A stretch of DNA of 64,000 bases from Serinibacter salmoneus (GTDB lineage Bacteria; Actinomycetota; Actinomycetes; Actinomycetales; Beutenbergiaceae). Shown piece after piece: positions 1-64,000 of this stretch. The notes below the pieces were generated by a model, which saw only the letters and a program-made list of their open reading frames with translations, made no database searches and had not been told where the DNA came from. The stretch covers positions 1,618,973 to 1,682,972 of the forward strand of contig NZ_PDJD01000001.1 of assembly GCF_002563925.1 (NCBI RefSeq), written 5' to 3'. Numbering within the stretch: the stretch's first letter is position 1; every line of letters begins with the position of its first letter. The translations under genes were made by a program, and so were the position numbers.

Positions 1-436
1 AGTGCTGCAACGGCGAGACCGCGGCGCCCTGCCCGAAGTAGTCGGTGCCCTCCAAAGCCAGGTTCCAGTTCTGACCGAACAGGAACGACCACACCGCGTC
101 CCACGTCACGGACTGCGCCCTGGACGCGGGGAAGATCAGGTAGCCCAACGCCACCGTCACCAGCAGCACCACCGTTGCCGCGGGAACGATGCGCTTGATC
201 CGGTTGCCGTAGAACCGAAGGAACGAGATGTGCCCCGTCCCCTCGTACTCACGCAACAGCAAGCCCGTGATCAGGAAGCCCGAGATCACGAAGAACATGT
301 CCACGCCCGCGAACCCACCATGCGGCCAGCCCAAGAGATGATCCAGGAAAACAACCACCACCGCTAGCGCACGTATGCCCTGGATGTCACGACGAAGGGC
401 CTTCTTGGGCGGTGAGGCGTGGGCTGAGGATCGCAT
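1..436 (-). CDS. acyltransferase 3 family membrane protein (OafA/YrhL-like), partial
   Basis: The 3' end runs off the left edge, so only the first ~145 residues are visible. The reverse strand reads MRSSAHAS, then DIQGIRALAVV at about residues 16-26, then GGFAGVDMFFVISGFLITGL. These are hallmarks of integral-membrane acyltransferases that O-acylate surface polysaccharides or lipids. The visible part holds the first two or three membrane segments and the conserved His (LDHLLGW) after the first helix. The ATG at 434-436 is chosen because the family's RD-I-Q-G-x-RA motif follows closely; there is no clear ribosome binding site. It lies inside the putative integrated element ending at 2692, so it is probably cargo. 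The family is confident, the substrate unknown. Confidence 0.85.
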   Translation of the reverse strand, partial: MRSSAHASPPKKALRRDIQGIRALAVVVVFLDHLLGWPHGGFAGVDMFFVISGFLITGLLLREYEGTGHISFLRFYGNRIKRIVPAATVVLLVTVALGYLIFPASRAQSVTWDAVWSFLFGQNWNLALEGTDYFGQGAAVSPLQH

Positions 437-556
437 GCGTGGTGGTGCACCTTTGAGTTGGGTTCGGGGGGGAACGCTGAGTGGGATGCTACCGACCGAT
501 GCAGCCTGCCGCTCGCCGCACCGGGCCGACGGTCGCGGCGACTTCGTCACACCACG

Positions 557-577
557 CCAGGACGCTCTCCGTCCTGG
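557..577. terminator. short perfect hairpin
   Basis: Stem CCAGGACG / CGTCCTGG with a 5-base loop, in the 213-bp gap downstream of the minus-strand hypothetical gene. It may end that transcript before the acyltransferase gene. There is no clear T-run, so the role is inferred. Nothing else recognisable was seen between 437 and 649. Confidence 0.4.
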
Positions 578-649
578 TCCGAGTCCCCAAGCCCGCATTC
601 GGCGCAGTACAACGCCTGGGTGCCTGCGACCGAGACGCGACCTCTGGCT

Positions 650-1351
650 CTAGAGGTTCGCGGCGGCCTGTTCCAGCGCAAGCATCGCGCCGTTGGCGAG
701 CATGTTGCCGGCTGCTCCCGCCCAGATCGGTGTGGCTGCCGCTCGAACGCGACGCCAGGCGGAAGCGCGTTCTTCATCGTCGGTGGCTTCTCGAATGACC
801 GTCATGCCCACGAACTCGGAGGTGGCTGCGGTGTACTCGGCGGCATCGCCTCGCACAAGCGACTCTCGGATCCGAGCGAGCAGGCTCAGGAGGTGGAGCC
901 GCACCGCTTCGGAGAGCTCGAGTTCCTCAATCGCGCGCTCCACTTCGCTGATCGCGGCCAGCACACGACCCTCGGCCGCGGGGTCGAGGCGGACCAGCGC
1001 GCCCTGCTGGTCGAAGACCAGCGCGAGAGTTTGAAGGAGCATTCGCGAGTCGTCAGAGAGTGCCTTCACGCCCTTCGGCTGTGGGTGGGGCTGAGGGGTG
1101 GTGATTGCCCGCTGCCACTGCGCGATGCCGCTCCGAAGGTTGTCAGCGTCAAACCCGGCGCGCCTGAACGCTTCGAGGCGCTGCTCGATCTGCACGATGC
1201 AGGACATGGCCTGGGTCATGACCGCCGATTCGCTGAGCTGCTGCTTCTCCGCGAATCGGCGACGCTGAACGGTTGGTTGAGTGTTCGCTGGCGCGTCCCA
1301 TCCTTCGAAGATGTGAAGAAGGGCTGTTGCAGGGTTGGCAATGTGGACCAT
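650..1351 (-). CDS. hypothetical protein next to the integrase
   Basis: About 233 residues from ATG at 1351; a GTG at 1357 is an equally possible start. No family recognised. The protein is mostly predicted helical and rich in Ala, Glu, Arg and Leu, with a Glu-rich central helix (EVERAIEELELSEAVR) and no membrane segment or signal peptide. It lies 45 bp downstream of the tyrosine recombinase on the same strand and could be co-transcribed with it. Codon use is coherent through the frame and antisense readings look like shadows. Probably accessory cargo of the element; function unknown. Confidence 0.6.
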   Translation of the reverse strand: MVHIANPATALLHIFEGWDAPANTQPTVQRRRFAEKQQLSESAVMTQAMSCIVQIEQRLEAFRRAGFDADNLRSGIAQWQRAITTPQPHPQPKGVKALSDDSRMLLQTLALVFDQQGALVRLDPAAEGRVLAAISEVERAIEELELSEAVRLHLLSLLARIRESLVRGDAAEYTAATSEFVGMTVIREATDDEERASAWRRVRAAATPIWAGAAGNMLANGAMLALEQAAANL

Positions 1352-1396
1352 CACCACAAGGTACTGCTGTGCGCATCCACGCTCGACAAGAACGGC

Positions 1397-2179
1397 CTAG
1401 GCGGCGCCGTTGATGACTGCCATGACGGCGTCGTCGGGTAGGAGGACGTAGCGCTGGGTGGTTTCGGGGCGTGCGTGGCCGAGTACGCGGCCGACTGCGA
1501 GGAGGTCGCGGGTGGCTGCGTATCCGGCGGTGGCCATGCGGTGGCGGAGAGTGTGTGCTGTCCAGTGTTCGGGGAGGGCGTCCGAGAGCAGTCGGGAGAC
1601 GTGCCCGGGTGAGAGGTGGCTACCGCGACCGTTGGGGAAGAGCCAGCCAGGTTTCTCGGCGAGTGCGGCGACGAGCTCGCGGTTGACGATCGGGACGGTG
1701 CGGGTCTTGCCGCCCTTCCCTTTGACGTAGAGCCTGCCGTTGACGAGGTCGCTCCCCCGCACCTGCGCGATCTCGACGCAGCGTAGGCCGGCATGTGCGG
1801 CGAGGAGCATCATGAGGCGTTCGCGTCCGGTGGTGTAGGTGAGAACTCGGTGGAGAACGGGGTCGGGGATGGGGCGTGGTTGGCCGGTGGGAACGGTGAC
1901 GCTGGGAAGGCCTGCGGCTGGGTCGTGGTCAAGGTGTCCGGCGAGATGTGCCCATCGATAGAAGTTCACGATGACGGAGCGGGCACTCTTGCGTGTCTCT
2001 GGGCTCCAGTCGAGTCGGGCGAGGAATCGTTCGAGGTCGCGACGCTCGGCGCGAAGTGGGTGTGGGACTTTAGTCCTGAGGTTGCGTAGGTAGTGCTGAT
2101 GTAGACGCACCGTTCCCTTACCGCGCCCACCTGCTCGCATTGCCGTCGTATAATCCTGAACGACGCTTTCCCACTTCAC
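1397..2179 (-). CDS. tyrosine recombinase / phage-type integrase
   Basis: Site-specific recombinase of about 260 residues, short like XerC/D-type enzymes. An N-terminal SAM-like core-binding domain covers roughly residues 1-85 and the catalytic domain the rest. Catalytic residues visible: Arg in HAGLRCVEIAQ, Lys in the beta-hairpin KGKGGKTRTVP, the His-x-x-Arg box HTLRHR, the second His in GHARPETTQRY, and the Tyr nucleophile in that last segment. The GTG at 2179 is preferred because an AGAGAGG Shine-Dalgarno sits 8 bases upstream; the open frame continues further 5' without support. It is the last clear gene before a tRNA-Asn 3' fragment at 2655-2692, the usual arrangement for an integrase that inserted its element into that tRNA. 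Confidence 0.92.
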   Translation of the reverse strand: MKWESVVQDYTTAMRAGGRGKGTVRLHQHYLRNLRTKVPHPLRAERRDLERFLARLDWSPETRKSARSVIVNFYRWAHLAGHLDHDPAAGLPSVTVPTGQPRPIPDPVLHRVLTYTTGRERLMMLLAAHAGLRCVEIAQVRGSDLVNGRLYVKGKGGKTRTVPIVNRELVAALAEKPGWLFPNGRGSHLSPGHVSRLLSDALPEHWTAHTLRHRMATAGYAATRDLLAVGRVLGHARPETTQRYVLLPDDAVMAVINGAA

Positions 2180-2285
2180 GTTGTGTTCCTCTCTGGCAGA
2201 AGTCAGAGAAGCAACGTTTCCACCGTTGTTTCGCGTTCGCTCGCGGGAGATGATCACTCCGTGCATGACATGACGGCTTCCGCGA

Positions 2286-2570
2286 TTAACGCGTACTCCA
2301 CACGGTCCGGGCGGAGCGTGCGGTTCGGCTGACGGTGATGGCGCGCCCGTCGGAGACGATGAGGCGGCTGGCGCGTGGGAGGTAGCGCCGTCGGAGCTTC
2401 TCGACACGGCTATCGAGTTGGACGCGGGTGGCGATGATGGCTGCGGCCGCCTCGCCGGTGGGCGTCGAAGTGCGGGCGAGGTCGCGGATCGCGGCGCGCC
2501 AGGCGTCCACGCCGTCGCAGATGCTGCGGGCTTCGGCGTCGAATGCTGCGTCGATCGCGCGGGCGCTCAC
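2286..2570 (-). CDS. possible small hypothetical protein upstream of the integrase
   Basis: An open frame of about 94 residues from a GTG at 2570, ending 107 bp before the integrase start on the same strand. It is Arg/Ala-rich and probably helical, with a DGVDAWRAAIRDLARTS stretch and a basic segment EKLRRRYLPRASRL. No helix-turn-helix of an excisionase is evident and no family is recognised. The start has no good ribosome site, and the frame stays open upstream through the tRNA fragment, so the 5' end is uncertain. By position it could be an excision or accessory factor, but this is only a guess. It may also be non-coding. Confidence 0.3.
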   Translation of the reverse strand: MSARAIDAAFDAEARSICDGVDAWRAAIRDLARTSTPTGEAAAAIIATRVQLDSRVEKLRRRYLPRASRLIVSDGRAITVSRTARSARTVWSTR

Positions 2571-2654
2571 GAGGCGCTCGATTCGCGTCGCTCGGCAAGG
2601 TCGATTACCTTGCAGGGAGTGTCGAGTGAACCCGCGCTGACCTGCGATGACGTG

Positions 2655-2692
2655 TAATCGGACGGTTACTGGTTCGAGTCCAGTTGCGGGAG
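2655..2692 (+). other. attachment site: displaced 3' half of a tRNA-Asn gene
   Basis: From just after the anticodon the sequence reads as a tRNA 3' end: anticodon-stem strand TCGGA, variable CGGTT, T-arm ACTGG-TTCGAGT-CCAGT with a perfect 5-bp stem, and acceptor strand TGCGGGA plus discriminator G. No matching D-arm or acceptor 5' strand (TCCCGCA) precedes it, so it is not a complete gene. TTAATCGGACGGTTACTGG-type sequence is typical of actinobacterial tRNA-Asn. It is best read as the right attachment site of an element lying to the left. The intact tRNA-Asn should lie outside the window. Confidence 0.75.
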
Positions 2693-2697
2693 CCCAC

Positions 2698-2735
2698 GAG
2701 GCCCCTGACCAGCACCAACGCCGGTCCGGGGCCTC
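2698..2735 (+). terminator. terminator hairpin after the tRNA-Asn fragment
   Basis: Stem GAGGCCCC / GGGGCCTC extended by GACC / GGTC, followed by pyrimidine-rich TCCTCTTCCC. This is probably the original tRNA-Asn terminator, left with the 3' fragment after integration. Confidence 0.7.
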
Positions 2736-2757
2736 TCCTCTTCCCCCCGGAGGACGC

Positions 2758-3261
2758 ATGGAGACCGACGAGGACGCGCTGGAGGTCCCCCCAGCATCCC
2801 GCCATTGGTGGCATGGTCGCGCGCCGTGGTGGGCATGGATCGCGCTGATCTGCGCCGTCGGCCTCGTGCCGTGGATCGTCTACCTGCGCATCACGCTCCC
2901 TCGCACGTACGTGGTGGAGACCTGGGGCGCCGCGTGGGTGGGATTCGACATCGCGCTGGCCGCCCTCTTCGCTCTCACGGCGTGGGCCGCGGCCGGACGC
3001 TCGCACCGTTTCGTCATGTTCGCCACCGCCACGGGCACGATGCTGTTCGTCGACGGCTGGTTCGACACCATGCTCACCGATAACTCCGAGGACCGCGGCT
3101 CCTACCTGGCGCTGCTGTTGGAGGTGCCACTCGGCATCGCTCTCCTGATGGCGGCGGCGGGGTGGTTCCGCGAACTGCGGCGCGTTTCTGCCACCGGTCC
3201 GCATCATGCGAGAGACCCCGGACGGCTGCGCAGGGGGCGGAGCAGCCGACCGGGGTCGTGA
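2758..3261 (+). CDS. four-helix membrane protein of unknown function
   Basis: 167 residues from ATG 2758, with a CCGGAGGA ribosome site 4 bases upstream. Four hydrophobic segments are visible at about residues 24-43, 56-75, 81-97 and 113-131, separated by short polar loops. The loop after helix 2 is basic and a conserved-looking DGWFD stands near helix 3. The N-terminus is acidic and the C-terminus Arg-rich, consistent with an inner-membrane protein whose tail is cytoplasmic. It is the first chromosomal gene beyond the tRNA-Asn scar, so its promoter may have been affected by the integration event. No specific family name can be assigned. Confidence 0.75.
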
Positions 3262-3415
3262 CGAGACTCTACACCATGTCGTGCGGTCTTCAACTATGCC
3301 CCGTCGTGCCAGACTGGGACGGTCGAGCCGCACGGCCGCCACACCGCCCATGACCACCCCGGACAGGGTGTGGACGAGCCGCCGACCAGCACACCCCGAT
3401 CAGCACGGAGACACC

Positions 3416-3901
3416 ATGGCCCACCGCGAGATCCGCATCGTCGGCGACCCGGTCCTGCGCACCCCCTGCGCACCGATCCGGGAGATCGACGACGGCGTGC
3501 GCACCCTGGTCGCGGACCTGCTGGAGAACGTCGACGAGGACGGGCGCGCCGGCCTGGCGGCGAACCAGATCGGCGTCGGGCTGCGGGCGTTCTCCTGGCA
3601 CATCGACGGCGAGCTCGGATACGTCCTGAACCCCCGGATCGTGGAGCTGGGCGAGCAGACCCAGCACGGTGACGAGGGCTGCCTGTCGGTGCCCGAGCTG
3701 TGGTTCCCGACCACCCGCGCCAACTACGCGCGCGTGGAGGGCATCGACCTGGACGGCGAGCCGGTGAGCGTGGAGGGCGAGGGCCTCATGGCCCGTTGCC
3801 TGCAGCACGAGGTGGACCATCTCGACGGCATGCTCTACCTGGACCGGCTGGACCGGGAGGTCCGCAAGCAGGCGATGCGGGCGCTTCGCACCATCCGCTG
3901 A
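3416..3901 (+). CDS. def: peptide deformylase
   Basis: Removes the formyl group from the N-terminal Met of nascent proteins in the cytoplasm. At 161 residues the length is typical. The three metal/active-site motifs are present: GLAANQIGV (motif I, about residue 44), EGCLSVP (motif II, the Cys metal ligand) and QHEVDHLDG (motif III, HExxH with two His ligands and the catalytic Glu). Motif I has Ala-Ala-Asn-Gln in place of the common Ala-Pro-Gln. ATG 3416 is preceded by CACGGAG. It stands alone in the 154-bp and 28-bp gaps around it, not next to fmt; actinobacteria often carry more than one def. Confidence 0.95.
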
Positions 3902-3929
3902 GGTCCGCGGACCCGGCCGGCACGCAGGC

Positions 3930-4847
3930 CTAGGATTCCTCGACGGCGTCCGCGGCTGCGCGCAGCGCGCGCACGGTCGCGGCGACCGCCGGCACCCGCA
4001 GCAGGTCACGGGTGGTGACCGCCTGCACGGTGCGCGGCGCGGCGGGCCGCACCTGGGCGACGGCCACCCCCGGGCGGGAGACGGCCGCGTGCCGTGCGAG
4101 CCTCGGCAGCATCGCCACCCCCAGCCCCGCCGCGACCAGCCCCACCACCGCCGCGTAGTCATCGGTGGCGTACGCGATCTGCGGGGTGTAGCCGCTGCTC
4201 TCGGTCTGGTGCATCAGGTGGCTGCGGCAGCGCGGACATCCCGCGATCCACTGCTCGTGCGCCAGGTCAGCGATGTCGACCTCATGCTCTCCGGCCAGGG
4301 CGTGACCCTCCGGGAGCACCACCACGGTCGGCTCTGCCAACAGGTCGGTCGTGACCAGGCCTGCGTCGCCGTCGGGCATCGGCTGGTCCGGGAAGGTGAA
4401 GGTGAGGGCGAGGTCCGCCCGCCCCGCCCGCAGCAGCCGCAACGATTCCGGGGGCTCCACCTCCTCCAGCGTCACCCGGAGCTCGGGGTGCTCGCGCCGC
4501 AGCGCCGCCAGGGCGGCGGGCACGAGGGTGGCGGAGGCGGAGGGGAAGGCCACCAGCCGCACGACGCCGGAGCGCATCCCGGCCAGGGACGCCACCTCGG
4601 CCTCGGCCGCCCGCAGCACCCCGGAGATGGTCTCCCCGTGCCTGGCCAGGGCGGCGCCCGCCTCGGTCAGCCGGACCGTGCGGCCCTGCCGGTCCAGTAG
4701 GGCCGTGCCGAGGCGCCGTTCCAGGCGTGCTGCCTGTTGGCTCGCGGCGGGCTGGCTGACGCCCAGGGCGCGCGCCGCGGCGGTGATGCTGCCGTGATCC
4801 CGGATGGCCTGCATGAGCCGGAGCCCGGTGACGTCGAGGTCTGCCAT
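3930..4847 (-). CDS. LysR-family transcriptional regulator
   Basis: 305 residues, typical length. The N-terminal winged helix-turn-helix spans residues ~4-62 (GSITAAARALGVSQPAASQQAARLE), followed by a linker helix and a periplasmic-binding-protein-like effector domain from ~90. A CPRCRSH segment in the effector domain could respond to redox or metal, but this is speculation. It is transcribed divergently from the aminotransferase gene at 4929 with 81 bp between starts, the classic arrangement in which a LysR protein controls its neighbour. The effector is unknown. Confidence 0.93.
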   Translation of the reverse strand: MADLDVTGLRLMQAIRDHGSITAAARALGVSQPAASQQAARLERRLGTALLDRQGRTVRLTEAGAALARHGETISGVLRAAEAEVASLAGMRSGVVRLVAFPSASATLVPAALAALRREHPELRVTLEEVEPPESLRLLRAGRADLALTFTFPDQPMPDGDAGLVTTDLLAEPTVVVLPEGHALAGEHEVDIADLAHEQWIAGCPRCRSHLMHQTESSGYTPQIAYATDDYAAVVGLVAAGLGVAMLPRLARHAAVSRPGVAVAQVRPAAPRTVQAVTTRDLLRVPAVAATVRALRAAADAVEES

Positions 4848-4928
4848 GCCCCATACATAACACAAGCCAATACCTACTGCTAGGAACTGGCCGTTGTGCA
4901 ATGTCTCGCCGATCAGCAGGCTGGAGAC

Positions 4929-6011
4929 ATGCCACAGACCACCTCGGGACTCGACGACCTCCGCGCCGCGTTCGCCCCTGTGCCGGGCTACCTCGACGCC
5001 GCCTCGAACGGGCTGCCGACGCGCGCCTGTGCGGAGGCGATGACCGCCGCCATCGCGGACTGGTCGGCGGGGCTGGGGTCCCCCGCTTCCTACGACCCCT
5101 TGGTGGAGACCGCGCGCCGCGCGTTCGCCGACCTCGTCCAGGTGCCAGTGGAGCAGGTGGCGATCGGCGCCACCACCGCCGTGTTCGTGGGGTTGATCGC
5201 CGCAAGCATGCCCGACGGTGCGCACGTGGTGCTCGTGGACGACGACTTCACCTCCGTCACCTACCCGTTCCTGCAGCACGCGGATCGTGGCGTGACCACG
5301 ACCGCCGTATCGCTGGCGGATCTCCCCGACGCCGTGGCGCGCGGATGCGACGCCGTCGCGTTCTCCCTCGCCGCCTCCCGCACCGGCCGGATCGCCGACG
5401 CCGAGGCCGTCCTGGCCGCGGCCGAGCGCGTGGGCGCCCTGACGATCGCCGACCTCACCCAGGCGGCCGGGTGGATGCCCACGCACGCGGGCCGCTTCGA
5501 TGTGACGGTGACCTCCGCCTACAAGTGGCTCGGCACCCCGCGCGGCGTGGCCTTCATGACGGTGGGCGAGCGCGCACAGCGCGACCTGCACCCCATCCAC
5601 GCGAACTGGCGGGCCAGCGCGGATCCGTGGCACAGCGTCTACGGCGTGGAGCCCGCCCTCGCCGAGGACGCGCAGCGCTTCGGCTCCTCCCCCGCCTGGC
5701 TCCCGTTCGTCGGGGCCGCCGCCTCACTGCCGCTGTTCGCCGCCGCCGACCCCGAGGAGGTCCGCACCTACACCGTGGGTCTGGCGAATGCGCTGCTGGA
5801 GCGCCTCGGCCTCCCGGCGAGCGACAGCGCCATCGTCGCCCTGCGCGACGCGAGCGGGCACGCCAAGCGCGCCCTGCAGGAGGCCGGCTGCACCGTGGCC
5901 GGGCGCGGCGGCGGGGTGCGCCTCGCCTTCCACGTGTGGAACGACCAGGCGGACGTCGAGCGCGCGGCCACGGCGCTGCTCGCCCTGGGCGCCGAGCTCT
6001 CCGCGGCCTGA
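4929..6011 (+). CDS. PLP-dependent aminotransferase class V (cysteine desulfurase/selenocysteine lyase-like)
   Basis: 360 residues of fold-type I PLP enzyme. Visible features: YLDAASNGLPT near the N-terminus (the class V LDNAA-type start), a substrate/phosphate-binding GATTAVFVG, IADLTQAAGW holding the Asp that contacts the pyridine nitrogen and the following Gln, and TSAYKWLGTPRG with the Schiff-base Lys. The catalytic Cys loop of true desulfurases is not obvious, so another class V reaction such as an isopenicillin-N-epimerase-like or kynureninase-like activity is possible. ATG 4929 is used; an in-frame GTG at 4896 has a weaker context. Likely controlled by the divergent LysR gene. Confidence 0.85.
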   Translation: MPQTTSGLDDLRAAFAPVPGYLDAASNGLPTRACAEAMTAAIADWSAGLGSPASYDPLVETARRAFADLVQVPVEQVAIGATTAVFVGLIAASMPDGAHVVLVDDDFTSVTYPFLQHADRGVTTTAVSLADLPDAVARGCDAVAFSLAASRTGRIADAEAVLAAAERVGALTIADLTQAAGWMPTHAGRFDVTVTSAYKWLGTPRGVAFMTVGERAQRDLHPIHANWRASADPWHSVYGVEPALAEDAQRFGSSPAWLPFVGAAASLPLFAAADPEEVRTYTVGLANALLERLGLPASDSAIVALRDASGHAKRALQEAGCTVAGRGGGVRLAFHVWNDQADVERAATALLALGAELSAA

Positions 6012-6050
6012 GGCTGCCCACCCGCGGGCCGCCGCCTGTCCGCACCCGGG

Positions 6051-7235
6051 TCAGGCCACGTCCCGCCCGCCGACCCAGACCCGCTGAGGGAACCAGTGCT
6101 CGTCCCACCACACCAGGTCCGCCAACCCGCCGGCGGCGAGCCGGCCGAGGTCGTCACGGCGCACCGAGTCGGCGGCCGTGCGGGTGCAGGCGGTGAGCAC
6201 CGCCTCGGGTTCGAGGCCGGCGGCGATCATGCGGCGCACGCCCTCGTCCAGCACGATCCCGGCCCCGGCGATGGTGCCGTCCTGGCGTCTGCCCAGCCCC
6301 TCGTCGTCGTTCATCACGCCCTGCCCGCCGAAGGTGAGCGGGGTGCCAGGGGGCAGTCCGGCCGTCACGATCGCATCGGTGACACCGACCCAGCGATCCG
6401 GCGCCGCCATGCGCACCAGGCGCACCGTGGTGGGGTCCAGGTGCAGTCCGTCGATGATCGTGCCGACATGGAACCGCTCGTCGGCGAGCACAGCGCCCGG
6501 CACGCCGGGTTCGCGATGACTGAGTGGGCGTTGGGCGTTGAAGATGTGCGTGGTCATGGTGGCGCCGGCGTCACCGGCCGCGCGTACCTGCGCGGCCGTG
6601 GCATCCGAGTGCCCCACGGCCACCACGATCCCCCGGGCCGCGATCGCCGCGATCGCCTCCAACGCGTGCGGGAGCTCGGGAGCCAGCGTGACGGTCGTGA
6701 CGATCGCCCGTGCTGCCTCATGATCCAGCACCGCCGCGAGGTTCTCACCCGTGGGGTCCAGCATGCACTCCACGCGGTGGGCGCCCTTGCGCTCCGGGGA
6801 GATGAAGGGTCCCTCGAGGTGGGCGCCCAGGACCCGGGCCCGCGCCTGTCCGTCGTGGGTGCGCTGCGCGGCGAGCACCCGCTCGAAGGCACCGTGCAGC
6901 TCGGCGGGTGGCGCGGTGATGACCGTGGGCTGCACCGCCGTGACGCCGCGCCGTGCCAGGCCGTCCAGCACCGTGCGCCACTGCTGGGCGCCGGCGTCGG
7001 CGAAGTCGGCGCCGAAGGAGCCGTTGTTCTGCACGTCCAGCAGACCGGGGGTGAGCACCCCGGAGGTCAGGTGCACGTCGGGGGTCTGGGAGGCCCCGAG
7101 GCCGGATGCCTCACCTGGCGTCTCGCCGGGAACCCCTCCGACGGTGACGTCCGCGATCCGCCCCGCCTCGACCCGCACCCGCACATCGCGCTCGATCCGA
7201 CCGTCGATCAGGGCGCGCTCGGCGTGGATGAGCAT
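6051..7235 (-). CDS. nagA: N-acetylglucosamine-6-phosphate deacetylase
   Basis: Converts GlcNAc-6-phosphate to glucosamine-6-phosphate plus acetate, the step before NagB. 394 residues of amidohydrolase fold. Motifs: DVQNNGSFGADF (usually DxHxHG), HLEGPFISPERKGAH with the metal-binding Glu, GHSDA with a His ligand, THIFNAQRPLSHREPG, and VTDAI with the catalytic Asp. ATG at 7235 overlaps the nagB stop as TGATG, so the two are translationally coupled. It is the last gene of the IIA-IIBC-nagB-nagA operon. Confidence 0.96.
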   Translation of the reverse strand: MLIHAERALIDGRIERDVRVRVEAGRIADVTVGGVPGETPGEASGLGASQTPDVHLTSGVLTPGLLDVQNNGSFGADFADAGAQQWRTVLDGLARRGVTAVQPTVITAPPAELHGAFERVLAAQRTHDGQARARVLGAHLEGPFISPERKGAHRVECMLDPTGENLAAVLDHEAARAIVTTVTLAPELPHALEAIAAIAARGIVVAVGHSDATAAQVRAAGDAGATMTTHIFNAQRPLSHREPGVPGAVLADERFHVGTIIDGLHLDPTTVRLVRMAAPDRWVGVTDAIVTAGLPPGTPLTFGGQGVMNDDEGLGRRQDGTIAGAGIVLDEGVRRMIAAGLEPEAVLTACTRTAADSVRRDDLGRLAAGGLADLVWWDEHWFPQRVWVGGRDVA

Positions 7236-8020
7236 CACAGGCCCTGCCAGTCGGGCTTACCGGCGTAGGTGTGCTGGTAGTAGTCGGTGAAGGTGAGCTG
7301 GCTGGCGGCCGCCTGGTCCACCACGACTGTGGCGTGCGGGTGCATCTGCAGCACGGAGGCCGGCCAGCGAGCGGAGAGCGCCCCCTCCACGCACGCCGCC
7401 ACGGCCTGCGCCTTGGCGAGCCCGAAGCCGAGCAGCACCGCGTGCCGCGACTCCATGATGGTGCCGAGCCCCTGGGTGAGGCAGTGCGTGGGCACCGCGT
7501 CCACGTCGCCGTCGAAGAACCGGGCGTTGTCCTCCCGGGTGCGGGCGGTGAGGGTCTTGAGCCGGGTGCGGCTGGCCAGCGAGGAGGTCGGCATGTTGAA
7601 CGCGAGATGCCCGTCCACCCCGATCCCGAGGATCTGCAGGTCCACACCACCGGCCGCGGCGATCGCCGCGTCGTAGGCGGGTCCGGCGGCCTGGAGGTCC
7701 TCGGCGAGCCCGTCCGGTCCGTGTACCCGGGCCGGGTCGAGGTCCACGCGGGAGGTGAAGTCCCGATGGATCACGTTGCGGTACCGCTCGGGGTGGTCGG
7801 CGGGAAGCCCCACGTACTCGTCCAGGGTGAACGCGCTGGCGCGGGCGAAACTCAACCCCTCCTCACGGTGACGGCGTACGAGCTCGTCGTACACCCCCAG
7901 CGGGGTGGATCCGGTGGCCAGCCCCAGCACCGCGTCAGGCTTGCGGGCCAGGAGGGCGGTGTAGGCATCGGCGACGAGGGGGGCGGCCTGCTCGGGCCGC
8001 TCGACGATGATGATCTCCAT
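7235..8020 (-). CDS. nagB: glucosamine-6-phosphate deaminase, with an unusual active site
   Basis: Isomerises and deaminates glucosamine-6-phosphate to fructose-6-phosphate plus ammonia. 261 residues with GLATGSTPLGVY (phosphate loop), TLDEYVGL (Asp of the E. coli Asp72 position) and GIGVDGHLAFN (Asp141 and His143 positions). The Glu that normally follows as FNEP (Glu148 in E. coli, partner of the catalytic His) is replaced: the codons read FNMPTSSLASRTR, with Met encoded at 7592-7594. This residue normally helps open the sugar ring, so activity or specificity may be altered. Operon position between the PTS transporter and nagA still argues for the deaminase role. Confidence 0.93.
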   Translation of the reverse strand: MEIIIVERPEQAAPLVADAYTALLARKPDAVLGLATGSTPLGVYDELVRRHREEGLSFARASAFTLDEYVGLPADHPERYRNVIHRDFTSRVDLDPARVHGPDGLAEDLQAAGPAYDAAIAAAGGVDLQILGIGVDGHLAFNMPTSSLASRTRLKTLTARTREDNARFFDGDVDAVPTHCLTQGLGTIMESRHAVLLGFGLAKAQAVAACVEGALSARWPASVLQMHPHATVVVDQAAASQLTFTDYYQHTYAGKPDWQGL

Positions 8021-8022
8021 GG

Positions 8023-9693
8023 TTACAGCGCTTCCTTGATCTCGTTCTTCAGGACCTCGGCCTGGGTGCCGAAGACCGCTTGTACGTTGTTGCCGACCTC
8101 GATCACGCCGGCGGCGCCCAGCGCCTTCAGGCGCCCCTGGTCCACCAGGTCCTTGTCGGCGACCTCCATCCGCAGTCGCGTGATGCAGGCGTCCACGTTC
8201 ACGAGGTTCTCCCGCCCGCCGAACGCGGCGATCAGCTGCTCGGCGCGGGAGTCGGCGACCGGGGCGGTGGCGGGCGTGGAGCCCGACGGCGCAACCGGGG
8301 CTGGCGCATCGCTCGCCTGGGTGGTGCTCGCCTGGGTGGTGCTCGCCTGGCCCTCGGTGCCGCCGGTGGCGAGGGTCGCGGGAACGGGGGCTGCGCCGTC
8401 GCCCTCGTTCGCGGCGCTCTCCGCCGCCGCGGTGGCCTCGTCCTCCCGTCCGGGGGTGCGCAGGTTCCACTGCACGATGACGAACCGGAACAGCAGGTAG
8501 TACAGGACGAATGCGGCCGCGCCCATGATCAGCAGGTACGGGATGTTGGAGGCTGCGGGTGCCGTGCCGTAGAGCAACAGGTCGATCAGCCCCGCGGAGA
8601 AGGAGAACCCGAGGTGCACGTCCAACAGGTGCGCCACCGCGAGGGAGAGCCCGGTCAGCAGCGCGTGGACCACGTACAGGGGGAACGCGACGAACATGAA
8701 CGCGAACTCCAGGGGCTCGGTCACCCCGGTGAGGAACGCGGTGAGCCCGGCGGCGCCGAGGATACCGATGGCGGCCTTCTTCTGGCCGGGCCGGGCCACC
8801 TGGATGATCGCGAGCGCGGCGGCCGGCAGACCGAACATGAGGATCGGGTAGAAGCCGGAGGTGAGGATCCCCGCGGTCACGTCTCCCTGCGCGAACCGGG
8901 TGAGCTCGCCGGTCACCACGGTGCCGTCCGGCGTCGTGTAGTCGCCGTGCAGGAACCACACGTAGGAGTTCAGGATGTGGTGCAGGCCGAGCGGGATCAG
9001 CATCCGGTTGGTGAAGCCGTACACGAAGGCACCGAAGGCGCCGGTGGCGGCGATGAACTCCCCCAGGCCCGTCAGGCCGGCGTTGAACAGCGGGTAGAGG
9101 TAACTCATGCCGAAGGCGATGACGAGCGCGGCGAGGGAGACCACGATCGGCACGAACCGCCGGCCGCCGAAGAACCCCAGGTAGGAGGGCAGTTGGATGG
9201 TGTGGTACTTGTCGAACAGCCACGCGGTCACCAGGCCGATGACGATGCCGGCGAAGACGCTGTAGTTGATCATGACCTGATTGCCCGCGGCATCCACCTG
9301 GTCGGGCAGCACCACCGGGGACATGACCTCGAACACCTTGGTCATCGCGAGGTAGCCGACCACCGCGGCAAGCGCGGTGGAGCCGTCGGCCTTCTTCGCG
9401 AAGCCGATCGCCACGCCGACTGCGAACAACAGGGCCAGGTTCTCGAACAGGGCGCCACCGGCGGCGCTCATGGCGTCGAAGAACGGGCCGATCACCGGGG
9501 CGTCGATGCCGCCCAGGAGGTCGGGCTGCCCCAGCCGCAGCAGGATGCCCGCGGCGGGCAGCACTGCGATGGGGAGCATGAGGCTCTTGCCGAGCCGCTG
9601 GAGTTGGGCGAACCCGGGGATCTGGCGGCGCTGCTTGGGCTTCGCGCTCGCCGTGCTCGATCGGGGCGCGGTGGGTGAGGCACTGGAGGACAT
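8023..9693 (-). CDS. nagE: PTS N-acetylglucosamine transporter subunit IIBC
   Basis: Membrane permease and phosphotransfer protein, 556 residues. A Ser/Pro/Lys-rich N-terminal tail (~1-30) is followed by the IIC domain with about ten membrane helices (~35-420). A flexible Ala/Thr/Pro linker (~430-475) holds two copies of ASTTQ, and a C-terminal IIB domain has the phospho-Cys in [17 protein letters not shown] and [10 protein letters not shown] are IIC signatures of the glucose/GlcNAc family. No IIA domain is fused; IIA is the next gene upstream. nagB follows after 2 bp. Glucose is a possible alternative substrate, but the nagB-nagA context points to GlcNAc. Confidence 0.93.
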
Positions 9694-9714
9694 CGTTGGG
9701 CTCCTGAGCGGGGA

Positions 9715-10176
9715 TCAGCGGGTGACGGTCAGCAGCGGCGTGGTGGCCGCGACGAGGGTGCCGGCGGGGGCGGCGGAGTCCTGGGCGACCGAATCGGCCG
9801 GGGCGTCCAGGATCACGACGGGCACCACCGCGGAGAGCCCGGCGGCGATCACCGAGGGGACGTCGTAGGTGACGACCGGGGCGCCGGCCGCGAGGGCGTC
9901 GCCCTCGGCGGCGTGCAGGGTGAAGCCCTCGCCGTTCAGTCCGACCGTGTCGATGCCGAGGTGTACGAGCACACCGACGCCGTCCTCGCCGAGGATCGCG
10001 AAGGCGTGCGGGTGGAGCTTGACGATGCGACCGGCGATCGGCGCGACGACCTCCACCACCTGCGCGGGCGGGTCGATGGCGGCGCCGGCTCCGACCATCC
10101 CCTGGGCGAAGACCGGGTCGGGCACGTCGGCGAGGGCCAGGACGGTGCCGGGGAGCGGGGCGGTGACGATGCTCAT
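9715..10176 (-). CDS. PTS glucose/GlcNAc-family IIA protein
   Basis: Cytosolic phosphocarrier passing phosphate from HPr to the IIB domain of the neighbouring transporter. 153 residues. The crr-like motifs are APIAGRIVKL and the phosphoryl-accepting His in VGVLVHLGIDTV; the conserved second His is probably in KLHPHAFAI. ATG 10176 has an AAGGAG ribosome site 6 bases upstream. It is first in the IIA-IIBC-nagB-nagA operon, and its promoter region holds two dre-like operators shared with the divergent regulator gene. Confidence 0.93.
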   Translation of the reverse strand: MSIVTAPLPGTVLALADVPDPVFAQGMVGAGAAIDPPAQVVEVVAPIAGRIVKLHPHAFAILGEDGVGVLVHLGIDTVGLNGEGFTLHAAEGDALAAGAPVVTYDVPSVIAAGLSAVVPVVILDAPADSVAQDSAAPAGTLVAATTPLLTVTR

Positions 10177-10285
10177 GGGGTTCTCCTTGCGGTTCGGGTG
10201 CGTCATTGCGGTCTATCGAGGAGCGGGCCGAACGGCATGCGCCCGGCGCGAGCCCGGCCCGAGCCGGCATCTCCGGCGCCGATCG

Positions 10286-10301
10286 GCTGGTACGGACCAG
10301 G
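10286..10301. promoter_or_regulatory. dre-like operator A
   Basis: GCTGGTACGGACCAGG matches the outer half-sites of the DasR/NagR consensus ACTGGTCTAGACCAGT. It lies in the shared promoter region of the IIA operon and the GntR gene. Inferred binding site of the adjacent regulator. Confidence 0.75.
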
Positions 10302-10359
10302 GCTGAGGACCCGTATCGTGACGGCAGGGGGCGGTCGCCACGAGGCCGATCCGCTTGCC

Positions 10360-10375
10360 ACTGGTCCGTACCAGT
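10360..10375. promoter_or_regulatory. dre-like operator B
   Basis: ACTGGTCCGTACCAGT keeps both outer half-sites ACTGGT/ACCAGT of the DasR consensus. It is 74 bp (about seven helical turns) from operator A, so the two could be bound on the same face of the DNA. It probably controls both divergent operons. Confidence 0.85.
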
Positions 10376-10450
10376 GAGACCATAGTGACCGGAAGGTCGC
10401 GGGGTGTCAACCGCTCAGCCATGTGATCCGCTACACACAGGGAGGTCCCT

Positions 10451-11170
10451 ATGGGAGATTCCGAGATCCTCGACGGCCCCCGGCCCAAGCACGCCCAGCT
10501 GGCGGACAGCCTCGCCGCCAAGGTGACGCACTGGGAGTCGCACACCGCCATCCCCTCCGAGCGCGAGCTCATGGCCACCTACGGGGTGAGCCGAGCCACG
10601 GTGCGTGAGGCGCTGCGCTCGCTGGTCGAGGACGGACTGCTGTACCGGGTGCACGGCAAGGGCACGTTCGTGGCACCGCAGCGGGTGGAGACCCAACTCC
10701 ACCTCGCCTCCTTCACCGACGACATGCGGCGGCGCGGCCTGCTGGCCTCGACGATCCTTCAGGGCGCGCACCTGGTCACGCCTCCGGTGGAGGCGCGCGC
10801 CGCGCTCGGACTGGGTGACGGCGATCAGGCGTGGCGCGTGGACCGGCTGCGCCTGGCGGGCGGTTCCCCGATGGCCGTGGAACGCGGCTACTACCCCGCC
10901 GCCCTCCTGCCGGGACTCTCCGAGCACGACCTGAGCGCCTCGCTGTACGAGATCCTCGCCGGGCACTACGGGCTCGCGATCGACGCCGCGGAGCAGACGG
11001 TCTGGGCGCAGGCGTGCGAGGGGGAGATCGCGCGCGACCTCACCATCGCGGCGGGTGACCCGGTGATGGTCTTCCGCCGCACGAGCCGGTCTGGGCAGGT
11101 CGCGGTGGAGTACGTCACCTCCTGGTATCGCGGCGATCGCTACCAGGTCCACATGGCGCTGACCCGATGA
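10451..11170 (+). CDS. GntR-family (HutC subfamily) regulator, DasR/NagR-like
   Basis: 239 residues. The N-terminal GntR winged helix spans about residues 14-75 (PSERELMATYGVSRATVREALRSLVEDGLL, then the wing VHGKGTFVAPQ). The C-terminal UTRA domain (~90-235) in this family binds amino-sugar phosphates such as GlcN-6-P. It is divergent from the GlcNAc PTS/nag operon with two dre-like sites between, so it most likely represses amino-sugar genes. ATG 10451 follows GGGAGGT. Its stop overlaps the next start as ATGA, which couples the regulator to an acyltransferase and a glycosyltransferase, an unusual pairing for a DasR-type gene. Confidence 0.93.
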   Translation: MGDSEILDGPRPKHAQLADSLAAKVTHWESHTAIPSERELMATYGVSRATVREALRSLVEDGLLYRVHGKGTFVAPQRVETQLHLASFTDDMRRRGLLASTILQGAHLVTPPVEARAALGLGDGDQAWRVDRLRLAGGSPMAVERGYYPAALLPGLSEHDLSASLYEILAGHYGLAIDAAEQTVWAQACEGEIARDLTIAAGDPVMVFRRTSRSGQVAVEYVTSWYRGDRYQVHMALTR

Positions 11171-11898
11171 GCGGCCGACTGCGGATCCCCGACGCCGTGG
11201 CGGGGCCACTGGTGCGGACCAGTATCGGGCGGGCGATGCGCGCCGGCCTCGCGGGGGTCTGGGTGCGCGGCGCCCTGCCCGGCGGTGGTGGCGATGGCCG
11301 TGGCCGTCATGGGGGCGCCGGTGGCGCCGTCGTCGCCTCCTGCCACCGCTCGTGGTGGGACGGCTACGTGCTGGGCGGGTTGGCCGGTGCGGCCGGGACC
11401 CGGTCCGCCACCATGATGACAGCCCACCAACTCGCCGCCTTCCCGTTCCTGTCCCTGGCGGGCGCCATTCCCCCGACGGCGCTGCGCACCCTGGCCACGC
11501 GCGCCGCGGCCGGGCAGTGGGCCGTGCTGTTCCCCGAGGGGGCGCTGCGACCCGTGGGCACTCCGGTCGACTCGGTCCACGGCGGGGCCGCCTGGGTGGC
11601 CCGCCGCGCGGGTGTCGCCGTGCACCCCGCGGCGATCCGCGTCGTCGTGCGCGGGGGTCGAGCGCCGGAGGCGCTGGTGCGCTTCGGGGCGCCGCTTCCG
11701 GCGCAGGACGCCGGCCACTCACTGGCCGGGGCGATGACGCACGAGTTGCAGACCCTCGAACGGGACATCGCGGGCGCGGACCCTGAGGCGGACGTCCCTG
11801 GCTACCGGGCGCTGCTGCGCACCCCGCTCGCTCGACCCACGGAACCCGGGATCGCCTCACGCCTGCTGGCGGCGCTCACGGCACAGGCTCACCCGTGA
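11167..11898 (+). CDS. PlsC-type 1-acyl-glycerol-phosphate acyltransferase family protein
   Basis: 243 residues. The acyltransferase motif I is CHRSWWD at about residues 59-65 (family NHxSxxD with Asn replaced by Cys), and motif III FPEGALR lies at ~119. Members move acyl chains from acyl-CoA/ACP to glycerol-phosphates or to glycosylated lipids at the membrane. Start ATG 11167 overlaps the regulator's stop, and its own stop overlaps the GT2 start as GTGA, so the three genes form a tight operon. Acyltransferase plus glycosyltransferase suggests modification of a lipid or carotenoid; this is inference. A dre-like operator (11208-11223) lies within codons ~14-19. Confidence 0.85.
11208..11223. 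promoter_or_regulatory. dre-like operator C inside the acyltransferase coding region
   Basis: ACTGGTGCGGACCAGT keeps perfect DasR outer half-sites but lies 42 bases into an open reading frame, just after the regulator gene. It could act as a roadblock between the regulator and the downstream genes, or be chance in GC-rich DNA. Confidence 0.6.
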
Positions 11899-12998
11899 GG
11901 CGCGATCCGAGCCGACCCGCCGACGCCGCGGCCACCCTGGCGCTCGCCGTGCTCGGCTACCGCGCCACCACCCTGGTGATCAACGCCGTCGCCCTCCCCC
12001 GCCTGCGCCCGGCCCCCGTTCGCCAGGATGCGCCCCGGGTCTCGATCCTCGTTCCGGCGCGTAACGAGGCGGCCACCCTGCCGCGCACCTTGCCGGGGCT
12101 GCTCGCCCAGGGCGCGCAGGAGGTCATCCTGCTCGACGACGGTTCCACCGACGGCACGGGCGAGATCGCCCGGGACCTGGGGGCCCGGGTGATCGAGGGC
12201 GCCACGCTGCCGGCGGGGTGGGCCGGTAAACCGTGGGCGTGCCATCAGCTCGCGCAGGCCGCCGGCGGGGACCTCCTGGTGTTCACCGACGCGGACGTGC
12301 ACTGGCGGCCGGGCGCCCTCGGCGCGGTGCTGGCCGCCTGGGATGCGAGCGCGGGACGCACACCCCGGCTGCTGAGCGTGTGGCCCCGGCAGCTCACCCC
12401 GCGCGTGGGTCTGCGGCTGCTCACCCCGCTCGTGGATGCCGCGATGCTCGGCAACCTCCCGGTGCCACTGATGGACACGCCCCTACCGGGCGCGGCCGCG
12501 GCCAACGGCCAGGTGATGATGTTCGACCGGGCCGGATACGCGGCCATCGGCGGGCACGAGTCGGTGCGCGCCAGCGTGCTGGAGGACGTCGAACTCGCGC
12601 GGACCGTGCGGCGCGCCGGTGGGCGGGTCACCCTGGCCCTCGGCGACGACGCGATCGAGGTGCAGATGTACCCCGACGCGGCCGCCTCCATCGCCGGCCT
12701 GGCGAAGTCCACGCCCGGGCTGCACGGCGGGTCCCGGCCCGCGATGCTCGCCTCCTGGGCGCTGTTCACCGCGGCCTTCACGCTGCCGTGGCTGCTGCCC
12801 ACCTCGCCCCGGGTGCGCCTCGCCCGAGCGCTCACGGTGCTGGACCGGGCCGCGGTGAACCTGCTGGTGGGCCGCCGATCACCCGCCGACCTGGCCGAGG
12901 GGCTCCTCGGCCCCGCCACCCCCCTGCTGGCGCTGCCGGTCTACCGGCGGGCGCTGCGGCGGACGATCACCTGGCGGGGGCGCACCTACCCGAGGTAG
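11895..12998 (+). CDS. family 2 glycosyltransferase (CrtQ-like membrane-associated)
   Basis: 367 residues from GTG 11895, overlapping the acyltransferase stop. GT-A fold motifs in order: [14 protein letters not shown] (~47), [10 protein letters not shown] (~77), [12 protein letters not shown] (~108), FTDADV as the metal-binding DxD, and [13 protein letters not shown] with the catalytic Asp region. Hydrophobic segments at ~10-32 and ~290-305 suggest membrane association. The layout resembles glycosyltransferases that act on lipid or carotenoid acceptors (CrtQ, CruC). With the PlsC-like neighbour this may build an acylated glycolipid, but the acceptor is unknown. Confidence 0.88.
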
Positions 12999-13008
12999 GC
13001 GTGCGGGT

Positions 13009-13698
13009 TCAGGCCAGGCGCCGCACCAGCACCACGGCGTCGAGGAGCTCGCCGCGCTGGCCATCGGGTCCGGTCGCCTCGCGGGTCAGGCTCTCGCAGC
13101 GCAGCACCTGCCAGCGACCGGCCGCGATCTCCTCCCTCAACCCGAGCGCCGCGAGGTCGCCCTCGGGAGTCGGGAACGGGTAGTCCTTGGTGGCGTGCGG
13201 ATCCGCCCACGGGGGTGGTGCGGCGTGGGAGGTGACCAGCAGGTGCCCGCCCGGTGCCACCGCGCGGGCGGCGGTGTGCAGGATCTCCTCCCGCGGGATC
13301 GTCAGCGGCCAGGAGTGCAGGAAGGAGGCGGTCACCAGGTCCGCCTGCGCCGTCGGGCGCCATTGCGCGAGGTCCGCCTCGAGAGTCTCCACCCGGTCGG
13401 CGACCCCGGCCTGCTCGGCCGCCTCGCGGCAGCGGCGCAGCGCGGTGGCGGAAACGTCCACACCGGTCGCGTGCCAGCCGCGGGAGGCGAGCCACACCGC
13501 ATCGCCGCCCTCGCCGCAGCCCAGGTCCACCGCCCTGCCGGCGGGCAGGTCCCCGACGACGGCGGCCAGGACCGCATTGACGCGCCCGGACCACATGCCG
13601 CTCGACTCGGCGTAGCGGGACTCCCAGTAGGTGGCGAGGTCGACGTCCTCCGGCGCGGTCCCCGCCGCGCTCTCAGTGGTGCTGTGGCTGTGTGTCAT
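13009..13698 (-). CDS. SAM-dependent class I methyltransferase
   Basis: 229 residues. Rossmann-type methyltransferase: motif I AVDLGCGEGGDAVWLASRG (~56-74), motif II GVDVSATAL, motif III LEADLAQW, and motif post-I/IV ADLVTASFLHSW. It matches the small thiopurine/tellurite-resistance-like methyltransferase group common in actinobacteria. The conserved ATYWESRY start at ~20 fits this group. It converges on the glycosyltransferase gene with only 10 bp between. ATG 13698 follows GAGG. The substrate cannot be predicted. Confidence 0.9.
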   Translation of the reverse strand: MTHSHSTTESAAGTAPEDVDLATYWESRYAESSGMWSGRVNAVLAAVVGDLPAGRAVDLGCGEGGDAVWLASRGWHATGVDVSATALRRCREAAEQAGVADRVETLEADLAQWRPTAQADLVTASFLHSWPLTIPREEILHTAARAVAPGGHLLVTSHAAPPPWADPHATKDYPFPTPEGDLAALGLREEIAAGRWQVLRCESLTREATGPDGQRGELLDAVVLVRRLA

Positions 13699-13765
13699 GA
13701 GGCCATCCTCGCGGGGCAATGCGGGTGCGGCGGCACCCTTTGCGGAATTGGCAAGGAGCCTCACG

Positions 13766-13827
13766 CGCCGAACGATGGGTTGCGCGCGAATCCACCGCGT
13801 GACCTCGGCGCAGGAACACGCTCGGCA
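13766..13827. repeat. dispersed palindromic repeat, family 1, single copy
   Basis: Left arm CGCCGAACGATGGGTTGCGC, right arm GCGCAGGAACACGCTCGGC. It shares both arms with the array at 14841-15336 and the copy at 21461-21556. It lies in the divergent 232-bp gap before the aldolase gene; no other signal was seen there. Confidence 0.75.
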
Positions 13828-13930
13828 CCGTGGCGATGGGACGAACCGGAGCGCGCTCCGCTCCCCCTTGCGGCGGACCCGCGCGCGGCGCACAGTGGAG
13901 GGAGCCGACCGTCCAGGAGAGGACCCCGCC

Positions 13931-14812
13931 ATGACCGATATGCGCACCCGATTCGCCACCCAGCCGGGCTTCATCGCCGCCCTGGACCAGAGCGGGGGCA
14001 GCACGCCCAAGGCGCTCGCGCTGTACGGGGTGACGCCCGAGGAGTACGACGGCGAGGAGGAGATGTTCGACCTCATCCACGCCGAGCGCACCCGGATCAT
14101 CACCAGCGCGGCGTTCACCAGCGAGCACATCCTCGCGGCGATCCTGTTTGCCGGCACGCTGGAGCGCACCATCGAGGGTGTCCCGGTGGCTCGCTACCTC
14201 ACCGACACCAAGGGAATCATCCCGATCCTCAAGATCGACAAGGGCCTGGCGGAGCAGGCCGACGGCGTGCAGGTCATGAAGGACATCCCCGGGCTCGACG
14301 ACGTGCTCCGCGAGGCCGCCGCGCAGGGGGTGTTCGGCACCAAGGAGCGCTCGGTCATCCACGAGGCGAACCCGGGCGGGATCGCGGCCGTGGTCGCCCA
14401 GCAGTTCCAGGTGGCCGAGCAGGTGCTCGCCGCCGGGCTGGTGCCGATCATCGAACCCGAGGTCAGCATCTCGGCGCCGGACAAGGCCGAGGCGGAGGCG
14501 ATCCTCAAGGCACGCATCACCGAACACCTGGACGCCCTCGGCGACACCCAGGTCGCGCTGAAGCTCACGATCCCGAGCGTGGACGGGTTCTACGCCGACC
14601 TCATCGCCCACCCCAAGGTGGCCCGGGTCGTCGCCCTCTCGGGTGGGTACGACCAGGCGGAGGCCTGCGCCCGGCTCGCGCGCAACCCCGGTCTCATCGC
14701 GAGTTTCAGCCGCGCCCTCCTGGAGGGCCTGACGGCGCAGCAGAGCGAGGCGGAGTTCGACGCCACCCTGGCGGCCTCGATCGAGGCGATCTACCGCGCG
14801 TCCATCGCCTGA
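13931..14812 (+). CDS. fda: class I fructose-bisphosphate aldolase
   Basis: Cleaves fructose-1,6-bisphosphate to DHAP and glyceraldehyde-3-phosphate through a Schiff-base Lys. 293 residues, the length of the bacterial class I group (COG3588 type). Signatures: IAALDQSGGSTPKAL at ~15, IPILKIDKGL at ~98, PIIEPEVSI at ~178 and VALKLTIPSVDG at ~213 with the likely Schiff-base Lys. ATG 13931 follows AGGAGAGGACC. It stands alone, flanked on both sides by the same palindromic repeat family. Confidence 0.93.
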   Translation: MTDMRTRFATQPGFIAALDQSGGSTPKALALYGVTPEEYDGEEEMFDLIHAERTRIITSAAFTSEHILAAILFAGTLERTIEGVPVARYLTDTKGIIPILKIDKGLAEQADGVQVMKDIPGLDDVLREAAAQGVFGTKERSVIHEANPGGIAAVVAQQFQVAEQVLAAGLVPIIEPEVSISAPDKAEAEAILKARITEHLDALGDTQVALKLTIPSVDGFYADLIAHPKVARVVALSGGYDQAEACARLARNPGLIASFSRALLEGLTAQQSEAEFDATLAASIEAIYRASIA

Positions 14813-14840
14813 ACGCCTCGACGCCTGGGTACCTCGGCGC

Positions 14841-15336
14841 CCGCCCACTCGCCGAGCGATGGGTTGCGCACGATTCCCGCGCGCTACCTCTGCGCAACAG
14901 CACGCTCGACGAAGACGGTCCCTGCACAAGCGCACGCTCGGCGACGACAGCCCCGCGCAACAGCACGCTCGACGAACGGGCACCCCCGTGCCCGGGTAGC
15001 CCGGCGCCCGAGTAAGCCTGCGCAGCCCACCCGCCGAACGATGGGTTGCGCAGGGCTCGGGCGCGCTACCTCTGCGCAACAGCACGCTCGACGAACGGGC
15101 ACCCCCGTGCCCGGGTAGCCCGGCGCCCGAGTAAGCCTGCGCAGCCCACTCGCCGAACGATGGGTTGCGCAGGGCTCGGGCGCGCTACCTCTGCGCAACA
15201 GCACGCTCGACGAACGGGCACCCCCGTGCCCGGGTAGCCCGGCGCCCGAGTAAGCCTGCGCAGCCCACTCGCCGAGCGATGGGTTGCGCACGATTCCCGC
15301 GCGCTACCTCTGCGCAACAGCACGCTCGACGAACGG
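14841..15336. repeat. array of long palindromic repeats (family 1), 119-bp period
   Basis: Four full units share the left arm CCGA(A/G)CGATGGGTTGCGC (ATGGGTTGCG begins at 14859, 15041, 15160 and 15279) and the right arm GCGCAACAGCACGCTCGACGA. Within a unit the arms pair as an imperfect hairpin (CGAGCG and GTTGCGC paired, 4-base internal mismatch). Two extra right arms without left arms lie at ~14930-14975. The last three units repeat head to tail every 119 bp, separated by a spacer with its own hairpin CGGGCAC/GTGCCCG. The array fills the 554-bp gap between the convergent aldolase and primase genes, and no gene is seen in it. Resembles REP/BIME elements; not CRISPR. Confidence 0.9.
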
Positions 15337-15366
15337 GGTAGGCGGGAGGACGACGGGGTGGGGATG

Positions 15367-17322
15367 CTACGAGGCGGCGAGGCGGTGCCGCTCCCCCTCG
15401 AGGGTCTGCAGCTCCCCGAGCAACGCACGCGGGTCGTCCGCCGGGTCGGACTGGTTCAGCCGCGCGCGCAGATCCGCGATCCGGCGGGTGAGCCCCAGCC
15501 GGCGCAGCCCCACGATCACGCCCAGGGCATAGGAGTCCAGATTCGCCTCCTCGGTGGGCAGCGTCGCCACCGTCATCTCGCGCACCAGCGTGCCCAACTC
15601 CTCCGGCAGGCCCGCCAGCACCTCGGTGAGCCACGCCGTCGCGCTCTGCCCTGAACCGCCCTGCCCTGAACCGCCCTGGGCTGGCCCACCCGGCCCCGGC
15701 GAGGCCGCCGCCACGCCACCGGCGGCACGGATCGCGTCATGGATGGCGCGGTGGGTGAGGGTGCCGAAGGCGAGCGGATCGAGCGCGTCGAACCCGGCCG
15801 CGGCGGACTGCGCGGGGAACTGCAGCGCGACCTCGAGCACCTGGCGCTCCAGGCGGGCCACCGGGTCGTCCGGGATCGGGGTGGGTCGACGGCGTCGCGG
15901 CGCACCGTCGCCGTCCTCCTGCGGCGGCGGTTCCTCCGCATAACGGCGGCGGGAGCGGGACTCCTGCCCCACCCGGGCGCGCACGTCGCCGGGGTCCATG
16001 CCCAGCCACCCGGCGAGCTGACGGGCGTACTCCGAGCGCAGCGCGTAGTCGCGGATCGTGGCGACCACGGGCGCGGCGAGGTCCAGGCCCGTGACCCGGC
16101 CCTCCGCCGTCGTGAGGTTCACCTGGGCGAGCGCCGAGCGGATCGCGAAGGCGAACATCGGGCTCTTCTTCTCCAGCATGCGCGCGAGTGCTGCATCACC
16201 CTGCTGCACCCGCACGTCGCACGGGTCCAGTCCCTCCTCGGAGATCGCCACGAAGGTCTGCGCGGCGAACGCCTGGTCCTCCCCGAAGGCCCGCATCGCG
16301 GCCTTGCGGCCCGCTTCGTCGCCGTCGAAGGTGAACACCACCTCGCCGCCGATCGTGCGGCCCGAGGAGAGCATCACGCCGCTCGCGCCGGTGGCGGAGT
16401 CGCCCAGCAGTCGGCGCACCACACGCACGTGATCACTGCCGAAGGCCGTACCGCAGGTGGCCACCGCCGTGGTGATCCCGGCCAGGTGACAGGCCATCAC
16501 GTCGGTGTACCCCTCGACCACCACGACCTGACGGTTGCTCGCGATCGCCTTCTTCGCCAGGTCGATCCCGTACAGCACCTGGGCCTTGTGGTAGATCGGG
16601 CTCTCGGGGGTGTTGAGGTACTTCGGGCCGGGATCGTCGTCGTAGAGCTTGCGCGCGCCGAACCCGATGACGTCGCCCGCGACGTCCCGGATCGGCCACA
16701 TCAGCCGGCCGCGGAAGCGGTCGTAGTAGCCGCGGTTGCCCTGGGAGACCAGGCCACCCGCCGCGAGTTCGGCCTGCGTGAACCCACGTGAGGACAGGTG
16801 CCGCATCAGGTTGTCCCAGCCCTTCGGCGCGTACCCGACGCCGAACGTGGTGGCGGCCGAACGGTCGAAGCCCCGCTCGGCGAGGAACTCACGCGCCTTG
16901 CTCGCCTCGGGGGTGAGCAGCTGCTGGCTGTAGAACTCCGCTGCCGCGCGGTGTGCCTCCACCAGCCGCTGGCGGCGACCCGGTTCCTCGCGGGGGCGGC
17001 TGACGGCGCCGCCGTCGTCCTCGTAGGCGAGCTGCACGTTGTAGACGCCCGCGAGCCGCTCGACGGCCTCCACGAACGGCAGGTGGTCGATGCGCTGGAC
17101 GAAGGAGATGACGTCGCCACCCTCGCCGCAGCCGAAGCAGTGCCACAGGCCCATCTGCGGGCGCACATGGAAGGAGGGTGTGCGCTCGTCGTGGAACGGG
17201 CACAGTCCCTTCATCGACCCCACACCGGCGGGCTTGAGGCTGACCTGCTCGCCGACGACCTCCTCGATGCGGCTCGCCTCGCGCACCTGCGCGATCGAAT
17301 CGCGGGTCAGTCGGGCAGCCAT
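15367..17322 (-). CDS. dnaG: DNA primase
   Basis: Makes RNA primers at the replication fork. 651 residues. The CHC2 zinc-binding domain has CPFHDERTPSFHV (~41) and CFGCGEGGDVISF (~62). The catalytic core follows with FEVERA-equivalent GYAPKGWDNLM, then Toprim (VVVEGYTDVMACH at ~265, FTFDGDEAGRKAA at ~313). The C-terminal helicase-binding domain is preceded by a Gly/Pro/Gln-rich linker at ~555-572 with a GGSGQ repeat. The ATG at 17322 has a TACACT hexamer 6 bases upstream, suggesting a leaderless transcript. It lies downstream of dgt in many actinobacteria; here dgt is 4 kb away on the other strand. Confidence 0.96.
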   Translation of the reverse strand: MAARLTRDSIAQVREASRIEEVVGEQVSLKPAGVGSMKGLCPFHDERTPSFHVRPQMGLWHCFGCGEGGDVISFVQRIDHLPFVEAVERLAGVYNVQLAYEDDGGAVSRPREEPGRRQRLVEAHRAAAEFYSQQLLTPEASKAREFLAERGFDRSAATTFGVGYAPKGWDNLMRHLSSRGFTQAELAAGGLVSQGNRGYYDRFRGRLMWPIRDVAGDVIGFGARKLYDDDPGPKYLNTPESPIYHKAQVLYGIDLAKKAIASNRQVVVVEGYTDVMACHLAGITTAVATCGTAFGSDHVRVVRRLLGDSATGASGVMLSSGRTIGGEVVFTFDGDEAGRKAAMRAFGEDQAFAAQTFVAISEEGLDPCDVRVQQGDAALARMLEKKSPMFAFAIRSALAQVNLTTAEGRVTGLDLAAPVVATIRDYALRSEYARQLAGWLGMDPGDVRARVGQESRSRRRYAEEPPPQEDGDGAPRRRRPTPIPDDPVARLERQVLEVALQFPAQSAAAGFDALDPLAFGTLTHRAIHDAIRAAGGVAAASPGPGGPAQGGSGQGGSGQSATAWLTEVLAGLPEELGTLVREMTVATLPTEEANLDSYALGVIVGLRRLGLTRRIADLRARLNQSDPADDPRALLGELQTLEGERHRLAAS

Positions 17323-17328
17323 GCGCTC

Positions 17329-17334
17329 AGTGTA
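17329..17334 (-). promoter_or_regulatory. -10 element of dnaG (leaderless type)
   Basis: TACACT on the minus strand, 6 bases before the dnaG ATG. This spacing puts the transcript start at or near the A of the start codon. Confidence 0.5.
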
Positions 17335-17388
17335 GGTCGCGGGCGCGAACGGCGAGGTCCTCCTGGCGCACCGCTGTGGAGAGGTGCC

Positions 17389-18108
17389 TCACCCGGGCAG
17401 CGACCACTCCCACCCCTCGGCGCCACCCGGCTGATAGGCCACCGAGGCAGCGTCCAGGGCGTCCAGCACGACCAGTCCGCGGTAGGACTCACCGGGGCCG
17501 ATGAACGGCGGGAGCAGGTCGCTGTCCTCATAGCAGGACCAGGCGCTCGCCGAGGCCGAATCGGCCATCGGCGCACCCTCGGGGTCGTACGGCACGAATG
17601 CGTCCGCACCGAGTGGGAGGAGGATGTCCGCGGTCGCGACGTCCGCGAGGGACCCCTCGATCTCGGCGTCCATCTCCGCGCTGACGTCGAGCACGAGGAA
17701 GGCACCGGACTCGGGTGTGATGTCGCTGCCGAGACGACCGGGGCAGGAGGCGACTGCGGTGGCCTCGTGGAGCGTGATCTGGAACGCGGCGGACCCTGCG
17801 CCCGAGGCATCAAGCAGCATGGCGGACTCCCCGATCCGCTTGACCACGTTTCCTGCGGCGCTCGTGGGCAGCGGCGCGCCGGGTTCACGCTCGAGGTCCC
17901 CGGACACTCCTGTTGACTGGCTCTCCTCAGCGGCTGCCGGGTCCCCCAGGCTCGCGGGTGCGCTCACCTGCGCGCTCGCGGGCGGGCCGAGGTCGGGTCC
18001 GCTCGTGTTGTCCGCAATCGCGAGGCCGACGGCTCCGGTGAGGACGAATGCCCCCACCGTCCCGATCACGACTCGACGCGTCCGGCGTCTACCGGCGTCA
18101 ACGCTCAT
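17389..18108 (-). CDS. membrane-anchored/exported protein, DUF4352-like
   Basis: 239 residues. A basic N-terminus (AGRRRTRR) and one hydrophobic segment at ~13-32 make a signal anchor. A low-complexity Ala/Ser/Pro/Glu linker follows to ~80, then a beta-rich domain with a Cys pair (VASCPGRL and WSCYEDSD). The motif GAFLVLDVSAEMDAE and the order of strands resemble extracellular Ig-like DUF4352 domains, but the match is by eye. ATG 18108 is chosen over one two codons upstream because AGGAG lies 7 bases away. It sits 14 bp after the FG-GAP gene, probably in one transcript, so both may act at the cell surface. Confidence 0.7.
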   Translation of the reverse strand: MSVDAGRRRTRRVVIGTVGAFVLTGAVGLAIADNTSGPDLGPPASAQVSAPASLGDPAAAEESQSTGVSGDLEREPGAPLPTSAAGNVVKRIGESAMLLDASGAGSAAFQITLHEATAVASCPGRLGSDITPESGAFLVLDVSAEMDAEIEGSLADVATADILLPLGADAFVPYDPEGAPMADSASASAWSCYEDSDLLPPFIGPGESYRGLVVLDALDAASVAYQPGGAEGWEWSLPG

Positions 18109-18122
18109 GGCATCGCTCCTCA

Positions 18123-19370
18123 TCAGCCGCGCACCCAGTCCCCGGACGAGATGGCGTAGCCGCCCTGACGCAGCCAGGTCTGGGTCCGCGGGCCTGCCAG
18201 GTAGATCCAGGCGCTCACCCCCGACGCCGTGTCTCGGCGTACCCGCACGTACATCTGGTTGGTGGCCGGCTGGCTCGGGTCGTAGCGCTCCAGCCTGTCC
18301 ACGCGGTCGATCGTCGCAGCCGCTGTCGCCGGGTGCAGGTACTTCACCTCCGCAACGACCGAATGGTGCGCGGAGTCGTCCATCGCATACGGGAAGGTCC
18401 GATCTCGATGTCCCCACAGACTCAGTGACGGCATCCGTTCGGTGACGGACGTGGAGAAGGTCCCCGACATCACCCAGGCGTTCGGCTGACCGTCCCGCAG
18501 GGTTCCGTAGACCGCCATCACGTCACGGGGCTGTGGCGTGGGGGTATCCTCGGCGCGCCGAACCGCCAGGATGTCGCGCGAGCCGCCGTCCCACCGGCCG
18601 ACCAGCACGGCGTCGGTCGCCCTGCCGTAGTCCACGACGTGTTGCGCCGAGCCCGGGCCGGTGCGGTCGGTCTGGTAGAAGGTGCGGCCACGCCGCACCG
18701 CGAGCGTGTCGGCCCCGTCACCGTCCCAGTCACCCACGAACACCTCGTCGCTCGCATTCCCATAGGAATACACCTTCTGCGCCGACCCCGCCCCCGACCG
18801 ATTCGTGAAATAGAACGTCCGCCCACGCCGCACCGCGAGCGTGTCGATCCCGTCACCGTCCCAGTCACCCACGAACACCTCGTCGCTCGCATTCCCATAG
18901 GAATACACCTTCTGCGCCGACCCCGCCCCCGACCGATTCGTGAAATAGAACGTCCGCCCACGCCGCACCGCGAGCGTGTCGATCCCGTCACCGTCCCAGT
19001 CACCCACGAACACCTCGTCGCTCGCATTCCCATAGGAATACACCTTCTGCGCCGACCCTGCACCCGACCGATTCGTGAAATAGAACGTCCGCCCACGCCG
19101 CACCGCCAATGAGTCGCGACCGTCACCGTCCCAGTCACCCGACAGCATCCCGTCAGAAGCATTCCCGTAGGTGAAGGTGAAGTTGCCCCCGCCGGGCGCG
19201 ATGCCCCGCTGGATCACGTACCGGCCGTACCCTGCGACCTCGGCGCCCGCGGAGGCCGGCGCAAGGCAGCCGAAAACCCCCAGGGCGCTGACCAGCGCCG
19301 CGCCCAGGGCCACGCGCGCGGCGTGAACAACTCGAGGCCGCCGGGGCCTTGTGGGTGAGGTGGTGTGCAC
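18123..19370 (-). CDS. secreted FG-GAP/VCBS repeat protein with a gamma-glutamylcyclotransferase-like domain
   Basis: About 415 residues from GTG 19370, which has GGGGGA 6 bases upstream; ATG 19439 is an alternative. The signal peptide is Arg-rich, then hydrophobic, and ends at PASAGA (~42). Five 45-residue repeats follow with calcium-loop motifs DWDGDG(I/R/A)D and LAVRRGRTFY, plus a degraded sixth (RWDGGSRD). Such repeats fold as a beta-propeller. The C-terminal ~130 residues carry VYGTLRDGQPN, VDRLERYDP (Glu at the usual catalytic position) and ISSGDW, all cyclotransferase/AIG2-like signatures. Substrate and localisation are unknown; secretion is inferred. It is upstream of, and probably co-transcribed with, the DUF4352-like gene. 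Confidence 0.8.
   Translation of the reverse strand: MHTTSPTRPRRPRVVHAARVALGAALVSALGVFGCLAPASAGAEVAGYGRYVIQRGIAPGGGNFTFTYGNASDGMLSGDWDGDGRDSLAVRRGRTFYFTNRSGAGSAQKVYSYGNASDEVFVGDWDGDGIDTLAVRRGRTFYFTNRSGAGSAQKVYSYGNASDEVFVGDWDGDGIDTLAVRRGRTFYFTNRSGAGSAQKVYSYGNASDEVFVGDWDGDGADTLAVRRGRTFYQTDRTGPGSAQHVVDYGRATDAVLVGRWDGGSRDILAVRRAEDTPTPQPRDVMAVYGTLRDGQPNAWVMSGTFSTSVTERMPSLSLWGHRDRTFPYAMDDSAHHSVVAEVKYLHPATAAATIDRVDRLERYDPSQPATNQMYVRVRRDTASGVSAWIYLAGPRTQTWLRQGGYAISSGDWVRG
18719..19123. repeat. 135-bp tandem repeats encoding FG-GAP units
   Basis: Three near-identical 135-bp units (CATAGGAATA at 18761, 18896 and 19031). Almost no synonymous divergence suggests recent amplification or gene conversion. 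Copy number could vary between strains. Confidence 0.9.
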
Positions 19371-19529
19371 GCGCAGTCCCCCGTGGTGTTTCGCCCTGAC
19401 AGGTATCGGACCCGGCTGCACTCCGGATACCGAGTCCATGGTAAGCAAACACCGCAATCGGGCCAAGTCGCGGATCCTGCACGGGGCGTTGCGTACGGAC
19501 TGCCGCGCCGACGGCGCCGTGCCCGGTCG

Positions 19530-19535
19530 TAGGGT
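19530..19535 (+). promoter_or_regulatory. -10 element of the LLM oxidoreductase gene (leaderless type)
   Basis: TAGGGT 6 bases before the ATG at 19542, with no Shine-Dalgarno, so the transcript probably begins at the start codon. Confidence 0.5.
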
Positions 19536-19541
19536 GTCAGC

Positions 19542-20330
19542 ATGGCCACTCCTTCCTTCCCCGTCCGCATCGGTGTCCAGCTCCAGCCGCAGCACGGCTC
19601 CTACGACCAGCTCCGCGATGCGGTACGCCGCTCCGAGGACGCCGGGGTCGACATCGTGTTCAACTGGGACCACTTCTTCCCGTTGTTCGGCGATGCCGAC
19701 GGGCAGCACTTCGAGTGCTGGTCGCTGCTGGCCGCCTGGGCCGAGCAGACCGAACGGGTCGAACTCGGCGCGCTGGTGACCTGCAACTCCTACCGCAACC
19801 CCGAGCTGCTGGCGGACATGGCCCGCACCGTCGACCACATCTCCGCGGGTCGTCTCATCCTGGGCATCGGCGCGGGCTGGTTCCAGCGCGACTACGACGA
19901 GTACGGCTACGAGTTCGGGACCGCGGGCTCGCGGATCGCCGACCTCGGGCAGGCGCTGCCGCGCATCAAGGAGCGCTGGGCCAGGATGAACCCCGCCCCC
20001 ACGCGCGACATCCCGATCCTCATCGGCGGCTCGGGCCCGAGGAAGACGCTGCGCCTGGTCGCCGAACACGCCGACGTGTGGCACTCCTTCGGCAACGCCG
20101 ACGCGCTGCGGCAGAAGTCGGCCCTCCTGGAGGAGCACGGGCAGGCCGTGGGTCGGCCCGCCTCGCAGGTCGAGCGGTCCATCGGTGTCTCCGCCCCTCC
20201 CGCCGAGGCCGCCGAGGAGTTGCTGGCCGCCGGTGCCACGCTGTTCACGATCGGCACCGACGGCCCCGAGTTCGACCTGGACCTGGTGAAGCAGTGGGTG
20301 GCATGGCGGGACGCGCGCGCCGCGGGCTGA
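19542..20330 (+). CDS. LLM-class F420-dependent oxidoreductase
   Basis: 262 residues of luciferase-like TIM-barrel. Visible hallmarks: RIGVQLQPQ at the N-terminus, GVDIVFNWDHFFPL, LVTCNSYRNPELLADMARTVD at ~86, the family signature SAGRLILGIGAGW at ~107, and PILIGGSGPRKTLRLVAEHAD at ~158. Proteins with the exact GIGAGWF pattern in actinobacteria usually use coenzyme F420 rather than FMN; the cofactor here is inferred. No F420 synthesis gene is in the window. The next gene starts 5 bp after the stop, so the two are probably co-transcribed. Substrate unknown. Confidence 0.88.
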   Translation: MATPSFPVRIGVQLQPQHGSYDQLRDAVRRSEDAGVDIVFNWDHFFPLFGDADGQHFECWSLLAAWAEQTERVELGALVTCNSYRNPELLADMARTVDHISAGRLILGIGAGWFQRDYDEYGYEFGTAGSRIADLGQALPRIKERWARMNPAPTRDIPILIGGSGPRKTLRLVAEHADVWHSFGNADALRQKSALLEEHGQAVGRPASQVERSIGVSAPPAEAAEELLAAGATLFTIGTDGPEFDLDLVKQWVAWRDARAAG

Positions 20331-20334
20331 GGCA

Positions 20335-21480
20335 GTGGATGAGCAGGTGACGGATTCGATCGGCGGGTCCGGCGGCGGGGCGGACGTGCTCGCCCGGGTG
20401 AGCCACGCCGTCGCCCGGTTGCTCGGGGTCGAGGTGCTCGACGCCGCAGACCTCGGCGGATCCGACCGTTCGGTGGTGGCGCGGCTCCACCTGAGCGACG
20501 GCCGCACCGTCATCGCCAAGCAGTACACCGACGGCGAGGCGCACCGCCACGAGCGCCTCGGCCTCGCGCACCTGCCCGGCACGCCGGAGTTGGTGGCCAC
20601 CGATGACGTGCGTCGGCTGCTGGTGATGTCCGACATCGGCACGGGGGCCACGCTCGCCGACCTGCTCCTGGGCGAGAACCCGACCGCGGCCCGGGAGGGC
20701 GCCCTGAGTTGGGCGAGGGCCCTCGGCGCCATGGTCGGGTCCACCCACGCCGAGGTGGAGACGCTGCGCCCCCGGATCCCGGTGGACCCGACGTTCGACG
20801 CCGCGGCCGTGGTGCGCACCGGCGTGGAGCGCCTGGCGGATCTCGTGGGCCTGGATGACGCCGCTCGTGCGGCGGCCTCCGCGGAGGTCGCGACGCTCGA
20901 GGTGCTCCTCGCGCCCTCACCGCACGACGTGCTCTGGCCCAGCGACACCTGCCCGGACAACGCCATCCTCACGGATGCCGGCTGGCGGTTCCTGGACCTG
21001 GAGGGCACCAGCGCCTCGCACCCGGCGATCGTCGCCGCGTATGCCCACCTGCCATTCGCCACCTGCTGGTGCGTGATGGAGCCGCCGGCGGACCTGACCG
21101 CGGCGATGACCGAGGCCTTCACCGCGGCCCTGGCCGAGCATCTCCCCGAGGTCACGGGCACGGGGTCGTGGGAGCGGCAGGTCGCCCTCGCGGACGCCGT
21201 CTGGGTGATCGCCAGCACCACCTGGCTGCTCCCCCGGGCGCTGGAGGGTGACGGCCCGATCGGGCCCGAGGGCCGTCCCTCCCCGACCCGCCGGCAGCTG
21301 CTCGCCGCGCGGTGGCGCGCACTCGCCGTCGACCTGGCACCGCACGCCCCGGCTCTTGCGCGCCTCGCGGGCGCCGCCGCGGAATGGGCGCGCACGCGCT
21401 GGGCGGAACCGGGGCTCGGCCCCTACCCCGCGTTCGCGGGGGAGAACGACCGGCACACACCTCGCCGAACGATGGACTAG
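20335..21480 (+). CDS. aminoglycoside phosphotransferase/kinase-like protein
   Basis: 381 residues from GTG 20335, 5 bp after the oxidoreductase stop. The N-lobe has VIAKQYT (ATP-binding Lys) at ~60. The C-lobe has WPSDTCPDNAILTDAGW, which replaces the usual HGDxxxxN loop with Ser-Asp-x-Cys-x-x-Asn, and FLDLEGTSASHPA in place of the IDWE/D metal motif. The catalytic HGD is therefore altered, so it may phosphorylate a non-drug small molecule or be inactive. The last codons (PRRTMD-stop) lie within a copy of palindromic repeat family 1, so the C-terminus appears to have been remodelled by repeat insertion. Confidence 0.75.
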   Translation: MDEQVTDSIGGSGGGADVLARVSHAVARLLGVEVLDAADLGGSDRSVVARLHLSDGRTVIAKQYTDGEAHRHERLGLAHLPGTPELVATDDVRRLLVMSDIGTGATLADLLLGENPTAAREGALSWARALGAMVGSTHAEVETLRPRIPVDPTFDAAAVVRTGVERLADLVGLDDAARAAASAEVATLEVLLAPSPHDVLWPSDTCPDNAILTDAGWRFLDLEGTSASHPAIVAAYAHLPFATCWCVMEPPADLTAAMTEAFTAALAEHLPEVTGTGSWERQVALADAVWVIASTTWLLPRALEGDGPIGPEGRPSPTRRQLLAARWRALAVDLAPHAPALARLAGAAAEWARTRWAEPGLGPYPAFAGENDRHTPRRTMD

Positions 21481-21556
21481 GCCGGATCGCGGCGCCGGAG
21501 CGCGGCACAAGGGCACGCTCGGCGAGACGGGGGCCGCGCAAGGGCACGCTCGGCAA
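21461..21556. repeat. dispersed palindromic repeat, family 1, overlapping a gene end
   Basis: Left arm CTCGCCGAACGATGG (21461-21475), right arm GGGCACGCTCGGCGAG (21511-21526) and an extra right arm at ~21541-21556. The stop codon of the kinase-like gene is within the left arm. Confidence 0.75.
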
Positions 21557-21589
21557 GCCAGGCAACGGCGAGATGGGGCGGCGCCCCAC

Positions 21590-21595
21590 TAGGCT
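21590..21595 (+). promoter_or_regulatory. -10 element of dgt (leaderless type)
   Basis: TAGGCT 7 bases before the ATG at 21603, with no Shine-Dalgarno in between. Confidence 0.5.
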
Positions 21596-21602
21596 GAGAG
21601 CG

Positions 21603-22871
21603 ATGTCCTGGCAACCTCCCCTCACCCACGATGTGAGCGACGTCGACCGCTGGGTTCCGGAGGTCGCCAAGAACCCGCGCCGCTCCCCCTTCGAACGCGA
21701 CCGCGCGCGGATCGTGCACTCCTCCGCGCTGCGTCGCCTCGGCGCGAAGACCCAGGTGCTCGCGCCCTCCACGGACGACTTCGTGCGCACCCGCCTCACC
21801 CACTCCCTCGAGGTCGCCCAGGTGGGCCGCGAACTGGCCAAGCAGCTCGGCTGCGACCCGGACGTGGTGGACACCGCATGCCTCGCGCACGACCTCGGGC
21901 ACCCGCCGTTCGGTCACAACGGCGAGGCGGCCCTGGCCGAGGTCGCCGAGGACGCCGGCGGCTTCGAGGGCAACGCCCAGACGCTGCGCATCCTGACCCG
22001 GCTCGAGCCGAAGATCTTCCGCTCCGACGGGCGCTGCGTGGGCCTGAACCTCACCCGCGCGAGCCTCGACGCCTCCGCGAAGTACCCGTGGCGCCGTATC
22101 GACGCCCCGCGCCGCAAGGACGGGAGACGCAGCCGGAAGTTCGGCGTCTACGAGGACGACCTGGCGGTGTTCTCGTGGCTGAGGGAGGGCGCACCCGAGG
22201 GCGCGAGCTGCCTGGAGGCCCAGGTGATGGACCTGGCCGACGACGTGGCCTACTGCGTGCACGACGTCGAGGACGCCGTGGTCGGCTGGCGCATCGACCT
22301 GGAGGACCTCACCACCCTGGCCGGGCAGCAGCGCGTGGTGGACCAGGTGCGCGACTGGTACGACCCCGCCGAGAGCGACGACGAGCTGGGCGCCGCCCTG
22401 CAGCGCCTGCTCGGCCTGCGGGACTGGGTGAACTCCTACGACGGCACCCGCGCCGACCTGGCCCGCGTGAAGGACATGACCTCCCAACTCATCGGGCGGT
22501 TCAGCGGCGCCGCCGTGGACGCCACCCGCGCGGTGCACGGCAACGGCGAATTGGGGCGCTACGACGCGCGCCTGGAGGTGCCTGCCGGCACCCGTGCCGA
22601 GATCGCCGTGCTCAAGGGGATCGCCGCGCTGTACGTGATGGCGCCGCGGGAGAACGAGCCGGTCTACCGCAACCAGCGGCGGGTGGTCCGCGACCTGGTG
22701 CACGTGATCCTCGAGCGCCCTGAGGCGGTGCTGGAACCGGCGTTCCTCACCGACTACCGCGAGGCGGCCGACGACGCCGCTCGCCTGCGCGTGGCCGTGG
22801 ACCAGGTGGCCTCGCTCACCGACCTGTCCGCCCTGGCCTGGCACGCGAGGCTCATCCGACCCGTGGGCTGA
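21603..22871 (+). CDS. dgt: deoxyguanosinetriphosphate triphosphohydrolase-like protein
   Basis: HD-domain enzyme that removes triphosphate from dNTPs and helps control dNTP pools. 422 residues. Signatures: FERDRARIVHSSALRRLGAKTQV at ~30-52 (family start), TRLTHSLEVAQ at ~63 with the first His, CLAHDLGHPPFGHNGE at ~92 with the HD pair, MDLADDVAYCVHDVED at ~210 with the last Asp ligand, and a C-terminal substrate-binding part. Actinobacterial dgt is often next to dnaG; here they are separated by the repeat-protein cluster. The leaderless -10 supports the ATG at 21603. Confidence 0.94.
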   Translation: MSWQPPLTHDVSDVDRWVPEVAKNPRRSPFERDRARIVHSSALRRLGAKTQVLAPSTDDFVRTRLTHSLEVAQVGRELAKQLGCDPDVVDTACLAHDLGHPPFGHNGEAALAEVAEDAGGFEGNAQTLRILTRLEPKIFRSDGRCVGLNLTRASLDASAKYPWRRIDAPRRKDGRRSRKFGVYEDDLAVFSWLREGAPEGASCLEAQVMDLADDVAYCVHDVEDAVVGWRIDLEDLTTLAGQQRVVDQVRDWYDPAESDDELGAALQRLLGLRDWVNSYDGTRADLARVKDMTSQLIGRFSGAAVDATRAVHGNGELGRYDARLEVPAGTRAEIAVLKGIAALYVMAPRENEPVYRNQRRVVRDLVHVILERPEAVLEPAFLTDYREAADDAARLRVAVDQVASLTDLSALAWHARLIRPVG

Positions 22872-22873
22872 GC

Positions 22874-22930
22874 CGCCCGGTCCGCCCGGTCCACGCGGTC
22901 CGCCGGGTCCGCCGGGTCCGCCCGGCCCCC
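22874..22930. repeat. short GC-rich tandem repeat
   Basis: About six imperfect 9-base units of the type GGTCCGCC(C/G) between dgt and the GH13 gene. It would read as Gly-Gly-Pro on the minus strand but has no start or ribosome site there. It may form part of a terminator. Confidence 0.6.
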
Positions 22931-22993
22931 CGCCTGCGCCTCTCACCCGACCGCGGATTTGTTGGCCGGTGCACAGGTGTGAAGAATGGGTGA

Positions 22994-24811
22994 ATGGTCC
23001 CCGCTGCCCTGTCCAGCTGCCGCACCACGACCGTCTCCACGCCCCACGAGGGCGAGGCGCAGTGGTGGCACACCGCCGTCATCTACCAGGTCTACCCCCG
23101 TTCGTTCGCCGATTCCGACGGCGACGGTTACGGCGACCTCCCGGGCATCACCTCCCGGTTGGGTCACCTCGCGCGACTCGGGGTGGACGCCCTGTGGCTA
23201 TCCCCGTTCTACTCCTCCCCGCAGGCCGACGCCGGGTACGACGTGGCGGACTACCGCAAGGTGGACGACCTCTTCGGCACGCTCGCGGACGCCGACGCGA
23301 TGATCAAGCGGGCCCATCAGCTCGGGCTGCGCGTGGTGATCGACCTGGTGCCCAACCACACCTCGGACGAGCACGCCTGGTTCGCCGCGGCGCTGGCCGC
23401 CGGACCGGGCAGCCCCGAGCGCGCCCGCTACCACTTCTGCGACGGCCGCGGCGCAGACGGCGCCGAACCCCCGAACAACTGGGACAGCGTGTTCGGCGGC
23501 CCCGCGTGGACCCGCACCACCAACCCCGACGGCACCCCCGGGCAGTGGTACCTGCACCTGTTCGACTCCAAGCAGCCCGACCTGAACTGGGCGAACGAGG
23601 AGGTCCGCGAGGAGTTCCGCAGCGTGCTGCGGTTCTGGCTCGACCGCGGTGTCGACGGCTTCCGCGTGGACGTGGCGCACGGCATGGTGAAGAAGGAGGG
23701 CCTGCCGGACTGGGCCGGCCACTCCTCGATGATCTCCGAGCACGAGCAGGCCGGCACGGCCACGCGGGGGCAGGATGCGTCCGAGCAGACTCACGATCCC
23801 GACGCCCCCGTGGAGCACGAGGTGGACCTCGGCAACCACGGGCCGATGTGGAACCAGCCCGGTGTGCACGACATCTACCGCGACTGGCATGCGGTGCTCG
23901 CCGAGTACGGCGCCGACCGGATGCTGGTGGCCGAGGCCTGGGTGTCGCCGCTCAGCGACCTGGCGAAGTATGTGCGCGAGGACGAGATGCAGCAGGCGTT
24001 CAACTTCGCCTTCCTCGCCTCGCACTGGCACGCCGAGGAGCTGCGCGAGGTCATCGAGGACTCCATCCGCGCCAACGACGAGGTGGGTGCACCCACCACC
24101 TGGGTGCTGTCCAACCACGACGTGGTGCGCCACGCCTCCCGGTTCGGGATGTCCACCGCCGGCGGCAACGTCTCCCCACCCGGGCCGGACGACCCGCAGC
24201 CGGATACCGCCCTCGGCCTGCGCCGCGCCCGCGCCGCCTCGCTGCTGATGCTCGGCCTGCCCGGGTCTGCCTACCTGTACCAGGGTGAGGAACTCGGGCT
24301 TCCCGAGGCCACCATGATCCCCATCGAGTTGCGCCAGGACCCGGCGATCGCACGGGGAGGCGAGCCCGTGGGCCGCGACGGTTGCCGGGTGCCGATCCCG
24401 TGGGAGGCGGAGGCCCCCGCCTTCGGTTACTCCCCCACCGGCGCCTCCTGGCTGCCGCAGCCCGCGGACTGGGGCCGCTACGCCCTGGATACCCAGAAGC
24501 ACGACCCGGACTCCACCTACCGCCTGTACAGCCGGGCGCTGCGGCTTCGCCGCGAGTACGCGTTGGGCCGCGGCGGACTGGCGTGGCTCGACCTCGACGC
24601 CGACCCCCAGGTGCTCGCGCTGGTGAACGGTGCCGTGACGGTCATCGCCAACACCGGGTCCGAGGCGACGCGCGTCCCGGCAACCCTGGACGTGCTGGTG
24701 TCCAGCGCACCGCTCGAGCAGTACGACGACGCCACCTGGCTCCCGGGCGACACCACGATCTGGGCAGTGCGTCGCGCCGATGCACGCACCGAGCCGTTCG
24801 GCCCGGATTGA
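22994..24811 (+). CDS. GH13 alpha-glucosidase (oligo-1,6-/alpha-1,4-glucosidase type)
   Basis: Hydrolyses maltose or malto-oligosaccharides in the cytoplasm. 605 residues. GH13 regions in order: VIYQVYPRSFADSDGDGYGDLPG (N-terminal signature and Ca-type loop), DLVPNHTSDEHAWF (region I), GFRVDVAHGM (region II, Asp nucleophile), LVAEAW (region III, Glu acid/base) and LSNHDVVRH (region IV, Asp). The long catalytic insert and PGSAYLYQGEELGLPE fit the oligo-glucosidase/trehalose-forming subgroup. It neighbours the malEFG transport operon and a LacI repressor. Its stop overlaps the next gene's TTG start. The first ~20 residues look dispensable, so a later start is possible. Confidence 0.93.
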   Translation: MVPAALSSCRTTTVSTPHEGEAQWWHTAVIYQVYPRSFADSDGDGYGDLPGITSRLGHLARLGVDALWLSPFYSSPQADAGYDVADYRKVDDLFGTLADADAMIKRAHQLGLRVVIDLVPNHTSDEHAWFAAALAAGPGSPERARYHFCDGRGADGAEPPNNWDSVFGGPAWTRTTNPDGTPGQWYLHLFDSKQPDLNWANEEVREEFRSVLRFWLDRGVDGFRVDVAHGMVKKEGLPDWAGHSSMISEHEQAGTATRGQDASEQTHDPDAPVEHEVDLGNHGPMWNQPGVHDIYRDWHAVLAEYGADRMLVAEAWVSPLSDLAKYVREDEMQQAFNFAFLASHWHAEELREVIEDSIRANDEVGAPTTWVLSNHDVVRHASRFGMSTAGGNVSPPGPDDPQPDTALGLRRARAASLLMLGLPGSAYLYQGEELGLPEATMIPIELRQDPAIARGGEPVGRDGCRVPIPWEAEAPAFGYSPTGASWLPQPADWGRYALDTQKHDPDSTYRLYSRALRLRREYALGRGGLAWLDLDADPQVLALVNGAVTVIANTGSEATRVPATLDVLVSSAPLEQYDDATWLPGDTTIWAVRRADARTEPFGPD

Positions 24812-25701
24812 GCCGGACTGATCAGCCGGGGGCCGGCCCCGACCCCGACCCTCCCGTAGCGTCGGATGGCGCACCGGTTCGGTTCAGCGACCACGTCGTC
24901 CCGGTCTACAGCATCGCCAAGACCTACACGGCGGCCGCGGCCCTGCTCGCCCTGGATCCCGAGGCGGGGCTGCGGCGCTACCTGAGCCACGCCGTCGTGC
25001 CCGGGGCCCTGGGCGAGCTGCGGGTGGCGGACGTGCTCGCGCACCGCTCCGGGCTGAACGACTACGGCGGGTGGGCCGACTACGTGGCGGCGGTGGTCAC
25101 CCGCGAGGACGCCTGGCCCACCGAGCGCGTCCTGGCGCGAGCCGAGGTCGGCGCGCCCGGCGCGTTCGCGTACTCCAACATCGGATACCTGCTGATCCGA
25201 CTCGCGCTCGAGGCGGTGGACGGCTCGGAGTTCTTCGAGGTGCTGCGCGAGCGCGTGCTGGACCCGTTGGGCGTGCCGGCCCACCCGTTCGATGCCCGGG
25301 CGGACTGGGATGCCTGCGCCCATCCCGCGATCGAGCACGACCTGCGCGCCTACGACCCCGCCTGGGTCTACACCGGCACGTTCGCCACCACCCCCGCCGA
25401 TGCCGCCCGCGGCATCGCGCGTCTCGTGCGCGGCGAGCTCGGCGAGGACCTCGCGCAACGCATGCGGCACCCTCGCCCGGTCCACGCCCCCGGGCACCCG
25501 TTGCACCCCGCGGGGTACGGGCTCGGCCTGATGACCTCGGGTGATCCGGCGCGCCTGGTGGGGCACGGCGGCGGCGGACCCGGGTTCACGCTGTTCGCGC
25601 TGTCCACGCACGACGGCGCAGCCTGGCACGGCACGGCGGCCGCCGGCGGGGCGCTGCTCACCGACCTGGCGCAGGACTGCGTGATGGCGCTGACGCGCTG
25701 A
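24808..25701 (+). CDS. serine beta-lactamase-like hydrolase (class C/PBP-like)
   Basis: 297 residues if translated from TTG 24808, which overlaps the glucosidase stop; no ATG or GTG offers a better start before the catalytic motif. It carries all three serine-hydrolase motifs: SIAKTYT (SxxK) at ~36, YSNIGYL (YxN) at ~122 and HGGGGPGF (HxG-type) at ~252. No signal peptide is visible, so it may be cytoplasmic. Such proteins include D-Ala peptidases, esterases and beta-lactamase relatives. Coupling to a GH13 glucosidase is unusual and gives no clear substrate. The N-terminus is short for the family, so part of the 5' end may be missing. Confidence 0.75.
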   Translation: MSRTDQPGAGPDPDPPVASDGAPVRFSDHVVPVYSIAKTYTAAAALLALDPEAGLRRYLSHAVVPGALGELRVADVLAHRSGLNDYGGWADYVAAVVTREDAWPTERVLARAEVGAPGAFAYSNIGYLLIRLALEAVDGSEFFEVLRERVLDPLGVPAHPFDARADWDACAHPAIEHDLRAYDPAWVYTGTFATTPADAARGIARLVRGELGEDLAQRMRHPRPVHAPGHPLHPAGYGLGLMTSGDPARLVGHGGGGPGFTLFALSTHDGAAWHGTAAAGGALLTDLAQDCVMALTR

Positions 25702-25712
25702 CCGACCGACAG

Positions 25713-25747
25713 CGAGGCGCCCGGCCCCACGGGGACCGGGCGCCTCG
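25713..25747. terminator. bidirectional terminator between hydrolase and malG
   Basis: Perfect 12-bp stem CGAGGCGCCCGG / CCGGGCGCCTCG with an 11-base loop, between convergent genes. Confidence 0.85.
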
Positions 25748-25773
25748 ATGGTGCGTAGGTGCCTGCTGAGGAC

Positions 25774-26667
25774 TCAGCCCTTGACGGAGCCGGCGGTCAG
25801 CCCGCCGACGATGTACTTCTGCAGGAACAGGAACAGCACCAGCACCGGGATCGAGGTGATCACGGCGCCCGCGGCGAACTGTCCCCAGTTGGCATCCAGG
25901 CGGCTGGAGACCCAGGAGTACAGCCCGACCGCGACCGTCCAGTTCGACTCCGAGACGAGCACGATGCGAGCGATGATGAACTCCGCGAATGTGGACACGA
26001 AGCTCAGCAGCGCCACCACGGCCAGGATCGGGGTCACCAGGCGCAGGATGATCGTCCAGTAGATCTGGGTGTGGGTGGCTCCGTCGATCTTCGCTGCCTC
26101 ATCGAGTTCGGTCGGGATCGTGTTGAAGAACCCGTACATGAGGAACGTGTTCACGCCCAGCGCACCGCCGAGGTACACGCAGATCACGGCGAGCTTGGAG
26201 TCGATACCCAGTGGCGGCCACACATTGCCGAGGGTGTTCAGCAGCAGGAACACCGCCACGAACGCGAGCATCTGCGGGAACATCTGGATGATGAGCAGCG
26301 CCGTCAGGCTGGCGCGGCGGCCCTTGAACCGGAACCGGGAGAACGCGAACGCCGCCGCGGCCCCCATCAGCACGGTGCCGATGGCGGTGGTGGTGGCGAT
26401 CACCAGCGTGTTGCCCACCCAGGTCCAGAACCGCGTCTGGTTGAGCGCCGCGAAGTTGTCGAAGGAGACCGTGCGGAACAACTCGTTCGACCCGGTCAGC
26501 GTCCCGACCGGGTTCAACGCCGCGGAGATCACGTACAGGATCGGCGCGAGCGCGAAGACGAGCATGGCGATGGCGACGATGTGCCGCCAGCCGAGCTCCC
26601 GCATCCACTTCCCGAAGGACATCTTCGGCTGGCCGATCGTGGTCGGTGCCTGCGTCGTCGTGGCCAT
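25774..26667 (-). CDS. malG: maltose/maltodextrin ABC transporter permease MalG
   Basis: Inner-membrane permease with six helices, 297 residues. The EAA loop that docks the ATPase reads DEAAKIDGATHTQIYW at ~192, near the end of the typical MalG sequence. The N-terminus is a short polar tail and the C-terminus ends LTAGSVKG, the usual MalG ending. Its ATG overlaps the malF stop (TGATG at 26667), so the permease pair is translationally coupled. No ABC ATPase gene is nearby. Actinobacteria commonly share one MsiK-type ATPase among sugar transporters, which is the likely solution here. Confidence 0.94.
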   Translation of the reverse strand: MATTTQAPTTIGQPKMSFGKWMRELGWRHIVAIAMLVFALAPILYVISAALNPVGTLTGSNELFRTVSFDNFAALNQTRFWTWVGNTLVIATTTAIGTVLMGAAAAFAFSRFRFKGRRASLTALLIIQMFPQMLAFVAVFLLLNTLGNVWPPLGIDSKLAVICVYLGGALGVNTFLMYGFFNTIPTELDEAAKIDGATHTQIYWTIILRLVTPILAVVALLSFVSTFAEFIIARIVLVSESNWTVAVGLYSWVSSRLDANWGQFAAGAVITSIPVLVLFLFLQKYIVGGLTAGSVKG

Positions 26668-28259
26668 CAGTTGACCTCCTCGAGCTTGCGGGTCTGCCGG
26701 AAGGCAATGGCGGAGATCACACCGACGATCACGAAGATCATGATCGACAGGGCGCTCGCCAGGCCGTAGTTGGTCGGTTCACCGCCGGAGATCCCGGAGA
26801 TCTTGTAGACCATCGAGATCAGGATGTCGGTGTGACCCAGGCTGGTGGTCGGCGAGAAGCTCGGACCACCGCCCGTGAGCATGTAGATCAGCGTGAAGTT
26901 GTTGAAGTTGAAGGCGAACGAGCTGATCAGCAGCGGCGCGGTGGAGACCAGCAGCAGCGGCAACGTGATGGACCGCCAGGTGCGCAGCGGCCCGGCGCCG
27001 TCGATCTTCGCCGCCTCCATCACGTCCCCGGGAAGTGCCTGCAGCGCGCCCGTGGTGATGAGGAACATGTAGGGGTACCCGAGCCAGAGGTTCACGAACA
27101 GGATCGTGAACTTCGCCAGGAACGGGTCGGTGAGCCACGGGATCTCCGCGCCCCCGAGCAGGATCTGGTTGATCGCCCCGAACCTGGTGTTGAACAGACC
27201 GGCGAAGATCAGCGCCGAGATGAAGCCCGGGATGGCATAGGGCAGGATCAGCAGACTGCGGTAGACCTTCTGACCGCGCATCCCCGGCTTGTTCATCGCG
27301 ATAGCGACGAGCAGCCCCAGCAGGAATGTCAGCGCCACCGAGAGGAATGCCTGCACGAAGGTCCACGCGGTGATCTGGTAGAAGTACCCCGCCAGCGTGG
27401 GGTTCGTGAACGCCTCGGTGTAGTTCTCCAGGCCGACGGTCACCCGCCAGCCCACGTTGAGTTTCGAGCCGTCCTCGGCCTCGAACTGCCCCTCGTCGTT
27501 GGGGGTGTAGACCACACCGGTCTCGGTGTTGGTCATCGTGTCGGCCTCGGGGTCCCATTCCAGGGTCGAGGTGTACACGTAGCCGGTGCGGCCGTCGGTG
27601 GTGCGGATGGAACCGGACTCCGGGTCCTCGTCGATGCTCACGCGCAGATCGACCACGGCCTGCTGATCGGCGATGATCGCCTGCCGGTCCAGGATGTCCC
27701 ATCCGGGCACCTCGGTGATCGCGCCGTCGGTGACGACCGCATCGTCCACCACCGACAGCGGGTCCTCGGCCGTGCCGACCTCCACCGTGTCGTCCTCCAG
27801 GACGGCGAACCCGAGTTCGCCGCCCTGCTGCACCACGGCCAGAGGGTAGGCGGGGGAATCGGGCAGGCGTACCTCGTTCTGCTGCAGCAGCGCGGTGATC
27901 GCCTGGTCCTTGGTGGAGTTGTGCCCCTGACCGTAGTTGGTGAAGGACACATACAGCGTGTACCCCATGGTGAACAACTGGAAGATCAGCAGGAACACCA
28001 GACCGGGGAAGACGTACTTCAGCGCGAGGGTGCGGCGCGCGAAGAAGACCCAGTTCGCGGCCACCAGGAGGCCGACCATCACCCACAGGATCCCCATCGA
28101 GTCCTGCTGCAACGCAGCGAGGATGATGAAGATGCCGAAGGCGTTGACGGCGGCCATCAGCGCGAGCTTCACGAGGAAGCCCTTGCCGAAGTTCGTGGCG
28201 TGGGACTGCGGGCGGGGGCGCGACGTGCGCGGTTTCTCGAGGGTGCTGGGGGAACTCAC
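26667..28259 (-). CDS. malF: maltose/maltodextrin ABC transporter permease MalF
   Basis: 530 residues, long as expected for MalF. An N-terminal region of about three helices (~30-105) is followed by a large extracytoplasmic P2-like insert (~108-285, acidic and polar, with DDTVEVGTAEDPL and TTDGRTGYVYTS). Five further helices contain the EAA loop MEAAKIDGAGPLRTWR at ~417. The insert contacts the binding protein in the E. coli system. It follows malE after a strong hairpin (28283-28317) that may limit read-through, so that more MalE than permease is made. Confidence 0.94.
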   Translation of the reverse strand: MSSPSTLEKPRTSRPRPQSHATNFGKGFLVKLALMAAVNAFGIFIILAALQQDSMGILWVMVGLLVAANWVFFARRTLALKYVFPGLVFLLIFQLFTMGYTLYVSFTNYGQGHNSTKDQAITALLQQNEVRLPDSPAYPLAVVQQGGELGFAVLEDDTVEVGTAEDPLSVVDDAVVTDGAITEVPGWDILDRQAIIADQQAVVDLRVSIDEDPESGSIRTTDGRTGYVYTSTLEWDPEADTMTNTETGVVYTPNDEGQFEAEDGSKLNVGWRVTVGLENYTEAFTNPTLAGYFYQITAWTFVQAFLSVALTFLLGLLVAIAMNKPGMRGQKVYRSLLILPYAIPGFISALIFAGLFNTRFGAINQILLGGAEIPWLTDPFLAKFTILFVNLWLGYPYMFLITTGALQALPGDVMEAAKIDGAGPLRTWRSITLPLLLVSTAPLLISSFAFNFNNFTLIYMLTGGGPSFSPTTSLGHTDILISMVYKISGISGGEPTNYGLASALSIMIFVIVGVISAIAFRQTRKLEEVN

Positions 28260-28282
28260 GGGGGACCTCCGGGGGGCCCGAA

Positions 28283-28317
28283 GGCGCCGGGCCGCATCAG
28301 TGATGCGTCCCGGCGCC
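28283..28317 (-). terminator. intercistronic hairpin between malE and malF
   Basis: Stem GGCGCCGGG/CCCGGCGCC enclosing a second stem GCATCA/TGATGC. No T-run follows on the minus strand. It probably stabilises the 3' end of malE mRNA or attenuates malFG. Confidence 0.75.
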
Positions 28318-28334
28318 GTTCGTGGTCGAGGTGA

Positions 28335-29609
28335 TCAGCCGCCGATGGCGGACTGGATCTCCGTGGCCATGGTCTCCCAGGAACTGACCGGGTCGGCGCC
28401 GTTGATGATCGCGGCCTCGGTCTTGCCCCACGGCGTCCACACCGATCCCATCTCCGGGATGGAGGGCATCGGGTCGGCGCCCTCACCGGCGGCGATGAAG
28501 CCGGCGGTGATCGGGTCCTCGGCTGCGACGTCGGCGGCGGCGATCAGCGCCGGCGGGCGGTCACCGGCCTCGTACAGGGCGAGCTGGGCATCCTCGCTGG
28601 AGAGGTAGTTCACGAGGAAGTCGTTGGCCAGCAGTGCGTTCTGGCTCTGCGCGCTGAGGTAGAAGCCCTGGACGCCGGCGAACGGCACCGCGCTCTCGCC
28701 GCCGGCGCTCGGGACCGGGTCCACGGCGACGTTCAGGTCACCGAAGGAGTCCAGCATCCACGGGCCACCGACGATGAACGGGGACTTGCCGGTGGCGAAG
28801 GCGTCGACCGCGACATCGTAGGTGATGTTCTGGTCGAACACGCCGGTGCCCGACTGTCCGTTGTCGTAGAGGAACTGCGCGAAGTTCTGGCCAGCCTCGT
28901 CACCGATGATCAGGTCGGTGGAGTAGGACCCGTCGTCGTTCTTCGCGAAGATGCCGGAGCCGAAGGAGGCCTGCAGCGGGTAGAAGGTGTACGGGTCGCC
29001 GTCCTCGCCGTTCATCTGGATGACGAAGGGGTACTCGGTCCCGGCGGCCTCGCCGGCGGCGATCATCTCGTCCCAGGTGGCGGGGGCGTCGGGCGCGAGG
29101 TCGGTGTTGCGGATGAGGCCGAGGTTCTCGATCGCGTACGGCAGCGCGTAGACCTGGCCGTCGTAGGTGAAGGCCTCCACCGCGGTGGTCTCGAAGTCAG
29201 AGGCCGTGGCGCCGAGCTCGACCGGGGCGACCACGCCGTTGGCGGTGAGCTCACCCAGCCAGTCGTGGGCGCCCACCGTGATGTCCGGGCCCTCGCCCGT
29301 GGGGACCTGGGCCAGGAAGTCGGTGCGGATGTCCTCGAAGTTCTTCAGGACGAGTTCCACCTCGGTGCCGGTCTCGTCCGTGAAGGTGGTCGCGGCGTCG
29401 GCCACGGCGGCCTGACGGGTCTCGTCGACCCAGACCGTGATGGAGCCGCCGCCTCCGGCGGACTCGGTGGTCTCCTCCTCGGCAGCGCTCGTCTCCTCGC
29501 TGCTGGAATCCGTGGCGTCCGTTGTCGCCTCGGACGAGCTGTCGCTGCCGCAGGCAGTGAGCAGCAGGGCAGCCGATGCGACGGCGGCCGTGATGATGGT
29601 CTTGCGCAT
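28335..29609 (-). CDS. malE: maltose/maltodextrin ABC transporter substrate-binding lipoprotein MalE
   Basis: 424 residues. The lipoprotein signal peptide has the lipobox LLTAC, with the lipidated Cys at ~20, and the chain is tethered by an acidic Ser/Thr/Glu linker (~22-55). The binding-protein fold begins GGSITVWVDE, with typical MalE stretches AHDWLGELTANGVVAPVE, YALPYAIENLGLIRN and FIVGGPWMLDS. It is the first gene of the malEFG operon and divergent from a LacI-type repressor. The ATG at 29609 has GAGGAAG 8 bases upstream. Maltodextrin specificity is inferred from the locus. Confidence 0.94.
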   Translation of the reverse strand: MRKTIITAAVASAALLLTACGSDSSSEATTDATDSSSEETSAAEEETTESAGGGGSITVWVDETRQAAVADAATTFTDETGTEVELVLKNFEDIRTDFLAQVPTGEGPDITVGAHDWLGELTANGVVAPVELGATASDFETTAVEAFTYDGQVYALPYAIENLGLIRNTDLAPDAPATWDEMIAAGEAAGTEYPFVIQMNGEDGDPYTFYPLQASFGSGIFAKNDDGSYSTDLIIGDEAGQNFAQFLYDNGQSGTGVFDQNITYDVAVDAFATGKSPFIVGGPWMLDSFGDLNVAVDPVPSAGGESAVPFAGVQGFYLSAQSQNALLANDFLVNYLSSEDAQLALYEAGDRPPALIAAADVAAEDPITAGFIAAGEGADPMPSIPEMGSVWTPWGKTEAAIINGADPVSSWETMATEIQSAIGG

Positions 29610-29691
29610 GGGGTGATCTTCCTCCGATCGAGTCCTCAGTGACCCGCCCGAGAGCTCGGGCTGACGCGTCTCTGCGATGCCCCTCACGCTA

Positions 29692-29801
29692 CTGCAACTT
29701 TCTGCAAGCCGCGCGCCGAACGGTCCGCCGTGTCCGGATCGTGATGTATTGCAGGATGAATCCGTGGCGCACATCACAGTCCGGTCACGCCTGGGCTGCA
29801 A
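29692..29801. promoter_or_regulatory. cluster of CTGCAA/TTGCAG operators between malE and the LacI gene
   Basis: CTGCAA occurs at 29692-29697, 29702-29707 (one helical turn apart) and 29796-29801, and the reverse form TTGCAG at 29749-29754. Actinobacterial MalR proteins bind TTGCAG-type repeats. This is the likely control region of the divergent genes; the rest of the 270-bp gap shows no other clear signal. Confidence 0.65.
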
Positions 29802-29879
29802 GCGCGTGGAACTTTGCGGTAGGTTTGCGGTCACCTCGAAAGGTGCACGGGCGCATCGAATGACGAAGGAGAACCCCGG

Positions 29880-30902
29880 ATGAGCAATGAAGAGGTGCCA
29901 CGCACCCGATTGGCGGATCTCGCCGCTCACTCGGGCGTGAGCACGGCGACCGTCTCACGGGTGCTCAATCGCAAGCCGGGGGTTGCCGAGTCCACTCGCC
30001 AGGCCGTGTACCACGCCCTGGACATGCTCGGGTACGAGCGACCCCACCGCGGCCCGAACGAGTCGGCCGGCCTCGTCGGACTCATCGTGCCCGAGCTCAG
30101 CAATCCGGTGTTCCCCGCGTTCGCGCAGGCCATCGAGACCTCGCTGGCGCACCACTCCTTCACCCCCCTGCTGTGCACCCAGACCACCAGCGGGGTCTCC
30201 GAGGACGAGTACGTGGAGACCCTCCTCGCCTCCAACGTGGCCGGCATCGTGTTCGTCAACGGCTTGCACGCCGACGCACAGGCACCCTTGACGCGTTACA
30301 ACCGGCTGACCCAGCGGGCCGTGCCCTACGTGCTGATCAACGGACCTCGGGAGGAACTCCCCGCGCCGCAGGTCAGCGTGGACGAGGAACTCGGGATGGA
30401 CCTCGCCGTGCGGCACCTGGTGGCCATGGGGCATCGCCGCATCGCGCTCGCCGTCGGCCCCGATCGTCTGATCCCGGCGGTGCGCAAGCGCGAGGGCTTC
30501 ACCGCCGCGGTGCGCAAGTACATCGGGGACACCTGCGACGTGCGGGTGCAGACCTCCCTGTTCACCGTGGAGGGTGGCGAGGCCTCAGCCCGCACGCTCC
30601 TACGCGAGGGCGCCACCGCCATCGTGTGCGGGAGCGACCTCATGGCGCTCGGCGCGATCCGCGCCATCAACCAAGCCGGGCTGCGCGTCCCCGAGGACAT
30701 CTCCGTGATCGGCTTCGACGACTCCCTGTTCATGCGGTTCACCGAGCCGAACCTCACCACCCTGCGCCAGCCCGTGGAGACGATGAGCCAGGCCGTCGTG
30801 GACCTGCTCATCGGCGCGATGGACGGCCGGGAGTCCAGCACCGACCTGCGCTTCGCCCCCGAACTGATCGTGCGCGGGTCGACGGCGAAGGTCCCGGGGT
30901 AG
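29880..30902 (+). CDS. LacI-family repressor, MalR-like
   Basis: 340 residues. An N-terminal helix-turn-helix (TRLADLAAHSGVSTATVSRVLN) is followed by the hinge helix (STRQAVYHALDMLGYER) and a periplasmic-binding-like effector domain with VGLIVPELSNPVFPAFAQAIE, GHRRIALAVGP and ISVIGFDDS. ATG 29880 follows GAAGGAG. It is divergent from malE, so it most likely represses malEFG and perhaps the GH13 gene in the absence of maltodextrin. The inducer is inferred. The gene's 3' end is inside a strong terminator. Confidence 0.93.
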   Translation: MSNEEVPRTRLADLAAHSGVSTATVSRVLNRKPGVAESTRQAVYHALDMLGYERPHRGPNESAGLVGLIVPELSNPVFPAFAQAIETSLAHHSFTPLLCTQTTSGVSEDEYVETLLASNVAGIVFVNGLHADAQAPLTRYNRLTQRAVPYVLINGPREELPAPQVSVDEELGMDLAVRHLVAMGHRRIALAVGPDRLIPAVRKREGFTAAVRKYIGDTCDVRVQTSLFTVEGGEASARTLLREGATAIVCGSDLMALGAIRAINQAGLRVPEDISVIGFDDSLFMRFTEPNLTTLRQPVETMSQAVVDLLIGAMDGRESSTDLRFAPELIVRGSTAKVPG

Positions 30903-30917
30903 GGACCCTCGCCGTCG
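30880..30917. terminator. bidirectional terminator overlapping the LacI gene end
   Basis: CGACGGCGA-a-GGTCCC pairs with GGGACC-c-TCGCCGTCG around a 6-base loop: 15 pairs with one mismatch. It serves both convergent genes. Confidence 0.8.
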
Positions 30918-30921
30918 CCTG

Positions 30922-32589
30922 CTACAGACCCAGGGCCTCGCGCATCTCCCCCGAGATGAGCGCCAGCCGCTGGCTGGCCTCGGCGCGAGGAATCACCTCG
31001 CCCGCCTCCAGCACCACCTCGAGGTAGCACTTCAACTTCGGCTCGGTGCCCGAGGGCCGCACGATCACGCGGTCATCCGCCTGCGTGAGCAGCAGCAGCC
31101 CGTCGGTGGGTGGCAGGTCCTCACTGCCCTGTGCCAAGTCCACGACCTGCACCACGGGGGCGCCCGCCAGCGTCGTCGGCGGCTGGGCGCGCAGCCGGGC
31201 CATCGCAGCGGGAATCAGGGAGAGGTCCTGCACCCGGATGCTGAGCGGCGCCGTCGCGTACAGGCCATAGGCCCTGGCCATGCGGTCCAGTTCGTCCTGC
31301 ACCGTCAAACCCCGCGCCGCCAGGTCCTCCACGAGCGTCACCACGCGCACCGCCGCACCGATGCCGTCCTTGTCCCGCACCGCCGAAGGATCCGTGCAGT
31401 ACCCGATCGCCTCCTCGTACCCGAAGCGGATGTCCGGCGTGCGGGCGATCCACTTGAAGCCGGTCAGGGTCGCGGCCGAGCGCAGCCCGTGAGCCTGCGC
31501 GATCCGGGCCAGGAGCCGGCTGGAGACGATGGAGGAGGCCAACACCTCGCCGTCACGGCCGGCATCCGCGGCCGCCTGCTCACCCAGCAGTGCGCCGATC
31601 TCATCCCCCGTGAGCTGACGCCACGAGCCGTCCGGCTGCGGGATGGCCATAGAGCAGCGGTCGGCATCGGGGTCCAGCGCCACCACCACGTCCGCCTCGA
31701 CCTGTCCTGCGAGCTCGATCGCCAGATCGATCGCGCCCGGCTCCTCGGGGTTGGGGAAGCTCACCGTCGGGAAATCCGGGTCCGGGTCGAACTGACTGGT
31801 CACCGGATGCACGTCGGTGACACCGGCCTGGGCGAAGACGTCCACCGCGACAGCGCCGCCCACGCCGTGCAGCGGGGTGAGCACAACGCGGGTGCGCGAC
31901 TCCTGCTCGCTGGTGCGGTGGGAGGCCATACGCGCCGTGTACTGCGTGAGGATCCCGGCGTCGACCTCCTCGATCCGGTCGCGATCGCGCGGCACCAGGT
32001 CCGCGGGCGGGGCCTGCTCGATGCGCTCGGCGATGCCGGCGTCCGCCGGGGGCACGATCTGCACGCCGTTGCCGTTCTCGTCACTCGCGCGGCCACCGAG
32101 GTAGACCTTGTAGCCGTTGTCCGCGGGCGGGTTGTGCGAGGCCGTGACCATCACGCCCGCGTCGGCGTTGAGAGCCCGCACCGCGTAGGCGGTCACCGGG
32201 GTGGGTTGGCGCGGGGGCAGGGCCAGCGCGGTCAGGCCCGCGCCCGAGAGCACCTCGAGGGTGGCGGCGTAGAACTCCGCCGACCCGTGGCGCGCGTCGC
32301 AGCCCACGACCACCCGGGCGTCCTCGCCCACGGTCTCGCGCAGGTAGGCGGCCAGGCCCGCGGTGGCGCGGGTCACCACGGCGACGTTCATCCGGTTCTC
32401 CCCGGCGCCGACCCGGCCGCGCAGCCCGGCGGTCCCGAAGGTGAGGGGCCCGGCGAAGCGGTCCGCGAGATCGGCGAGCGCGGCCTCGTCGCCACGCTCG
32501 GCGGCCTCGATCACCGCGGCCAACTCCTCGCGGGTGCTCGGGTCCGGGTCGTGCGCCAGCCACTCGCGGGCGGGGGTCAAATCGGTCAC
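30922..32589 (-). CDS. phosphohexomutase (phosphomannomutase/phosphoglucomutase family)
   Basis: 555 residues, the long PMM/PGM form. Signatures: FGTAGLRGRVGAGENRMN near the N-terminus, VMVTASHNPPADNGYKVY with the phospho-Ser at ~147, the metal loop ALDPDADRCS at ~300, FGYEEAIGY as the sugar-binding loop and RPSGTEPKLKCYLE as the phosphate-binding site. It interconverts hexose-1- and -6-phosphates and so could feed glucose-1-phosphate from maltodextrin breakdown into glycolysis. GTG 32589 is preferred to the one at 32598 because AAGGAG lies 8 bases away. Substrate preference cannot be decided from the sequence. Confidence 0.92.
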   Translation of the reverse strand: MTDLTPAREWLAHDPDPSTREELAAVIEAAERGDEAALADLADRFAGPLTFGTAGLRGRVGAGENRMNVAVVTRATAGLAAYLRETVGEDARVVVGCDARHGSAEFYAATLEVLSGAGLTALALPPRQPTPVTAYAVRALNADAGVMVTASHNPPADNGYKVYLGGRASDENGNGVQIVPPADAGIAERIEQAPPADLVPRDRDRIEEVDAGILTQYTARMASHRTSEQESRTRVVLTPLHGVGGAVAVDVFAQAGVTDVHPVTSQFDPDPDFPTVSFPNPEEPGAIDLAIELAGQVEADVVVALDPDADRCSMAIPQPDGSWRQLTGDEIGALLGEQAAADAGRDGEVLASSIVSSRLLARIAQAHGLRSAATLTGFKWIARTPDIRFGYEEAIGYCTDPSAVRDKDGIGAAVRVVTLVEDLAARGLTVQDELDRMARAYGLYATAPLSIRVQDLSLIPAAMARLRAQPPTTLAGAPVVQVVDLAQGSEDLPPTDGLLLLTQADDRVIVRPSGTEPKLKCYLEVVLEAGEVIPRAEASQRLALISGEMREALGL

Positions 32590-32685
32590 GACGTCCACTC
32601 CTTCGTTCGGTCGTTGCTACGGGCGGTGAGATGGCCGCCCCGGGAGGCTACGCCGTCGGGCACGGCGATGCCTAGTCGGCGCGCG

Positions 32686-33873
32686 TCAACCGCCGGAGAC
32701 ACTGAGCTCGGCCTGCGCCAGCAGGGCGGCCAGGCGCCCGTCGATCTCCCGGGAGTCCAGCCAGCCCTCGGGCAGGTGTGGGACCTTCGGGGAGCCCGCG
32801 CGGCCACGCTTGCCCTCGGCGGCCTCCCCGGGGTAGGGCGCGTCCAGGTCGAGGTCGGCGAGCTTGGCGTCCAGGTCCGCCAGGGAGTCCACCAGGGCCA
32901 GGGCACGGCGCGCGTCGCCGCCCGCCGGGTAGCCCTTGAGGTACCAGGCCATGTGCTTGCGCAGCTCGCGCAGGGCGCGGTCCTCCTCCCCCATGTGGTC
33001 CACCATGAGTTCCGCGTGGCGGCGCAGCACACCGGCGACCTCCCGCAGCCTGGGGCGCACCCGCACCTCACTGCCCGCGAATCCCGCCACCAGATCGGTG
33101 AACAGCCACGGCCGGCCCTGGCAGCCGCGGCCGACCACCACGCCGTCGCACCCGGTCTGCTCCACCATCGCCAGCGCATCCTCCGCGGACCAGATGTCGC
33201 CGTTGCCGAGCACCGGGATGTCCGTGATCGCCTCCTTCAGGCGGGCGATCGCGTCCCAGTGCGCGGTTCCGGAGTAGTGCTCGGCAGCGGTGCGGCCGTG
33301 CAGCGCGACCCACGCGACCCCGGCATCGCGCGCGGAGCGGGCGGCATCGAGGTAGGTGAGGTGGTCCTCGTCGATCCCCATCCGCATCTTCACGGTGATG
33401 GGCACCTCGCCCGCCTCCTGCACGGCACCCCGCACGATGGCGGCGAACAGGTCCCGCTTCCAGGGCAGCACCGCTCCCCCGCCACGCTTGGTGACCTTGG
33501 GCACCGGGCACCCGAAGTTCAGGTCGATGTGGTCGGCGCGGTCCTCGGAGACCAGCATCCGCACCGCGGCGCGCACGGTGGCGGGGTCCACGCCGTAGAG
33601 CTGCACGCTGCGGACCTTCTCGCCCGGCGCTGCCTGGATGATCCGCATGGACTCGGGGGTGCGCTCCACGAGGGCGCGGGAGGTCACCATCTCGGAGACG
33701 AAGATGCCCTCGGGTACATCGGTGGCGTGGATGGCGGGCGCCTGCTCGGGGGTGGGGAGCCCGGCGCGGGCGGCCTCCTGGCACAACTGCCGGAACGGCG
33801 CGTTCGTGACGCCCGCCATGGGGGCGAGCACCACGGGCGTGCCGAGCGTGTAGCGGCCGAGGGACAGAGTCAC
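32686..33873 (-). CDS. dusB: tRNA-dihydrouridine synthase
   Basis: FMN enzyme that reduces uridines in tRNA. 395 residues. VVLAPMAGVTNAPFRQL starts the TIM barrel. The catalytic Cys is in IDLNFGCPVPKVTKRGGGA, followed by VKMRMGID, LHGRTAAEHYSG and VLGNGDIWS, VVVGRGCQGRPW as the FMN phosphate site. A C-terminal helical tRNA-binding domain has an extra Lys/Gly-rich stretch. The start is GTG at 33873. It is flanked upstream by the first copy of hairpin family 2. Confidence 0.94.
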   Translation of the reverse strand: MTLSLGRYTLGTPVVLAPMAGVTNAPFRQLCQEAARAGLPTPEQAPAIHATDVPEGIFVSEMVTSRALVERTPESMRIIQAAPGEKVRSVQLYGVDPATVRAAVRMLVSEDRADHIDLNFGCPVPKVTKRGGGAVLPWKRDLFAAIVRGAVQEAGEVPITVKMRMGIDEDHLTYLDAARSARDAGVAWVALHGRTAAEHYSGTAHWDAIARLKEAITDIPVLGNGDIWSAEDALAMVEQTGCDGVVVGRGCQGRPWLFTDLVAGFAGSEVRVRPRLREVAGVLRRHAELMVDHMGEEDRALRELRKHMAWYLKGYPAGGDARRALALVDSLADLDAKLADLDLDAPYPGEAAEGKRGRAGSPKVPHLPEGWLDSREIDGRLAALLAQAELSVSGG

Positions 33874-33920
33874 CGGGAGATTCTTTCATGTGCGCGCCGA
33901 GCAGGCCCCACAGCCGGCGA

Positions 33921-33981
33921 GAGAGTCTGATGCGCGCGAGAGAGCCTCGTTCACGGACTCTCTCGTGTGAATCAGACTCTC
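33921..33981. repeat. long imperfect hairpin, family 2, copy 1
   Basis: Outer stem GAGAGTCTGAT/ATCAGACTCTC (11 bp), 5x5 internal loop, inner stem CGAGAGAG/CTCTCTCG (8 bp), 13-base loop. It lies in the 230-bp gap between dusB and the DUF559-type gene. Shares the CGAGAGAG core with copy 2. Confidence 0.85.
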
Positions 33982-34103
33982 CCACCGGGATGTCCCGTCA
34001 GCATCACGATGCGAGCTGTCCCCAACCGGCCCGCAACAGCCCTCCGCAGTCCGTGTGCACAGGTCAGCGGCGGACCGAGCGCGCCGGAGTCACGCTGTGT
34101 GCC

Positions 34104-35090
34104 ATGGAGCTCCTCGACTCATGGGCAACGCTTACCGCCCCCACCCGCGGCACGGCCATGGCACCACGTCACCTGCCCCCGGTGGTGCGCACCCGCACGA
34201 TCGGCATCCGGCGAACTCGTGAACTGCTCGCCTCGGGCGAGTACACGCAGGTACGGCGGGGAGTCATCGCCCGCTGCCGGACGTCGCCCGCCTCGGGACG
34301 CGCGAGTGACGAGGTGCTCGCGCACGCGCACGCGATCGCGGTGACCCATCCGTCCGGCGTGCTCTTCTCCCACCAGACAGCCGTGCTCCTGCTCGGCGGG
34401 TGGTTGCTGTGGCCCGCGCTACCGGTGCACGTGCGCCAGTGCACCCCGATCTCCTCGCAGTTGCGACGTGACGCCCAGCTCAGGCGGCACCTCGGGCCGG
34501 TCCAGGAGTCGGAGATCCGCGCGCACGACGACGTGTTGGTCACCTCACCCGAACTCACCCTGATCGACTGCGCCCGAACGTCACCCTTCCTCGAGGCAGT
34601 CGTCGCCGCGGACTCGCTGGCTCGGCTCGGTGCGGACCGCGAACGGGCAGCCACGATCCTCGAGGCGTGCGCAGGGGGCCGGGGCGTGGTGCAGGCCAGG
34701 CGGGTGCTCGCGACCATCGACGGTGTGCCTGAGTCACCCGGGGAGTCGGCCGTGCGCGGGATCGCGGTGGATAAGGGGCTGCCCGCTCCCCGGCCGCAGG
34801 TCCGCATCCGCACGTCGCTCGGCGTGAAGGAACTGGACCTCGGCTGGGAGGACAGGAGAGCGGGCATCGAGTTCGACGGTGCGGTGAAGTACCGGAACCT
34901 CACCGCGCAGGAGGTCACCCGGCGGATTCAGGCAGACATGGCGCGCCACGAAGCGATCACCGCGCAGGGCTGGACGGTACTGCGGGTGCGGTGGGATGAC
35001 TTCTCGGACCTTCCGGGGCTCGCCACCCGGCTCCTGCGGCTCTATCGGGACGGCGTCGCCCTCCGGCCGCCCGGGCGGGCGCGGTACTGA
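34104..35090 (+). CDS. DUF559-type protein with AbiEi-like N-terminal region
   Basis: 328 residues from ATG 34104; no good ribosome site is seen, and the frame is open further 5'. The N-terminal half (IGIRRTRELLASGEYTQVRRGVI, SGVLFSHQTAVLLLG, VTSPELTLIDCART) follows the pattern of AbiEi-like/transcriptional antitoxin relatives. The C-terminal ~100 residues carry KELDLGWEDRRAGIEFDG and a following helix then GWTVLRVRWDD, the layout of DUF559 (Vsr/PD-(D/E)xK-like) domains. Such genes are common in actinobacteria with unknown role. It is bracketed by two hairpins that share a core. Confidence 0.75.
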   Translation: MELLDSWATLTAPTRGTAMAPRHLPPVVRTRTIGIRRTRELLASGEYTQVRRGVIARCRTSPASGRASDEVLAHAHAIAVTHPSGVLFSHQTAVLLLGGWLLWPALPVHVRQCTPISSQLRRDAQLRRHLGPVQESEIRAHDDVLVTSPELTLIDCARTSPFLEAVVAADSLARLGADRERAATILEACAGGRGVVQARRVLATIDGVPESPGESAVRGIAVDKGLPAPRPQVRIRTSLGVKELDLGWEDRRAGIEFDGAVKYRNLTAQEVTRRIQADMARHEAITAQGWTVLRVRWDDFSDLPGLATRLLRLYRDGVALRPPGRARY

Positions 35091-35119
35091 ATCGGCGCCT
35101 GGATCCGGCGGGCCGCCGA

Positions 35120-35186
35120 CGAGAGAGTCTCCTTTGGGCGAGAGAGTCTCCCAACAGGACTCTCTCGCGCGAAAGAGACTCTCTCG
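35120..35186. repeat. long imperfect hairpin, family 2, copy 2
   Basis: 29-base arms (35120-35148 and 35158-35186) match with only three mismatches around a 9-base loop; the arms begin and end with CGAGAGAGTC and GACTCTCTCG. Located 29 bp after the DUF559-type gene. Confidence 0.9.
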
Positions 35187-35237
35187 GCTGAGGCACCCGG
35201 CGGGGCTGGGACGCGCGGCGGTGTGGTGATGCGGCGA

Positions 35238-35268
35238 GGGCCGCCGCACCTGAACGGTGCGGCGGCCC
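35238..35268. terminator. terminator of trigger factor
   Basis: Perfect 13-bp stem GGGCCGCCGCACC/GGTGCGGCGGCCC with loop TGAAC, between the convergent DUF559-type and tig genes. Confidence 0.85.
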
Positions 35269-35306
35269 TTGCGGACTCGCAGGTGGCCCTCGGCGGGCCC
35301 GGCCGA

Positions 35307-36914
35307 CTACTCGGCGGCGGCGGTGTCGGCAGCCTCGGCGGCCGCCTTCTTGGCCGGAGCCTTCTTCGCAGACGGCTTCTCGGCGCCCTCAGCGGCCGGC
35401 TCCTCAGCGGCGTCAGCAGCGGCCGCCTTCTTGGCCGGAGCCTTCTTCGCGGCCGGCTTCTTGGCCGGAGCCTTCTTGGCGGCCGGCTTTTCGGCAGGCG
35501 CTTCCTCGGCGGGCGCCTCCTCAGCAACCGCCTCGGTCTCGACGGTCTCGACGTCGACCTCCACGGTCTCCGTCTCGCCAGCGAGCTCCTCGGCCTGGAC
35601 GGCGGCGGCGCCGGCGGCCTGCGCGGCACGCTCGGCGTCGAGCTCGTCGGAGCCGATGAACGGCGTGAGGTCCACGGTCTCACCGGCGCCGTCGACCACG
35701 GTCACCTGACGCAGCGCGAGCGCGAGGGACTTGTTCCGCGCGATCTCACCCACGAACACCGGGATCTGGCCGGTCTTGTCGGCGTTCTGCACGAACTCGT
35801 TCGGGTCGACCTTGTACTGCTGCGCGGTGCGCACCAGGAAGTCGATGAGCTCCTGCTGGGAGACCTGCACGGAGAGCTGCTCGGCGAGCACGTCCAGCAG
35901 CAGCTGGCGGCGCAGCGCAGTCGTGGCCTCGCCGCGCACCTCCTCGCGGTGCTCGTCGTCCTCGAGGCGGTTCTCGCTCTCGAGGTGGCGGTGGATCTCC
36001 GCCTCGACGACGCCCTTGGGCACCTCGAACTCGACGGCGGACTCGAGGGCCTCGAGGAGCTGGTCGCGGGCCTCGACGGCCTGCTCGTTGACCTTGCCGC
36101 TCGCGGCCTGCGTGCGTAGGTCGGCCAGGAGCTCCTCCAGCGTGTCGAACTCGCTGGCGAGTTGGGCGAAGTCGTCGTCCAGCTCGGGCAGTTCCTGCTC
36201 CTTCACCGCGGAGACGGTGACGGAGACCTCGGCGCTCTCGCCCGCGTGCTCGCCGCCGGCGAGCTCGGAGGAGAACGTGGCACTCTCACCGGCGGACAGG
36301 CCGGTCACGGCCTCGTCCAGGCCGGGCAGCATGGTGCCGGAACCGATCTGGTAGGAGACGCCGGAGACCGAGTCGATCTCCTCGCCGTCGATCGTGGCGG
36401 TCATGTCGATGGTGAGGAAGTCACCGTCGGCGGCGGCGCGGTCCACGCCCTGCAGGGTGCCGAAGCGCTGGCGCAGCACCTCCACGCGCTCGTCGATCTC
36501 CTCGTCGGAGACCTCGAGGGAGGACACGGTCACGGTGAGGTCGCTCAGCGTGGGCAGCTCGAACTCGGGGCGCACGTCCACCTCGGCGGTGAAGATCAGG
36601 TCGCCGCTCTTGTCCACGGGGACCTGGGTGACCTCGACCTCGGGCTGCGCGAGCACCGCGATCTCGTTCTCGTTCACGGCCTCGCGGTAGAAGCCGGGCA
36701 GCGCGTCGTTCACGGCGTGCTCCAGCACGGCACCGAAGCCGATGCGCTGGTCGATGATGCGGGGCGGGACCTTGCCCTTGCGGAAACCGGGCACGGACAC
36801 GTCCTGAGCGATGTGCTTGTAGGCGTGCTCGATGCTCGGCGTCAGCTCCTCGTAGGACACCTCCACGGTCAGCTTGACGCGAGTCGGCTCAAGGGTCTCG
36901 ACGGCACTCTTCAC
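35307..36914 (-). CDS. tig: trigger factor with a Lys/Ala-rich C-terminal tail
   Basis: Ribosome-bound chaperone and prolyl isomerase. 535 residues, about 100 longer than E. coli. The N-terminal ribosome-binding domain has the signature [12 protein letters not shown] at ~44; the PPIase (FKBP) domain lies at ~150-245 and the C-terminal chaperone arms to ~420. The last ~115 residues are low-complexity: an acidic Glu/Val stretch, then [19 protein letters not shown]-type repeats and a final DTAAAE. This tail resembles those of actinobacterial HU or histone H1-like proteins. The start is GTG at 36914, opposite no ribosome site. clpP, a common neighbour, is not in view. Confidence 0.95.
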
Positions 36915-37086
36915 AGCGGGACTTTCTGTCGGTGGTTCGTGGACTGGTCAGCCGGGCACGAATGCCGCTGACCGATCGCGGGCGCGACGAAGCGCCACGT
37001 ACGCTGCAGCCATCGTAACGCCCAGCAGGATCGGAACGGACCACGCCGCGCTCACGTCGCGCTCACATCGGCTCATGCCTGCGCCG

Positions 37087-37458
37087 TCACACCACACGCT
37101 CGAAGTGGTCGGGCAGGTCCACGCTCGCGTCGGTCTCGATCACCACGGCGATCACGTCCTCGATCGCCCACGTCTGGTGACGCTCCCCCGGTTCCCAGAT
37201 CACCAACGACCCGGCTGGCAGCTCCCGCTTGCCCTCGCCGTCGGTGTCGATGTGGGCAAGCCCCTGCACGACGGCGAAGATCTGCCGACGCGTGGCGGGA
37301 TGCTCCCCGAGGGTCCCCCCTGCGGCGATGTGCGCGATGTGGATCCGGGTGCGGGTGCGCACGGTCAGGCCCTGGTCGAGTGCGGGCATCACGTCCATCA
37401 CCACGCCCGCGCTGCCCCAGGCCTCCACCTCATAACGCGGCGTCAGGTAGATCTCCAC
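37087..37458 (-). CDS. small cupin-domain protein
   Basis: 123 residues from GTG 37458, with GGGAGGG 3 bases upstream. The second half has a cupin-like beta pattern: GGTLGEHPATRRQIFAVVQG (motif 1 with a His) and GSLVIWEPGERHQTWA (motif 2 with Pro-Gly-x-x-His). It probably binds a metal, but the motif 1 His/Glu set is incomplete. Function unknown. It sits downstream of tRNA-Gly, separated by that gene's terminator. Confidence 0.75.
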   Translation of the reverse strand: MEIYLTPRYEVEAWGSAGVVMDVMPALDQGLTVRTRTRIHIAHIAAGGTLGEHPATRRQIFAVVQGLAHIDTDGEGKRELPAGSLVIWEPGERHQTWAIEDVIAVVIETDASVDLPDHFERVV

Positions 37459-37483
37459 GTGCCCTCCCGGACGACAGCCGACA

Positions 37484-37515
37484 ACGGCCCGGATCCAGGT
37501 CGGAATCCGGGCCGT
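37484..37515 (-). terminator. terminator after tRNA-Gly
   Basis: Perfect 11-bp stem ACGGCCCGGAT/ATCCGGGCCGT, just downstream of tRNA-Gly on its own strand. Confidence 0.8.
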
Positions 37516-37536
37516 GCTGGGGGCTTCTCGTCCCCG

Positions 37537-37610
37537 TGGAGCGGATGACGGGAATCGAACCCGCACCATCTGCTTGGAAGGCAGAGGCTCTACCATTGAG
37601 CTACATCCGC
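37537..37610 (-). tRNA. tRNA-Gly (anticodon TCC)
   Basis: Acceptor GCGGATG/CATCCGC, D-arm GCTC, anticodon stem TCTGC/GCAGA with loop CTTCCAA, T-arm GCGGG-TTCGATT-CCCGT, discriminator T and an encoded CCA. All stems pair. Confidence 0.96.
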
Positions 37611-37721
37611 GCTGCGCTAGCGCGTGGAACAGTGTAGCCGACGACGGCGCCGCCTCCTGACCGGGCGCGTCCGCCCGACCGCGCCCCGACGGCGTAGACT
37701 GCTCGGGCGCCATCGGCGCAT

Positions 37722-37795
37722 CGGGGTGTAGCGCAGCTTGGTAGCGCATCCGCTTTGGGAGCGGAGGGTCGCAGGTTCAAATCCTGTCACCCCGA
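37722..37795 (+). tRNA. tRNA-Pro (anticodon TGG)
   Basis: Acceptor CGGGGTG/CACCCCG, anticodon stem TCCGC/GCGGA with loop TTTGGGA, T-arm GCAGG-TTCAAAT-CCTGT and discriminator A. CCA is not encoded. Confidence 0.96.
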
Positions 37796-37803
37796 CTCAG
37801 GTA

Positions 37804-37834
37804 AAGGCCCGCCGGCCTCAGCCGAGCGGGCCTT
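37804..37834 (+). terminator. terminator after tRNA-Pro
   Basis: AAGGCCCGC pairs with GCGGGCCTT (9 bp) around a 13-base loop, 9 bp after the tRNA. Confidence 0.75.
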
Positions 37835-37900
37835 CGCTGCGTCGGAGACAGGATGCTGGGAGCCGGAGCGCCCGGCGAGGCACGAGCCGGTCGCGACGGC

Positions 37901-37938
37901 GGTTCATGTCACCCCGACACGGCGAGAGGCCCGCCGGC
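37901..37938 (+). repeat. degenerate copy of the tRNA-Pro 3' end and following sequence
   Basis: GGTTCA, then GTCACCCCGAC (37908-37918) repeats the tRNA 3' end (37786-37796), and AGGCCCGCCGGC (37927-37938) repeats the terminator start (37805-37816). It could be an old integration scar. Confidence 0.55.
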
Positions 37939-37939
37939 G

Positions 37940-38932
37940 TCAGTTGGCCTCGGACTTGCCCTCGCGCCAGTACCCCATGAAGGCGACGTTGCGGCGGTTC
38001 ACACCCGCGCCCACCATCATCCGGCGCAGGTCACGCACGGTGGCGGCCTCGCCGGCGACCCAGGCGTAGAAGTCCCCCTCGGTCACCTCGGCTGGGGAGT
38101 CCCAGAGCAGTTCGGAGTCCACGTCGATGTCCTCGAGCGTTTGGGGTGCGCCGATCACGCTGGAGACGATCGTGGTGTGGCGGTTCAGCCAGGACTTCGC
38201 GGCGTTGCGCAGCAGCAGGCCGTGGGGAGCGACGGCGCGGCGCCCCTCCGCGGTCTCGCAGCCGCCGTCACGGGCCAGCCAGGAGATGCGGGAACGGCCC
38301 CGCGGGTAGACCGAGAGGATGTCCTCGCTGCTGGGGACCTCGATCAGCGCCTGGGCCGTACCGTGCTCGAGCGTCTCGATGATCGAGCAGATCGCGGGCG
38401 CCGCGGTCTCGTCGCCGAGCAGCAGCAGGTGCTGGGCGCTGCCCGGTCGCCAGTCGATGCCCACCACGTCGGGGCACCGTGCATCCGGCCCCGCCACGAT
38501 CAAGGGGTCCCCCACGGCGGCGCGCCGCAGCCAGGCACCGGCGGGCCCCTCCGCGCCGCCCGGCCCGGGAGCGTGCCGCACGAAGTCGATGTCGAGCTCG
38601 CGTTCGCTGGGCCGGATGTCGCGGACCGTGTAGGTGCGCAGGGCTCCGCGCTCCTCCTGCGGCATGGCTCGCCAACGGGCGTACCACTGCCCCGAGCGGA
38701 TCGTGGCCTCCTCGCGCGCGCCGATATCCGGCAGCCCGGCCGCTCCCGGGAAGACCACCTTGATGCGCTGGTCGAGCTTCGTCGTCGCGAAGTGCACAAG
38801 GTCCTCGCCGGTGACCGTGACACGCACGAAGTGCGGGCTCAACGGCAGCACCCGCGCCACCTGCACCTCGAAAGGCCGGTAGGCGGGGTACGCGGGAGCC
38901 CGGCTTGCCTCAACCTCTGCGGACGTAAGCAC
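37940..38932 (-). CDS. siderophore-interacting protein (FAD-dependent ferric-siderophore reductase)
   Basis: 330 residues of the SIP family, which releases iron from imported siderophores in the cytoplasm. An FAD-binding barrel has RTYTVRDIRPSERELDIDFVRH at ~98 (the RxYT-type flavin motif and its following D-V-H segment). An NADPH-binding Rossmann half has LLLLGDETAAPAICSIIE and ends FYAWVAGEAATVRDLRRMM and RRNVAFMGYWREGKSE, the typical SIP C-terminus. It starts with GTG 38932. A 16/19 match to the IdeR/DtxR iron box overlaps the start, so transcription is likely blocked when iron is plentiful. Confidence 0.93.
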   Translation of the reverse strand: MLTSAEVEASRAPAYPAYRPFEVQVARVLPLSPHFVRVTVTGEDLVHFATTKLDQRIKVVFPGAAGLPDIGAREEATIRSGQWYARWRAMPQEERGALRTYTVRDIRPSERELDIDFVRHAPGPGGAEGPAGAWLRRAAVGDPLIVAGPDARCPDVVGIDWRPGSAQHLLLLGDETAAPAICSIIETLEHGTAQALIEVPSSEDILSVYPRGRSRISWLARDGGCETAEGRRAVAPHGLLLRNAAKSWLNRHTTIVSSVIGAPQTLEDIDVDSELLWDSPAEVTEGDFYAWVAGEAATVRDLRRMMVGAGVNRRNVAFMGYWREGKSEAN

Positions 38933-38944
38933 AGCCTTACCTTA
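38926..38944 (-). promoter_or_regulatory. IdeR/DtxR-type iron box
   Basis: TAAGGTAAGGCTGTGCTTA on the minus strand matches TWAGGTWAGSCTWACCTWA at 16 of 19 positions. It overlaps the GTG start of the siderophore-interacting gene. Confidence 0.8.
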
Positions 38945-39093
38945 ACCGGGATGGCCGGGGTGGGGACAAGGGTGAGGCCCCTCACAGCATCCGCATCGGC
39001 GCGGAGTCCACATGGTGGACATCTGGCGAGTCAGCCGCCAGGGGCCGCGCGCATGGCTAAGGTTGAGGCTGCAACCACTGCACCGGAGGAGAC

Positions 39094-39222
39094 GTGACGC
39101 GCCGCGCACAGCACAGCCGCCACACCGATCCGGGGGGCGTCGAGGACCCCCGGGCTGCACGGACGTGCGCTGAGGAGCCCACCGGCACCCGCCACGACCT
39201 CCCCCTCCCCCACTGTCGATAG
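39094..39222 (+). CDS. possible leader peptide upstream of cysK
   Basis: A 42-codon frame starting GTG with a strong GGAGGAGAC ribosome site, ending 124 bp before cysK. The peptide is Arg/His/Pro-rich with two Cys codons (TGC and TGT), the second three codons before the stop. In actinobacteria some sulfur genes carry short leader ORFs. Here the evidence is only the ribosome site and position. The remainder of the 414-bp gap (38933-39346) shows the iron box and no other clear signal. Confidence 0.3.
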
Positions 39223-39346
39223 AGCGGGCGCCGTCCAGCGACGCCTCCCGCTCGCCCCGAGCACCGGCGCAGGGAATAGCCGCGCCCCGCCCGTTGCTGC
39301 ACCACATCGCCACCGCGGCACCCACCACGTGAGGAGATCACCGACC

Positions 39347-40282
39347 ATGGCACGCATCTATGAGGACGTCACCCAGCTCATCGGCAACACCCCGCTGGTC
39401 AAGCTCAACCGCCTGACCGAGGGCGCCGGCGCCACCGTCCTGGCCAAGCTCGAGTTCTACAACCCCGCCAACTCCGTCAAGGACCGCATCGGCGTCTCGA
39501 TCATCGACGCCGCCGAGGCCTCCGGCGAGCTGCAGCCCGGCGGCACGATCGTGGAGGGCACCTCCGGTAACACCGGCATCGCCCTGGCGATGGTCGGCGC
39601 GGCCCGTGGCTACAACGTGGTCCTCACCATGCCGGAGTCCATGTCCAAGGAGCGCCGTGCGCTGCTGCGCGCCTACGGCGCCGAGCTCGTGCTCACCCCC
39701 GCCGGCGAGGGCATGAAGGGCGCGGTCTCCAAGGCGGAGGAGATCGCCGCCGAGCGCCCCGGTGCCGTGCTGGCACGGCAGTTCGCCAACGAGGCGAACC
39801 CGGCGATCCACCGCGCCACCACCGCCGAGGAGATCTGGAACGACACCGACGGCGGGGTCGACGTCGTCGTGGCGGGCATCGGTACCGGCGGCACCATCAC
39901 GGGTGTGGGCCAGGTGCTCAAGGAGCGCAAGCCCGAGGTGCGCATCGTGGCGGTGGAGCCCGAGGAGTCCCCGATCCTCAACGGCGGCGCTCCCGGCCCG
40001 CACAAGATCCAGGGCATCGGCGCCAACTTCGTGCCGGAGATCCTCGACACCGAGGTCTACGACGAGGTCATCGACGTGAACGCCGAGACCGCCGTGGCCA
40101 TGGCGCGCCGGGCGGCCGCCGAGGAGGGCCTGCTCGTGGGCATCTCTTCCGGCGCCGCGATTGACGCCGCCCTCCAGGTCGCCAAGCGCCCGGAGATGGC
40201 GGGCAAGACCATCGTGGTCATCGTGCCCTCCTTCGGCGAGCGCTACCTCTCCACCATCCTCTACTCCGACCTGATGGACTGA
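39347..40282 (+). CDS. cysK: cysteine synthase A (O-acetylserine sulfhydrylase)
   Basis: PLP enzyme that joins O-acetylserine with sulfide to make cysteine. 311 residues, typical. Motifs: [24 protein letters not shown] with the Schiff-base Lys, [12 protein letters not shown] as the substrate/cofactor Asn loop, [13 protein letters not shown] as the PLP phosphate loop, and GISSGAA. The typical C-terminal FGERYLST is present. ATG 39347 has GAGGAGA 7 bases upstream. It is followed within 17 bp by cysE, so acetylation and sulfhydrylation are co-expressed and can form the cysteine synthase complex; CysE ends in Ile as required for CysK docking. Confidence 0.97.
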
Positions 40283-40299
40283 GATTGCTCCACTCCCTC

Positions 40300-40869
40300 A
40301 TGCGCACCCTGCGCGAGGACATCGACGCTGCGCGCCGCCAGGACCCGGCGGCGCGCAGCGCGCTTCAGATCGCCCTGGTCTACCCCGGCCTGCACGCGGT
40401 GTGGGCCTACCGCGTGGCGCACCGGCTGTGGACGGCATCGCCGGTGGCACGGCCCGCGGCGTTCGCGCTCGCCCAGTTCGCACGCGCCGTCACGGGCGTG
40501 GAGATCCACCCGGGCGCCACGATCGGGCGGAGGTTGTTCATCGACCACGGGATGGGCGTGGTCATCGGTGAGACCGCCGAGGTGGGTGACGACGTCATGC
40601 TGTACCACGGCGCCACGCTCGGCGGGCGCTCCACCAGCCGCGGCAAGCGGCACCCCACCCTCGGGGACCGCGTGACCGTGGGCGCCGGCGCGAAGGTCCT
40701 GGGCCCGGTCAGCCTCGGCGACGACGCCCAGATCGGGGCGAACGCCGTGGTCGTTAAGGACGTGCCCGCCGGCGCCGTCGCCGTCGGCGTGCCCGCCCAG
40801 ATCCGCTACCCGCGCACGCCGGGACGTGCCCTGCAGGACCCGAGCGAGCTGATCGAGTACGTGATCTGA
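40300..40869 (+). CDS. cysE: serine O-acetyltransferase
   Basis: Transfers acetyl from acetyl-CoA to L-Ser for cysteine synthesis. 189 residues, the short actinobacterial type. An N-terminal helical domain ([16 protein letters not shown]) is followed by a left-handed beta-helix of hexapeptide repeats with [44 protein letters not shown]; the catalytic Asp-His pair is in this stretch. It ends in EYVI, a C-terminal Ile that docks in CysK. TTG 40285, 2 bp after cysK, is an alternative start; neither has a clear ribosome site. It is the last gene of the pair. Confidence 0.95.
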
Positions 40870-40903
40870 CCGGCGGCTCGCTGGACTCGCGCCCCACCAC
40901 CCG

Positions 40904-41422
40904 TCACGGCCGGGCGATGCTCATGAACAGCTCGGTGCGCAGCGACTCCTCTGGCGCCTCCCGCGGATCGTCCACGTACACCTCGAGCCATCGACCACCC
41001 GGTGCGGCGCCGCTCGTGGTGGCATCCTGCACCAGGGCCATCCACGATCGCCCCAGGGAGTCATAGGACCCGACGTGGCTACGCGCCGCGAACGGCCCCG
41101 GGTCGATCACGCTCGGGGAGATCCGCACCCCCGCCACCTCGATCGGCTCCTCCAGCCGCTCGGCGACCGGGATCCCGATCTCCAGGTCGAAGGTGGCCAT
41201 GGGATCACCGTGGAACAGTCCGAACGGGGCCGCGGACGGCGTGATCAGTCCCTGCGCGATCGCCTGCCCCACCGCGCCCAGGGTCGCGTCGTACAGCTCC
41301 CGCAGCCCGTCGGTCGTCTGCCCGTCGTGCCGCACCGAGGCGATCGGAATCGCCCCCAGTTCCAGCATCTCCGTCCCCGTGCGGGGCTCCGCCGGGATCG
41401 GCAGCGTCTCTTCTCCGGTCAT
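40904..41422 (-). CDS. GyrI-like small-molecule-binding protein (AraC effector-binding fold)
   Basis: 172 residues. Two halves fit the GyrI-like/SHS2 effector-binding fold: LYDATLGAVGQAIAQGLITPSAAPFGLFHGDP, with a FDLEIGIPVAE segment, and VGSYDSLGRSWMALVQDATTSG, then WLEVYVDDPRE. These signatures occur in stand-alone effector domains and as regulator partners. The ATG at 41422 has GGGAG 7 bases upstream; a GTG overlaps one codon earlier. It is divergent from an MFS exporter gene, so a drug-sensing role is possible but unproven. Confidence 0.85.
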   Translation of the reverse strand: MTGEETLPIPAEPRTGTEMLELGAIPIASVRHDGQTTDGLRELYDATLGAVGQAIAQGLITPSAAPFGLFHGDPMATFDLEIGIPVAERLEEPIEVAGVRISPSVIDPGPFAARSHVGSYDSLGRSWMALVQDATTSGAAPGGRWLEVYVDDPREAPEESLRTELFMSIARP

Positions 41423-41584
41423 CACGTGCTCCCATCTGCGCCGGCCCTCGCCACGCGCGTGTCCGGGCTCGCGTCCCGGCCGAACCCGGCCGCTGCTGAG
41501 CCCCCGTCAAGACCCTTGCGTCAACCACTCCCCCGATCGACGGGATCATCATGCCCACGCGGACCGACAGCCTGGCAATGGGCG

Positions 41585-41590
41585 TAGGGT
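41585..41590 (+). promoter_or_regulatory. -10 element of the MFS gene (leaderless type)
   Basis: TAGGGT 7 bases before GTG 41598. It supports that start rather than GTG 41616. Confidence 0.45.
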
Positions 41591-41597
41591 TCCGCAC

Positions 41598-42968
41598 GTG
41601 ACACGGGGGACTCGCGTGATCGTCGTGGCGATCCTGGCCGCCTTCGTGCCGTTCCTGGACGGCGCCGTGGTCAACGTGGCCCTCCCGGCCATCCGGGACG
41701 ATCTCGGCGGCGGGCTCACCACCCAGCAGTGGGTGGTGGACGGCTACCTGCTGACCCTGGGCTCGCTGATCCTGCTCTCCGGGTCGCTGGCCGACGCCTA
41801 CGGCCGCGTGCGCATCATGCGGATCGGACTCATCGCCTTCGGCCTGGCCTCCATCGCGTGCGCGATCGCCCCCACTGCGGGGTTCCTCATCGCCGCACGG
41901 CTCGCCCAGGGCGCCGCCGGCGCCCTCCTGGTGCCCTCCGCCCTGGCCCTGATCGTGCAGGAGTTCCGCGGCGTCGCGCAGTCCGCCGCGATCGGCACCT
42001 GGACGGCGTGGACCTCCGGTGCCATGATCGCGGGCCCGGTCCTCGGCGGCGTCCTGGTGGACCTGCAGGACTGGCGCGCGGTGTTCTGGATCAACGTGCT
42101 GCCGCTCGCGGTGACGCTCTGGCTGCTGCGCGGGCTCGGCGTCGAGGAACGTCCCCGTGCGCCGCGCCTGGATGCTGCCGGCGCTGCCCTGGCCGCCGTC
42201 GGCCTCGGGGGCACCGTGCTCGCGCTCATCGAGGTGCCACGGCTGGGCGCGTCCCACCCGCTCGTGATCGTCAGCGCCGCGGCCGGGGTGGGTTGCCTGG
42301 TCGCCTTCGCCTGGTGGGAGACCCGCGCGCGCCACCCCATGGTGCCGCCCTCGCTGCTGCGGATCCGCAACGTCGCCTGGGGCAACCTCGCCACGTTGGC
42401 GATCTACGGGGCACTCTCGCTCGGCTCCTTCGCCCTGACGGTGTTCGTGCAGGAGACCGCCGGGTACAGCGCCACGCAGGCGGGCCTGGCCTCCCTCCCC
42501 CCGACCCTCCTGCTGCTCCTGCTGGCACCCCGGGTGGGCCGACTGGCCGGGCGCTACGGGCCCCGACTGTTCATGACCGTGGGCCCCCTCGTCAGCGCCG
42601 TCGGCTATCTCCTGCTGCTGCGTGCCACGGACCAGGCGCCGTACTGGAGCGACCTGTTCCCCGGCATCGTCACGTTCGGGCTGGGCCTTGCCCTGACCGT
42701 CTCACCGCTGACCTCCGCGATCCTGGGAGCCGTGCCCCCCGAGCACGCCGGCGTCGGCTCGGCGGTGAACAACGCCGTGGCTCGCATCGCGGGACTGGTC
42801 GCGGTGGCGATGGTGGGCCTGATCACCACCCAACTGGACACCGCCGGGTTCCACGCGGTGGCCCTCGCGTGTGCCGCGCTGTTCGCGATCGGCGCCGCCG
42901 TCTCCTGGGTGGGCATCCGCAACCCGGGACCGGAGGCCGCTGCGCTGGAGCCGGCGCGGGCCGACTGA
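41598..42968 (+). CDS. MFS drug:proton antiporter, DHA2 family
   Basis: 456 residues with 12-14 hydrophobic helices. Family signatures: VPFLDGAVVNVALPAIRDDL in helix 1 (motif D1, LDxTxxNVALP), LSGSLADAYGRVRIMR as motif A, RLAQGAAGALLVPSA as motif B, and GPVLGGVLVD as motif C (antiporter). The N-terminus TRGTR is positively charged, matching the inside. It exports hydrophobic or cationic drugs by family; the actual substrate is unknown. It is divergent from the GyrI-like gene and converges on the endonuclease VIII gene with 10 bp between. Confidence 0.93.
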   Translation: MTRGTRVIVVAILAAFVPFLDGAVVNVALPAIRDDLGGGLTTQQWVVDGYLLTLGSLILLSGSLADAYGRVRIMRIGLIAFGLASIACAIAPTAGFLIAARLAQGAAGALLVPSALALIVQEFRGVAQSAAIGTWTAWTSGAMIAGPVLGGVLVDLQDWRAVFWINVLPLAVTLWLLRGLGVEERPRAPRLDAAGAALAAVGLGGTVLALIEVPRLGASHPLVIVSAAAGVGCLVAFAWWETRARHPMVPPSLLRIRNVAWGNLATLAIYGALSLGSFALTVFVQETAGYSATQAGLASLPPTLLLLLLAPRVGRLAGRYGPRLFMTVGPLVSAVGYLLLLRATDQAPYWSDLFPGIVTFGLGLALTVSPLTSAILGAVPPEHAGVGSAVNNAVARIAGLVAVAMVGLITTQLDTAGFHAVALACAALFAIGAAVSWVGIRNPGPEAAALEPARAD

Positions 42969-42978
42969 CGCATCCGCC

Positions 42979-43947
42979 CTAACGCATCCGCTGGCAGCGC
43001 GGGCACCAGTACACCCGCCGCGAGGCCAGGTCCCCCACCTGTACTCGGGTTCCGCAGCGCAGGCACGGCCGCCCGTCCCGGTGGTAGACGTACCAGGAGT
43101 CCTCGGCCACCTCCCGATCGGCCGGGTCGGTGGTGACGATCCGGCCGGTGGCCACGCCGTCGGCCATGAGCCGGACGGCGTCGCGCCACAGGGCCCGCAG
43201 CGTGCGGGCCGCGATCCCCTCCCCCGGGCGGCGCGGGTGCAGGCGAGCCCGGAAGAGCAGCTCGGCCCGGTAGATGTTGCCCACCCCGGCGAGCACGGCC
43301 TGGTCCATCAGCGCCACACCCACGGGCGTGCGCGAGCCTCGGATCGCGGCCACCATCGCCGCCTCGCCCGCACCATCGGCGTCCGGCAGCAGCGGGTCGG
43401 GACCGAGGCGGCCCACGACGGCGTGGCGCGCCTGGTCATCGAGCACTTCGCACCGGGTGGGTCCGGTCAGGTCCGCCACGCCGTGCTCTCCCACCAGGCG
43501 CACGCGCACCTGGCCGCGGGGCTCGGGCACCTGCCACTCGCGATCCGCGCCGCCCTCGAGGATCGCACCACTGGTGCCCGACGGCGCAGGCTCGCTGAGC
43601 GCTCGCTCCTCCTCCGCGATACGCACCCGCGGCGCCCCGATGGCGTGCGGGCCGGCGAACTCGCTGTCGCCGGCGAAGGTCCAGGCCCCGTACAGGCCGA
43701 GGTGCACGTGCAACCATCGGATGTCCTGCGCAGCGCCGGGCGCCGTGCCGCCGTGCTCGTCGCCGCCGTGCTCGAAGCCGAGGAACAGGTGCTTGCCCCA
43801 CGCCTGGGTGCGGCTCAGCACGGCGCCGTCCAGCAGGGCGGCCCCGTCGGCGAACCGGCCCTGGGGCGAGGTCACCGCCAGGCGCTGGCCGGCGAAGCCG
43901 TCTCGGAAGGCCGCGGCGAGGCGGTGGATGGAGTGCCCCTCAGGCAT
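42979..43947 (-). CDS. nei: endonuclease VIII / Fpg-Nei family DNA glycosylase (Nei2 type)
   Basis: Bifunctional base-excision enzyme that removes oxidised bases. 322 residues, slightly long. Pro1 and Glu2 (after Met removal) in PEGHSIHR are catalytic. The H2TH domain has LAGVGNIYRAELLFRARLHP, and the C-terminal zinc finger has CLRCGT and WCPRCQ. An Ala/Gly/Glu-rich insert at ~120-150 is unusual. The start ATG lies within the 3' end of the alkyltransferase-like gene (8-bp overlap), so two DNA-repair functions are translationally coupled. Confidence 0.94.
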   Translation of the reverse strand: MPEGHSIHRLAAAFRDGFAGQRLAVTSPQGRFADGAALLDGAVLSRTQAWGKHLFLGFEHGGDEHGGTAPGAAQDIRWLHVHLGLYGAWTFAGDSEFAGPHAIGAPRVRIAEEERALSEPAPSGTSGAILEGGADREWQVPEPRGQVRVRLVGEHGVADLTGPTRCEVLDDQARHAVVGRLGPDPLLPDADGAGEAAMVAAIRGSRTPVGVALMDQAVLAGVGNIYRAELLFRARLHPRRPGEGIAARTLRALWRDAVRLMADGVATGRIVTTDPADREVAEDSWYVYHRDGRPCLRCGTRVQVGDLASRRVYWCPRCQRMR

Positions 43948-44296
43948 CGTGCTCCTCGGGTGGGTCGTCGAGGGGACCGAGGCGGACCACCTCGGTCTCG
44001 AAGGTGTGCAGGGCGGCGTGCAGGTCCACCCGCGTGCCGCGCAGCGGCGTCCCCTCGCCCTGCAGGAGGGCGAGGGCGCGCTCGGCTACCTGGGCGGCGG
44101 GGGCACCCGAGGCCGTCACCACGCGCCACCACGGCACCTCGCCGCCCGAGGTGGCCATGATGCGGCCCACCTGCCGGGCCGTGCCGGCGCCGCAGCGCAA
44201 CCTGGCCTCCACGGCGATCCTGCCGTAGGTGGAGACCCGGCCGGCGGGGATCTCGGCCGCGAGGTCCAGCACGCACTCGCGAAGCCCGTTGTCCAC
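43940..44296 (-). CDS. alkyltransferase-like protein (ATL, MGMT family)
   Basis: 118 residues of only the DNA-binding half of O6-alkylguanine-DNA alkyltransferase. IPAGRVSTYGRIA matches the family helix start, and the active-site loop reads VPWWRVV, where true MGMT has PCHRV. The reactive Cys is therefore replaced by Trp, the mark of ATL proteins, which bind alkylated guanines and hand them to nucleotide-excision repair. Start GTG 44296 gives the usual length. The stop overlaps the endonuclease VIII start. Confidence 0.93.
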   Translation of the reverse strand: MDNGLRECVLDLAAEIPAGRVSTYGRIAVEARLRCGAGTARQVGRIMATSGGEVPWWRVVTASGAPAAQVAERALALLQGEGTPLRGTRVDLHAALHTFETEVVRLGPLDDPPEEHDA

Positions 44297-44348
44297 TCCC
44301 CCATCTTCGCCGACGCCAACCGGTGCCGGGCACCGGCGCGAGCGCACG

Positions 44349-44354
44349 TAGACT
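44349..44354 (+). promoter_or_regulatory. -10 element of the His-rich membrane protein gene
   Basis: TAGACT 8 bases before GTG 44363, suggesting a leaderless or near-leaderless transcript. A GC-rich inverted repeat (GGTGCCGGGCACC) lies about 18 bp upstream. Confidence 0.45.
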
Positions 44355-44362
44355 GGCCGGTC

Positions 44363-45166
44363 GTGACGAGCAGCCCCGACGACGCCACCCCCGCGACGAC
44401 ACCGCACGCCGGGTGCGACCACGACCACGACGCACACGCGGGCCACGCCCACACGGGGGCAGACCCGCACGCCGACGCCCCGGATCCCCTGGGCGAGGCC
44501 CCCGAACGGATCGCGGCCGCCCGCCGTCGGCTCTGGCCCCGGATCGCCCTCGGCGTGATCGGGATCGGCCTGGGCGCCGTGCTCGGGGTCAACGCCGGCA
44601 TCGGCGCGGCCGCGGGAACGGTGGTCGGCGTGCTGTCCGCCCTGGCGTGGCTGATCGCCGCGTGGGGCGGGATCCTGCTGGCCTCCCTCGCCCGCCGCGG
44701 TCAGTACACCACCATCGCCCTGGGGCAGGTCCTGGCCGCCGCCCTCGCCCCCGCGGCCGGCGCGGGCATCGCCCTGCTCGGCCGCGCGCTGGCCACTACC
44801 CCGATCGAGGTGTCCGCTGCCGGATGGCCCGGACGGCTGGCACCGATCGCGGTGGCCGCGGCCGCCGGGTGGCTGCTCGCGGGAGCCGTGGGTGAGGCGG
44901 TGCGCCTGCGCGCCCTGCGCTCCCAACTCACTCGGCAGGACGAGGTGGGCCTGCGATCGCGCGCCGAGGCCGAGCAACTCGAGACGGCCGCGTTGGTGCG
45001 TGCCGAACGGCTCGCGCTGCTGCTCGCGCTCGCCTTCGGCCTCGCGGTGGGGGCGATGGTCCTGCTGCCGTGGCTGGTGCTGGTGCTCGTGCCACTCGCG
45101 GCGGCGGGGGCCGCCTGGCTCGGCCTGCGGCCGCTGCGAGAGTCCGCCGGCGCCCGCCAGAACTGA
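44363..45166 (+). CDS. membrane protein with His-rich N-terminus
   Basis: 267 residues from GTG 44363. The first ~45 residues are Asp/His/Ala-rich (CDHDHDAHAGHAHTGADPH), a probable metal-binding tail, ahead of at least five hydrophobic segments at about 60-83, 86-108, 118-140, 155-175 and 215-250. The linker between helices 4 and 5 is charged (RLRALRSQLTRQDEVGLRSRAEAEQ). No transporter family recognised; no catalytic motif seen. Convergent with rpiB at a 1-bp gap. Zn or Ni handling is only a guess. Confidence 0.7.
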   Translation: MTSSPDDATPATTPHAGCDHDHDAHAGHAHTGADPHADAPDPLGEAPERIAAARRRLWPRIALGVIGIGLGAVLGVNAGIGAAAGTVVGVLSALAWLIAAWGGILLASLARRGQYTTIALGQVLAAALAPAAGAGIALLGRALATTPIEVSAAGWPGRLAPIAVAAAAGWLLAGAVGEAVRLRALRSQLTRQDEVGLRSRAEAEQLETAALVRAERLALLLALAFGLAVGAMVLLPWLVLVLVPLAAAGAAWLGLRPLRESAGARQN

Positions 45167-45167
45167 G

Positions 45168-45626
45168 TCAGCGCGTCTCGTACGCGTGGACCTCGTCGAT
45201 ACGGCGCTGGTGGCGAGGGTCCTTGGAGAACGGCTCCGCCACGAACGCGTCCACCAGGGCGATCGCCTCGGCCTCGGTGTGCTGCCGTGCCCCGATCGAG
45301 ATGACATTGGCGTCGTTGTGCTGCCGGGCGAGTTGCGCCGTCGAGATGTTCCACGCCAGGGCGGCCCGCACGCCGGTGACCTTGTTCGCGGCGATCTGCT
45401 CGCCGTTCCCGCTGCCGCCGATCACGATACCGAGCACCTCGGCGCCGTCGGCGAGTTCACCCACCACCGCCTCGCCGGTGGCGATGCAGTAGGAGGGGTA
45501 GTCGTCCAACGGGTCGAACGACTCCGCGCCGTGGTCCACGACGTCGTGGCCCGCGTGGGTGAGGTGGTCGATCAGGGCAGCCTTCAGGTCGAACCCTGCG
45601 TGGTCGGAACCGATGTGGATACGCAT
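45168..45626 (-). CDS. rpiB: ribose-5-phosphate isomerase B
   Basis: Interconverts ribose-5-phosphate and ribulose-5-phosphate in the pentose phosphate pathway. 152 residues. IHIGSDHAGFDLK at the N-terminus (Asp and His of the active site), IVIGGSGNGEQIAANK (the RpiB loop; actinobacterial enzymes use Glu/Asp here rather than the E. coli Cys) and ISIGARQHTEAEA fit well. ATG 45626. It is the actinobacterial B type, consistent with the rest of the window. Upstream lies the first GNAT gene, on the same strand. Confidence 0.95.
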   Translation of the reverse strand: MRIHIGSDHAGFDLKAALIDHLTHAGHDVVDHGAESFDPLDDYPSYCIATGEAVVGELADGAEVLGIVIGGSGNGEQIAANKVTGVRAALAWNISTAQLARQHNDANVISIGARQHTEAEAIALVDAFVAEPFSKDPRHQRRIDEVHAYETR

Positions 45627-45688
45627 ATCGTCATCGTCCCACGTCGTGCGCGCGGCGCCACTCGACATGGCCGCGTGGGCGCGCTGTC

Positions 45689-46714
45689 TCAGACCTCGCG
45701 GACGATCTCCGCGTTGGAGGCGATCGGCTCGAAACCCGACCGCTCGTACAGGGCCACGGCACCGGTCGGGTTGTCCGCGTCCACGTCCAGGCCCACCCGC
45801 TCCATCCCGGCATCCTTGGCGGCGCGCAGGGCAGCGGCCAACAGCGCGGGTGAGATGCCCCGACCACGACCCGCACGCACGACGCCGAGGAGCTCCAGGT
45901 AGCTGTAGCGGTAGCCGGACAGGTCCCAGGAGCGCGGGTTCGCGGTGCTCACCGCGAACGCCAGCACCTCGCCGCTCTCGTCGTCCACCGCCACCACGGA
46001 CACGTCCTCGCGGAACGTCTCGCCGGTCACGAACGCGTGCCACTTGGCGGGCGGCACGGGTTCGCTGCCCCAGTGATCGCGGAAGGAGTCGTTGCGGGCG
46101 TGCCGGGTGGCCTCGGCGTCCCCCGGCTCGAAGGCGCGGATCGTGATGCCCTCGGGCGAGGCGACCTCGTCGATGGGCTCCGCGAGATCCCGCTCCAGCA
46201 CGCGCATGGTCCGCGCCACGGTGAACCCGTGCGCCTGCAGCAGGGCGATGGCGCCGGGGTTGCGCAGGTCGTGGTTGGTGCGGATCCAGGCCGGCAGCGG
46301 CTCGTCCCGGGCGGCAAGGTGCTGTTCGGCGCGCGCCACCTGCCAGGCCAGCAGTGCGGCGCCGATGCCCCGGCGACGGGCGCTGGGCACCACGCCGCCG
46401 TCCAGCAGCGCCTGCAGTCGGGTGTCGATCCCGGGGTACAGGGTCGCGCTCCCCCAGGCGAGCACCGCGCCGTGCGCATCCAGCGCGAGCATGGTGTCGG
46501 CCGCCACGGTGGCGCCGCTCAGCGCGCCCTCGATGTCGCCGCGCGCCGTGACCCACTCGGGGTGGTCCACGGCATCCATCGCCTGCTGCGCCGCGAACAC
46601 CGCATCGACATCCTCGGGCCCGGCGGGGCGCCACTGCGCCACCTCGGGGTGCTGCAGGGCGGGCAGATCGGGCGATTCGAGGCGCGCGGAAACGGCCGGA
46701 AGCTCGGGGGACAT
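45689..46714 (-). CDS. tandem-GNAT acetyltransferase (MshD-like), paralogue 1
   Basis: 341 residues with two GNAT folds. The N-terminal half has the acetyl-CoA motif PSARRRGIGAALLAWQVARAE, and the C-terminal half has VVRAGRGRGISPALLAAALRAAKDAG and NPTGAVALYERSGF. Tandem GNAT proteins of this length include mycothiol synthase, but key MshD residues were not checked, so the reaction is open. It is closely similar to the gene at 48836-49900; both start near HP(E/D)VA and share AMDAVDHP and WIR segments. A TAAGGT 6 bases before ATG 46714 suggests a leaderless transcript. Confidence 0.85.
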   Translation of the reverse strand: MSPELPAVSARLESPDLPALQHPEVAQWRPAGPEDVDAVFAAQQAMDAVDHPEWVTARGDIEGALSGATVAADTMLALDAHGAVLAWGSATLYPGIDTRLQALLDGGVVPSARRRGIGAALLAWQVARAEQHLAARDEPLPAWIRTNHDLRNPGAIALLQAHGFTVARTMRVLERDLAEPIDEVASPEGITIRAFEPGDAEATRHARNDSFRDHWGSEPVPPAKWHAFVTGETFREDVSVVAVDDESGEVLAFAVSTANPRSWDLSGYRYSYLELLGVVRAGRGRGISPALLAAALRAAKDAGMERVGLDVDADNPTGAVALYERSGFEPIASNAEIVREV

Positions 46715-46720
46715 GCCCCC

Positions 46721-46726
46721 ACCTTA
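46721..46726 (-). promoter_or_regulatory. -10 element of GNAT paralogue 1 (leaderless type)
   Basis: TAAGGT on the minus strand, 6 bases before ATG 46714. Confidence 0.45.
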
Positions 46727-46768
46727 TGTCACCTCACGATCCGGAACCATCCGCCCGATCACGGCCCG

Positions 46769-46774
46769 TAGCAT
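46769..46774 (+). promoter_or_regulatory. -10 element of the M13 peptidase gene (leaderless type)
   Basis: TAGCAT, 7 bases before ATG 46782. The intervening CGGGGGC is also a weak ribosome site. Confidence 0.4.
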
Positions 46775-46781
46775 CGGGGGC

Positions 46782-48785
46782 ATGACGAGTCAGGTGACCG
46801 GCGAGCAGATCGAGGGTGTCGCCGCCCTCCTCGCGACCGGCGGGGACCCCGCCGTGCGAGCCCAGGACGACTTCTTCCGCCATGTCAACGGGCGGTGGCT
46901 GCGCGAGCACGAGATCCCCGCCGACCGCTCGGTGGACGGTCAGTTCCACCAGTTGCGTGACCTCGCCGAGGAGCACGTGCGTGCGATCGTCGAGGAGGCG
47001 GCCGCGGCCGAGGGCGAGGTATCCGCCGACACCGCGCGTATCGCGGCGATGTACAACGCGTTCATGGACACCGAGGCCGTGGAGGCGGCCGGTGCCGACC
47101 CGCTGGAGGCCGACCTCGCGCTGATCCGCGAGGCGCGCACGCGCGAGGACCTCGCCGCGGCCCTGGGGCGCCTGGAGGAGACGGGTGTGCCCGGCTTCCT
47201 CGGCCTGTACGTGGACAGCGACCCGAGCGATCCCGACCGGTACGTGCTCAACGTGGTGCAGTCCGGGCTCGGGCTCCCGGACCCGACCTATTACACGGCC
47301 GAGGAGATGGCGGCGGTGCGCGAGGCTTACCGCGCCCACCTGCCGCGCCAGTTGACCATCTGCCTCGGCGTGTCCGATGCGGATGCGGCGGCGTTGGCCG
47401 ATGCCGTGTTCGGGTTGGAGTCCCGCCTCGCCGCCGGGCACTGGGACCGGGTGCGCAGCCGCGATCGGCTCGCCACCCACAACCCCATGACGGTCGCGGA
47501 GTGGGCCGATCTGCTCACCGGCTTCGACCTCGCCGGGTGGGCGGGCGCGCAGGGGCTGGACCTCCAGGCGCTCGAGACAGTCGTGGTGCGGATGCCGAGC
47601 TTCCTCGAGGCGGCCGCACAGGCCTGGCGAGAGGAGGACCTCGCCACCTGGAAGGCGTGGCTGACCTGGTCGGTGATCCGGGCCCGCGCCCCCTACCTGC
47701 ACGCCGCCGCCGCGCTGGAGAACTTCGACTTCTACGGGCGCACGCTCACCGGCGCCACCGAGCAGCGCGAACGATGGAAGCGTGGGGTCGCCCTGGTCGA
47801 GGGCGCCCTCGGCGACGCCGTGGGCCGCCTGTACGTGGCGCGCCACTTCCCGCCCGAGAGCAAGCAGCGCATGGACGAACTGGTAGCGGACCTCATCGCC
47901 GCCTACCGGGACTCGATCTCCTCGCTGACCTGGATGACGCCCGAGACGCGCGCCCGGGCGTTGGAGAAACTGGAGGCGTTCACGCCCAAGATCGGCTACC
48001 CGGTGCGGTGGCGGTCCTACGACGCCCTGGAGCTCGGCCATGACCTGCTGGGCAACGTCCGGGCGGCCAACCGCGTGGAGTCCGCACGCGAGCTCGGCAA
48101 GCTCGGCGGCCCGGTGGACCGCGACGAGTGGCACATGACCCCCCAAACGGTGAACGCGTACTACAACCCGGGGATGAACGAGATCGTCTTCCCGGCCGCC
48201 ATCCTGCGCCCACCCTTCTTCGACCCGGAGGCCTCCGACGCCGCGAACTTCGGCGGCATCGGGGCGGTCATCGGCCACGAGATCGGGCACGGCTTCGACG
48301 ATCAGGGCAGCCGCACGGATGGCACCGGGCGCCTCGTGGACTGGTGGAGCACGCAGGACCGGGAGGAGTTCGAGAAGCGGACGGCGGCGCTCATCGAGCA
48401 GTACAACGCCTACTCCCCCGCCCAGCTCGACGGGAGCCACCACGTCAACGGCGCGCTGACGATCGGGGAGAACATCGGCGACCTCGGTGGCCTCGGCATC
48501 GCGGTCAAGGCCTTCATCGCGGCGCGGGAGGCCGACGGCGGCTTCGCGAGCCAGGACGAGCGCCGCGCGCAGCTGCGGGAGCTGCTCACGAACTGGGCGA
48601 TCATCTGGCGGTCCAAGGCCCGCGATGAGCGCGTCATCCAGTTGCTCACCATCGACCCGCACTCCCCGGAGGAGTTCCGCGCCAACGGTGTGCTGCGCAA
48701 CCTCGACGTCTTCGCCGAGGTCTTCGACCTCACTCCCGGCGATGCCATGTGGCTCGAGCCCGATCAGCGCGTCAGCATCTGGTAA
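46782..48785 (+). CDS. M13 family metallopeptidase (PepO/neprilysin-like)
   Basis: Zinc endopeptidase, 667 residues, typical of bacterial PepO. The catalytic zinc motif is VIGHEIGHGFDDQG (HExxH) at ~493, the third ligand Glu is in LTIGENIGDLGGL at ~561, and the substrate motif NAYYNPGMNEIVFPA lies at ~456. No signal peptide is visible, so it probably acts in the cytoplasm, as many bacterial members do, although eukaryotic ones are surface proteins. The C-terminus DQRVSIW ends in Trp as in the family. It lies between two paralogous GNAT genes. Confidence 0.94.
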   Translation: MTSQVTGEQIEGVAALLATGGDPAVRAQDDFFRHVNGRWLREHEIPADRSVDGQFHQLRDLAEEHVRAIVEEAAAAEGEVSADTARIAAMYNAFMDTEAVEAAGADPLEADLALIREARTREDLAAALGRLEETGVPGFLGLYVDSDPSDPDRYVLNVVQSGLGLPDPTYYTAEEMAAVREAYRAHLPRQLTICLGVSDADAAALADAVFGLESRLAAGHWDRVRSRDRLATHNPMTVAEWADLLTGFDLAGWAGAQGLDLQALETVVVRMPSFLEAAAQAWREEDLATWKAWLTWSVIRARAPYLHAAAALENFDFYGRTLTGATEQRERWKRGVALVEGALGDAVGRLYVARHFPPESKQRMDELVADLIAAYRDSISSLTWMTPETRARALEKLEAFTPKIGYPVRWRSYDALELGHDLLGNVRAANRVESARELGKLGGPVDRDEWHMTPQTVNAYYNPGMNEIVFPAAILRPPFFDPEASDAANFGGIGAVIGHEIGHGFDDQGSRTDGTGRLVDWWSTQDREEFEKRTAALIEQYNAYSPAQLDGSHHVNGALTIGENIGDLGGLGIAVKAFIAAREADGGFASQDERRAQLRELLTNWAIIWRSKARDERVIQLLTIDPHSPEEFRANGVLRNLDVFAEVFDLTPGDAMWLEPDQRVSIW

Positions 48786-48803
48786 GTCCTCGAAGATGCC
48801 CGG

Positions 48804-48830
48804 GTGGCCCCGCCGCTGAGGCGGGGCCAC
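48804..48830. terminator. bidirectional terminator between M13 peptidase and GNAT paralogue 2
   Basis: Perfect 11-bp stem GTGGCCCCGCC/GGCGGGGCCAC with loop GCTGA between convergent genes. Confidence 0.85.
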
Positions 48831-48835
48831 GGGTG

Positions 48836-49900
48836 TCACACCTCCAGCACCCAGGTGGCCGAGCGGGAACTGGCCACGAAGCCCGCGCGCTCGTACAGTC
48901 CCAGCGCACCGGTGGGTGAGTCGGTGTCCACGTCGAGCACCACGCGTTCGAGCCCGGCCTCGGCGGTGGCGCCCAGCACGGCCGCGAGCAGTGCGGACGC
49001 CACCCCCTTCCCGCGCGCCTGCCGGGTCACGCCCAGGGTCGCCAGGTAGCTGGAGGTGTAGCCCTGCAGCGGGAAGTCCTCCGGCGTCACGATCGTGATC
49101 GCGGCGCCGAGCACCGGCCCGGCGGGCCCGGCATCGGCCGGAACGGCCACGAACGTGAGGTCGTCGCGGAAGAACTCCCCCCGGACCGTCTGATGCCACT
49201 CCGCGGCGTCGATCGGTGCCGATCCCCAGTGATCCTGGAAGGCCGCCACGACAGCGGCCATCGTGGCCGCATCGTTCTGTGGGGTGAGGGGGACCAGGCG
49301 CACACCCTCGGGCACACGGGCGGGAGGCGGCGGATCCGCCAGGTCGCGATCCATCGAGGTGAACCACCGCGCGATCTGGAAGCCGAGCGTCGTCGGCAGG
49401 GCCCGCCACCCGGGCGTGCGCTCCTCGGTGGTCAACCGGATCCAGGCCGGCACGGCCTCCTCGCGCTGGGCGAGCCGCTCGAGCGCCCGCGCCACCTGCC
49501 ACCGTCCTAGCGCCGTGCCGATGCCGCGCCGCCGCGCGGCGGGGATCACACCCCCGGAGAGCCGCACCTGCACCCGGTCCGTGCCCGGGTGCAGCGGCAC
49601 CAGCCCCACGGCCAGCACCGCACCCTGCGCGTCCACGGCCACCAGCGAGTCCGTGGCCAGGTCCAGACGCGCACTGGTCAGCTCGTCCACGACGTCCTCC
49701 TGCGGTGTGGACCAATCCGGGTGGTCGACGGCGTCCATCGCCTTGATCGCCGCGGTGACCGCCGCCGCGTCCTCGAGCCGCGCCGCTCGCCACACCGCGA
49801 CGTCGGGGTGCGCGGGGACCGGGGCAGCGGGCGCCGCGATGCGCTCACGCAGCGGGAGGAGGGCGGGCGACGGCGTGGGCCCAGTGTTCATGGTGGTCAT
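48836..49900 (-). CDS. tandem-GNAT acetyltransferase (MshD-like), paralogue 2
   Basis: 354 residues with two GNAT folds. The acetyl-CoA loops are PAARRRGIGTALGRWQVARALE in the first half and VTRQARGKGVASALLAAVLG in the second, with DSPTGALGLYERAGF near the end. It shares AMDAVDHP(D/E)W, GGV(I/V)P(A/S)ARRRGIG and AWIR with paralogue 1, indicating duplication. The ATG at 49900 is preferred to an upstream start since a TACTGT -10 stands 7 bases away. The acetyl acceptor is unknown. Confidence 0.85.
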   Translation of the reverse strand: MTTMNTGPTPSPALLPLRERIAAPAAPVPAHPDVAVWRAARLEDAAAVTAAIKAMDAVDHPDWSTPQEDVVDELTSARLDLATDSLVAVDAQGAVLAVGLVPLHPGTDRVQVRLSGGVIPAARRRGIGTALGRWQVARALERLAQREEAVPAWIRLTTEERTPGWRALPTTLGFQIARWFTSMDRDLADPPPPARVPEGVRLVPLTPQNDAATMAAVVAAFQDHWGSAPIDAAEWHQTVRGEFFRDDLTFVAVPADAGPAGPVLGAAITIVTPEDFPLQGYTSSYLATLGVTRQARGKGVASALLAAVLGATAEAGLERVVLDVDTDSPTGALGLYERAGFVASSRSATWVLEV

Positions 49901-49907
49901 GGCGCAC

Positions 49908-49913
49908 ACAGTA
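49908..49913 (-). promoter_or_regulatory. -10 element of GNAT paralogue 2 (leaderless type)
   Basis: TACTGT on the minus strand, 7 bases before ATG 49900. Confidence 0.45.
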
Positions 49914-49991
49914 GGGCCAGGCACGCCACCCGGCCAGGCATTATCGGAGGCCACGGCCCGCACCGGTGGCGGAACGCGACGTGGGCCGGTC

Positions 49992-50606
49992 TCAGGAGGC
50001 CAGAGCGCCGGGTCCGTAGCTGGTCAGGCTGGCGCGAGCCAGGGCGAAGCCGGTGCCGTCGATCAGCGAGAAGCAATCGAGCCCGGACTGGTTGGACTCG
50101 CACACCCACGGCCCGACGGTGGCGGCCTGGCCGTACTCCAACACGGTCATCTGCGCGGAGGCCGTCGTGGGCTGCGAGGTCGGGCACGGCAGGGTGACGC
50201 CGTCCGCGGCGAGCACCACCACGTTGCCGCGCCACTCGCACTCCTGCCCCGGCGGTGTCTCGTAGTCGCGATCGGCGATGGTGCACCGAGCCGAGTCCTC
50301 GGTGAGCGAGCAGTAGATGTTGCCGGAAGGCAGCTGGAACTGGGGGAGGTCCAAGGCGGACGCCGGCGCCGCACCGTAGCTCGGGCTCTGGGCACCGCTG
50401 GGCTCGGCCGAGGGGCTCTGCGTCGTCGCCCCGTCGGTCTGCGCCTGCGACCCCGCCTCACCCGCGGACGAGGCCGCCGTGGAGGGCGTGCGCTCGCGTT
50501 CGCTCGTCGCGGGGCCACCGGCCACCAGGATGACCGCGAAGGCCACCAGGAGCACGACGTCGAGCACCGCCAGGGCGATGATCCAGCGCTTGACCTCGGG
50601 CGTCAT
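49992..50606 (-). CDS. membrane-anchored DUF6636-like protein
   Basis: 204 residues. A signal anchor at ~9-30 (IIALAVLDVVLLVAFAVILVA) is followed by a Ser/Thr/Ala/Gln linker to ~88. A domain beginning FQLPSGNIYCSLTEDSARCTI, with four or more Cys and VLEYGQAATVGPWVCES, follows. The PSGNIxC start, C-rich body and GFALARASL end fit DUF6636 exported domains of actinobacteria, identified by eye. Function unknown. It precedes a DsbA-like gene on the same strand by 13 bp, which suggests that its disulfides may be handled together with it. Confidence 0.75.
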   Translation of the reverse strand: MTPEVKRWIIALAVLDVVLLVAFAVILVAGGPATSERERTPSTAASSAGEAGSQAQTDGATTQSPSAEPSGAQSPSYGAAPASALDLPQFQLPSGNIYCSLTEDSARCTIADRDYETPPGQECEWRGNVVVLAADGVTLPCPTSQPTTASAQMTVLEYGQAATVGPWVCESNQSGLDCFSLIDGTGFALARASLTSYGPGALAS

Positions 50607-50619
50607 CGGCCGCCGGGCC

Positions 50620-51222
50620 TCAGAGTATGGGCCCGGAGGTCCGGGTGCGCTTGAGTTCGTACATGCCTTCCACGGAGGTCATCAGCACCAGACCGTCGAA
50701 CAGTCGCAGCGCCGCGTCACCGGTGGGCGCGGGCGTGACGACCGGGCCGAAGTACCCGGTGCCGTTGATGGCCACCACGGGAGTGCCGACGTCCTGGCCG
50801 ACCATGCCGATCCCCTCGGCGTGGGAGGCCCGCAGGGACTCGTCGAACTCGTCGCTCGTGGCGAAGGCGGCGAGGTCCGCCTCGAGGCCGACCTCAGCAA
50901 GCGCCTGCTCGATGGCCTCGGTGTGGTCCATCTTCTCTCGATGGATGCGGGTGCCGAGTGCGGTGTACAGGTCGCCGAGGACAGCGTCGCCGGCGCGCTC
51001 GCGGGCGGCGTTCACCACGCGTGCGGGGCCCCATGCGCGGTCCATCGCGGCGCGGTAGTCCTCGGGGAGGTCCCTGTCCTCGTTGAGCACGGACAGGGAC
51101 ATGATGTGCCAGTGCAGGTCGATCTCGCGTTGGGCTGCCACCTCGTGCATCCAGCGGGAGGTCATCCATGCCCAGGGGCAGACAGGATCGAACCAGAAGT
51201 CGACGCGGGGGGTGTCGGTCAC
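50620..51222 (-). CDS. DsbA-fold protein of the mycothiol-dependent nitroreductase (Rv2466c) family
   Basis: 200 residues from GTG 51222, with GAGGAG 8 bases upstream. Close in pattern to M. tuberculosis Rv2466c: FWFDPVCPWAWMTSRW at the N-terminus, WHIMSLSVLNEDRDLPEDYRAAM, and the cis-Pro loop VGTPVVAINGTGYFGPV. The active site reads CPWAW where Rv2466c has CPWC, so only the first Cys remains. Single-Cys versions are common in relatives and would need an external thiol such as mycothiol. Role in redox homeostasis is inferred. Confidence 0.88.
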   Translation of the reverse strand: MTDTPRVDFWFDPVCPWAWMTSRWMHEVAAQREIDLHWHIMSLSVLNEDRDLPEDYRAAMDRAWGPARVVNAARERAGDAVLGDLYTALGTRIHREKMDHTEAIEQALAEVGLEADLAAFATSDEFDESLRASHAEGIGMVGQDVGTPVVAINGTGYFGPVVTPAPTGDAALRLFDGLVLMTSVEGMYELKRTRTSGPIL

Positions 51223-51301
51223 CGTGTGGTCTCCTCGTGCTCTAGAACGTGACGTTTCATCCTGCCACTACGGGGACGTGCCGTGCGGGTTGCGGTGGGA
51301 T

Positions 51302-51817
51302 TCACTCGGAGCGTGAGAGAGACGGCGCGGCGGGGTCGTTCGACATCTTGCCCTCGGGGTCCAGGAGCCGCAGGACCGCCTCGGAGATGTCAGCGAGTTG
51401 ACTCACCTGGTCCTCGCTGAGCGCATCGAACACCGCGGAACGAGCTCGCGCCACGTGCCCGGGTGCCGCGGCCACGATGGCCTCCCAGCCGGCATCGGTG
51501 AGCTCCACATCGGTGGCGCGGCCGTCCTGCGGGCAGGCGACGCGGCGGACCAGACCGCGGTCACCGAGCCTGGTGACCACGTGGCTGAGCCGGGGCAACG
51601 TGGCGTTGGTCCGCTCGGCGAGCTTTGTCATCCGCAGCGTGCGGGCGGGTGTCTCCGAGAGCATCGCCAGCGTCTGGTAGTCGAAGTGGGTCAACCCGGA
51701 CTCGCGTCGCAACTGGTGGTCCAACGCGCCAGGCAGGAGTTCCACCACGGCGAGCAGCGCGAGCCACGCCCGGCGCTCGGTCGGCGTCAGCCATTTCGGC
51801 TGTGCGTCGGTGGCCAT
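51302..51817 (-). CDS. MarR-family transcriptional regulator
   Basis: 171 residues. The winged helix covers about residues 45-110 (HFDYQTLAMLSETPARTLRMTKLAERTNATLPRLSHVVTRL, then the wing RRVACPQDGRATDVELTDAG). N- and C-terminal helices should form the dimer. A CPQDGR in the wing is usual. It is divergent from a VOC dioxygenase-like gene; the intervening 79 bp hold a perfect TAGTTG-N6-CAACTA palindrome. It probably represses itself and the VOC gene in response to a phenolic or oxidant ligand. Confidence 0.93.
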   Translation of the reverse strand: MATDAQPKWLTPTERRAWLALLAVVELLPGALDHQLRRESGLTHFDYQTLAMLSETPARTLRMTKLAERTNATLPRLSHVVTRLGDRGLVRRVACPQDGRATDVELTDAGWEAIVAAAPGHVARARSAVFDALSEDQVSQLADISEAVLRLLDPEGKMSNDPAAPSLSRSE

Positions 51818-51832
51818 CGTGCCCTCCCTCGT

Positions 51833-51850
51833 TAGTTGACAGCACAACTA
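51833..51850. promoter_or_regulatory. MarR operator palindrome
   Basis: TAGTTG-ACAGCA-CAACTA, a perfect 6-6-6 inverted repeat just upstream of the MarR start. A degenerate second copy (TAGTTG-CACGTT-CAATCT) lies at 51865-51882, nearer the VOC gene. Confidence 0.75.
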
Positions 51851-51896
51851 TACCGCGAGTAGTTTAGTTGCACGTTCAATCTTCTGAGGGGATCCG

Positions 51897-52763
51897 ATGC
51901 CAGCCGACGTGTTCGATCCGGCCACGCACATGGCCACTCTCACCCTGCATGTGGACGACCTCGCAGGAATGGAGACCTACTACGCGCGCGCCCTCGGCCT
52001 CACCCCGGTGCATGCCGGCGCCGGGGAGGTCGTGCTCGGTCGCGGCAGCACGCCCACCGAGGGCCTCATCCGACTGGTGCACACCCCCGGACTACCCACA
52101 CCGGGACGCGACCAGGCCGGCCTCTTCCACACCGCTCTGCTCTTCGACACCCAGGAGTCGCTCGCGGCCACCGTCGCGACCGCCGCCCACGAACCGCGCT
52201 CACGATTCGTCGGCGCCTCGGACCACCACGTCTCCGAGGCCTTCTACTTCACCGACCCGGAGGGCAACGGCATCGAGCTGTACTGGGACCGTCCCCGTGA
52301 TGCGTGGTCTCTCGGCCAGGAGTCGATCCACATGACCACCCGGCACCTGGATCCGACCATCTACCTACGCACCCACCTGAGCGATCAGGGACTGGACCAC
52401 CTCACCCAGGCACGGGGCGCCGTCGGGCACGTCCACCTCCAGGTCGGGGACCTGACCACCGCGCAGCGGTTCTTCGTGGATGCCCTCGGGTTCGAGATCA
52501 CGGTGCGCTACCCCGGTGCGCTGTTCGTCTCCGCCGGCGGATACCACCACCACATGGCGATGAACGTGTGGAACTCCCCCGGCGCGCCCGCTCGCGCCGC
52601 CACACTCGGCCTGGGCGAGGTCGCGATCTCGGTGCCCACGCGTGAGGAGGTGGAGCGCACCGCGCAGCGTCTGCGTGATCACGGCCACGAGGTGCAGGAC
52701 GACGGCCATGCGCTGCGGGTACGGGACCCCTGGGGCTCGGTCATCGCGGTCGCCCCGGGCTGA
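51897..52763 (+). CDS. VOC-superfamily ring-cleavage-dioxygenase-like protein (CatE-like)
   Basis: 288 residues with two VOC (glyoxalase/extradiol dioxygenase) modules. Module 1 has TLTLHVDDLAGMETYYARALGL and FYFTDPEGNGIELYWDRP. Module 2 has GHVHLQVGDLTTAQRFFVDALGFEI, GGYHHHMAMNVWN, and a final VRDPWGSVIAV. The His and Glu needed for metal binding (HV.., GIELYWD) are present in module 1 and partly in module 2. This layout matches CatE-like catechol 2,3-dioxygenases. The divergent MarR gene and operator suggest control by an aromatic or quinone compound. Confidence 0.9.
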   Translation: MPADVFDPATHMATLTLHVDDLAGMETYYARALGLTPVHAGAGEVVLGRGSTPTEGLIRLVHTPGLPTPGRDQAGLFHTALLFDTQESLAATVATAAHEPRSRFVGASDHHVSEAFYFTDPEGNGIELYWDRPRDAWSLGQESIHMTTRHLDPTIYLRTHLSDQGLDHLTQARGAVGHVHLQVGDLTTAQRFFVDALGFEITVRYPGALFVSAGGYHHHMAMNVWNSPGAPARAATLGLGEVAISVPTREEVERTAQRLRDHGHEVQDDGHALRVRDPWGSVIAVAPG

Positions 52764-52803
52764 GGCGCACGGGGATCGGCTCGGGCAGTGGCAGGCTGGG
52801 GAC

Positions 52804-53439
52804 ATGCGGATCGACCATGACGCCACCATCATGCTGCCCGCCTCGGGCGCCGGCACGGACCCCGACGCCGAGACACCGCTCCTTCTCGTGTTGCACGGCT
52901 TCGGAGCGAACGAGCGGGACCTCCTGCCGCTGGCCGAGTACCTCGGCCACACCGGACCCACCGCGTTCCTGCGCGCACCGCTGGCCCTCGGCCCCGACCA
53001 ACGCGCCTGGTTCCCGATCCTGGATATCGCACGCCCCGACCCCGCCGCCGTGCAGGCGGCCGCCGATGCGGTGCTGGCGTGGCTGGCCGAGCACCATCCG
53101 GGGCGCACCGTGATCGGTCTGGGCTTCTCCCAGGGTTCCACCGTGGTGCTGCAGGCCTTGCGCACCCAGCCCTCGGCGTTCGCGGGCGTGGTCGTGCTGT
53201 CCGGCTTCGTCTCCCCCGCCACCCACGACGGCGACAGTGCACTGGCCGGATGCGCCACCCCGGCCTTCTTCGGCCACGGGGACGCCGACCCGATCATCCC
53301 GACCGAGGTCACGGCGCTGACCGCGGCATGGCTTCGTGAGCACACCACGCTCACCGAGCGCGACTACCCAGGCCTGCCGCACGCCGTCGACGGCCGCGAG
53401 CTGGCCGACGTGCGCGCCTTCCTCGCGGCGCTGGCGTGA
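52804..53439 (+). CDS. carboxylesterase/phospholipase-type alpha/beta hydrolase
   Basis: 211 residues, typical of the small YpfH/EstB-like esterase group. LLLVLHGFGANERDLLPLAEYL (oxyanion region), nucleophile elbow GLGFSQGSTV (Ser at ~104), Asp in FFGHGDADPIIP, and His in PGLPHAVDGREL form the triad. No signal peptide, so cytoplasmic. ATG 52804 is taken; upstream bases resemble a weak leaderless -10 (CAGGCT). It ends 69 bp before pepN. Substrate may be short acyl esters; unproven. Confidence 0.92.
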   Translation: MRIDHDATIMLPASGAGTDPDAETPLLLVLHGFGANERDLLPLAEYLGHTGPTAFLRAPLALGPDQRAWFPILDIARPDPAAVQAAADAVLAWLAEHHPGRTVIGLGFSQGSTVVLQALRTQPSAFAGVVVLSGFVSPATHDGDSALAGCATPAFFGHGDADPIIPTEVTALTAAWLREHTTLTERDYPGLPHAVDGRELADVRAFLAALA

Positions 53440-53508
53440 TCGGCGAAGGGTGACAGGATGGGAAGGCCCGCGCCGACCGCGCGGAACCCGTCCGAACAAG
53501 GAGCATCA

Positions 53509-56097
53509 GTGCCCGGGGAGAACCTCACGCGCAAGGAGGCGCAGCAGCGCGCCGCCGTCCTCACCACCCACCGCTACGAGGTCGAGCTCGACCTCACCCG
53601 CGGTGAGAAGGTGTTCGGCTCACGCAGCACCGTCCACTTCGACGCCGCCCCCGGTGCGAGCACGTTCATCGACCTCATCGCTCCCGAGGTGCACGCCGTC
53701 ACGCTGAACGGCCGCGCACTGGAGGTGGCGGAGGTCTTCGCCGACTCCCGCATCCAGCTGGCCGACCTCGCCGAGCACAACGAACTCGTGGTCGAGGCGA
53801 GTTGCGCCTACATGCACACCGGCGAGGGCCTGCACCGGTTCGTCGACCCGGTCGACGGTGAGGTCTACCTCTACACCCAGTTCGAGGTGGCCGACACCCG
53901 CCGCATGTTCGCCGTCTTCGAGCAGCCCGACCTCAAGGCCACGTTTGCCTTCACCGTCACCGCACCGCAGACGTGGCGGGTGATCTCCAACTCCCCCACG
54001 CCCGAGCCCACCGCGCCGCTCGGTGGCCAGGAGGGTGCCGCCACCTGGGCGTTCTCGCCCACCGAGGTGCTGCCCTGCTACGTGACGGCCCTGATCGCGG
54101 GTCCGTACGCCGGCGGCGAGGGCGAGCTGACCAGCAGCGACGGGCGCACCATCCCGCTCGGGGTGTACTGCCGCGCCAGCCTCGCCGAGCACCTGGACGT
54201 CGAGGACATCCTCGAGGTGACCCGCGACGGCTTCGCCTTCTACGAGCAGGCCTTCGACTCCCCCTACCCGTACCGCAAGTACGACCAGATCTTCGTACCG
54301 GACTTCAACGCCGGGGCGATGGAGAATGCCGGCGCCGTGACGTTCCTGGAGAACTACGTCTTCCGCTCCCGGGTGCCCGAGGCGACCCGCGAGCGACGCG
54401 TCACCACGATCCTGCACGAGCTCGCGCACATGTGGTTCGGCGACCTGGTGACGATGCGTTGGTGGAACGACCTGTGGCTGAACGAGTCCTTCGCCGAGTA
54501 CGCCTCCACGCTCGCGACCGCGGAGGCCACCCGGTGGAGCGACGCGTGGACCACGTTCAACGGGGTGGAGAAGTCCTGGGCCTATCGCCAGGACCAGTTG
54601 CCCTCCACGCACCCGATCGTCGCGGAGATCCGCGACCTGGAGGACGTGGAGGTCAACTTCGACGGCATCACCTACGCCAAGGGTGCCTCCGTACTGCGCC
54701 AACTAGTGGCGTGGGTCGGCAAGGAGGAGTTCCTGCGCGGTGTCGCGGCGTACTTCGCCGAGCACGCCTGGGGCAACACCGAGTTGCCTGACCTGCTGCG
54801 CCACCTCGAGGCGACCTCGGGACGCGACCTCTCGGCGTGGTCCGGGCTGTGGCTGGAGACCGCGGGCGTGAACACCCTGCTGCCCGAGCTCGAGGTCTCC
54901 GACGAGGCCGAGGGACGCCGGATCACCTCCTTCGCGATCCGCCAGCAGGCCCCGCAGCAGTGGCCCACCCTGCGTCCGCACCGGCTCGCGGTGGGCGGCT
55001 ACGACCTCGTGGACGGGCGTCTGGAGCGCCGCCTGCGGATCGAGCTGGACGTGGACGGCGAGCTCACCGAGGTGCCGCAGCTCGCCGGCGAACGCGCGCC
55101 CGACCTGCTCCTGATCAACGACGATGACCTGGCCTACGCCAAGATCCGGCTCGACGTGGACTCCCTGGCCACCGCCCGGCTGAACGCGGCCGCCTTCACC
55201 GACCCGCTGCCGCAGGCCCTGGTGCTCTCCGCAGCCTGGGACGCCACCCGCGACGGGGAGTGGCCCGCCCGCGCGTTCGTGGACATGGTGCTCGGCACCG
55301 TCGGCGCAATCGCCAGTTCCTCCATGGTGCTGGTGCTGTTGCGCCAACTCGTGCTGGCGGTGGAGAACTACGTGGACCCGGCCGTGCGCGGCCCGATCCG
55401 GGAGGCCGCGGCGGGCCGCCTGTGGGACCTGCTGCTGGCCGCGGAGCCCGGCTCGGACACCCAGTTCCAGTTCGCCTCCACCTTCGCGCGGCTGGCCAGC
55501 AGCGACGACCAGCTCGACGCCGTGGCCTGGGTGCGATCCGGGGAGCGCACCATCGAGGGCCTGACCGTGGACGTGGACCTGGACTGGGCGATGCTGACCG
55601 CGTTGGCCGCCGCCGGGCGCGTCGGCGAGCGGGAGATCGCGACGGCGCAGGAAGCCGACGCCACCGCCAGCGGTGCCCAGGCCGCGGCCACCGCCCGCGC
55701 CGCACTGCCCACCCAGGCGGCCAAGGAAGAGGTCTGGGACCGCATCGTCGAGTCCGACGACCTGTCCAACTCCCTGCAGACCGCCGCGATCGCCGGGTTC
55801 TCCCGGTCGCTGGACCCGAGCGTCCTGGTGCCGTTCGCGGAGCGCTATTTCGCCGCACTGGAGGGTGTCTGGTCCGAGCGCACCAACGAGATGGCACAGA
55901 ACATCGTGCTCGGGCTCTACCCCGGGTCGCTCGCTGACATCGACGCGAGCCTGGGCGTCGACGTGCTCGAGATGACGCAGGACTGGCTGGACTCCCTCGG
56001 CGACCGCACCCCGGCGCTGCGACGCCTCGTGGTGGAACTCGCCGACGGTGTGCGCCGCCAGTTGCGGGTGCAGCAGGTGGACCGCGCCGCCGGCTGA
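53509..56097 (+). CDS. pepN: aminopeptidase N (M1 family)
   Basis: Zinc aminopeptidase of the cytoplasm, 862 residues, the size of actinobacterial PepN. The exopeptidase motif GAMENAGAV is at ~268. The zinc site HELAHMWFGDLVTMRWWNDLWLNESFAEY (HExxH-x18-E) follows at ~303. A long helical C-terminal (ERAP1_C-like) domain ends near VRRQLRVQQVDRAAG. Start GTG 53509 has an AAGGAG five bases upstream. It removes N-terminal amino acids from peptides and so completes protein turnover. Confidence 0.96.
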   Translation: MPGENLTRKEAQQRAAVLTTHRYEVELDLTRGEKVFGSRSTVHFDAAPGASTFIDLIAPEVHAVTLNGRALEVAEVFADSRIQLADLAEHNELVVEASCAYMHTGEGLHRFVDPVDGEVYLYTQFEVADTRRMFAVFEQPDLKATFAFTVTAPQTWRVISNSPTPEPTAPLGGQEGAATWAFSPTEVLPCYVTALIAGPYAGGEGELTSSDGRTIPLGVYCRASLAEHLDVEDILEVTRDGFAFYEQAFDSPYPYRKYDQIFVPDFNAGAMENAGAVTFLENYVFRSRVPEATRERRVTTILHELAHMWFGDLVTMRWWNDLWLNESFAEYASTLATAEATRWSDAWTTFNGVEKSWAYRQDQLPSTHPIVAEIRDLEDVEVNFDGITYAKGASVLRQLVAWVGKEEFLRGVAAYFAEHAWGNTELPDLLRHLEATSGRDLSAWSGLWLETAGVNTLLPELEVSDEAEGRRITSFAIRQQAPQQWPTLRPHRLAVGGYDLVDGRLERRLRIELDVDGELTEVPQLAGERAPDLLLINDDDLAYAKIRLDVDSLATARLNAAAFTDPLPQALVLSAAWDATRDGEWPARAFVDMVLGTVGAIASSSMVLVLLRQLVLAVENYVDPAVRGPIREAAAGRLWDLLLAAEPGSDTQFQFASTFARLASSDDQLDAVAWVRSGERTIEGLTVDVDLDWAMLTALAAAGRVGEREIATAQEADATASGAQAAATARAALPTQAAKEEVWDRIVESDDLSNSLQTAAIAGFSRSLDPSVLVPFAERYFAALEGVWSERTNEMAQNIVLGLYPGSLADIDASLGVDVLEMTQDWLDSLGDRTPALRRLVVELADGVRRQLRVQQVDRAAG

Positions 56098-56112
56098 GGC
56101 ACGCCCGACGAC

Positions 56113-56145
56113 GAGCGCCCCGGGGAGTGACTCCCCGGGGCGCTC
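56113..56145. terminator. bidirectional terminator between pepN and malQ
   Basis: Arms of 16 bases pair perfectly (GAGCGCCCCGGGGAGT / ACTCCCCGGGGCGCTC) around a single base, so the loop probably opens to 3-5 bases. Serves convergent genes. Confidence 0.9.
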
Positions 56146-56161
56146 TCGTGTGTCGTCGCGC

Positions 56162-58363
56162 TCAGGCGCGTTCGGCTGCCTGGGCTCGCAGTGCGCCGTC
56201 GATCACCGAGGTCAGCGACTCGAATCGGCTCACGCCGGCGAGGTCCTCCACCAGCACCGCTTCCTCGGAGGAGTTCGCCAGCGGCACCTGCCAGTTCGGG
56301 TACTCCTCGAAGGTACCGGGCTGATTCTGGGTGCGTCGTTCCCCGACCGCGTCCACCAACGCCACGCCGAGCAGCACCGACTCGGCAGCCACCAGGTGCA
56401 GGTGCAGCGCCTCGACGATCTCCCGTTCCGTGGGATGGGCGGAGATGAGACCACGCTCGCGCAGGATCCCCAGGATCCGCTCGCGCTCGTGGTCAGCCGC
56501 GGCCCGCACCTGCTCCACGGGCTCGGTGAGCAGACCGAGGCGCTCGCGAAGGTCCACGTGCTCGTCCGCGAGGTACCCGGCGGTCGGCGGCAGGTCGTGC
56601 GTGTTGACCGTGGCGAGCAGGAGCTTGCGGTAGTGCTCCGGCGGCTTGGGCTGGTCGCCCTCGTACTCGAACCAGAGCACCGAGGTGCCCAGCACCCCGC
56701 GCGAGGACAGGTAGTCGCGCACCCACGGCTCCACGTTCCCGAGGTCCTCACCGATCACGACCGCCCCGGCACGCTGGGCCTCCAGCAGCAGCACCCCGAT
56801 CATCGCCTCGTGGTCGTAACGCACATAGGTGCCCGCGCCGGCGCCGAGGCCTTGCGGGATCCACCACAGGCGGAAGAACCCGATGATGTGGTCGATTCGC
56901 AGCGCACCCGCATGGCGCAGCAGTGCGCGGACCATCTCGCGCAGCGGGCGGTACCCCGAGCGGCGCAGTTCCTCCGGTCGCCACGGGGGCTGGGACCAGT
57001 CCTGTCCCTGCTGGTTGTACATGTCCGGCGGGGCTCCCACGGAGATCCCCGGCGCGAAGAATCGGCGCATCGACCACGCGTCGGCGCCCTGCGGGTGCAC
57101 CCCGACCGCGAGGTCGTGCATGACCCCGAGCGACATCCCGGCCTCCAGACCGGCGCGCTGGGCGCGCTCGAGCTGCTCGTCAGCCACCCACTGGATCCAG
57201 GAGTAGAACTCCACCCGGGAGGCCAACTCGCTGCGTAGCCGCGACACCAGGGGCGAGGTGGCGTCGTCGAGCTCGGCGGGGCCAGCCGATCCGTCCGGGA
57301 CAGCGGCGCCGTCTGGCCCCTCGTAGTGTTCCTGGATGGCGCACCACAGGGCGAAGTCCTCCAGCACGCGGCCCTCCCGCGCCCGGAACGCCTCGAAGGA
57401 GCGCTGACGCCGGGCGGATCGAGGTGCCTGGAAGATCACCTCCAGCGCGGAACGCTTGGCCGCCCACGAGGCATCCCGGTCCAGGTGACGCGCATCGGTA
57501 TTGCTCGCGGCCACGGACTCCTGTGCCCACTCCACCAGGGCACGCTGGGAACTGGGGAGGTAGGCGGCCTCGGCGATGTCCTCCGGCCGGATGTACAGCG
57601 GGGAGACGAAACGCCGTGAGGCCGGCAGGTAGGGCGAGGGCTCGATGTGGCCGGTGACCTCGCCGGCGTGCACCGGGTTGACCAGCACGAAGTCCCCGCC
57701 GCGGGTGCCCGTGAGATCGGCGATGTCTGCGAGGTCCGCGAAGTCGCCGATGCCCCACGAGGCACGGGAACGCACGGAGTACAACTGGGTCATCAGGCCC
57801 CAGCCACGACCGCCCTTGTCCGGCCGCAGCTCGGGCATCTCCAATCGCTGCGGGACAACGGCCAGCACGCAGGAGGCCGCGCGTGCCGGCGCGCTCTCGC
57901 CCGTCCGCGTCTCCGTGGCCTCGACCGTGTGCCAGCCCAACGGGAGATCCCCCGGCAGGGTGAGGGTGACCCGGCGGAAGGGCACGCCCTCCACCTCCTG
58001 CTCCTGCGCCGGCAGGTCGCTGGGCACCGGGAGTGGCCGGCGAGTGCCGTCCTCCAGCACCAGTTCGAGCACGGGCGAGCGCCCCTCACGGGTGGTGACC
58101 GGAACGGACACGGAGTCGCCCTGCCTGACCACCAGCGAGGGTGGGACGAGTTCGCGCCAGGGTCGCGCTGCCAGCTCGGCCCGCTCCCGCTCCACCTGTT
58201 CGGCGGTGAAGGTGGCCACCCCCATCGCCTCGAGGATCCGCCGTAGCGTGGTCTCGGGCACCTGGACGAGGTCGCCGAAGAAGGAGTGGTACTGGGTGGC
58301 AATGCCGTAGCCCTCGGCGAGGGCTACCAGCTCCGGCGCCGGCGCGCTGTCGAGGCTGCTCAT
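56162..58363 (-). CDS. malQ: 4-alpha-glucanotransferase (amylomaltase)
   Basis: GH77 enzyme that disproportionates maltodextrins in the cytoplasm. 733 residues, the long actinobacterial form with an N-terminal extension (~1-150) of helices and a beta-sandwich. Visible catalytic motifs: RIDHIIGFFRLWWIPQG with the Asp nucleophile at ~506, VVIGEDLGNVEP with the Glu acid/base, and TVNTHDLPPTAGY with the third carboxylate. Start ATG 58363 follows AAAGGA. It lies 26 kb from the mal transport operon, but works with the GH13 glucosidase to degrade imported dextrins. Confidence 0.96.
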   Translation of the reverse strand: MSSLDSAPAPELVALAEGYGIATQYHSFFGDLVQVPETTLRRILEAMGVATFTAEQVERERAELAARPWRELVPPSLVVRQGDSVSVPVTTREGRSPVLELVLEDGTRRPLPVPSDLPAQEQEVEGVPFRRVTLTLPGDLPLGWHTVEATETRTGESAPARAASCVLAVVPQRLEMPELRPDKGGRGWGLMTQLYSVRSRASWGIGDFADLADIADLTGTRGGDFVLVNPVHAGEVTGHIEPSPYLPASRRFVSPLYIRPEDIAEAAYLPSSQRALVEWAQESVAASNTDARHLDRDASWAAKRSALEVIFQAPRSARRQRSFEAFRAREGRVLEDFALWCAIQEHYEGPDGAAVPDGSAGPAELDDATSPLVSRLRSELASRVEFYSWIQWVADEQLERAQRAGLEAGMSLGVMHDLAVGVHPQGADAWSMRRFFAPGISVGAPPDMYNQQGQDWSQPPWRPEELRRSGYRPLREMVRALLRHAGALRIDHIIGFFRLWWIPQGLGAGAGTYVRYDHEAMIGVLLLEAQRAGAVVIGEDLGNVEPWVRDYLSSRGVLGTSVLWFEYEGDQPKPPEHYRKLLLATVNTHDLPPTAGYLADEHVDLRERLGLLTEPVEQVRAAADHERERILGILRERGLISAHPTEREIVEALHLHLVAAESVLLGVALVDAVGERRTQNQPGTFEEYPNWQVPLANSSEEAVLVEDLAGVSRFESLTSVIDGALRAQAAERA

Positions 58364-58447
58364 CAGGGTCCTTTCGTGGGTGACTGCTTCGATCCTTGCA
58401 GACACGACAGCGAATGCACCCGGTGACGCCCCGAGGACCTCAGGTTG

Positions 58448-58678
58448 TTATCGCGCGTTGTTCAACAGGGCCGCGAGGGAGTCCGCCTCCGGGCCCACCA
58501 CCACCTGCACCACGCGGCCGGTGCGCACCACGCCGAACGCCCCGTGGGACTTCAGTGCGGCGTCGTTGACGAGTTCGGGGTCCACGACCTCCACGCGCAG
58601 GCGCGTGATGCACGGCTCCACCTCGATGACGTTCTCGGAGCCACCCAGATCCGCGAGGAAGTCCAGTTCCTTGGCCAT
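58448..58678 (-). CDS. stand-alone PTS IIB domain protein (glucose/GlcNAc family)
   Basis: 76 residues from ATG 58678. The phospho-Cys lies in VEPCITRLRVEVVDPE at ~28, a class I IIB motif, and the rest fits LNDAALKSHGAFGV (here VNDAALKSHGAFGV) typical of GlcNAc/glucose IIB. A full IIBC is encoded 48 kb away (8023-9693), so this is a separate partner protein for a IIC elsewhere, as in Streptomyces NagF. It may also be a remnant. Upstream (58708-58727) stands an AGGACGT-N6-ACGTCCT palindrome, a candidate operator; no dre-like site is seen. Confidence 0.9.
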   Translation of the reverse strand: MAKELDFLADLGGSENVIEVEPCITRLRVEVVDPELVNDAALKSHGAFGVVRTGRVVQVVVGPEADSLAALLNNAR

Positions 58679-58707
58679 CCCGACACCCCTTCTCTCAAAC
58701 CGTCGCC

Positions 58708-58727
58708 AGGACGTCAACCGACGTCCT
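58708..58727. promoter_or_regulatory. inverted repeat upstream of the stand-alone IIB gene
   Basis: AGGACGT-CAACCG-ACGTCCT, 7-bp perfect arms, 29 bp before the IIB start. It could be a regulator site or hairpin; the factor is unknown. Confidence 0.4.
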
Positions 58728-58800
58728 CGTCACTGTACCCACCCGGCGGGATTCGCCGGAACACCGTCACCGTATCGGGCGCCGCACGCCGTGCGGGGCT

Positions 58801-58806
58801 TAGGCT
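58801..58806 (+). promoter_or_regulatory. -10 element of the truncated haemoglobin gene (leaderless type)
   Basis: TAGGCT 6 bases before GTG 58813. Confidence 0.5.
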
Positions 58807-58812
58807 CGCGGG

Positions 58813-59295
58813 GTGAGCACCGCAGGCCCGTTCCCTCGCCCGACCCCCGAGTTCTACGAGCAGGTCGGCGGTGAGGCGACCTTCACGGCACTGACGGAGC
58901 GCTTCTACGAGGGTGTGCGCACGGACGACCTGCTGGCGCCGATGTACCCCGCCGAGGACTTCGAGGGTGCCCAGTGGCGCCTGCGGACCTTCCTGGAGCA
59001 GTACTGGGGCGGGCCCACCACCTACTCCGAGCAGCGGGGGCACCCCCGGCTGCGGATGCGTCACGCACCCTTCGCCGTCACCCCCGCCGCGCGGGACCGA
59101 TGGCTGCTGCACATGCGCACCGCCCTGCTCTCCCTCGAGCTCGCCCCACTCGCCGAGGCGACGCTGTGGGACTACCTCGAGCGGGCAGCCCATGCCATGG
59201 TCAACAGCCACGGGCGCTCGGTCGACCAGGACCCGGCACTCCCTCCCCACCCCTCCGCCTCACTCCCCCTCACGACCCGACAGGAGGACTCGTGA
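58813..59295 (+). CDS. glbO: group II truncated haemoglobin (GlbO type)
   Basis: Haem protein binding O2/NO in the cytoplasm, 160 residues from GTG 58813. The 2-on-2 globin fold appears: FYEQVGGEATFTALTERFYEGVR (B helix with Tyr B10 region), WGGPTTYSEQRGHPRLRMRHAPF with the proximal His F8 (MRHAPF) and DRWLLHM with the group II Trp G8. The last ~20 residues are Pro/Ser-rich and non-globin. The TGA stop overlaps the GTG of the thioesterase gene, so the two are coupled. Actinobacterial GlbO is often linked to lipid or respiratory protection; substrate is not clear. Confidence 0.95.
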   Translation: MSTAGPFPRPTPEFYEQVGGEATFTALTERFYEGVRTDDLLAPMYPAEDFEGAQWRLRTFLEQYWGGPTTYSEQRGHPRLRMRHAPFAVTPAARDRWLLHMRTALLSLELAPLAEATLWDYLERAAHAMVNSHGRSVDQDPALPPHPSASLPLTTRQEDS

Positions 59296-60188
59296 CAGCC
59301 CGACCCGCACGACCCACCCGGACCGGAGAGGACGTGTTCGCCTCGATCCTCGATGTGATCGACGTCGAGGAGATCGCACCCGACACCTACACCGCCGGTT
59401 CGCTCCCGCACTTCAACCGCCGCATCTACGGCGGTCAGGTGCTCGCGCAGTCGATCGTCGCCGCCTCGCGCACCGTGCCGGCCGGCCGCTTCGCGCACTC
59501 GGTGCACGGCTACTTCCTGCGCCCGGGCAATCTGGATGTACCGATCACCCTGGCGGTCGAGGAACTGCGCGATGGTCGCTCCTTCTCCGCCCGCCGCACC
59601 CATGCGCTGCAGGACGGCGTGCCGATCCTCTCCCTCATCGTCTCCTTCCAGGAGGAACAGCCAGGGTTGGAGCACATCCAGGAGGCTCCTCCGCAGGTGC
59701 CGCCGCCCGAGGGTCTCGCCTCCAGCACGGACCTCTTCCCGGCGTTGCGGATGCCGGCGGAGTACGCCGCCCCCGGGGGCGCATTCGATGTGCGACACGT
59801 GGAACCCGCCCTGTACACCGCACCCGACCCGCAGCGGCGCGACAACCAGGCGATGTGGTTGCGCGCCACCGGCGCGCTGCCCTCCCACGCCGACCGCAAC
59901 CTCAAGGCCGCGCTGCTCGCCTATGCCTGCGACCAGGCTCTCCTGGAGCCGGTGCTGCGCGCGCACGGATTGTCCTGGAGCAGCCCGGACCTGTCGGTGG
60001 CGAGCATCGACCACGCGATGTGGTGGCACCGGGAGGTGGACGTCACACAGTGGCTGCTGTTCGTGCAGGACTCCCCCGCCGCCATCGGGGCCCGGGGTCT
60101 CGGCACGGCCCGGGTCTACACCCGGGACGGCACGCTGGTGGCGAGCATCGCTCAGGAGGGCCTGGTCCGCACGCCCCCGAGGTCGTGA
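59292..60188 (+). CDS. tesB: acyl-CoA thioesterase II
   Basis: Hydrolyses medium/long acyl-CoA. 298 residues with a double hot-dog fold. IYGGQVLAQSIVAAS at ~47 and SVHGYFLRPG at ~73 in hot-dog 1, and in hot-dog 2 WSSPDLSVASIDHAMWWHR with the catalytic Asp, then WLLFVQDSPAAIGARGLG with the Gln, form the TesB Asp-Gln-Thr/Ser site. Start GTG 59292 with CAGGAGGA 3 bases upstream, overlapping the globin stop as GTGA. Confidence 0.95.
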   Translation: MTARPARPTRTGEDVFASILDVIDVEEIAPDTYTAGSLPHFNRRIYGGQVLAQSIVAASRTVPAGRFAHSVHGYFLRPGNLDVPITLAVEELRDGRSFSARRTHALQDGVPILSLIVSFQEEQPGLEHIQEAPPQVPPPEGLASSTDLFPALRMPAEYAAPGGAFDVRHVEPALYTAPDPQRRDNQAMWLRATGALPSHADRNLKAALLAYACDQALLEPVLRAHGLSWSSPDLSVASIDHAMWWHREVDVTQWLLFVQDSPAAIGARGLGTARVYTRDGTLVASIAQEGLVRTPPRS

Positions 60189-60197
60189 GGCACCAGC

Positions 60198-61703
60198 TCA
60201 GCGCAGACCGAAGCTGCGGCTGTATCCGTCCTCCAGCACGGTGATCGTGACGTGCACCAGTCCATCGCTGTCGATCGCGTACCGCTCCTCCACCTCGGGC
60301 CCGTCACCCGTGCGTCGGATCGGGACAGCGGTGAGGTCCTCGACCTCGCGCAGCGCGGGATCGAAGGGGAAGAGCACCTCGGCGAACGGGGTGAGTTCGC
60401 CACTCGGCTCCCCCAGGATGTCCCGCCCGGGGTACTCGACATAGCGGAACCAGCCCACGTTGTGTGCCGCGCGGTAGCGGCGGGTGAGCACGGCGTCCCC
60501 GGTGCTGGGCAAGGACGCGTCCGGTGAGAGGATCTCGTCGAATCCCAGCGCCGATCCCGCCGATTGCTCACGGAAGACCCCGAAACTGCGCGAGAGGCGA
60601 TCGCGCATCGTGAAGTCCGACTCCGGGTCGGCGGCGATCGCCAGGCCGATCGCCGTGGCGGCCGCGGGGTAGGGCGACCGGAACACACGGCGGCCGAAGC
60701 GCTGACGCAGCACCCGCGGCACGAGCGGTAGGCCGCTGGCCCCTCCCACGAGATAGACGCCGGCGACCTCGGCCAGCGACTCCGCGACCTCGTCCGCCTC
60801 CAGGCGCCCCACCAGGGGCTCCATCGCGGTGACGGACTGCTCGATGAGGGGTGTGACGTGGCGGTACACCTCGTCGACCTCGATGAGCACGGGATCGCCG
60901 TCCAGGTCCACCACCAGGCGCCGTGACTGCGGGGTCAGTCGTTCCTTCGCGTCCCGGCACTCCGCGAGGAGCCGTCGCCACTGCGCGCGGGTGAGGTTCG
61001 GCTCGCCGGCCGAGCGCAGCGCCGTCTGTGCGAGCAGCACGTCGACGTCATCACCCCCCAACCGGTTGACCCCCACCGATCCGAGCACCTCGTGCCGGCT
61101 CGCCTCGGCGCTCACGAGGGAGGCATCGAAGGTGCCGCCGCCGAGGTCGTACACGAGGATGCGGGTGCGTTTGGAGGACAGCGTGCGTGGCCTGCGGTGG
61201 GTGTACTCGAAGCCGGCCGCGGAGGGCTCGTTCATCAGGGCGAGGACCTCGAACCCCGCGCCCCGGAAGGCCTCCAACGTGAGGAACCGTTGCACGGTGG
61301 GCGCGTGCGCCGGAACGGACACCACCACCTGATGCGGCCGACCCGCCCGCGACGGTGCGCCGATGGCCGGGGAGTCGTCGATCGCCTCCCGCAGGGCATG
61401 CAGGAACCCCGTCACGACGTCGAGCAGGAGGTGCTCGCGTTCACCGATCGACACCCTCGAGGTCGGGGAGGCCTCGGCGTCCCCCATCAGCCGCTTGAAC
61501 GAGCGCAGCAGTGGCGCTCCCTCCTCGGCCGCGGCGAGGGCGTCGAACCCGAAGACGAGGTCGCCGTCACGATCGGCCGCCACCGAGGGCATGAACTCGT
61601 GGGGGTCGCCGACCGTGTCCAGGAAGGCCAGCACGGGGTAGTTCCCGCGATCCACCCGCGCCACCACGGTGCGGGTCGTGCCGAGGTCGATTCCCAGGTG
61701 CAT
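60198..61703 (-). CDS. Hsp70/DnaK-like ATPase family protein
   Basis: 501 residues. ATPase-domain motifs: MHLGIDLGTTRTVVA (phosphate 1), LMNEPSAAGFEY, VYDLGGGTFDASLV (phosphate 2) and GVYLVGGASGLPLVPRVL (adenosine). The substrate-binding part after ~370 is short and lacks the DnaK lid; the final ~80 residues are beta-rich with EVEERYAIDSDGLVHVTI. It is thus an Hsp70 relative, not dnaK itself, and no dnaJ/grpE is near. A TAGGCT 6 bases before the ATG points to a leaderless transcript. Client unknown. Confidence 0.9.
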   Translation of the reverse strand: MHLGIDLGTTRTVVARVDRGNYPVLAFLDTVGDPHEFMPSVAADRDGDLVFGFDALAAAEEGAPLLRSFKRLMGDAEASPTSRVSIGEREHLLLDVVTGFLHALREAIDDSPAIGAPSRAGRPHQVVVSVPAHAPTVQRFLTLEAFRGAGFEVLALMNEPSAAGFEYTHRRPRTLSSKRTRILVYDLGGGTFDASLVSAEASRHEVLGSVGVNRLGGDDVDVLLAQTALRSAGEPNLTRAQWRRLLAECRDAKERLTPQSRRLVVDLDGDPVLIEVDEVYRHVTPLIEQSVTAMEPLVGRLEADEVAESLAEVAGVYLVGGASGLPLVPRVLRQRFGRRVFRSPYPAAATAIGLAIAADPESDFTMRDRLSRSFGVFREQSAGSALGFDEILSPDASLPSTGDAVLTRRYRAAHNVGWFRYVEYPGRDILGEPSGELTPFAEVLFPFDPALREVEDLTAVPIRRTGDGPEVEERYAIDSDGLVHVTITVLEDGYSRSFGLR

Positions 61704-61709
61704 GACTCG

Positions 61710-61715
61710 AGCCTA
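61710..61715 (-). promoter_or_regulatory. -10 element of the Hsp70-like gene (leaderless type)
   Basis: TAGGCT on the minus strand, 6 bases before ATG 61703. Confidence 0.5.
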
Positions 61716-61817
61716 GTGCGTGGGAGCCACCCTCCCGCCGAGTGATCCGGGCAGGCGCGTGGGCCGGCAGCGCGCTAGCGTGACGCGGGCACACGTACCC
61801 CGACAGGAGGCCCCTCG

Positions 61818-62309
61818 ATGCGACTGCGAATCCCCGTGGAGGTGCGCTGGGCCGATCTGGACGCCTACGGCCACGTGAACAACGCCGCGGCCTTCACCCT
61901 GCTGGAGGAGGCGCGGATCCGGGCGTTCTGGGCCGATTCCGGCGCCTCCGAGGCGTGGCCGACGGCGATACTCGCCATGGGTACGGGCACGGCCACCCAG
62001 ACCCTGGTCGCGCGTCAGGAGATCGAGTACCACCGTCCGATCCCGTTCGCGCGGACCGGGCTGCTGGTCCAACTGTGGATCGGGCACATGGGCGGGTCCT
62101 CGCTGGAGGTGTGCTACTCGGTGCACGAGGCCGATGCCGATGCCGCACGCATCGGGGACGCCCTGGACACCCCCACATACGCCGTCGCCGCGACCACGCT
62201 GGTGATGGTCACGACCGCCACCGGTGCCCCCACCCGGATCACGCGCGCCCAGCGCGAGGCGTGGGAGCCCTTCGTCGAGCCGCCGGCTCGGTTCCGGCAC
62301 CGACGCTAG
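61818..62309 (+). CDS. 4-hydroxybenzoyl-CoA-type acyl-CoA thioesterase (hot-dog fold)
   Basis: 163 residues. The single hot-dog has the catalytic RWADLDAYGHVNNAAAFTLLEEARI at ~10-34 (Asp/His/Asn/Glu of the 4HBT family; Asp in ADLDAYGH is the nucleophile/base). It then has IEYHRPIPFART and CYSVHE strands. ATG 61818 follows AGGAGG with a spacing of about 6. Substrate length unknown; probably a fatty or aromatic acyl-CoA. It is divergent from the Hsp70-like gene and convergent with the GTPase. Confidence 0.92.
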   Translation: MRLRIPVEVRWADLDAYGHVNNAAAFTLLEEARIRAFWADSGASEAWPTAILAMGTGTATQTLVARQEIEYHRPIPFARTGLLVQLWIGHMGGSSLEVCYSVHEADADAARIGDALDTPTYAVAATTLVMVTTATGAPTRITRAQREAWEPFVEPPARFRHRR

Positions 62310-62360
62310 CGACCAGGCGGCCGTGGCGTGACCGGCGCCGCGTCATCGTGCACGGCGCGC

Positions 62361-64000
62361 TCAGGCACCGGCGCGGACGGCGGCCGTGCGCAGCGCCTCG
62401 CTCGCCGCGAGTTCGCCGTCGACCACCGCGAGCACCCGGTCGGAGGCATGGCGCTCGACCGCGCGCCGCAGCCTGGCGCGTACCTGCCGCATCCGCCGGG
62501 CCGCCGATCGCCGCGCGGCGAGCCGGGCGAGCGCGGCCAACGCGATGCCCAGGACTGCGCCGCCGATCGCCAACAGGCTCGGCCATGGCCAACGCACCTC
62601 CCCGAGGCTCAGCACCGGCACGGGCCACTGCGGGAGCTGCAGGAAGTCGATGACGGCCAGTGCCAGGAGCCAGGCGAGGCCCGCCAGCAGGGTCAGCATC
62701 AGCACCCACTGCACCGTGCCCACCCAGCGCCACCACGCGGGCCGCTGCACACTGACCCCGCGTGCAATCTCCTGGTCGAGGGAGTCCGCGAGGTCGGCGG
62801 CACCCGAGACGACGCGTGCGCTGACGGCATCGCCCCAGGCCGGCGGGAGCGCGGAGGCCGCGGCGTGCACATACGCCCGGGTCGCGCTGGTCACCTTGGC
62901 CCGCGACTGCGGCGTGGCCGGAGGAAGGGAGGTACGGCGCGGCACATCCGTGGCCGGGTCGGCCTCGGTCCGCGCGCCGCCGGACTCGCCCCCGCTCCCC
63001 CCGCGCAACCCGAGCGTACGCAGCGGGTCGGACCGGAATCGCTGGATCCACCGGGTGGGCGGCCACCCGGTGGCGCGCGCGGCATCCCTCACCGTCGCAG
63101 CCCCCACCGCATCCACGACACGGGGGATGCCGGCAGCTTCCTCGAGGACCTCCACCAGGTGCTCGCGGGCGTGCTGTGCCGCCGCGGCTCCCTCGACCAG
63201 GCTCGGGAGTTCCCCGAGCAGCGATCGTGCCGCAGTGGCGACCTCGCCCGTGGCGCGTAGCCGGGCCGTCTCCCGGGAGCGCACCGCCCTCGCCACGTCC
63301 TGGGCCAGTGAGTCCATGCCGTCGCCGTCCAGCGCCGACCCGGTCAGCACGCGCGCGTCCACGCCGTCCGCACGCACCAGGCGCTCGAGGTCCTCGCGGC
63401 ATTCACGAGCCTGGTCCGGACTCAATCGGTCGCTCTGGTTCAGGAGGACCACCACCCGGGTGTCCGAACCCGCCAACGGCTTCAGGTAGCGCGTGTGCAG
63501 CACGTCGTCGGCGTACTTCTGCGGGCTCGTCACCCACACGAGCAGGTCCGCGCGGTCGGTGATGTGGTCGGCACGCTCGCGATGCTCGGCGACCACCGAA
63601 TCGTGATCCGGGAGATCCAGGAGGATCAGTCCGTCCGGGCTGGCTGCTGTGACCGGGCGCTCGTGCCGGTCGGGCACGCCGAGCCACTCCAACAGGGCTG
63701 TGGACCCCGCGGACAGGTCGGCGACCTCGCTGACCAGCGCCATCGCGTGGGAGGTGGTGGGCCGCATCGTGCCGGTCCGCGCGAGGTCGCTCCCGGCGAG
63801 AGCGTTGAACACGGACGACTTCCCGACCCCGGTAGCGCCTGCGACGGCCACCACGGTGTGCTCTGCCGACAGCGCCGCGCGCTCGCGTACCCGCTCGAGC
63901 GCCGTCGCCGCGTGTTGGACCACCTCGGGGCGCAATCGGCCGCGCGCGAGGTCCACGGCCTGGGCCAACGCGTCGACGCGCTCCGCCAGGGGTACCTTTC
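62361..64000 (-). CDS. dynamin-like/50S ribosome-binding-type GTPase, 5'-partial
   Basis: The frame is open through the right edge, so the N-terminus lies beyond the window. Visible GTP motifs: G1 VAGATGVGKSSVFNAL, G3 LLDLPDHDSV, G4 LLNQSDRL. A long helical middle, two membrane segments at the C-terminal half (WVGTVQWVLMLTLLAGLAWLL and WPSLLAIGGAVLGIALAALA), and a basic tail (RRSAARRMRQVRARLRRAVER) follow. This fits YfjP/YcjX-like membrane GTPases. Function unknown; a TTG at 63968 is not the natural start since the frame continues 5'. Confidence 0.88.
   Translation of the reverse strand, partial: KVPLAERVDALAQAVDLARGRLRPEVVQHAATALERVRERAALSAEHTVVAVAGATGVGKSSVFNALAGSDLARTGTMRPTTSHAMALVSEVADLSAGSTALLEWLGVPDRHERPVTAASPDGLILLDLPDHDSVVAEHRERADHITDRADLLVWVTSPQKYADDVLHTRYLKPLAGSDTRVVVLLNQSDRLSPDQARECREDLERLVRADGVDARVLTGSALDGDGMDSLAQDVARAVRSRETARLRATGEVATAARSLLGELPSLVEGAAAAQHAREHLVEVLEEAAGIPRVVDAVGAATVRDAARATGWPPTRWIQRFRSDPLRTLGLRGGSGGESGGARTEADPATDVPRRTSLPPATPQSRAKVTSATRAYVHAAASALPPAWGDAVSARVVSGAADLADSLDQEIARGVSVQRPAWWRWVGTVQWVLMLTLLAGLAWLLALAVIDFLQLPQWPVPVLSLGEVRWPWPSLLAIGGAVLGIALAALARLAARRSAARRMRQVRARLRRAVERHASDRVLAVVDGELAASEALRTAAVRAGA

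Follow-up and report, generated by a model that had tools for sequence, protein, structure and literature searches.

What is a DUF559/MTES_1575-type gene doing between dusB and tig, enclosed by two long matching palindromes? This question arises in the window, the whole 64-kb stretch of DNA that was analyzed, where a sequence-only reading had proposed a small defense or mobile cassette or, alternatively, transcription barriers. Herein, we propose that the locus is probably a self-contained REPtron-like unit, whose nuclease would recognize and spread its own palindromes. It is called REPtron-like because RAYT genes show the same hallmarks with REPs.

The two hairpins with a common core that the sequence-only reading had described were real, and their full extents were refined by alignment, folding, and direct reading to 33918-33984 (left, w1) and 35120-35186 (right, w2), neither with an assigned strand. 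They are direct copies, 75% alike over 69 nt in the alignment, of one 68-bp nested palindrome. The word CGAGAGAGTC occurs twice per arm with a 19-bp period and four times in a complete element, giving the architecture W-n9-W-loop-W'-n9-W'. Word copies start at 33918, 33937, 33956 (inverted), and 33975 (inverted, decayed) in w1 and at 35120, 35139, 35158 (inverted), and 35177 (inverted) in w2. The core common to w1 and w2, which recurs four times in each, is larger than CGAGAGAG; this 8-mer occurs 66 times in the genome compared with 41 for its reversed control and is too short to inform alone. Direct reading of w2 gave 30 pairable positions per arm, including two mismatches and two G-T. Folding energies were –49.7 kcal/mol for w1 (z –7.7 against shuffles) and –51.4 kcal/mol for w2 (z –7.4), and no shuffle folded as well as either. 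As had been claimed, nothing comparable lies elsewhere in the window, with w1 and w2 the sole palindromes in the 64 kb that pair 21 or more of 26 arm positions. No T-run follows w1 or w2 on either strand by direct reading, and neither qualifies as an intrinsic terminator, that is, a GC-rich hairpin followed by a T-run. The Rfam search for an identity of the hairpins returned chance matches alone (mir-629, 30 bits against a cut-off of 72). A separate hairpin with 17-nt arms lies on the 3' side of tig at 35234-35272, past the tig stop codon, and is likely the terminator of tig, not a member of the palindrome family. The tig gene itself carries a long C-terminal Ala/Lys-rich repetitive tail (35307-35560), which is uncommon for tig and resembles histone in a weak Pfam match (HC2).

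The bracketed gene (34104-35090, plus strand) encodes 328 amino acids. Its open frame reaches upstream to 33888, and the start codon at 34104 was picked by homology and the position of the palindrome. Profiles and the structural model define an N-terminal AbiEi/Rv2827c-like domain, predicted to bind DNA (residues 25-206, 34176-34721, plus strand), while the alignment and the model define a C-terminal Vsr/EDxHD-type nuclease domain (residues 211-319, 34734-35060, plus strand). Pfam scores were below the gathering cut-off (DUF559, PF04480, and MTES_1575, PF18741: 24.9 bits against 38.2 and 13.4 against 20.6), and AbiEi profile matches, including those of PADLOC, were weak. An AlphaFold2 model was built from 21 homologs with a mean pLDDT of 86.8. 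In structure comparisons of this model, residues 25-206 matched the AbiEi antitoxin (6y8q) with Z 10.6 and Rv2827c (1zel) with Z 8.6, and residues 211-319 matched Vsr (1vsr) with Z 7.2 and, across all 97 of 97 residues, the I-Bth0305I catalytic domain (3r3p) with Z 9.2. The AbiEi and Vsr folds together span the whole model. The predicted structures of both domains and the profile matches thus bear out the AbiEi-like N-terminus and nuclease-like C-terminus suggested earlier, and the modeled fold supports membership in the Vsr superfamily despite the subthreshold Pfam scores. E214, D245, E256, K262, and Y263 were invariant in the homolog alignment, and E256-x-D-G-A-V-K-Y is conserved across the family. 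The nuclease is probably active because the catalytic residues are invariant. Pfam matches of the protein were to MTES_1575/DUF559 and AbiEi, with Y1_Tnp absent, and NCBIfam gave no match. Searching PDB sequences with the family profile returned chance matches alone, such as ribosomal protein S20. A paralog in the window genome (46171-47061) is 40% identical; it has a strong palindrome on one side alone, with a different word, CCCGTGCCTCCCGCAGCGAG (L036 2570-2626, genome 47240-47296).

Hairpins flanking DUF559 genes in related genomes, which the sequence-only reading had named as a check on its cassette, were found. Surroundings of homologs from other actinobacteria provided 80 loci. With at least 23 of 26 positions paired, 26 palindromes lay within 600 nt of DUF559 homologs (0.276 per kb), compared with 2 in the rest of the same 80 loci (0.0041 per kb), a density about 67 times lower than near the gene. 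At a looser cut, 30 of the 80 loci had a palindrome on both sides. In a wider set, both sides were occupied in 43 of 127 DUF559 loci versus 2 of 27 trigger-factor loci used as a control (Fisher p 0.005), and at the next cut 66 DUF559 loci versus 4 trigger-factor loci had a palindrome on at least one side (p 0.0005). DUF559 homologs without palindromes on both sides also exist at the thresholds used. At one locus (L061), the flanking palindromes were identical over 73 nt. The association reaches another class, Coriobacteriia. There, in Collinsella aerofaciens (L363 1208-2754, on a 900-kb record labeled plasmid 6), a DUF559 homolog sits amid five palindromes, three upstream and two downstream, all with the word GATCTGTAAC. 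Other DUF559 subfamilies (L279, L281, L284, and L288) have long flanking palindromes without the 19-20-bp internal repeat, and palindrome architecture seems to vary between subfamilies.

Each gene has its private word. Between the palindromes on the two sides of a locus, the longest common run had a median of 14 nt, compared with 6 nt between loci, and at least 10 nt were common in 92% of comparisons within a locus versus 5% between loci. The word differs between genes, and even paralogs of the same genome have different words. Palindrome similarity rose with protein similarity, from 0.42 for distant protein pairs to 0.55 at a normalized score of 0.5-0.7 and 0.78 above 0.7. Among protein pairs at least 35% identical, rho was 0.41 with a permutation maximum of 0.19, and in these pairs the N-terminal domain was a somewhat stronger predictor of the word (0.43) than the nuclease domain (0.27). 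A Mantel test over all 63 loci gave a rho of 0.11 alone against a permutation maximum of 0.18; only pairs with 35% identity or more carry the word-protein signal.

The 3.27-Mb chromosome of the window genome, a single contig, contains five copies of the element, two of which bracket the DUF559-type gene. The further copies at 426931-426998, 1099704-1099771, and 3048521-3048588 had E-values of 1e-15 to 3e-13, with the next match at 0.1, and none of the three brackets a DUF559 gene. By our own reading of the open reading frames, the copy at 1099704 lies 3' of an rplT-like frame and that at 426931 near the end of a 505-codon frame. Because the window copies have diverged (75% alike), the family in this genome is probably old and nearly quiet. 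Hairpins at unrelated loci without a DUF559 gene had been named beforehand as evidence against a cassette, and three of the five copies are literally of this kind. Dispersed copies of this sort are expected of a REPIN-like family. Hairpins without DUF559 do not separate such a family from chance; a search for cognate genes does.

A covariance model built solely from the five window-genome copies matched strongly in other genera, where the words were different. Gene searches of the matched genomes revealed a DUF559 gene bracketed by the exact dispersed word in G145 (CGAGACAGACC, with at least nine dispersed sites), G013 (CGAGAGCGACCC), G052 (CGAGGTAGTCGG), and G140 (CCGAGAGTCCC). In G140, the sole model match was the flanking copy, so this genome documents the unit and not its dispersal. 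The cognate-gene search was a prediction that might have failed, and it held in four genomes. No cognate DUF559 gene was detected for the dispersed word of G088 or for the genome-wide word families of G017 (GGAAGGACC) and G008 (GAGGGCGATCC, one of two families there). The G088 palindromes (L184, L185, and L186) carry words around CGAGAGAGCAT(C), and this family has possibly lost its enzyme. Families without a cognate could reflect enzyme loss or action in trans, and another enzyme could also be responsible. G013 additionally has a small second family (L319, L321, and L324), in which the outer word GAGGTAGACCC differs from the inner word GACACCGACCC, a departure from the usual four-fold repeat. 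An extra half-element, resembling a partial duplication, lies directly upstream of a complete palindrome near 3074 of the G013 locus L182.

Presence and absence of the unit was observed within one genus. At one intergenic site, G013 carries palindrome, gene, and palindrome, G017 is empty with about 54 nt alone, and G008 has a unit in which the gene is reversed and the word differs. The right end of the G008 unit abuts conserved sequence. Intergenic sequence beside the unit has diverged too far for exact junctions, and with them any target-site duplication, to be read. This empty site in one congener, together with the same unit in relatives, upholds the mobile part of the earlier cassette proposal. 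In relatives of the window genome, dusB does not adjoin tig, and DUF559 was absent there in 28 of 28; the gene order has changed, so this absence is uninformative. As relatives do not preserve dusB-tig, no exact empty site is demonstrable for the window copy. At the leuA-recO site (names by our own reading), a 68-69-bp palindrome is present in all three congeneric species with three different words. A second model located about 18, 9, and 23 sites in the respective genomes, where words specific to the genome predominated, and found additional shared sites. These patterns reflect either concerted turnover of words at old sites or repeated targeting of the same sites.

The REPtron-like reading can be cast as a mechanism. 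The AbiEi-like N-terminal domain would most likely bind the repeated word, and the four words of a palindrome could accommodate several subunits at a single site. The Vsr-like C-terminal domain may then cut or nick the palindrome, or its cruciform or hairpin form, and the break could be repaired by host recombination that copies in a palindrome or the entire unit. A bolder version, advanced only tentatively, holds that these units are an undescribed class of bacterial mobile DNA found widely across Actinomycetota, whose AbiEi-Vsr nuclease targets dispersed palindromes by homing and overwrites them. Palindromes already resident at orthologous sites would take on the word of whichever enzyme is current, and words would thereby turn over in concert across the genome.

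Gene calls by a home-made program placed 61 of 63 dispersed copies 3' of at least one neighbor and 2 between divergent genes; for comparison, divergent gene pairs flank 14 of the 34 intergenic gaps in the window. If the palindromes were operators of the protein and the dispersed copies the regulatory sites of a small regulon, with nothing moving, copies would be expected between divergent genes, where almost none occur. A copy downstream of the gene is likewise awkward for an operator, as are the absence of the whole unit from one congener and the nuclease domain, which a regulatory role leaves unexplained. Such a regulon would suit the AbiEi-like N-terminal fold, AbiEi-type antitoxins being known as autoregulating repressors, and the covariation of word and protein. 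We regard this alternative as unlikely, yet the best of those that compete with the REPtron-like unit.

The dispersed copies mostly lie 10-50 nt past stop codons, often between convergent genes. This placement is usual for tolerated repeats, and a terminator side effect fits it too. Together with the strong folding as RNA, it gives some ground for viewing the palindromes as bidirectional transcription terminators that insulate genes, with DUF559 a bystander. The symmetry of the stems points elsewhere. Among 12 elements from congener genomes, 25 of 32 positions changed on both sides, and slid controls were 32-44% paired. Two-sided changes occupied 63 cells compared with 21 in shuffles (none of 500 shuffles as high) and one-sided changes 8 cells, in a test that is inflated by related sequences and by a structure drawn on the same sequences. 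Very few covarying pairs were G-U. In an RNA hairpin, numerous G-U steps would be tolerated. Because G-U pairs are nearly missing from the covarying stems, the symmetry appears to be maintained in double-stranded DNA. Termination also requires neither a private word per neighboring gene nor a four-fold repeat, the window copies have no T-run, tig has its own terminator-like hairpin, and the association with DUF559 is far above background. The private words and the scarcity of G-U pairs speak firmly against transcription barriers, the other role offered by the sequence-only reading, as the main function, and we consider the terminator explanation quite unlikely.

The defense part of the earlier cassette proposal fared worse. 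It would pair an AbiEi antitoxin with a nuclease effector, leaving the palindromes as recombination ends alone, and could draw on the weak AbiEi profile matches and on the presence or absence of the unit at one site. No toxin partner gene, defense neighbors, or island was in view around the gene. Searches of plasmid and phage collections gave two and three weak matches, one of them the Coriobacteriia record labeled as a plasmid, and the family is nearly absent from these records. Many paralogs per genome, each with its own palindrome, also argue against a defense or toxin-antitoxin cassette, which we judge very improbable. Least probable of all is that another recombinase mobilizes the palindromes and DUF559 only uses them as insertion sites, in the manner of some IS elements with REPs: some palindrome families indeed have no detected cognate DUF559, but many unrelated words would be expected, whereas within a genome the bracketed gene and the word correspond, and the word follows protein similarity.

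If the REPtron-like reading is true, these units would represent a second, unrelated enzymatic solution to the same problem as RAYT and would assign a function to a large "DUF559/AbiEi" protein group that has numerous paralogs in each actinobacterial genome. The dozens of enzyme-site pairs available in nature would make the recognition rules of a Vsr-like nuclease learnable, and the spreading of such repeats would become directly testable. The literature searched contained no work joining DUF559, MTES_1575, or AbiEi/Vsr proteins with palindromes, and no dedicated partners of dispersed bacterial palindromes other than RAYT transposases; this search was incomplete and is weak evidence of novelty. 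The system is not described in the literature searched, and we make no wider claim.

Known systems share parts of this arrangement. The N-terminal fold is that of AbiEi antitoxins (type IV toxin-antitoxin, 6y8q) and Rv2827c (1zel). Unlike AbiE toxin-antitoxin systems, the locus has no adjoining AbiEii nucleotidyltransferase toxin gene, and a nuclease domain is fused instead. CGTC-tagged REPs are dispersed palindromes reported to have no dedicated transposase (PMC3733652); they resemble our elements in dispersal and differ in tag and phyla. Some REP families have also been described without a dedicated enzyme (PMC3733652). EDxHD homing endonucleases such as I-Bth0305I, which dimerizes on a target of nearly 60 bp (PMC3943268), share the Vsr-like catalytic domain with acidic active-site residues and the presence or absence of the gene at a site. 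A homing gene, however, interrupts its target and destroys the site, whereas here complete palindromes stand on both sides and many more copies of the site exist elsewhere. The closest parallel is the REP/REPIN and RAYT system, or REPtrons (PMC2817692, PMC3116915, PMC3733652). There, rayt genes are always flanked by two REPs with which they coevolve, and cognate REPs are abundant where a rayt is present (PMC2817692). Our units differ in the enzyme, an AbiEi-like domain joined to a Vsr-like nuclease in place of a Y1/HUH transposase of the IS200/IS605 family. They also differ in the elements, which are nested four-word palindromes of about 68 bp that have no GTAG tag and mostly end in CGAG/CTCG on both sides, and in copy number, from 5 to about 20 compared with over 100 for REPs. 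As in REPtrons, an enzyme gene is flanked by palindromes, copies are dispersed between genes, the word is private to the enzyme and covaries with it, several enzyme-word pairs occur per genome, and, with the exception of three word families, cognate repeats are dispersed in the same genome.
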